The notes under the pieces were generated by a model. The model worked only from the letters and a program-made list of their open reading frames with translations, was not told the origin of the DNA and did not search any database. DNA of 25,846 bases from Actinomycetes bacterium (GTDB taxonomy: Bacteria; Actinomycetota; Acidimicrobiia; Acidimicrobiales; RAAP-2), in NCBI GenBank assembly GCA_021791615.1, contig JAJYWG010000404.1, positions 1 through 25,846 on the forward strand, in the 5' to 3' direction. The position numbers were made by a program, and so were the translations under genes. Each line of letters starts with the position of its first letter. The first letter of the stretch is position 1. Positions 1 to 25,846 of the stretch are shown here, in pieces.

Positions 1-175
1 TACGCCAGGTGCCGGGACGGGAGGCGGTGGAGCAGGAGCGGCCGGCGGTACGCCAGGTGCCGGGACGGGAGGCGGTGGAGCAGGAGCGGCCGGCGGTACG
101 CCAGGTGCCGGGACGGGAGGCGGTGGAGCAGGAGCGGCCGGCGGTACGCCAGGTGCCGGGACGGGAGGCGGTGGA
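1..175. repeat. 48-bp perfect tandem repeat, 3.6 copies visible
   Basis: Three identical 48-bp units (1-48, 49-96, 97-144) are followed by a 31-bp identical partial unit (145-175). The array may continue left of the window. 48 bp is 16 codons, so copy number can change without shifting the frame. On the minus strand it encodes repeats of VPAPGVPPAAPAPPPP. The perfect identity suggests recent expansion or homogenisation. Confidence 0.95.
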
Positions 176-639
176 AGCGGCGCGGCAGGTGCGGAAACGG
201 CGACTTGGCTCGAGGTAACGGAGGGAGGGTGGGGAGCTTCGAAGAAATCGAACACGTCATCGAGCGAGGAGCCTGTCGCCTTTCGGCTCGCAGGCGAGGC
301 TGATCGCGTCGAGCGCCCTTCACTCCCTAGAGATCCACCCGAGGAAGAGGCACCACCGACCCGGGGGCCGGATTGTTCGGGTGAACCGCTTCGGCCTGAG
401 CCAGGTTCATCGGTCCGACTCAGCTCAGCAGCAGCAGCAGCGGCGGCAGCAGCAGCAGCAGCAGCAGCGGCGGCGGCGGCGGCGGCGGCGGCGGAAGTTG
501 CACCATCGTCATCGTCTTGGAAAGGGTCGTCTAGTTCGGGCTCATGCGATGGCGTATGCCCGCAGTGCTCACACGCACCTGTCGCGAAGGTCGCCTGCTC
601 GCCGCAGTGCTCACAGACCTGCTGTTCAGACCCCTCCAT
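1..639 (-). CDS. Zinc-ribbon, poly-Ala and Pro-rich repeat protein, 5' part (runs off left edge)
   Basis: Not recognised as a named gene. An open frame reads leftward from an ATG at 639-637 to the window edge without a stop (213 codons visible). It begins with a CxxC-x10-CxxC zinc ribbon (Cys9, 12, 23, 26; each knuckle reads CEHCG). An acidic stretch ending DDDD (42-45) follows, then 22 consecutive alanines (50-71). Next comes a Ser/Gly-rich linker with a short hydrophobic-acidic patch (SSLDDVFDFF, 124-133), and from about residue 154 a 16-residue Pro/Ala repeat. No membrane segment is visible, so any functional domain lies further left. A weak G-rich ribosome site (GGGGGG) precedes the ATG. 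The architecture suggests a cytosolic zinc-ribbon head on a long disordered tether, as in actinobacterial proteins whose membrane or enzymatic domain lies C-terminal; that is inference. The paired zinc knuckles favour this strand over the overlapping plus-strand open frame. Confidence 0.7.
   Translation of the reverse strand, partial: MEGSEQQVCEHCGEQATFATGACEHCGHTPSHEPELDDPFQDDDDGATSAAAAAAAAAAAAAAAAAAAAAAELSRTDEPGSGRSGSPEQSGPRVGGASSSGGSLGSEGRSTRSASPASRKATGSSLDDVFDFFEAPHPPSVTSSQVAVSAPAAPLPPPPVPAPGVPPAAPAPPPPVPAPGVPPAAPAPPPPVPAPGVPPAAPAPPPPVPAPGV
427..492 (-). repeat. Trinucleotide (GCT/GCC) tract encoding 22 alanines
   Basis: Twenty-two consecutive alanine codons, only GCC and GCT in blocks (GCC x8, GCT x7, GCC x2, GCT x5 in the minus-strand direction). 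The blockwise codon pattern is typical of slippage expansion. It sits between the zinc ribbon and the repeat tail of the minus-strand gene. Confidence 0.9.
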
Positions 640-1148
640 AGGACACCCCCCAGGCGACTCCTCGGACCATCAATCAGCACGCTTTACCTACCTGATCTGG
701 CCCCCGTCAGGTTACACCGGCCATAGTGAGGTACCGCAATCGTCGTGCCCCCGCGGCCGAAATCGAGAGTTGTCAGGCCAAAGTGCAGAAATGCCAAATG
801 CACCGATTCGGGCCAACGGGTGCGCTGGCTCGGGACAGCGGTCAGCCCGTCGTCGGCAACGGGGAATTTGCAGGCAGACGAGGTCTGGCACTTTGACGAG
901 AGGCGATGGTCTCGCTCAGCTTGCTCGACTGTCTGCTGTTCCGTAGACGCCCCGCCCGTCGGATCGGAGACTCCATCCTGGCCAGTCGACGTCGCGTGGA
1001 AGGATGTGAATGATGATACTCATATGTTGTTCGGCTTTCTCTGACAAAATTGCTGTATGTACTTGACATATGTCTAGATGGGGTGAACCATTGAAGTCAT
1101 GATGGCTGGGGAAAGCGGATACCTGCTGGGCCGTGCACTGAGTCAGGG
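640..1148. other. Intergenic region between divergent genes
   Basis: About 500 bp separate the leftward zinc-ribbon gene from the rightward esterase operon. No convincing coding frame is seen. It must hold promoters for both directions. Visible candidates are a 6-bp inverted repeat with an 11-nt loop (ACCTGA 690-695, TCAGGT 707-712) about 50 bp upstream of the leftward start, and a TTGACA/palindrome element at 1063-1074 before the rightward operon. The DNA is noticeably AT-richer just before 1090. Confidence 0.5.
1063..1074 (+). promoter_or_regulatory. TTGACA element overlapping palindrome GACATATGTC
   Basis: TTGACA at 1063-1068 matches a consensus -35 box, and its GACA starts a perfect 10-bp palindrome (GACATATGTC, 1065-1074). 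No good -10 hexamer is seen at 16-18 bp spacing, so the promoter reading is weak. The palindrome lies about 75 bp before the esterase start. That operon ends in a TetR-type regulator, so an autoregulatory operator is possible; this is inference. Confidence 0.3.
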
Positions 1149-2453
1149 ATGAGCCTCCACGACGAGCACGGCCGAACGTCGCGCTTCGTGGGCCGCCGGC
1201 TCATCGTCATCGTCACCACCCTCCTGGGTGTCACGATGCTGCTCGGAGGGTGCGGCTCGAGTACGTCATCGAAAGCGAGTGTCTCGCCACCGGCGCGGAT
1301 CGTGACCATCACGATCCCGGCTGGGACCGACGTCGCTCCACACTGGTGGGGATACCCAGGTCCACCCCGTGCGAACGTGCTTCTCCCTGCCGGGTACGAC
1401 CCGCACCGGCGCTACCCGCTGCTCGTCCTCCTCAATGGATTCGACACGGACTACGACTGGTACGCGCACTGGGGCCTGGCACAGCTTCTGGACCACCTCG
1501 GTGCGATCGTCGTAATGCCCGAGGGGGCGAGCGGGTGGTACGCGAACTGGTGGAACGACGGCCAGCGCGGCGATCCCGCATGGGAGACATACGAACTGGA
1601 CGTGGTGATCCCCTCAGTCCTGGCTCGCTATCCAATCCTTCCGGGACGTCATTACCACGCCATCGCAGGAACCTCCATGGGGGGTCTGGGCGCGGTGTAC
1701 TTGGCCGGCCGGCTCCCGGGGTTCTTCGGGTCAGTGGCGAGCCTTTCGGGCTGGGATGATCCTCAATACGAGGCCAACGTCGTACAGCCTGGAATGGCGG
1801 AGGGCTCCGAGGCAACAGCCAACGGCGATCATGACCCTGATCCGATCTACGGACCCCCCAACGGCTTCTATGCCACGGGACATAACCCGGTTGCACTGGC
1901 AAAGAATTTGAGGCATACCCGGGTGTTCGAGAGCACCGGCAATGGCACTCCCGCCAAAGGGGAGCCTCCCGATCCGACCGCCGACAGCGAGGAAGCGCTT
2001 TTCATCTATCCAATGAACAAGCTCTACCACCCAGTACTGGTCAAAGCAGGTGTTGACGTCACCTATCAGGTGCATGCCGGTGGACATGACATTCCAGCTT
2101 TCCGAGGCGAGATCAAGGCCATGCTGAAATGGGGGCTGTTCAAGACAGTACCCGCCGATCCGTCCTCCTGGACGGACGTCACCGTGGCAACCAGCGGCCA
2201 ACTCTGGGACATCGATTACCGGTTCACACACCCTCCGGTCCAGATGGTGACGTTTGCGCAGACTGGAACCAGCCTGTCGGTCAGCACGGCCGGTAGTCCG
2301 GTCACCATCACCGAACCCTCGGGATGCACGGTGCGCGTCGCGACGCCGACGAAGATCCGTCTCACCAGTCGCGGCTCGATGTCGCCCTCACATTTCCCAC
2401 CGTTGCCTCCGACTATGCCTACGCACGCTCCAGAAAGGAAATGCTCCCCATGA
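1149..2453 (+). CDS. Secreted lipoprotein esterase (alpha/beta hydrolase, esterase D / antigen 85-like)
   Basis: 434 residues. An arginine-bearing N-terminus and hydrophobic segment (about 17-32) lead to a lipobox ending LLGGC, with the lipidated cysteine at 35, so the mature enzyme should be tethered outside the membrane. The hydrolase body has strands such as YPLLVLLNG (89-97), the nucleophile elbow GTSMGG with Ser176, and a candidate catalytic His313 in AGGHD. The family (putative esterase, PF00756-like, which includes mycolyltransferases and S-formylglutathione hydrolase) hydrolyses or transfers acyl esters. The substrate here is unknown. After about residue 340 there is an extra C-terminal stretch of roughly 90 residues, Pro-rich at its end, that I cannot assign. 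It is the first gene of a three-gene operon, and its TGA overlaps the next ATG as ATGA. The start was chosen because it gives a complete signal peptide. Confidence 0.85.
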   Translation: MSLHDEHGRTSRFVGRRLIVIVTTLLGVTMLLGGCGSSTSSKASVSPPARIVTITIPAGTDVAPHWWGYPGPPRANVLLPAGYDPHRRYPLLVLLNGFDTDYDWYAHWGLAQLLDHLGAIVVMPEGASGWYANWWNDGQRGDPAWETYELDVVIPSVLARYPILPGRHYHAIAGTSMGGLGAVYLAGRLPGFFGSVASLSGWDDPQYEANVVQPGMAEGSEATANGDHDPDPIYGPPNGFYATGHNPVALAKNLRHTRVFESTGNGTPAKGEPPDPTADSEEALFIYPMNKLYHPVLVKAGVDVTYQVHAGGHDIPAFRGEIKAMLKWGLFKTVPADPSSWTDVTVATSGQLWDIDYRFTHPPVQMVTFAQTGTSLSVSTAGSPVTITEPSGCTVRVATPTKIRLTSRGSMSPSHFPPLPPTMPTHAPERKCSP

Positions 2454-3736
2454 CCATGCAAGCTCTCTCCAGTGGTGCCACCACTCTCAAACCCCGGCGA
2501 GTCGTCATCTTGGTCTCCGCACTCGGGGTTCTCGCTGTGCTCCTGGCGGCCTGCGGAAGCAACGCCTCGAGCACGCCGGCGCCGGTCGTCAGCGGCCATG
2601 GTCCCGGTGGCACCGCGTTACCCAATTTCCCAGCGTCACAAAACTTCTATCAGCTCCCGTCACACGTGTCGCCGGAGCCTCCGGGCAGGCTCGTGAGAGT
2701 CCAGACCATCTCAGACGGTGGCGGTGAGGCGCTCTTGCGAGTCATGTACCACTCGCTCAATCCGGCGGGACACGATGCTCTCGTCACCGGGCTCATTTCC
2801 TACCCCACGGGTCCAGCGCCGAACGGGGGATGGCCTGTCATCGCATGGGATCACGGCACCAACGGCTTGAATTCGAGTTGTGCGCCGAGTCGAACCGGAG
2901 GGCCGGGATCGATCCCCACTTTTGGCATTCGCGGCGTAGGGGTTGCCACTGACTTCGAAGGGGAGGGACCCGAGGGGGAGATCATGCCCTACTTGAACCG
3001 GACGACCGAGGCGGAGTCGACGATCGACATCGTGCTGGCCGCACGCCAGATCCCCGACGCGCACGCAAGCACCAGGTGGGTGGTCGTCGGCGATTCCGAG
3101 GGGGGGCACGCAGCGCTTGCGACCGGCGAGTTGGCGCCCAAGGACGGGGCCGATCTCCATCTGCTCGGCACGGTTGCCATCGGCCCCGGAGTGCTGTTGT
3201 CGCAGTTCTTCCCGGGTGACACGCAATTGGTCTACGACATTGTCGAGGTCTTGGTCGTCTATGGAGCACACGCAGCAAACGCGAGCTTCAACCCTGCTGA
3301 GGTGCTTACGCCCGCCGCGCAAGGCGTTGCATCAGTGATCGACAACCAGTGTGTCGATCAGGTCGCCGCTTACCTGGCCACAGTCTACGCAAAGAGTGGC
3401 GGGCACTTGTTTACCACGCCGCCGCTGCAGACCCCCCAAGGCAAGGCGTGGATCGCCGAGAACAACATTCCGCAGGTTCACACGGATAGCCCGATCTTGG
3501 TGATCGGAGGAGGCCAGGACACGGTCGCCGTTCCGGCACGCATCGGAGCACTGATGCCACGCTTGTGTGCGCTCGGCGACCGGGCTTCAATCGATTGGTA
3601 CCCAACGGCAAATCACGATACCGAGATCACACAAGGTGCCGGAGCGATCCATACCTGGATCGACGCGAGATTGGGCGGCAGGCAAGCTCCCACGAGTTGC
3701 CCCTACACAGCCGCGAGCACTCCCACGACGACGTGA
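2450..3736 (+). CDS. Secreted lipoprotein lipase / alpha/beta hydrolase (LIP-like family)
   Basis: 428 residues from the ATG at 2450, which overlaps the upstream stop (ATGA) and is preceded by an AGAAAGGAA ribosome site about 9 nt away. A longer frame opens at 2324 but lies inside the upstream gene. The signal peptide ends in lipobox LLAAC (Cys35). The fold shows WDHGTNG (133-139, oxyanion-hole region), nucleophile elbow GDSEGG with Ser216, GGGQD with Asp357 and ANHD with His389, which together form a complete Ser-Asp-His triad. The pattern resembles secretory lipases (PF03583-like), which cleave triglyceride or other ester substrates. The specific substrate is not deducible. Two lipid-anchored hydrolases and a regulator in overlapping reading frames suggest one extracellular ester-degrading function under local control. 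Confidence 0.85.
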   Translation: MTMQALSSGATTLKPRRVVILVSALGVLAVLLAACGSNASSTPAPVVSGHGPGGTALPNFPASQNFYQLPSHVSPEPPGRLVRVQTISDGGGEALLRVMYHSLNPAGHDALVTGLISYPTGPAPNGGWPVIAWDHGTNGLNSSCAPSRTGGPGSIPTFGIRGVGVATDFEGEGPEGEIMPYLNRTTEAESTIDIVLAARQIPDAHASTRWVVVGDSEGGHAALATGELAPKDGADLHLLGTVAIGPGVLLSQFFPGDTQLVYDIVEVLVVYGAHAANASFNPAEVLTPAAQGVASVIDNQCVDQVAAYLATVYAKSGGHLFTTPPLQTPQGKAWIAENNIPQVHTDSPILVIGGGQDTVAVPARIGALMPRLCALGDRASIDWYPTANHDTEITQGAGAIHTWIDARLGGRQAPTSCPYTAASTPTTT

Positions 3737-4938
3737 CGGGGTCAACTGTACCTGCTCGGTCGCAGGAGAGGACGAACCGCCGCCAGCAAGTGCAGAATGC
3801 TGCTGCCGCGCTGTTTGCCCGTCGTGGCTTCGACGGGATCAGTATGGCCGAGATCGCTGCTGAGGTAGGAATATCCGCGCCCGCGCTCTACCGCCACTTC
3901 CCAAGCAAAGAATCGATCATTGTCGCGATCACGCTGAACGAGATCGATCACCTGCATGACATCGTCTGTCGTCCTCGTACCGAAAACGCTTCCCTTCGGG
4001 GCCGCTTGCGTCAGCTCGTATCGGAGGTTCTCGACCATCCCGACGAGTTCCGGGTCTACCTCAGAGAACGGCATCGGCTGCCGGATGGGGCAAGCAAGAC
4101 GGTTCTCGACCGGGAGCGAGCAGTGCAGAGGGTCCTTACGTCCTTGATTGCCGATTGCCGCGCAGATCTCGAGGCTCACGACATTGAAAGACGCCTCATC
4201 GCGATGTCGGGAGTGCTCAAAGCTTTCTCCGAACGCCGACCCTCACTGGCCCGTCCCAGTGCGGAAAGTTTCGTGGCCGGCGCACTCGACTGCATGCTGT
4301 TGTCGGAACCGATCACGAGCTCGACACCACCACCACGGCCATCTGGCCACTGGTCTCCGAGGACATCGCAATTCGAGCGTGTCCTACGTGCCGCGTTGGC
4401 ATTGTTCCGCGAACGTGGGTTCGATGGAGTCGGGTTTGGGGAGATCGGCGAGGCGGCGGGGATCGGATCAGCAAACGTGGCCCGTTACTTCGAGAACAGA
4501 GGACAGATCCTGGTCGATCTGTATGACCGAGTCGGATCTCGTGTCGAAGTCGGCGTGGACGATGCGATGTCCGCGGCGAAAGACGCGAGCGATGCCTTGG
4601 GTCGACTGATCGATTCTTACTGCGCGATCGCGTTCGAAGCGGTCGACCTGGTGGTTGTGGTGAGCAACAGTCGAGGTGCGATTCCGCCCGATGAGCGCCC
4701 TCGCCTCCGCCGACGAGATCGGCGGATCATGAGCATCTGGCGCGCGGTCGTTTCCGAGGTGCGTGCAGACCTGCGTCCAGTGGAGGTCCGCACGCTGTGC
4801 ATTGGCATCATGCCGCTCGTGAACATGTTCCCTCAGCAGATGCATGGACGCCTGCCTCACCCGAGCACGGTGGCATCGCTCGTTCGGGCGTACCTGCTCG
4901 GAGCGCCTTCCCCACTTGGAACCCCACCGCACTTGTAG
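3733..4938 (+). CDS. Tandem TetR regulator (two TetR-type DNA-binding domains in one chain)
   Basis: 401 residues from a GTG at 3733 that overlaps the lipase TGA (GTGA), indicating translational coupling; the upstream frame to 3565 is lipase coding sequence. Residues 13-60 form a classic TetR_N helix-turn-helix domain (ARRGFDGISMAEIAAEVGIS, then ALYRHFPSKE). A C-terminal-like ligand domain follows to about 195. A second TetR_N domain spans about 212-260 (RERGFDGVGFGEIGEAAGIG, then RYFENRGQIL), followed by a second ligand-domain-like region to the end. Ordinary TetR proteins are about 200 residues and dimerise, so this chain resembles a covalent dimer with two diverged halves. In the second half the usual Y-x-H-F at the end of the recognition helix is ARYFEN. 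It probably represses its own operon in response to a hydrophobic ligand or hydrolysis product (inference). Confidence 0.88.
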   Translation: MTGSTVPARSQERTNRRQQVQNAAAALFARRGFDGISMAEIAAEVGISAPALYRHFPSKESIIVAITLNEIDHLHDIVCRPRTENASLRGRLRQLVSEVLDHPDEFRVYLRERHRLPDGASKTVLDRERAVQRVLTSLIADCRADLEAHDIERRLIAMSGVLKAFSERRPSLARPSAESFVAGALDCMLLSEPITSSTPPPRPSGHWSPRTSQFERVLRAALALFRERGFDGVGFGEIGEAAGIGSANVARYFENRGQILVDLYDRVGSRVEVGVDDAMSAAKDASDALGRLIDSYCAIAFEAVDLVVVVSNSRGAIPPDERPRLRRRDRRIMSIWRAVVSEVRADLRPVEVRTLCIGIMPLVNMFPQQMHGRLPHPSTVASLVRAYLLGAPSPLGTPPHL

Positions 4939-4957
4939 CTGCCGACACACACCATCG

Positions 4958-5008
4958 CAGCCGACGCGTGCCCGGCGCATCTTCGCCTTGTTGTCGTCGG
5001 CTGGGTCT
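4958..5008. terminator. Inverted repeat between convergent genes, candidate terminator
   Basis: CAGCCGACG (4958-4966) pairs perfectly with CGTCGGCTG (4995-5003), a 9-bp GC-rich stem with a 28-nt loop, followed by GGTCTTT. It lies in the 80-bp gap between the convergent double-TetR and kinase genes, where a shared terminator is expected. The long loop and short T tract limit confidence. Confidence 0.45.
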
Positions 5009-5018
5009 TTGGGCCCCA

Positions 5019-6458
5019 CTACGGGCTGGCCCGATCCTCGTCAGTCCAGCGTTCGGGAAGCCACACCACGAGCCGCGCCCCCTTTTCGCTCGTCGCGACC
5101 CGTGCCGTCCCCCTGTGGATCATGGCGATCTCCCCGACGATTGCCAATCCGAGCCCCGTGCCCCCGGTGGCGCGATTTCTCGCAGTATCGAGGCGTGAGA
5201 ACCGCTCGAATACCTGGTCACGCATGTCATCGGGGATCCCTGGTCCGTCGTCGGCAACGACAAGCTCCACGCCTTCGTCGAGACTGTGGAGCTCGAAGCG
5301 TACGAGCGACGACGCGTGCCGTTCCGCGTTATCGGTAAGGTTTCGAACCATCCTGCGCAATTGCTCTCGATCACCGAGCACGCGACCGGCGCTCACACCG
5401 TGGCAATCCACTCGAATCGTCCCGATTGCACGCAGACGCCTGACTTCTGTGAACAGGATCTCGTCCAAATCGACAAGATCCCGTCCGGGCACAAGTTGAC
5501 CCTCGTCACTCCGAGCAAGTAGCAGCAGGTCGTCGACCAGGCTTGCGATGCGCTCTCCCTCGTGGATGACGGTGGTTGCAACCGCTGTCCAATCAACTGC
5601 CGGAGAACGCGCTTGCGCGACCTCGACTTGTGCAAGCAGTGCTGCCAAAGGACTCCGCAGCTCGTGTGAGGCATCGCTCACGAACCGGCGTTGGCGATCG
5701 TTCGACTCCTCCAAGCGCGCCAACATTTCGTTCATCGTCCGAGCAAGACGGCCAATTTCGTCTTCACTCGATGGTTCAGGTACGCGTCGATGGAGCTTGT
5801 TGGCCGTAATGTCCGACAGCTCTTCTCGTAGTGCCTCCACGGGACGCAGTGCCAATCCCGCCAGCACCCACGCAAAGACGCCAGAGAGCACGACAAGCAC
5901 CGGCAAGAGAACGAGAAGTGCCAGGATGAGAAGGTGCGTTGAGTTCTCCACCTGCTCGACCGAGGTCGTGGCATAGACAGTTTCAGTGCCACCGCGCGTC
6001 TTTACCGTACTTGCCACCGTCAAGTCAGTATCGTCGTCGGCTCGAAATACTGGTACCGTTCGCAAGATCTCGCGTTGACCTGGTCGGGGTCGTATCCCAG
6101 ACAGCGCCTCGTGCCCAATCAGATCTGCTGACGACGACAGCACCCGGCCTTTCGCGTTCACGACTTGCACGGCAACACCAGCTCTGGCCGGAAGGGTCGC
6201 AGGAAGAGAACCGCTGCTCGCCAAGGCGCCGACCTCACTGGCCTCTTCGGTGTCGAGGGTTACGAGATTGCCGAATGCCGAATGATGCACCCATAGGACA
6301 AGTCCGACACCACCAGCACCCAGTGCGACAGCAACGACGAGAAAAGCAACCGCAGCGATACGCACGCGAACCGATCGAATCGCAGGGAGCAACGGCCGCC
6401 GAGGGTCATCTGCTATTACATCGGCTGTCGCACCGTCGCCGGATTCGTCAGCCACCAT
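5019..6458 (-). CDS. Sensor histidine kinase (HAMP, HisKA, HATPase_c)
   Basis: 479 residues from the ATG at 6458, which overlaps the end of the response-regulator gene by 11 bp. A longer frame to 6524 would lie inside that gene and is unlikely. Order: TM1 about 34-57, an extracytoplasmic sensor of about 120 residues, TM2 about 176-201, a HAMP linker, a dimerisation/phosphoacceptor helix with SHELRSP (His266), then the ATPase with N-box NLTDNA (near 378), DDGPG (404-408) and GGTGLGL (433-439). All catalytic motifs are present. It should autophosphorylate on His266 and phosphorylate the regulator encoded just upstream. The sensor domain has no motif that reveals its signal. The gene converges with the hydrolase/TetR operon. 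Confidence 0.93.
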   Translation of the reverse strand: MVADESGDGATADVIADDPRRPLLPAIRSVRVRIAAVAFLVVAVALGAGGVGLVLWVHHSAFGNLVTLDTEEASEVGALASSGSLPATLPARAGVAVQVVNAKGRVLSSSADLIGHEALSGIRPRPGQREILRTVPVFRADDDTDLTVASTVKTRGGTETVYATTSVEQVENSTHLLILALLVLLPVLVVLSGVFAWVLAGLALRPVEALREELSDITANKLHRRVPEPSSEDEIGRLARTMNEMLARLEESNDRQRRFVSDASHELRSPLAALLAQVEVAQARSPAVDWTAVATTVIHEGERIASLVDDLLLLARSDEGQLVPGRDLVDLDEILFTEVRRLRAIGTIRVDCHGVSAGRVLGDREQLRRMVRNLTDNAERHASSLVRFELHSLDEGVELVVADDGPGIPDDMRDQVFERFSRLDTARNRATGGTGLGLAIVGEIAMIHRGTARVATSEKGARLVVWLPERWTDEDRASP

Positions 6459-7125
6459 CGGCAGATAGGCGGTATCCGATACCCCGGACCGTTTCGATAG
6501 CCAGCCGATTGAATGGGTAATCAATCTTCTTGCGTAAATATCCTATGTACACTTCCACAATATTTGGGTCTCCTTCGAAATCTTCTCCCCACACATGGGA
6601 CAAGATCTCGCGCTTCACGACGGCTTCTCCCGAAAAGCGCATGAGATACTCGAGGAGGGAGAACTCGCGGGGAGTGAGGTCAATCATCGACTCGCCACGA
6701 CGGCACCGGTGCTCAGCAGGATCCAGGGTCAGATCACCGGCCACCAACACCGCAGGTCGCTCTCTCCTTCCTCTCCGGAGGAGTGCACGTATCCGAGCAA
6801 CCAGCACGACGAAAGAAAACGGCTTTGAGAGGAAGTCGTCCGCACCAGTGTCGAGCGCTTCCGCTTCGTCGAACTCGCCGTCTTTCGCGGTGAGCATCAA
6901 TATTGGCACCCAATTGTTCTCTTCGCGAAGCGTTGCACAGAGTTTGAACCCGTTGACGCCGGGGAGAAGGATGTCGAGGACGATCACGTCATAGGCAAGC
7001 TCCCTCGCGCGCCACAGGCCTTCCGTACCGGTCGTCGCAATATCGACGGAGAACCCTTCGTCACGAAGACCACTCGCCACGGCAGAGGCGAGGTGCTCTT
7101 CGTCTTCTACGAGAAGGACGTGCAC
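6448..7125 (-). CDS. OmpR/PhoB-family response regulator
   Basis: 225 residues from a GTG start. The N-terminal receiver domain has the acidic pair E7-D8 (LLVEDEE), phosphoacceptor Asp51 (VIVLDILLPG), Thr79 and Lys101 (FLSKPFS). The C-terminal winged helix (TPREFSLLEYLM, then GEAVVKREIL, VEVYIGYLRKKID, VRGIGYRL) binds DNA as a dimer, usually at direct repeats. It is first in a two-gene operon with the sensor kinase, whose start overlaps its stop. Targets cannot be inferred from the sequence. Confidence 0.95.
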   Translation of the reverse strand: MHVLLVEDEEHLASAVASGLRDEGFSVDIATTGTEGLWRARELAYDVIVLDILLPGVNGFKLCATLREENNWVPILMLTAKDGEFDEAEALDTGADDFLSKPFSFVVLVARIRALLRRGRRERPAVLVAGDLTLDPAEHRCRRGESMIDLTPREFSLLEYLMRFSGEAVVKREILSHVWGEDFEGDPNIVEVYIGYLRKKIDYPFNRLAIETVRGIGYRLSADGG

Positions 7126-7595
7126 TTCACCAACACAGTCTCAAGGGCATTCCGTCGGTCACAGTTCAGCCCACCGGCCATCGTGTGCCCTGACGGGCAT
7201 CGAACCGCGCCGTCGGCATGCAGCCGTTGGCGTCTCCGGTGGCCATGTACCTTTGACACTTCGCGTCTCCGAATTGTGCTCCCGGGCTCACTCGGAGCAC
7301 CGCTCTCACCGGGGGTGGCTCTTCCGCACGGCTCTGCTGCCCACGTTACATCTACGCCGGTCGTTCGTGCTCAACGGGTAGTGGGTGGGCGCCGCCTCAC
7401 AGGCCCGCCGGCGTCCATGGCAAAAAAAGGCGAGATCACAGGCAGGAGAGCTCTCTGGCTGGAAGCGCTGCCTCCTCAGGACGGGCATCCGCTTGCAGCG
7501 CCCATGCTCTGGCTCACGACATCAGGTACCTCGCCAACAATGCCGCAAGCGCCACCTCTCCCCTCAAGGCCGCGCCGGAGACTCCCACAAGCGCG
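7126..7595. other. 470-bp noncoding region upstream of the two-component operon
   Basis: No convincing gene. It holds the promoter region of the response regulator (leftward) and the 3' region of the substrate-binding gene. Visible structures: a small hairpin TGCCC-TGAC-GGGCA (near 7186-7199); a 7-bp inverted repeat GTGCTCC/GGAGCAC (7276-7282, 7294-7300); and an A7 run (7422-7428), which reads as T7 on the minus strand downstream of AGGCAG...CTGCCT and GAGAGCTCTC elements. The last set could be a transcription end for the leftward transporter operon, but stem and T run are about 10 nt apart. Confidence 0.4.
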
Positions 7596-9377
7596 TCATC
7601 CGCCAGGGCCACCCCCCGGGGCTCCGGGGCAGTTGAGCGGCACGCCGGCAGGTAGCTGGGCTGTACCCGGAGCATTGCCGTACTGCTTGCCACCGTTGCA
7701 CTTCACCCAGGCGCCGGGCTTCCCGTCAATCGCACTCAGCGCGGTATTGCTCCATCGCACCACTCCAAATGACTCGTCAGGACCAAAGGAGCTGGAATTG
7801 AACGACCAGTTCCCGTACATCCCTCCCGTCAGTGACCTCGGAAGACTCCGCAAGCCCTGTTGAAAGGTCTTTGGAGTGAGGTATGGGCCTGCCGCCTGCA
7901 GCGCGTCGAAGAACATCAGCAGTGGCTCGTACACGTAACTGAAACTTGGAATGATCTTCTCGCCGGGAGGCGCTCCCATCTCGAAGGCGCGATAGGCTTC
8001 GGTGTCAGCAGCGGGTACCGCCTGGCGGCCGAACCCCACCGCATCGGCGATCTGGTCCGGTGCCTGGAGGCCCGTGAGCGCTGTGAGAAAATCTGATTCG
8101 ATCCATTCGGGGTGATAGTCAGCGATATCGGCTGCCTTGGTGACAAATATGGGAGTAAAAAAATCACACGTGGTACAGAGAACAGTCGTCACCCCGGCGC
8201 TCTTCATCTCCCCCACTGCGGTGGACGCCTGGGAATCAAGTGTCGCACCATTGAGGTCCATATGGAAATCGGTTCGCATGGTGATTCCATATTTTGATTT
8301 CAGTCCCTGGATCAGTTCCGCGTCGCATTGCTCCGACTGAGCAGTCGCCGTTCCCAAGAAACCGAACACTCGCTTCTTCCCATTCAATGAAGCGCTCCCT
8401 GCGAAGGAGGTGGGCGTGGTATTGAGTACCTTGCCCACCAATTGCTCGGTCTGTGCAATCGATGTCGAGCAAAGAGTGCCCGTCGTGTACATGTATGGTG
8501 ATTCACCTTGAAACTCTGTATTCGGCCCCCCATAGATGCTCAAGCCGATCACACCTTGCTGGGCAAGAGCTTCTTCGTAAAGGGGAGTGGCATCGATAAC
8601 GGAACTGTCCGCAAAGGCCCCGAGTCCCTTTGCCGTGATGGCATCTTCCATTGCGCCGGCTTGGTCTTTGCCATTCAATTCTGTGACAAAGTTGCCTTTC
8701 CCGATAAATGGCTTGAGAACGACCTTTCTTCCGTAGAGCTCGAACGTCTTGTTGAAAGTGTTCACGAACGCCTGCATGGTTGCAATGGCTTCTGTGTTCG
8801 TCCCGATGACGGCAGGGGGAACGATCGAGTAGATGGTGGCCAACTGCGTAGACGATGCTTCGCGATACGTAAGGGTGATGGTCGTCTTCGTCACCCCTGG
8901 AGCAGTCGCTCCACCATTGTTGCCGGTCCATTTCGGCACACAGATCGGCGCGTAACGCGACCAAGGCACTTGGCGAACCCCTGGTCCGCAGTGGACCCCG
9001 CTCACGGTAAGACCAGGCGTGCCTGGAGCAGGGGCTGGCGTGACGCCCGAGGGGGTCCCCGCTGTCTTCGGAGCGGCTGACGTGACCGTCTTCGATATCG
9101 ACGGCAGCAGGTTCGCCAGCACAATGGCTCCCGCGACGAGTAGGGCGACAGCCCAGTACCTCCGTATGAGCGCCACGGTGACACCTGCTGGATCCCGCTG
9201 AACGCCAGGGCGCCGACGACCGCCTACGGGCGTACGTTGCACCACCCGCGCCGGCTCCAACACGTCCTGCGAAGCGACCTGCGGCGGTTCAGAAGGAGGA
9301 GGCGTCGGAGGAACCGCGGCGGGCGGCGGCGCTTGGCCGTAGCCGGGAGGAGGAGGCGGCGGAGCCGCGTCGCTCAT
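7596..9377 (-). CDS. Membrane-anchored ABC substrate-binding protein (LivJ/Peripla_BP_6 type), second paralog
   Basis: 593 residues. It starts at an ATG (9377) that overlaps the stop of the fused transporter gene as ATGA. Residues 1-35 are Pro-rich and about 36-70 are basic. A single membrane segment follows (72-92, YWAVALLVAGAIVLANL), with no lipobox, so the binding domain is probably tethered by an N-terminal transmembrane helix with a cytosolic tail. The extracellular part starts with CGPGVRQVPWSRYAP (Cys120, Cys136, a possible disulfide) and GNNGGAT. It continues with the type I periplasmic-binding fold of branched-chain amino acid/amide receptors. It is clearly homologous to the protein at 13607-15445 (shared VIGTNTE, TFNK-FELYGRKVVL and others). 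The ligand is unknown; HAAT systems take up hydrophobic amino acids, amides, urea or aromatic acids. The gene is markedly AT-richer than its neighbours after the first ~350 bases. Confidence 0.87.
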   Translation of the reverse strand: MSDAAPPPPPPGYGQAPPPAAVPPTPPPSEPPQVASQDVLEPARVVQRTPVGGRRRPGVQRDPAGVTVALIRRYWAVALLVAGAIVLANLLPSISKTVTSAAPKTAGTPSGVTPAPAPGTPGLTVSGVHCGPGVRQVPWSRYAPICVPKWTGNNGGATAPGVTKTTITLTYREASSTQLATIYSIVPPAVIGTNTEAIATMQAFVNTFNKTFELYGRKVVLKPFIGKGNFVTELNGKDQAGAMEDAITAKGLGAFADSSVIDATPLYEEALAQQGVIGLSIYGGPNTEFQGESPYMYTTGTLCSTSIAQTEQLVGKVLNTTPTSFAGSASLNGKKRVFGFLGTATAQSEQCDAELIQGLKSKYGITMRTDFHMDLNGATLDSQASTAVGEMKSAGVTTVLCTTCDFFTPIFVTKAADIADYHPEWIESDFLTALTGLQAPDQIADAVGFGRQAVPAADTEAYRAFEMGAPPGEKIIPSFSYVYEPLLMFFDALQAAGPYLTPKTFQQGLRSLPRSLTGGMYGNWSFNSSSFGPDESFGVVRWSNTALSAIDGKPGAWVKCNGGKQYGNAPGTAQLPAGVPLNCPGAPGGGPGG

Positions 9378-12300
9378 GACGGGATCCCCGACGGGGTCCC
9401 CACCGGCGGAGCCGGCGGGGCCAGCGGAGGTGAGCCGGGCGGTGGCCCAAAGGCGCCGACTGGTGCGGGCTCAGTGCCAGGCCGAGCGGGAGAGAGGGGG
9501 CCCGAGCGGTGGACGGCAGAAGCGTCAGCTCCGAGGTATGCCGAGACCACCACGGGGTTGGAGAGGACCTCGGTGGTCTCACCCTCGGCGATGACCTCGC
9601 CCAAATGGAGGCACACCATCCGATCGGCCAGGGAAGAGACCAGCGGCACGTCGTGCTCGATGATCACGAACGTGGCACCGGTCTGCTCGCGTAGTCCGAG
9701 GAGGAGCTCTGCCAGAGCTTCGCTCTCACGCTGGGCAATCCCCGACGTGGGCTCGTCGAGCAAGAGGACTCTCGGCTCGTGGGCGACGGCGCAGGCAAGC
9801 TCAACAATGCGACGGGTGCCGGTCGACAGCTCGGACACGTAACGCTCCTGAAAGCGTTCGAGCCCGAACTCCGCGATCAGGCTCTGTGCCTTCTCGTCGA
9901 CAATTTCCTCGGACCTCTCGACCTCGGCAAGGTACAGGGCAGCAGCAAGTGGGTCCTTCACGGGTGCGAACCTCTCCAATGCGGTGGCGATTGCCTCACG
10001 TACCGACATCGATGGCCACAGGCGAGCATCTTGGAACACCCGGCCGATGCCCTTCAACGCCCTCTGCGCCGGAGAGGTGTTGGTGATGTCGACGCCGTCC
10101 AGCAGGATCCGTCCGGAGTCGGGGGTGATGAAGCCCGAGCAGACGTCGAACAGCGTGGTCTTGCCCGCACCATTGGAGCCGATGATGCCGAGGATCTCCC
10201 CCGGAGCGACGGAGAGCGTCACGTCGGTGAGCGCCGCGACACCTCCGAACTGCTTGGATATTCCCAGCACCGACAGTGCCCCCCCGCCGCTGGCGAGCCT
10301 CCAACCTGAGCTCGCCTCGGCAGGCGTGGACTCCGCGCCATCGGTGATCGGGGCGACATCGGTGATCCGCGGGCTCGACGCGGTGCCGGTGCTGCCGGCC
10401 GGGAGCGACGAGGCGCCGCCCGGCTCGCCAGCACCTCCCGCCAAAGCCGCCAACACGGCATCAGCCCGCGACGACGCACTCCCGAAGCCGGGCTGCGAGG
10501 CAGGTCCGACCGATGAGCCAGCAGCGGAGCCGGCGCCGGTAGCGGTTCCTGTCCCCGCTCCTTTCCTCTTCTGTGCTCGACCAGCCGCATGAATGAAGAC
10601 CGAGCGCAGCAGCTCAGGCTGCTCGGAGAGGTCCGGGGTAGGACCGCTGAAGCGCACACGGCCCCTTTCCATGAAGATTGCCCGGTTGGAGATGGCGGTG
10701 GCCACGTTGACCGACTGCTCGACCACGACCACGGTCACTCCGCTCGCCGCCAGCGCCCTGATGACCTCCAACAGGTCGGCAACGACGGTGGGAGCCAGGC
10801 CGAGAGAGAGCTCGTCGATCAAGAGGAGGCGGGGACGGCAGAGCAGGGCCTGGCCCAGCGCCAGCATCTGCTGCTCGCCTCCGGAGAGCAACCCGGCACG
10901 CTGCTTCTGGCGCGAGCGCAGGACCGGGAACAGCGAGAGCACGCGCTCGGTTGCCGCGTTGGCGAAGATCAGATCGCGGTGATGCCGACGAGCGGTCCAT
11001 GCTGCAAGCCGGAGGTTCTCTTCGACGGTGAGAGAAGGAAATATCCCGCGGCCTCCGAGCACGGTCACCAAGCCGGATCGCACACGGTCCACGGGATCGA
11101 GTGTGGTCACGTCACGTCCGAGAAAGCTGACCCGGCCTTTGGCCGGGCGCAGCAGACCTGAAAGGGTGCGAAGGATCGTGGTCTTGCCCGCGCCGTTGGT
11201 CCCGAGCAGCGCGACGACCTCGCGCTGGGCCACACCCATTCCGACGTCGAAGAGAACCTGGGAGTTCCCGTAGCCGGCGTCCACGTCCGCGATGCTGACC
11301 AGCGCCGGGCGACCCTCCGGGGGTTCGGCATTGACGCCACCACTGCCGGCGCTGATTGCTGCTCCGCCGTGAAGTTCGAGGTCCTCGAGTGCCCCGAGCC
11401 GGAGCGCCGCAGTATGAGCAACGGCACCCACCCCGCCGGCAGGTGCCATGGCGCCCGCGGGTCCGCCCGCGGGTCCGAGCGCGGGTCCGAGCGCGGGTCC
11501 GCCCGCCGGTCCGACCGATGGCGTCGCGCTCCCGATCCCGGCCAGGGGTTCGCCGGTCGGAGACAGGCCCTTCGCCCGTGCCACTTGGGCCACGATCCAG
11601 TCGCGGGCGGCGAACAGGAGCCCACCGAAACCTTCCGGCAGGATCAGCAGGACGACCAGCACGCCGGCCCCGCTGCCCAGGTACTGCCAGGCGCCCGAGA
11701 GCTGCGTCGACACGATCGTGATGTACGCAGCGCCGATCACACTGCCCGTCGCCGATCCCAAGCCTCCGATCACGACCATGATGAACACGACGATCGAGAA
11801 TGTGGCCGAGAACCCGTTGGAGGAGATGCCGCCTTCGTGGACCACGTAGATGGCCCCGGCGAGCCCGGCAACGAACCCGGAGATCCCGAACGCCATCAGC
11901 TTCGACTTGAGCGGGCTGATGCCGTACGCCGACGACGCCCTCGAATTGTCCCGGACCGAGAGGATCGTCCTCCCCGAGCGCGATCGACGCAGCGCGGTTG
12001 CCGCCAGGATGGACAGCACGAGGACGAGCGCTCCGAACTCGTACAGCGAGGTGTAGGGGGTCGCGAGTGAGAAGCGTTTCAAGAGCACAGGCGGGTTGAC
12101 CCGTGCCGGGTCCAACCACGGGAAGTACTGGGACGAAAGCACGTATGTGGACATCACCACGGCAAACGCCAGGGTGACCACGGCCAGCGCCGTCCCCTCG
12201 AGACGCAGAGCGGGGATGCCCACCAGGCCCGCGGTGACCGCGCCGGCGACTCCCCCGACGAGCATGGCGAGGAGGAACGGCAGGTGGAGATGGACCATGA

Positions 12301-13594
12301 ACGCTCCCGCGATGCAGGCCCCCAGACCGGCGAAGGCGAACTGACCCAAGCTGATCTGTCCGGCCCACCCGACGAGGATCACCATCGAGACGGCGATGAT
12401 CGCGTAGACCATCGATGTCACCGCAGCCGAGGTGGACGATGCGCCCGCCAGCCAGGGCACCGCGATGGCCACTCCCGCCACCACTGCCAGGAGGACGAAT
12501 TTGCCGGCACGGATCTCTTTCAAATTGGCGAGCACCCGCGGGATGGGTGCGACCTCTCTCACGGCGACGTAGTCCCCGAGACCGGTGTCCGTCAGCCGGA
12601 CTTGCTTCGACCGCTGGAGCAGCAGGCCGATGAGGATGAGGACGAACAGGGCCACCTGCGCGTAGACAAAGGAGCCGTAGCTGGCATCGGTGACCTGCTC
12701 GACGATCCCGATCACGAGGGACCAGAGCACGGCCATGGGGAGCGACTCCATACCGGCCAGGACAAAGGCAGCCAGCGGCGCCATCATCGCTGCCGCGATG
12801 TCGAACTGTCCCAGCCCGACTCCGTTGATGGGCTGGGTGAGGATCGCTCCGACCCCCGACAGGCCGGCCGCCACCATCCAGGCGATCCTCGTCAGGTTCC
12901 GTACAGGGATCCCGAGAAGCTGGGCACGCTCGCTGGAGTCGGCAGCCCCCCGGATGGCCACCCCGGTGTCGGTGCGGACGAAGAACCAGTACAGCAACCC
13001 CAGCGCGATCGGCACCACCGCCATCGCCACCACGTCGTCTCCGGTGAACACGATGGGGCGGATGGTGAAGTGGGCGGTGAACGGCGTCTTGAATGTCGAG
13101 AAGGGCGACAGCGTGCCCCGGAACAGGTGTGGCATCTCGAGCGCGATGAACCCGAGGATCTCTGCCACGCCGATGGTGGCCACGGTCACGATGAGCCGCG
13201 GCGCCCGACCGAGCCTCCACTGGATCATGAGGTCGACGAGGTATCCGATCACCACCGCGGCGATGATCCCGAGAGGCACCGCGATCCAGTACGACCAATG
13301 GAGGCCGGTGACCAAGAGGATGGCGAGAGCCGACGCCACGCTCCCCAAGGCTGCCTGCGCAAAGTTGATGACCCGGATCGAGCGGTAGATGATGATCAAG
13401 CCCATCGCCACCAAGGAGTTCAGCCCGCCGATCACGAGTCCTTGGACCACTTGGCCGGGGGGCGCCCCATCCGGCAGGAAGTGCGCGGCCAGCGCCCAGG
13501 CGGCAAGGGTGCCGACCACGAACGCGGCAGCGATGGTCACCTTGCCCTTGGTGGTATGGGCGTCCAATGTGAGCAGGCTCCGTTCGCCGATCAC
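9374..13594 (-). CDS. Four-domain fused HAAT ABC transporter core: LivH-LivM-LivF-LivG in one chain
   Basis: 1406 residues in one uninterrupted frame from a GTG at 13594, preceded by AAAGGG. Residues 1-330 are a LivH-type permease (GLNSLVAMGLIIIYRS near 56-71). Residues 360-665 are a LivM-type permease (GWAGQISLGQFAFAGLGA near 409-426). A Gly/Ala/Pro linker follows (690-760). NBD1 (765-1003) is LivF-like: Walker A GTNGAGKTT 798-806, signature LSGGE 903-907, Walker B LLLIDE 923-928, and Gln960 at the H-loop position, as usual in LivF. A second low-complexity linker covers 1004-1100. NBD2 (1105-1357) is LivG-like: Walker A GSNGAGKTT from 1139, signature LSTGT 1256-1260, LLLDE ending 1281, H-loop His1314. 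A Pro-rich tail ends the chain. All ATPase motifs are intact, so it should form a complete importer core in the membrane. The gene lies 12 bp after one binding protein and overlaps the next. LivH-LivM or permease-ATPase fusions are known; a complete four-part fusion is, to my knowledge, uncommon. Confidence 0.93.
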   Translation of the reverse strand: MIGERSLLTLDAHTTKGKVTIAAAFVVGTLAAWALAAHFLPDGAPPGQVVQGLVIGGLNSLVAMGLIIIYRSIRVINFAQAALGSVASALAILLVTGLHWSYWIAVPLGIIAAVVIGYLVDLMIQWRLGRAPRLIVTVATIGVAEILGFIALEMPHLFRGTLSPFSTFKTPFTAHFTIRPIVFTGDDVVAMAVVPIALGLLYWFFVRTDTGVAIRGAADSSERAQLLGIPVRNLTRIAWMVAAGLSGVGAILTQPINGVGLGQFDIAAAMMAPLAAFVLAGMESLPMAVLWSLVIGIVEQVTDASYGSFVYAQVALFVLILIGLLLQRSKQVRLTDTGLGDYVAVREVAPIPRVLANLKEIRAGKFVLLAVVAGVAIAVPWLAGASSTSAAVTSMVYAIIAVSMVILVGWAGQISLGQFAFAGLGACIAGAFMVHLHLPFLLAMLVGGVAGAVTAGLVGIPALRLEGTALAVVTLAFAVVMSTYVLSSQYFPWLDPARVNPPVLLKRFSLATPYTSLYEFGALVLVLSILAATALRRSRSGRTILSVRDNSRASSAYGISPLKSKLMAFGISGFVAGLAGAIYVVHEGGISSNGFSATFSIVVFIMVVIGGLGSATGSVIGAAYITIVSTQLSGAWQYLGSGAGVLVVLLILPEGFGGLLFAARDWIVAQVARAKGLSPTGEPLAGIGSATPSVGPAGGPALGPALGPAGGPAGAMAPAGGVGAVAHTAALRLGALEDLELHGGAAISAGSGGVNAEPPEGRPALVSIADVDAGYGNSQVLFDVGMGVAQREVVALLGTNGAGKTTILRTLSGLLRPAKGRVSFLGRDVTTLDPVDRVRSGLVTVLGGRGIFPSLTVEENLRLAAWTARRHHRDLIFANAATERVLSLFPVLRSRQKQRAGLLSGGEQQMLALGQALLCRPRLLLIDELSLGLAPTVVADLLEVIRALAASGVTVVVVEQSVNVATAISNRAIFMERGRVRFSGPTPDLSEQPELLRSVFIHAAGRAQKRKGAGTGTATGAGSAAGSSVGPASQPGFGSASSRADAVLAALAGGAGEPGGASSLPAGSTGTASSPRITDVAPITDGAESTPAEASSGWRLASGGGALSVLGISKQFGGVAALTDVTLSVAPGEILGIIGSNGAGKTTLFDVCSGFITPDSGRILLDGVDITNTSPAQRALKGIGRVFQDARLWPSMSVREAIATALERFAPVKDPLAAALYLAEVERSEEIVDEKAQSLIAEFGLERFQERYVSELSTGTRRIVELACAVAHEPRVLLLDEPTSGIAQRESEALAELLLGLREQTGATFVIIEHDVPLVSSLADRMVCLHLGEVIAEGETTEVLSNPVVVSAYLGADASAVHRSGPLSPARPGTEPAPVGAFGPPPGSPPLAPPAPPVGTPSGIPS
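11453..11512 (-). repeat. 12-bp minisatellite in the permease-ATPase linker
   Basis: Five adjacent 12-bp units (11453-11464, 11465-11476, 11477-11488, 11489-11500, 11501-11512), variants of GCCCGCGGGTCC and GAGCGCGGGTCC. They encode GPAG/GPAL tetrapeptides on the minus strand in the linker between the LivM and LivF domains of the fused transporter. In-frame expansion would change only linker length. Confidence 0.85.
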
Positions 13595-13606
13595 GCGCGC
13601 CGCCCT

Positions 13607-15445
13607 TTAGCTCTTCTGCCCACGTGAGCTCGTGCCACTCGCGCTCGTGCCACTCGATCCGCTCGAGCCCGACCTGCCGGAGCTGCATTTGAGCTGCTGG
13701 TGAGCCGGCACGTCGGCGCCGTCCTGGTCATAGCTGAACACGCGACCACCGTCACACGAGACGAAAGCGCCCTTCTTCCCGTCGAGAGGGTCCGTCGCAC
13801 CGGCCTTGAACGCCACCACGCTGTAGGTGGAAGAGGGATCGAAAGGCCCGTCCTTGCCGCTCCAGCCGCCCAGCATCCCCCCGGGCGCAGATGTGGGGAT
13901 GCGCGCCATCGCCGCCTCGAAGTTCTTCGGCGTGAGGTCCGGGCCGGCCAGTTGGAGGGCGTCGAAGAACTGCAGGAGCGTCTCGTAGGTGTAGGAGTAC
14001 GAAGGGATGGGCTTCACCCCGGGGTCCGGGTTCCCGAGGTCGTAGGCCTTGATCGCCTCTTGCTGGCCGAGCGGCCGGGTCTGCATGCCGACACCGATGA
14101 TGTGGTCCACTTGCGGGGCGGGGAACAAGTCCGTGAGCGATGTGGTGTTCGTCTCGCTCCCGGCGAAGTACGACTGGAACCACCACTCCGGGTGGTAGTT
14201 CAACCTGTTGGCTTCTGTCATCATGAACCTGGGGGTGATCGGGTCGGCGGAGGACATGATGATGGTGGTCACCCCCGCAGCCTTCATGGCAGCAACCGCC
14301 GTATCGGCCTGGGAGACGAGCTCCGAGAGGTTGAACTCGACGCCGACCGACTTCACGACCTTCTGGCCGTACTTCGCCATGTCCTTGATGTCGAGGTTGG
14401 CACACTGCGCTGATTCGGGGTTCTGCGGGTAGATGATCCCGTAGACCCTCGTCTTGTGCCGCAGCGCTGCTGTACCGGCGTCCGAAGCCGGGAGCCCGCC
14501 GAGCTGCTTGCCCAAGATCGCGGCGGTGGCCTCCGCCGCTTTGGTGCAGTTCGGTCCTGGCGTGTACTCCCAGGGTGCGTACTCCTTGTACCATGTCAGC
14601 GCGTTCTCGTAGAGGCTCGACGTCACCACGTGCTGTGCCGCCAAGTCGGTCGAGTACACCGCGCTGGAGTCCACCAGGGACATGTCGGCGAAGGCCTTGA
14701 TCGTCTGGGACACGGTCACGGCATCCTCTTCGGCCTGCGCCTGGTCCTGGCCGATGTCCTCTTCGATGAAGTCCCCCTTGCCCTGGAAGGGGACGAGGAC
14801 GACTTTGCGCCCGTAGAGCTCGAAGCTCTTGTTGAACGTGTTGATGTAGGCCTGCATGGTGGCCTCTTCTTCTGTGTTGGTGCCGATCACTGTCGGCGGC
14901 ACCAGGGAGTAGAGGAGGGAGAGCTGTGTGGTCGTGGCAGCGCGGTACGAGATGGTGATGGTCGATCCGGTGACTCCCCTCGACGTCGCGCCACCGTTGT
15001 TCCCGCTCCATGCCGGCTGGCAGGGTGGCGCGTAGGCCGACCACGTGACCTGGCGCACGCCGGGGCCGCAGGTCACCCCGCTCACCGCGACACCATGCCC
15101 GTATGTCGGGTTCGGCGGGGTGACCCCGTGGGGGACCGTGATCGAAGTCGGTATTGCTGTTGTGGCGACCGACGTCGGCGACGACGCTTGCTCGGGCACG
15201 AAGACGAGGACGGCGAGCAGCGCCAGCACGGCCAGGCCCACCACGACCCGATGCCGTCGGATGGCCACCGCGGCACGGCTCGTTGCTGCGCCGCTCGGCC
15301 CACCGTCGCCGACGTTCCCTGCCAATTCAGCCCCCCTCGGGCCTCTCCCGTCCCCTCCCCGGACCAGCCGGAGCGAGACGCCGTCACCCTCCTTGCCCCG
15401 CCGACACCGGCCACCTCCCGACAGGTGAGTCCGGCGCGACTCCAC
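13607..15445 (-). CDS. Membrane-anchored ABC substrate-binding protein (LivJ/Peripla_BP_6 type), first paralog
   Basis: 612 residues from a GTG at 15445. A TTG at 15325 with a strong upstream GAGGGGGG ribosome site is an alternative start that would shorten it by 40 residues and still keep the anchor. One transmembrane helix (about 67-84, VVVGLAVLALLAVLVFV) follows Arg-rich sequence, and no lipobox is present. The exported domain begins CGPGVRQVTWSAYAPPC (Cys126, Cys142) and GNNGGAT, then the type I periplasmic-binding fold of amino acid/amide receptors. The Ser/Gly-rich C-terminus is low complexity. It is the first gene of the transporter operon and ends (TAA) 12 bp before the fused LivHMFG gene. 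It shares long conserved stretches with the paralog at 7596-9377, so the pair probably arose by duplication and may widen substrate range. The ligand is unknown. Confidence 0.87.
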   Translation of the reverse strand: MESRRTHLSGGGRCRRGKEGDGVSLRLVRGGDGRGPRGAELAGNVGDGGPSGAATSRAAVAIRRHRVVVGLAVLALLAVLVFVPEQASSPTSVATTAIPTSITVPHGVTPPNPTYGHGVAVSGVTCGPGVRQVTWSAYAPPCQPAWSGNNGGATSRGVTGSTITISYRAATTTQLSLLYSLVPPTVIGTNTEEEATMQAYINTFNKSFELYGRKVVLVPFQGKGDFIEEDIGQDQAQAEEDAVTVSQTIKAFADMSLVDSSAVYSTDLAAQHVVTSSLYENALTWYKEYAPWEYTPGPNCTKAAEATAAILGKQLGGLPASDAGTAALRHKTRVYGIIYPQNPESAQCANLDIKDMAKYGQKVVKSVGVEFNLSELVSQADTAVAAMKAAGVTTIIMSSADPITPRFMMTEANRLNYHPEWWFQSYFAGSETNTTSLTDLFPAPQVDHIIGVGMQTRPLGQQEAIKAYDLGNPDPGVKPIPSYSYTYETLLQFFDALQLAGPDLTPKNFEAAMARIPTSAPGGMLGGWSGKDGPFDPSSTYSVVAFKAGATDPLDGKKGAFVSCDGGRVFSYDQDGADVPAHQQLKCSSGRSGSSGSSGTSASGTSSRGQKS

Positions 15446-15619
15446 ACGATAGTGCAGCCGGCGACCGCGGACGATTCAGGTCCGGGCACGCCCAGTCACC
15501 AGCCCTTCGGCCAGTCGCTGGTTCCCCGGACCCCGCGACGCCGCCCACTCGGGCCGATCGGGCGCAGGTCTTTCGGCAGGCCTCCGCACACGGAGCTCTG
15601 CTCCTCCTAATCTGCCGAC

Positions 15620-16780
15620 GTGCCCGTCGCCACGCTCGTCAGCTACCGGCTCGGGGGATCCGACGGCGTCTCGGTCGAATCGGCCAAGTGGGCGCGTGCT
15701 CTCCGCTCGCTGGGCTACGAGGTGCGGACGCTCGCGGGTGCGGGCTCGGCTGATCGCCTGGTGCCGGAGCTGACCATCGACGCCCGCTCGAGCCCCGACC
15801 GGCGTGAGCTCGAGACCGCGCTGGCCGGCACCGACGTGGTGGTGGCGGAGAACATCTGCTCGCTCCCGCTCAACCCCGCGGCCGGCCAGATGGTGGCCGA
15901 GTGCCTCCGCGGCCGGCCGGCGATCCTGCACCACCACGATCTGCCCTGGCAACGCGCCCACCTCTCCCATCACCCTCCGCCACCAGACGATCCCGCGTGG
16001 CGCCACGTCACCATCAACCGCCTCAGTCGCCAAGAGCTCGCCGAGCGAGGCATCGAGTCTGAGGTCGTCTACAACACGTTCGACATCGACACCCCGCAAG
16101 GTCGGCGTGAAGACATGCGCGAGGCCATGGAGGTGTCGCCAGAAGACGTGCTCGTGCTCCAGCCCACCCGAGCTCTCCCCCGCAAGAACGTGCCGGGCGC
16201 CGTGGCCTTGGCCGAGGCGCTCGGTGCCACCTACTGGCTGCTCGGCCCCGCCGAGGACGGCTACGGCCCCGAGCTCGAACGCCTGCTGCGCGGGGCCCGT
16301 TGCCCCGTGCGCCGCGGCATGCCGGACGGATATACGGCAGATCCCGGCATTCCGAAAGATGGTGCAGGGGGGACGGAGCCGTGGACCGTGTCCGACGCCT
16401 ATGCCGCAGCCGATGTCGTCGCGCTGCCGTCGACGTGGGAAGGGTTTGGCAACCCGGCACTCGAATCGGTCGTCCATCGCCGATTGCTGGCCATCGGTCC
16501 CTATCCGGTGGGAAAGGAGCTTGCCCAGCTCGGTTTCGAATGGTTCGACGCCACGGATCCCGGGGCACTGGCCGCCTGGCTCGCCCGTCCCGATCCAGGC
16601 CTGTTCGAACGGAACCTGGTGATCGCCCGCCGATTTTTTTCCATCTCGGACCTCCCGGCCCGCCTGGCCCCGTTGCTCGAGTCGCTGCACCTTCCGGTCC
16701 TGTTGGGCACCTCGGCTGCAAGCACCGGTCCGCCGCCGGGCGAAGACGCCCACGACGCTCTCACCAGCACCGACAAGTAG
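15620..16780 (+). CDS. GT4-type glycosyltransferase (group 1)
   Basis: 386 residues from a GTG at 15620. The N-terminal GT-B half starts with a strand and glycine-rich turn (ATLVSYRLGGSDGVSVE), has HHHD at 104-107 and acceptor-side residues. The C-terminal half carries QPTRALPRKN (181-190, the basic donor-phosphate site) and the E-x7-E signature EGFGNPALE (Glu274 to Glu282) in a typical STWEGFGNPALE segment. Such retaining enzymes transfer a sugar from a nucleotide donor to lipid, sugar or protein acceptors in the cytosol. The donor and acceptor cannot be told. It diverges from the substrate-binding gene across 174 bp. A TetR gene starts 44 bp downstream on the same strand and may be co-transcribed. 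No strong ribosome site is seen before the GTG, so the start is moderately certain. Confidence 0.8.
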   Translation: MPVATLVSYRLGGSDGVSVESAKWARALRSLGYEVRTLAGAGSADRLVPELTIDARSSPDRRELETALAGTDVVVAENICSLPLNPAAGQMVAECLRGRPAILHHHDLPWQRAHLSHHPPPPDDPAWRHVTINRLSRQELAERGIESEVVYNTFDIDTPQGRREDMREAMEVSPEDVLVLQPTRALPRKNVPGAVALAEALGATYWLLGPAEDGYGPELERLLRGARCPVRRGMPDGYTADPGIPKDGAGGTEPWTVSDAYAAADVVALPSTWEGFGNPALESVVHRRLLAIGPYPVGKELAQLGFEWFDATDPGALAAWLARPDPGLFERNLVIARRFFSISDLPARLAPLLESLHLPVLLGTSAASTGPPPGEDAHDALTSTDK

Positions 16781-16824
16781 TCTCTCAGCGTGCACGACGC
16801 CGGCGCTCCAGCCCCGAGCATCCC

Positions 16825-17505
16825 TTGAACAGGACAGCGGCGACCCGCGGGGCGCGTCCTGGTGGACCGCGTGCCGGCGAACCCGGCCCGGCGCGGCGGC
16901 TCACGGCCGAGGAGCGAAGACATCAGCTCTTCACGGTCGCCCTGAGGCTCTTCGGCGAGCGCGGGTACCGCTCGACGACGATGGACGACATCGCCGAAGC
17001 GGCCGGGGTCACCAAGCCCCTCGTGTACCAGCACTTCTCCTCCAAGCGCGCCTTGTACCTCGAGCTGGCGGACTCGGTCGCCAAGGAGCTGCTGGACGCC
17101 ATCGCCGACGCAGTGGGAGCCGCCTCGGGACCCCGCCAGCAGGTGGAGATGGGTTTTGCCGCCTACTTCGACATGGTGGTCACGCACGAGGCGGCGTTCC
17201 GCCTTCTCTACGGAAGGGACCACGGTGACGAGGAACTGAGCGACGCTCTCCGAAAAGTGGAGGATGCGATCGCTGCGGCGATCGAGCCGCTCATCGCGGC
17301 CGGCCTCGACGAGAGCCACCGGCGGTTCCTCGCGTACGCCGTGGTGGGCATGGCTGAAGGCGCCAGCAGATGCTGGGTGGCCGGCCGCAGCGCCCTGTCG
17401 CCGGACCCCCTGCGCCAGTCCGACGACCACGAGATCGCCCGGCGGCTCGCCGGGAGGCTTGCAGATCTCGCCTGGGCCGGCCTCCGATCGGTCCACGCCG
17501 ACTGA
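16825..17505 (+). CDS. TetR/AcrR-family transcriptional regulator
   Basis: 226 residues from a TTG at 16825, the only in-frame start candidate between the end of the glycosyltransferase gene (16780) and the DNA-binding domain; the frame extends much further upstream only through glycosyltransferase coding sequence. After a disordered basic N-terminus of about 30 residues, the TetR_N domain reads EERRHQLFTVALRLFGERGY, then TTMDDIAEAAGVTKPLVYQHFSSKRALY, a canonical helix-turn-helix. The remaining helical region is the ligand/dimerisation domain. The ligand is unknown. Nearby candidate targets include the acyl-CoA dehydrogenase gene, whose upstream DNA has a 16-bp inverted repeat of TetR-operator size, and its own promoter. 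The gene converges with the phosphatase gene 36 bp away. Confidence 0.85.
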   Translation: MNRTAATRGARPGGPRAGEPGPARRLTAEERRHQLFTVALRLFGERGYRSTTMDDIAEAAGVTKPLVYQHFSSKRALYLELADSVAKELLDAIADAVGAASGPRQQVEMGFAAYFDMVVTHEAAFRLLYGRDHGDEELSDALRKVEDAIAAAIEPLIAAGLDESHRRFLAYAVVGMAEGASRCWVAGRSALSPDPLRQSDDHEIARRLAGRLADLAWAGLRSVHAD

Positions 17506-17518
17506 TCGGTCCACGCCG
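17486..17518. repeat. 15-bp direct repeat (18-bp period) across a stop codon
   Basis: GATCGGTCCACGCCG occurs at 17486-17500 and again at 17504-17518. The duplication spans the TetR stop codon (17503-17505) and looks like a small slippage duplication at the gene's 3' end. Confidence 0.85.
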
Positions 17519-17541
17519 GGAGCTCAGCGCCACCCGCCGGC

Positions 17542-18072
17542 TCAGAGCCGCCCGGCCAGCTCCTGGCACAGCACGAGCAGCTCGCGGGCACAGGTCTCGT
17601 AGCGAGCGTCGTCGCCACCGGCGGGATCGGCGACGTCCTCGTCGTCACCGAGGTCCGCGTCGGCGAGGCCGAGCGCCGCGACCCTCGTTCCAAGGTCGGG
17701 CGGGCCTGGAGGGAGCTCGCGGCACAGCCTGCGAATGGTGGCGGTGCGCGCCGCTGCCCGGGGGTAACGGCGCCGGACGTAGCGGACGTGGTCGGCCTCC
17801 ATCGCGACCACCAGGTCCGCCTTCTCGAAGTCGAGCTCTTGGACCTGGTGGCTGCGGTGGCGCGACACGGCGTCGGCCGATGGCGCGTCCACCGACAGCA
17901 GCGCCATCCGCGTGCGGGCGCTCACCGGCTGGTTGTCGACGGCGTGGGTCCCGCCCGTCGCCACCCGGATCCCCGCACCCGCCTCGTCGGCCAGGCCCTG
18001 GAGCATGATCCCCGCCATCACCGAACGCGCGGCGTTGCCGGTGCACAGGACCAGGACGGTGGTCGTGGGCAA
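17542..18072 (-). CDS. Low-molecular-weight protein tyrosine phosphatase family protein
   Basis: 176 residues from a TTG start at 18072. The P-loop LCTGNAARS (Cys10, Arg16) fits the C-x5-R-S signature of LMW-PTP and arsenate-reductase-type phosphatases. The usual N-I/L-C-R is N-A-A-R here. A candidate general acid is the Asp of DVADPAGG near residue 148-150, in the expected DP position. The family removes phosphate from tyrosine (or sometimes arginine) residues, and in bacteria often regulates polysaccharide export or virulence. Here it sits between a TetR gene and an acyl-CoA dehydrogenase, 89 bp downstream of the latter on the same strand, so co-transcription is possible. A DNA-repair or arsenate role cannot be excluded. 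Confidence 0.85.
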   Translation of the reverse strand: MPTTTVLVLCTGNAARSVMAGIMLQGLADEAGAGIRVATGGTHAVDNQPVSARTRMALLSVDAPSADAVSRHRSHQVQELDFEKADLVVAMEADHVRYVRRRYPRAAARTATIRRLCRELPPGPPDLGTRVAALGLADADLGDDEDVADPAGGDDARYETCARELLVLCQELAGRL

Positions 18073-18161
18073 CTCAGGTCGCTCGGTGCTCTTCGACGAT
18101 CAGGACGACGGGTCCCAAAGAGGCGATCGCCACGCCCGGAGCGAGACCGTCCCTCGCGAGC

Positions 18162-19376
18162 TCAGCGGACGTGCACGCCAGAGATCGCCCGGGCGATCAC
18201 CAGGCGCTGGATCTCGGACGTCCCTTCAAAGATGGTGTAGATCTTCGAATCGCGGTGCCACCGTTCGACCGGGTTCTCGCGCACGTAGCCATACCCGCCC
18301 AGGATCTGGATCGCCTGCTCGGTGACCCAGACCGCGGTCTCCCCGGCATAGAGCTTGGACTGGGAGCCCTCGCCGGCCACGAACGGCTTGCCCGTCCGCG
18401 CCATCCACGACGCCCGCCACACGAGCAGCCGAGCCGCGTCGGTCTGCATCTTCATGTCGGCCAGCTTGAAGGCGATCGCCTGGTTCTCGATGATCGCCCT
18501 GTCGAACTGCCGCCGCTCCTTCGCGTAGTCCAGAGCGAACTCGTAGGCGGCCCGGGCGATGCCGACCGCCTGCGCGCCCACCAGCGGGCGGGACGCCTCG
18601 AAGGTGGCCATCGCGGCCTGGGTGGACGTCTTCTTGCCTTCGCGCGCCCGGGCGAGGCGCTCGTCGAGCTTCTCCTTGCCGCCGAGGAGGCAGCGCCCGG
18701 GGACACGGCAGTCCTCCAAGATCACTTCAGCGGTGTGCGAGGCCCGGATGCCCATCTTCTGGAACTTCTGCCCCTGGCGGATGCCGGGGGTCCCCTCGGG
18801 CACGACGAAGCTGGCCTGGCCCCGGCTCCCGAGCTCGGGGTCTACCGACAGCACCAGCACGTGGGTGTTGGCAAGCCCGCCGTTGGTGATCCAGGTCTTG
18901 GTCCCGTTCAAGACCCACTCGTCCTTGGCCTCGTCGTAGACGGCGCGTGACTTGAGAGACGAGACGTCCGAGCCGGCGTCGGGCTCCGACACGCCGAACG
19001 CGGCCAGCTTCACGTCGTCGGGCGTGCCGAAGCACTGCGGGATCCACTCGCCCTGCTGCTCAGGCGTGCCGTTGGCAAAGATCCCGGCGACGGCGAGCGT
19101 CGACCCGAAGATCGCAAGCGCGATGCCGGCGTCTCCCCAGCTCATCTCCTCGTTGACCAGCGCCATCTGCAGACCGGTCGGGTCCATGAAGCAGTTGGCG
19201 ATGAAGTCGAAGGAGTACAGGCCGATCTTGGCCGCCTCCTGGATGATGGGCCACGGGGTCTCCTCCCGCTCGTCCCATTCGTGCCCGGCCGGCCGCACGA
19301 CGTTCTCGGCGAAGTCGTGGACCCACTTCTGGATCTGGAGCTGGTCCTCGTTCAGCTCCATCGAGAACTCCGGCAT
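18162..19376 (-). CDS. Acyl-CoA dehydrogenase
   Basis: 404 residues from the ATG at 19376, fixed by a perfect AAGGAGGT ribosome site 5 nt upstream; a longer frame to 19430 is rejected. The three-domain flavoprotein fold is visible: helical N-terminus (ELNEDQLQIQKWVHDF), middle beta domain with AFGVSEPDAGSDVSSLKS and WVLNGTKTWITNGG, and C-terminal helices with YAKERRQFDRAI and ILGGYGYVRENPVERWHRDSK. The catalytic base is Glu384 in YTIFEGTSEIQR. It oxidises an acyl-CoA to the 2-enoyl-CoA with FAD, passing electrons to electron-transfer flavoprotein in beta-oxidation or amino acid breakdown. The chain-length class is not determinable by eye. An upstream inverted repeat at 19499-19514 may be a regulator site. 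Confidence 0.93.
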   Translation of the reverse strand: MPEFSMELNEDQLQIQKWVHDFAENVVRPAGHEWDEREETPWPIIQEAAKIGLYSFDFIANCFMDPTGLQMALVNEEMSWGDAGIALAIFGSTLAVAGIFANGTPEQQGEWIPQCFGTPDDVKLAAFGVSEPDAGSDVSSLKSRAVYDEAKDEWVLNGTKTWITNGGLANTHVLVLSVDPELGSRGQASFVVPEGTPGIRQGQKFQKMGIRASHTAEVILEDCRVPGRCLLGGKEKLDERLARAREGKKTSTQAAMATFEASRPLVGAQAVGIARAAYEFALDYAKERRQFDRAIIENQAIAFKLADMKMQTDAARLLVWRASWMARTGKPFVAGEGSQSKLYAGETAVWVTEQAIQILGGYGYVRENPVERWHRDSKIYTIFEGTSEIQRLVIARAISGVHVR

Positions 19377-19381
19377 GGCAG

Positions 19382-19389
19382 ACCTCCTT
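19382..19389 (-). promoter_or_regulatory. Strong ribosome binding site of the acyl-CoA dehydrogenase gene
   Basis: AAGGAGGT on the minus strand, 5 nt before the ATG at 19376. It is the best Shine-Dalgarno sequence in the window and decides this start over the upstream in-frame one. Confidence 0.9.
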
Positions 19390-19498
19390 GGTCGCAGTCG
19401 TGATGGTCTGCGCTCCGGAGCGGTCCGCATCGCGGGGATCGCGGTCGATCCCCGGTACCGAAGCCAGGACCCCAGGTGCTTCCGGGCGGCAGGTGTCA

Positions 19499-19514
19499 GT
19501 TACCCAATGGTAAC
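19499..19514. promoter_or_regulatory. Inverted repeat GTTACC-N4-GGTAAC, candidate operator
   Basis: A perfect 6-bp inverted repeat with a 4-bp spacer (16 bp total), in an AT-richer patch about 125 bp upstream of the acyl-CoA dehydrogenase start. The size and symmetry fit a TetR-family operator, and a TetR gene lies at 16825-17505. The link is inference. Confidence 0.45.
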
Positions 19515-19613
19515 AAATGTGGGCGCACGGCGCGTGGGACCAGCGTGAGCCCCGACCGCCGGCCGGGACTCCCAAGCGGATCCGAGGCTGCCGCCGGACA
19601 TCGGGCGCCTGCC

Positions 19614-19647
19614 AAAAGAGCGTGGCGCCAACCAGATGTCAGGCGCC
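19614..19647 (-). terminator. Candidate intrinsic terminator after the cold-shock gene
   Basis: On the minus strand GGCGCC (19647-19642) can pair with a second GGCGCC (19629-19624) across a 12-nt loop, followed 3 nt later by CTCTTTT (19620-19614). The first arm belongs to a perfect 14-bp palindrome GTCAGGCGCCTGAC (19638-19651) that includes the cold-shock stop codon. The T tract is short. Confidence 0.45.
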
Positions 19648-19863
19648 TGACGGGCTGCCGGCCACCGGGCGCACGTCTTTGGCCATCAGCCCTTTCGGCC
19701 CTTCCTCCACTTCGAACTCGACCGCCTGGCCCTCTTCGAGCACCCGGTACCCGCTCATCTGGATAGCAGAGTGGTGGACGAACACGTCGGCTCCACCACC
19801 GGGCTGAGAGATGAAGCCGAAGCCCTTCTCAGCGTTGAACCACTTGACCGTTCCGGATGCCAC
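19639..19863 (-). CDS. cspA: Cold-shock domain protein (CspA family)
   Basis: 74 residues from a GTG at 19863, with AAGGGGG about 10 nt upstream. A longer frame to 20265 covers the end of cysS and is rejected because the family starts exactly at ASGTVKWFN. The OB-fold cold-shock domain shows [15 protein letters not shown] with RNP1-like KGFGFI and RNP2-like VFVHHSAI, the aromatic residues that stack on single-stranded RNA or DNA. Length is normal for the family (about 67-75) with a short C-terminal tail. It acts as an RNA chaperone or antiterminator in the cytosol. A 100-bp leader separates it from cysS, with a purine-rich stretch just before the start. The symbol denotes the family, not orthology to a particular paralog. 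Confidence 0.93.
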
Positions 19864-19922
19864 GGCGGCGATCCCCCTTCTCTTCTCTCTGCACCGGCTC
19901 CTGCCGGGATTTCGTGGCGAGG

Positions 19923-19931
19923 ACGCTAGCA
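19923..19931 (-). promoter_or_regulatory. Possible extended -10 promoter of the cold-shock gene
   Basis: TGCTAGCGT on the minus strand matches an extended -10 (TGN-TANNNT), 60 nt upstream of the GTG. No well-spaced -35 box is seen (a TTGCAG lies 21 nt away), so this is tentative. It would give a 5' leader of roughly 50 nt, which fits the post-transcriptional control common in csp genes. Confidence 0.3.
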
Positions 19932-19963
19932 TCCGAGGCCCCGCGTGCGCTGCAACCGGACGA

Positions 19964-21367
19964 TCAGCGCCGCAGCACGGTGCCGCGGGGCCCGTCTTCG
20001 ACCGTCCAGCCCAATGCGACGAGCTCCTCGCGCAACGCGTCCGCCCGTGCCCAGTCGCGGGCCGTGCGGGCGACGTCCCGCTCTGCCGCCAGCTTGGCCG
20101 CCTCGGCGTCCACTTGACCGACCGCTCCTTGCAGCGACAGCCCCAGCGCCCCGCACAAGACAGCGACGGTGCGTGCGGTCCGCAATGCCACGGCATCCTC
20201 GGTACCCCGCTCGTCGGCAGCGGCATGCGACTGCCCGACGAGGTCGAAGATCCCGGCGAGTGCACCGGGGGTGTCCAGGTCGTCCTCCATGCGGGCGGAG
20301 AACCGGCGCACGGCTTCGGTATCGAGATCTTGCGTCCCGGCGGTCTCGGCTACGACAAAGCCTCCTGGGACGTCGTCGAGGATCGGGGGCAGATGGAAGC
20401 GCCGGGCCAGTCCGTCGAGACGCTCGAGGCCCTTCTCGGCATCGGCCACCGTGGCCGCGGTGACCTCGATCGGCGAGCGGTAGTGGGAGCGCAGGACGAG
20501 CAGTCGGTAGGCGCGCGGGTCGCTGCGAGCCAGCAGATCGGTGAGCGAGGTGAAGTTCCCGAGGGACTTCGACATCTTCTCGCCCCCGACCATCACCCAG
20601 CCGTTGTGCATCCAGTGGTGGGCGAACTCCCTTCCCGCGGCCACCGCCTGCGCGCGCTCGTTCTCGTGGTGCGGGAATGCGAGGTCCTGGCCACCGCCGT
20701 GCAGGTCGAAGCCGTCGCCGAGGAGGTCCAAGGACATCACCACGCACTCGGTGTGCCAACCGGGGCGACCGGGACCCCACGGCGAGGGCCAGGTCGGCTC
20801 GCCCGCCTTGGCCTTCTTCCACAGCACGAAATCGAGTGGCGAGCGCTTCTCCTCGGCCGAAGCGACCCGCGCACCGGCGCGCAGGGTCTCGAGGGGCTGG
20901 AGAGCGAGCAGCCCATAACCGGGTACGCGGCTGACTTCGAGGTAGACGCCGTCGGCGGTCTCGTAGGCCGCCCCTCGGCGGGCCAGGTCGGCGACCAGCG
21001 CGACCATCTGGTCGACGTACCCGGTGGCGTGGGGCGTCTCGTCAGGCCGTAGGACGCCGAGCGCGTCCATCGCCTCCCACCACCGACCCTCGTACTCGGA
21101 GGCGACGTCGCTCTCCGTCCTGCCTTCTGCGGCCGCCCGTTCGATGATGTGGTCGTCGACGTCGGTGACGTTGGACACGTAGTGCACGTCGAGCCCCGAA
21201 AAGAGCAGGAACCGACGGAGCACGTCGAAGACCAGCGCGTAGCGTCCGTGCCCCAGATGGGGCAAGTCGTAGACGGTGGGCCCGCAGACGTAGATCGATA
21301 CGCGCCCGGGATCGCGCACGGACAGTCTCCGGAGCGATCCCGTCGCGGTGTCGTGGAGGTGCAGCAC
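19964..21367 (-). CDS. cysS: Cysteine--tRNA ligase
   Basis: 467 residues from a GTG at 21367. Class I aminoacyl-tRNA synthetase with the HIGH motif as HLGH (37-40) after [12 protein letters not shown], and KMSKS at 264-268 ([11 protein letters not shown]). The zinc ligands that select cysteine are in place: Cys28, Cys208 (WHTEC), His233 and Glu237 (HHENE). The length matches the family (about 460-470). It charges tRNA-Cys in the cytosol. It reads away from valS, with only 20 bp between the two starts. No ribosome site is seen before the GTG, so a leaderless or very short-leader transcript is possible. An MshC-type mycothiol ligase was considered, but the full length and CysRS-like C-terminal region favour cysS. 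Confidence 0.95.
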
Positions 21368-21387
21368 CCGGGTACGGTAACTCGATC
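21368..21387. promoter_or_regulatory. 20-bp divergent gap between cysS and valS
   Basis: Only 20 bp separate the two start codons, too little for two complete promoters plus ribosome sites. The -35/-10 elements of each gene must lie inside the other's 5' coding region or the true starts are further downstream. The gap shows no clear Shine-Dalgarno sequence in either direction. Confidence 0.5.
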
Positions 21388-24084
21388 ATGGCTTCGTCCG
21401 CTCCCGCTCCCCCTCCCGAGCCCGACCCGACCCGAACTGCTCCCCCGCGGTCCGGCCCCCATCGCGTGCCGGACCGCCCGGTGCTCGACGGCCTCGAGGC
21501 GAAGTGGGACGCGACGTGGCAGTCCGAGGGCACCTACCGTTTCGACCGGCGAGCCGACCGAGCCGGGGTCTTCTCCATCGACACGCCCCCTCCGACGGTC
21601 TCGGGGTCCCTGCACATCGGCCACGTGTTCTCCTACACCCACACCGACACGGTGGCCCGGTACCAGCGAATGCAGGGCAAGGATGTCTACTACCCGATGG
21701 GGTGGGACGACAACGGGCTGCCGACCGAGCGCCGGGTCCAGAACTACTTCGGGGTTCGATGCGACCCGACGCTCGCCCACGACCCCGACTTCACGCCGCA
21801 GGATCCGCCACCCGACAAGCCGGTGGCGATCTCCCGCCCGAACTTCGTGGCGCTGTGCGAACAGCTCACGGTCGCCGACGAGAAGGTGTTCGAGACGCTG
21901 TGGCGAACGCTCGGTCTCTCGGTGGACTGGGACCTCACCTACGCAACCATCGGCGAGACCGCTCGGCGTGCCTCGCAGCGCAGCTTCCTGCACCTGCTGC
22001 GCTGCGGTCACGCGTACCAGCACGAGGCACCGACCCTGTGGGACGTCGACTTCGGCACCGCCGTGTCCCAGGCAGAGCTCGAGGACCGGGAACGGCCCGG
22101 CGCGTACCACCGCCTGGCGTTCGCCGCAGAGAACGGGAGTCGCGTCGAGATCGACACGACCCGTCCGGAGCTGCTCCCCGCCTGTGTTGCCCTGGTGGCC
22201 CATCCCGACGACCGCCGGTACCAGTCCCTGGTGGGCACTTCCGTGCTCACCCCGCTCTTCGGGGTGAGCGTGCCGGTCGTCGCCCATCCGCTGGCCGAGC
22301 CCGACAAAGGCACGGGGATCGCGATGGTCTGCACCTTCGGCGACACGACCGACGTCACGTGGTGGCGCGAGCTGCGCCTGGCCACCCGGACGATCGTCGG
22401 GCGCGACGGCCGGCTCGAACCCGTCACGTGGGGAGCTCCTGGCTGGGAGTCGGCCGACCCGGAGGCCGCCGGGCGCGTGTACGACGAGCTCGCCGGCCGG
22501 ACGGTCCGTCAGGCCCAGGCCCGGATCGTCGAGCTCTTGGCCGACAGCGGCGCGATGGTGGGCGAGCCCCGGCCGATCACCCATCCGGTGAAATTCTTCG
22601 AGAAAGGCGAACGGCCTCTCGAGATCGTCTCGTCTCGCCAGTGGTTCATCAGGACCCTCGACCTGCGCCCGCAGCTCCTCGCCCGGGGCGACGAGCTCGA
22701 GTGGCACCCGCCGTACATGTCCCACCGCTACCGCTCCTGGGTGGAGGGGCTTGGCAGCGACTGGAACATCAGCCGCCAGCGGTACTTCGGCGTGCCGTTC
22801 CCCGTGTGGTACCCGCTCGATGCCGGCGGCTCGCCTCGTTACGACGACCCCATCGTCGCTCCGGAGGACCGGCTGCCGGTCGACCCGTCCACCGACGCGC
22901 CCCCCGGGTACCGCGAGGCCGACCGAGGGATGCCCGGTGGCTTCATCGGTGACCCCGACGTCATGGACACGTGGGCGACCTCGTCGCTCACCCCGCTCAT
23001 CGCCGGCCGGTGGGAGGACGACCCCGACCTGTTCGCGCGGGTCTTCCCGATGGACCTGCGCCCGCAGGCCCACGACATCATTCGCACCTGGCTGTTCTCC
23101 TCGGTGGTACGCAGCGAGCTCGAGATGGGCTGCCTGCCATGGGCTCACGCGGCCATCTCGGGGTGGGTCCTCGATCCCGATCGCAAGAAGATGTCCAAGT
23201 CCAAAGGCAACGTCGTCACGCCGCTGCCCCTGCTCGAACGCCACGGCGCCGATGCCGTCCGCTACTGGGCCGCGAGCGGGCGACCCGGGACCGACACCGC
23301 CGTCGACGAAGGCCAGATGAAAGTCGGGCGTCGCCTGGCCATCAAGATCCTGAACGCGTCGAAATTCGTCCTCGGGCGGCTGGGCGACGGAGCGGTCCCC
23401 GGGCGTACAGCCGTGACAACCCCACTCGATCGAGACCTGCTCGTCAGGCTCTCGGCGGTCGTCGCACAGGCCACGGCGTCGTTCGAAGCGTTCGACTACA
23501 CCCGGGCCCTCGAGGTCGCCGAGACGTTCTTCTGGTCCTTCTGCGACGACTACCTCGAGCTGGTCAAGACGCGAGCGTACGGTGCCGGCGGTGCCGGAGA
23601 TGGGCTGGGACCGGCCACCACCTCGGCTCGGGCGACCCTGGCCATCACGCTGTCGGTCGTGCTGCGGCTGTTCGCCCCTTTCCTCCCCTTCGCCACCGAG
23701 GAGGCATGGCGCTGGTGGCACGACGGCTCGGTCCACCGGGCCCCGTGGCCGACGCACGCCGAGCTCGGCGACCCCCGCGAGGCAGGCGGCTCGGCCCCCG
23801 AAGACGACACCGAGGCAGCGACCCCCGTGCTGGACATGGCAGCACACGTGCTCGGCGCCGTCCGGCGGGAGAAGACGGCGGCGAAGCGCTCGATGCGCGC
23901 GGGGGTGGAACGCCTGCATGTCGTCGACACCCCCGAGCGATTGGCCACCCTGCTCCAAGCCGAGGCGGACGTGCGAGAGGCGGGGGGGGTGGCGGTGCTC
24001 ACGACCGAGGTCCTGGGGCCGGATCCCTCGGCTTTGGCGTCGATCACCGTGACGCTCGCCGATGCGACAGGCCCGACGGGCTGA
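21388..24084 (+). CDS. valS: Valine--tRNA ligase
   Basis: 898 residues from an ATG at 21388. After a Pro-rich N-terminal stretch of about 30 residues, the class I core shows HIGH at 76-79 (VSGSLHIGHVFSYTHTD) and KMSKS at 601-605 (RKKMSKSKGNVV). Between them lies a CP1 editing domain (for example IDTTRPELLPACVALVAHPDD), which removes mischarged threonine. MGWDDNGLPTERRVQNYFGV is the valine/isoleucine-type active-site segment. The anticodon-binding helical domain follows (FEAFDYTRALEVAETFFWSF, then FLPFATEEAWRWWH). It ends without an obvious long C-terminal coiled coil. In several conserved stretches it resembles the actinobacterial ValRS type. It diverges from cysS and converges with the membrane protein gene 51 bp downstream. 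Confidence 0.96.
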   Translation: MASSAPAPPPEPDPTRTAPPRSGPHRVPDRPVLDGLEAKWDATWQSEGTYRFDRRADRAGVFSIDTPPPTVSGSLHIGHVFSYTHTDTVARYQRMQGKDVYYPMGWDDNGLPTERRVQNYFGVRCDPTLAHDPDFTPQDPPPDKPVAISRPNFVALCEQLTVADEKVFETLWRTLGLSVDWDLTYATIGETARRASQRSFLHLLRCGHAYQHEAPTLWDVDFGTAVSQAELEDRERPGAYHRLAFAAENGSRVEIDTTRPELLPACVALVAHPDDRRYQSLVGTSVLTPLFGVSVPVVAHPLAEPDKGTGIAMVCTFGDTTDVTWWRELRLATRTIVGRDGRLEPVTWGAPGWESADPEAAGRVYDELAGRTVRQAQARIVELLADSGAMVGEPRPITHPVKFFEKGERPLEIVSSRQWFIRTLDLRPQLLARGDELEWHPPYMSHRYRSWVEGLGSDWNISRQRYFGVPFPVWYPLDAGGSPRYDDPIVAPEDRLPVDPSTDAPPGYREADRGMPGGFIGDPDVMDTWATSSLTPLIAGRWEDDPDLFARVFPMDLRPQAHDIIRTWLFSSVVRSELEMGCLPWAHAAISGWVLDPDRKKMSKSKGNVVTPLPLLERHGADAVRYWAASGRPGTDTAVDEGQMKVGRRLAIKILNASKFVLGRLGDGAVPGRTAVTTPLDRDLLVRLSAVVAQATASFEAFDYTRALEVAETFFWSFCDDYLELVKTRAYGAGGAGDGLGPATTSARATLAITLSVVLRLFAPFLPFATEEAWRWWHDGSVHRAPWPTHAELGDPREAGGSAPEDDTEAATPVLDMAAHVLGAVRREKTAAKRSMRAGVERLHVVDTPERLATLLQAEADVREAGGVAVLTTEVLGPDPSALASITVTLADATGPTG

Positions 24085-24135
24085 GGAGGGCGGCTCGCCG
24101 CACCGTGGACGAACGGCGGTCCCGGCAGGCCCCGG

Positions 24136-24858
24136 TCAAGCCGACGCGACGGGCGCAGGGCCCACCGGACCTGCAGGTCGCGACGCCGAGCGGCGCCGGC
24201 GCCACCAGAACGGCGCCTCCAGCGCCGCCAGCAGGACGACGGCCACACCGGCGGCCGAGACCAGGTACCACGGCCAGGGACCCAGGACCGAGAGCAGCGT
24301 GGTGGCCGCGGGGGGATGGCGCAGGAACATGTAGTCACCGCCGGTCGCGGCGTCGGCGGCCCCGACCACCCCGGTGTACGCCAACGTGATCGCGAAGACC
24401 TTCGCCGCCGACCACTGACGGGGCTCGATCCGCTCCCCGACCACCAAGAAGAGCGCGGCGGCCACGATCCCGGCGTGCGCCAGGACGTACTCCAGGAATT
24501 CCATGCTCGGGAACCCGACCTGGACGTCGGGGGTGAGGAGCGCTTGGAGCGTGCCCGCCAGCCCCCAGAAGTACGTGAGCTCGACCGCGGTCGGACGGCG
24601 CCACCACAGCGCCGCCGCCGCGACCAGCGTGGCCACGTCGCACAGTGGCAGCGGGAGCGACGTGGCCCACGACCACGCGCCTTGGGTCGTCGACGTCACG
24701 ATCCACGCGACGCTCACCGCCAGGAGGAGCACGGCAAGAAAGCGCTCGATCCAGCGGACCCCCGGCGCCGGGAGCGCCCGGGCGGCCCAGACGAGCAACG
24801 CGCTCCCGACGGCCGTGGCGCCGAGGGTGGCGAGGTAGGCGGCCGACATGACCGGCAC
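24136..24858 (-). CDS. Multi-pass membrane protein, YwaF / TIGR02206-like
   Basis: 240 residues from a GTG at 24858; an in-frame ATG at 24849 is an equally good start. About six or seven hydrophobic helices run through the protein. It carries the family's conserved features: LPLPLCDVATLVAA (helix with a Leu-Cys-Asp), YFWGLAGTLQALLTPD and a following helix with a histidine (EYVLAHAGIV), and near the end GGDYMFLRHPP. These match the TIGR02206/YwaF integral membrane family (related to TMEM164), whose function in bacteria is not established. The C-terminus is a short basic tail. It is convergent with valS and lies 61 bp downstream of a LivF-type gene on the same strand. Confidence 0.8.
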   Translation of the reverse strand: MPVMSAAYLATLGATAVGSALLVWAARALPAPGVRWIERFLAVLLLAVSVAWIVTSTTQGAWSWATSLPLPLCDVATLVAAAALWWRRPTAVELTYFWGLAGTLQALLTPDVQVGFPSMEFLEYVLAHAGIVAAALFLVVGERIEPRQWSAAKVFAITLAYTGVVGAADAATGGDYMFLRHPPAATTLLSVLGPWPWYLVSAAGVAVVLLAALEAPFWWRRRRSASRPAGPVGPAPVASA

Positions 24859-24919
24859 GCTGCGAGCATAGGCAGCCGGGGCGAGCCGGTCCGGTCGGCT
24901 CGTCCGGGACGGTGGCCGC

Positions 24920-25702
24920 TCAGCCGTCCTTCGACAGGTACGCGCCGAGCGCGGCGTCGGCCAACTGGTCGGGAACTCCCTCCCGTACGACGCGGCCGTG
25001 CACCATGATCGCCGCGTGCGACGCCACCGAGAGCACGGCGGAGACGAACTGCTCGACCACCACCACCGTGACGCCGTCCGACGAGATCTGGCCGACCAGC
25101 TCGTAGAGCTCGGCCACCACCAGCGGCGCGAGCCCCATCGAGATCTCGTCGAGGAACAGGAGCCGGGGCGAGCCGACCAGCGCCCGGGAGATGGCGAGCA
25201 TCTGCTGCTCTCCCCCCGAGAGGGTGCCGGCGAGCTGGCGCCGCCGCTCTCCCAGACGGGGGAACCGCTCGTAGGCCCGCCCCTCGGCGTCGGCGCGCGT
25301 CACCCCCCCGCAGTAGGTCCACATCCGCAAGTTGTCGCGGACGCTCAAGTTGGGAAAGATGCCCCTGCCTTCGGGGATCGAGCACACCCCGCTGCGGGCC
25401 AGTGCCTCGGGCGTCTCCCGGCGGAGCGGCACGCCGTCGATGTGCACGGTCCCCGCCGTCGGGCGGAGGCGGCCGCTGGCCACTTTGAGCAGGGTGCTCT
25501 TGCCCGCGCCGTTGGGCCCGAGGAGCGCGAACACGCTCCCGGCCGGCACGCTGAGGTCGACCCCGTGGAGCACCTCGATGCGGCCGTAGGCGGCTCGGAT
25601 CCCGGAGATCTCGACCGACGGCCCCTGCGGGTCCGCCGCGCCGGTGCCCCCGGAGCCGGGTGCGGCGGCAACCGTCCCGTCGTGCGGGCCGACAGCGCTC
25701 AC
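24920..25702 (-). CDS. livF: LivF-type ABC transporter ATP-binding protein
   Basis: 260 residues from a GTG at 25702, with an AGAGGCAGG ribosome site upstream. After a 28-residue low-complexity start comes a complete nucleotide-binding domain: Walker A GPNGAGKST (62-70), the LivF-type Q-loop segment IPEGRGIFPNLSV, signature LSGGEQQ (161-167), Walker B LLFLDE (181-186) and VVVVEQ in place of an H-loop histidine, as usual for LivF. It powers a HAAT-type importer with LivG/H/M partners that are not in this window and are probably encoded to the right. It is separate from, and only moderately similar to, the LivF domain in the fused gene at 9374-13594, so the organism carries at least two such systems. 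Confidence 0.92.
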   Translation of the reverse strand: MSAVGPHDGTVAAAPGSGGTGAADPQGPSVEISGIRAAYGRIEVLHGVDLSVPAGSVFALLGPNGAGKSTLLKVASGRLRPTAGTVHIDGVPLRRETPEALARSGVCSIPEGRGIFPNLSVRDNLRMWTYCGGVTRADAEGRAYERFPRLGERRRQLAGTLSGGEQQMLAISRALVGSPRLLFLDEISMGLAPLVVAELYELVGQISSDGVTVVVVEQFVSAVLSVASHAAIMVHGRVVREGVPDQLADAALGAYLSKDG

Positions 25703-25731
25703 GGCGCGCCTGCCTCTGCACCGTTGCAGCC

Positions 25732-25755
25732 GAGTGAGCGATAGTGATCACTCAC
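25732..25755. promoter_or_regulatory. Palindrome AGTGATCACT with flanking half-site upstream of livF
   Basis: A perfect 10-bp palindrome (25743-25752) with another AGTGA at 25733-25737, ten bases (one helical turn) away. GTGAG (25734-25738) also mirrors CTCAC (25751-25755). It lies 30-50 bp upstream of the livF start and could be a regulator site. It would also overlap a possible upstream stop codon at 25752-25754. Confidence 0.35.
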
Positions 25756-25846
25756 GCTGCACCCCTTCTCGGGGTTCCTCGCCTGTTGCCAGGGTCGGTT
25801 CTGGCCTCACCGGGGACGGCCTCCTGGGATTGCAGAGGTCTTACGT
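25752..25846 (-). CDS. Possible C-terminal end of an upstream gene
   Basis: A minus-strand frame open from the right edge ends in TGA (25754-25752), about 49 bp before livF. The roughly 30 visible residues (ending RRGTPRRGAA) are Arg/Gly/Pro-rich with no recognisable domain. Similar low-complexity tails end other transporter genes in this window, so it may be the tail of a liv partner. Ninety open bases in GC-rich DNA is weak evidence. Confidence 0.25.
   Translation of the reverse strand, partial: VRPLQSQEAVPGEARTDPGNRRGTPRRGAA

Follow-up and report, generated by a model that had tools for sequence, protein, structure and literature searches.

A single gene in the window, meaning the whole analysed stretch of 25,846 nucleotides from an Actinomycetes bacterium, encodes two permease and two ATPase domains in the order LivH-LivM-LivF-LivG (H-M-F-G; Table 1). 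A one-chain importer core of the HAAT type is the reading best supported by the evidence. The proposal in full, that one chain of approximately 1400 residues constitutes a complete HAAT-type importer core with H-M permeases, F-G ATPases, two anchored substrate-binding proteins (SBPs), one full and one weak ATP site and a single origin, is very probably correct.

Table 1. Features of the one-chain importer locus (positions are those of the window)
Feature	Residues or length	Position	Strand	Basis
Fused importer gene, LivH-LivM-LivF-LivG		9374..13594	-	Single ORF, Pfam, segment scans, E. coli BLAST
Permease domain 1, LivH-like	48-326	12617..13453	-	E. coli LivH 26.7% identity; UrtB/LivH models
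Predicted cytoplasmic coupling region, LivH half, DTGVAIRGAADSSERAQLLGIP	209-230	12905..12970	-	Alignment to E. coli LivH RACAEDLKMASLLGI
Permease domain 2, LivM-like	369-655	11630..12490	-	E. coli LivM 27.7% identity; LivM/UrtC models
Predicted cytoplasmic coupling region, LivM half, RSGRTILSVRDNSRASSA	539-556	11927..11980	-	Alignment to E. coli LivM GRAWEALREDEIACRSLGL
LivM-LivF linker, Ala/Gly-rich	656-765	11300..11629	-	Between domain-model ends
ATPase domain 1, LivF-like	766-991	10622..11299	-	E. coli LivF 40.9% vs LivG 24.7%
Walker A of ATPase 1, GTNGAGKT	798-805	11180..11203	-	Sequence alignment
Switch position of ATPase 1, Gln replacing His	960	10715..10717	-	Q in 120/120 listed homologs and E. 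coli LivF
LivF-LivG linker, Ala/Gly/Ser-rich	992-1106	10277..10621	-	Between domain-model ends
ATPase domain 2, LivG-like with BCA_ABC_TP_C tail	1107-1357	9524..10276	-	E. coli LivG 35.2% vs LivF 31.7%; PF12399
Signature of ATPase 2, LSTGT	1256-1260	9815..9829	-	Third position T in 108/120 listed homologs
Switch His of ATPase 2	1314	9653..9655	-	H in 120/120 listed homologs
SBP1, divergent type I substrate-binding protein	612 aa	13607..15445	-	43% identical to SBP2
SBP2, divergent type I substrate-binding protein	593 aa	7596..9377	-	AlphaFold2 fold

Domain order of the fused chain

The minus-strand ORF runs from a GTG at 13594 to the stop at 9374, codes for 1406 amino acids and contains no internal stops. 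Two BPD_transp_2 and two ABC_tran stretches are recognised above cut-off in a Pfam scan of the chain, with the permease pair reaching 189.8 bits over its two stretches (cut-off 26.8). For domain assignment the chain was cut in frame into four segments, each of which was scanned with NCBIfam and compared by BLAST with LivH, LivM, LivF and LivG of E. coli K-12. The best-scoring models are UrtB/LivH, LivM/UrtC, UrtE/LivF and UrtD/LivG for the first to fourth segments, and the LivG-type tail BCA_ABC_TP_C (PF12399) is found on the fourth domain (27.6 bits, cut-off 25.5). As the segment scans, the E. coli comparison and the PF12399 tail agree, the order H-M-F-G is correct, and the claim of the sequence-only reading that two different permeases and two different ATPases share one frame in this order is borne out. 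Coupling to the ATPases may be effected by residues 209-230 of the LivH half, which form short helices in the AlphaFold2 model, and by residues 539-556 of the LivM half, around which the loop 531-566 has a mean net charge of +7. The nearest solved relative of ATPase domain 1 is 1ji0. A sequence search of a solved-structure library with the permease pair gave no match up to E = 1, and a stable one-chain form could thus be a good structural target.

A whole-chain protein search scored 7991 candidates and gave 2138 matches; as it takes only proteins of 0.55-1.75 times the query length, it does not measure how common fused and split forms are relative to each other. Without exception, the best 120 of the 2138 matches (the listed homologs, including the window's own protein as P0002) show the H-M-F-G order and two Walker A motifs. 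They are 1208-1580 residues long, show identities down to 45% and come from several sequence sources.

All four core domains are homologous to those of E. coli LivKHMGF (27-41% identity). The E. coli core is, however, encoded by four separate genes, and the gene order in K-12 (K-H-M-G-F) places the ATPases in the opposite order to that in the window. UrtABCDE, a HAAT system for urea, also consists of separate subunits, in contrast to the one chain of the window, the F-like segment of which scores best with UrtE and the G-like segment with UrtD. Tandem ATPases in one chain are known from sugar importers of the RbsA/AraG kind. Full-length ABC exporters carry four domains of a different fold in one chain and alternate them as TMD-NBD-TMD-NBD, whereas the window chain combines importer permeases in the arrangement TMD-TMD-NBD-NBD.

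Linkers and ATP sites

Measured between domain-model ends, the linkers of the window gene comprise 110 (M-F) and 115 (F-G) residues. The gaps between domain matches in the listed homologs range from 28 to 152 residues for M-F and from 28 to 181 residues for F-G, and one short linker motif is present in 47 of the 120. An AlphaFold2 model of residues 36-1005 (H-M-F, 970 residues) shows a confident single arrangement (pTM 0.88), in which approximately 70 residues of the M-F linker are of low confidence. The sequence-only reading had asked how the first ATPase domain reaches the LivH side over a linker of about 70 residues; this length has its counterpart in the low-confidence stretch, but the problem looks modest, given homologs with gaps of as few as 28 residues and the modelling of H, M and F as one arrangement. 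Both ATPase linkers are long and of low complexity, and most of the M-F linker, being of low confidence in the model, is probably accessible to proteases, as would suit a precursor that is cut, or internally re-initiated, to give separate working H, M, F and G as in E. coli. Such processing is nevertheless unlikely: none of the 13 in-frame ATG, GTG or TTG codons within or bordering the linkers of the window gene is preceded by a Shine-Dalgarno-like word within 18 bases, so that internal starts are not indicated, and the domain order is kept in all 120 listed homologs despite their widely differing linker lengths.

In ABC proteins, an ATP site arises where the Walker motifs of one ATPase domain meet the signature of its partner. 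Each of the two ATPase domains of the chain retains the Walker A Lys and the Walker B Asp-Glu in all listed homologs (120/120 per domain), the catalytic Glu being residue 928 in F and 1281 in G. At the third position of the signature, F has Gly (117/120) and G has Thr (108/120), and the Q-loop Gln1188 of G is invariant among the listed homologs (120/120), where the aligned F position 847 is occupied by Gly (100), Ser (12), Ala (7) or Asp (1). The motifs of both ATPases had been described as intact; each domain does have both of its Walker motifs (A and B) and its signature, but the G signature reads LSTG and F carries Gln960 in place of the switch His. Judged by these residues, the F and G ATP sites are unequal, F being devoid of both the switch His and the Q-loop Gln and G carrying LSTG. 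One full and one weak site would be expected from these differences, since the Walker motifs and the signature of a site come from opposite domains. E. coli shows the same switch difference, with Gln in LivF and His in LivG, so the asymmetry probably predates the fusion, which would then do no more than fix the F:G pair.

The one-chain importer core may work as follows. The H-M permease pair and the F-G ATPase pair behind it would be tied by flexible linkers rich in Ala, Gly, Pro and Ser, and the SBPs encoded by the two flanking genes, each held in the membrane by one N-terminal helix, would present the ligand to the external side of H-M. Within the same chain, F and G would close around ATP as a heterodimer, with a full site formed by the Walker A and B motifs of G and His1314 opposite the LSGGE of F, and a weak site in which F, without the switch His and Q-loop Gln, lies opposite the LSTG of G. 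Hydrolysis of ATP at the full site would drive uptake. The covalent joining would set a 1:1:1:1 stoichiometry and disfavour F:F or G:G pairs; this benefit of the fusion is putative, and the anchoring and site use are likewise predictions. A single gene would thus encode a whole heteromeric importer core in which the F:G pair is defined and the stoichiometry fixed, and the unequal ATP sites of HAAT systems would become testable one at a time without subunit mixing.

Flanking binding proteins, family and substrate

The fused gene sits between the genes for SBP1, which ends 12 bases ahead of it, and SBP2, the start of which overlaps its stop by four bases (ATGA). Direct Pfam and NCBIfam scans of SBP1 and SBP2 returned nothing significant. 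The AlphaFold2 model of SBP2 (pLDDT 88.1, pTM 0.82) has the fold of HAAT binding proteins, with similarity also to glutamate and GABA-B receptor ectodomains, as for type I SBPs, and a cognate type I SBP alongside the core is thereby recognised for SBP2 by fold and for SBP1 by its 43% identity to SBP2. A relative of SBP1 (L001:6292-7953) barely passes Peripla_BP_6 (31.9, cut-off 31.7). The scores of both proteins against the SBP profile built here are no test, as the underlying alignment contains SBP1 and SBP2 themselves. SBP2 has a single N-terminal helix (63-90) in its model, SBP1 has a hydrophobic N-terminal stretch (judged by eye), and both appear to be anchored by an N-terminal helix. E. 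coli LivK, by contrast, is a free periplasmic protein. At other fused loci, the adjoining SBPs of L028 and L030 matched no Pfam family at a threshold of 1e-5, and no SBP gene was found beside L004 (the same gene as L025). Downstream of the importer genes a two-component pair is encoded (5019-7125).

With two BPD_transp_2 permeases, one LivF-type ATPase and one LivG-type ATPase bearing the BCA_ABC_TP_C tail, the chain has the composition of HAAT-type systems (TCDB 3.A.1.4 kind), and by its domains and SBPs it is of this kind. Single segments miss the NCBIfam equivalogs for LivHMGF (score/cut-off: H 44.8/379, M 94.4/366, F 188.6/441, G 179.3/362) as well as those for UrtBCDE (57.6/250.3, 84.6/296.2, 209.5/285.8, 185.1/304.1). 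The whole chain does exceed the UrtE cut-off (327.2 vs 285.8), for no other reason than that its two ATPase domains are summed, which is a pitfall for automatic annotation. A leucine or urea transporter label was rejected, as no single segment reaches any Liv or Urt cut-off; for the same reason the substrate cannot be named, and the ligand would be a small organic acid, an amino acid or an amide. The missed equivalogs, the resemblance of SBP2 to the two receptor ectodomains and the two-component pair downstream would also fit a non-importer ABC complex, for signalling or export, that has kept the HAAT fold. This is decidedly improbable, given that His1314 and the Walker residues of the two sites are invariant among the listed homologs and that characterised HAAT permease and ATPase pairs with neighbouring type I SBPs are importers; import is, by this analogy, the presumed function of the chain.

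Relatives, partly fused systems and origin

The fusion is not peculiar to the window, as its listed relatives share the H-M-F-G chain. Seven fused genes are found in four further genomes, four of the seven being also among the listed homologs. The window is probably a metagenome contig, in which stops or frameshifts between genes could have been lost in sequencing or assembly, but such an artefact is hardly conceivable with the same architecture in all 120 listed homologs from several sources, which makes a lost stop very unlikely, and in the seven genes of the other genomes. Source names, where given, place the listed relatives in Acidimicrobiales, Acidimicrobiia, Actinobacteria or Actinomycetota, and the record titles of the fused genome loci read Acidimicrobiaceae, Actinomycetes and Actinobacteria. 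The nearest named genome locus is that of Acidimicrobiaceae bacterium isolate palsa_457 (L001; 63% in the best segment). Two Chloroflexota loci from the same genome scan (L005, L007) match through their ATPase domains alone. No one-chain H-M-F-G importer was found described in the titles and abstracts searched, and in this literature the form seems to be undescribed.

The four domains are also found in partly joined form, in eleven systems from three genomes (G001, G004, G005); two of these genomes, G001 and G004, encode one-chain forms as well. LivH-LivM is accompanied by a LivF-LivG chain in eight loci of G004 and by separate LivF and LivG in L029, while LivH-LivM-LivG occurs with LivF in L006 and L032. 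These systems are distributed over two or three chains, and the LivF-bearing protein begins with an MFS_1 domain in ten of the eleven, in contrast to the one-chain form, which is devoid of MFS. The exception is L024, where the stop of HM also overlaps the start of FG as TGATG.

The H, M, F and G alignments were concatenated for a tree of 60 tips (48 fused, 11 split and E. coli); three fused tips are repeats (L025 = L004, L002 = P0047, L028 = P0071), leaving 45 distinct. In this sample, in which the fused tips come from the best matches and the split systems from three genomes only, all 48 fused tips form one clade (UFBoot 100). FastTree support for the fused split is 1.0 with HMFG, HM, FG and G, 0.997 with H and 0.985 with M; the fused clade is not recovered in the F-only tree. 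Among the tips sampled the partly fused systems are nearest to the one-chain form, beginning with six HM + FG systems (joining support 88), followed by L019 and L021 (100) and then L029 (98). The simplest history is one of stepwise joining, in which the one-chain form arose once and without MFS, most likely by joining of a LivH-LivM gene to the LivF-LivG gene following it; the MFS domain would have been lost on the way. A route of assembly for such chains is suggested by these sister systems with their partial fusions and MFS on LivF. A wider proposal, tentative and a little short of evenly balanced, is that the one-chain class arose once in Actinomycetota from loci with MFS-tied LivF, that MFS was dropped as LivH-LivM joined in its place, that the window chain is the end point of a stepwise build-up with intermediates persisting in present-day genomes, and that the MFS-ATPase hybrids represent transporter partners of a second, unstudied kind. 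A literature search for MFS-bearing ATPases yielded no paper. With the MFS-LivF-LivG chain of L019 as query, a protein search gave 7599 matches among 7994 scored; the 120 listed matches all carry PF07690 and PF00005 (table read by eye), and for some of them the source annotation reads 'ATPase component/MFS family permease'.

MFS domains and the ATPases of split HAAT-type loci

An MFS_1 transporter domain is located N-terminal to the LivF ATPase on the same chain in ten of the eleven split systems examined (Actinomycetota, HAAT-type loci that carry the four importer domains on two or three chains), and in these fusion proteins LivF is often followed by LivG. All of the best 120 of the 7599 homologs retrieved with one split-system protein, the MFS-LivF-LivG chain of L019, likewise carry both an MFS_1 (PF07690) and an ATPase (PF00005) domain.

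Features of the window and of the compared loci (L-handles)
Feature	Location (strand)
Tandem TetR-type protein, 457 residues	window 3565-4938 (+)
Histidine kinase and response regulator genes	window 5019-7125 (-)
SBP2; invariant family cysteines 130, 146, 560, 583 (SBP2 numbering)	window 7596-9377 (-)
Fusion gene	window 9374-13594 (-)
SBP1	window 13607-15445 (-)
TMEM164-family protein, 240 residues	window 24136-24858 (-)
MFS_1-LivF fusion protein	L006:6516-8735
MFS_1-LivF fusion protein	L019:4538-7498
MFS_1-LivF fusion proteins, L020, L021, L022, L023, L026, L027, L029, L032	

Annotation of the fusion chain

The whole LivH-LivM-LivF-LivG chain exceeds the NCBIfam cut-offs for UrtE and LptB only because the scores of its two ATPase domains add up; its single segments remain below both. 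Such summed scores can lead to wrong annotation.

Substrate-binding proteins and other genes of the window

Four cysteines are invariant across the substrate-binding protein family of the fusion locus (alignment of 86 sequences) and probably form disulfides. A loose lipobox pattern occurs in only 15 of 122 family sequences and was not found in SBP1 or SBP2. The two-component genes share their strand with SBP2 and lie downstream of it, at a distance of 470 bases. The TetR-type protein comprises a tandem pair of DNA-binding domains, its two halves sharing 40% identity over 52 residues. Aminoacyl-tRNA synthetase genes adjoin the gene matching the TMEM164 family (PF14808, 159.5 bits).
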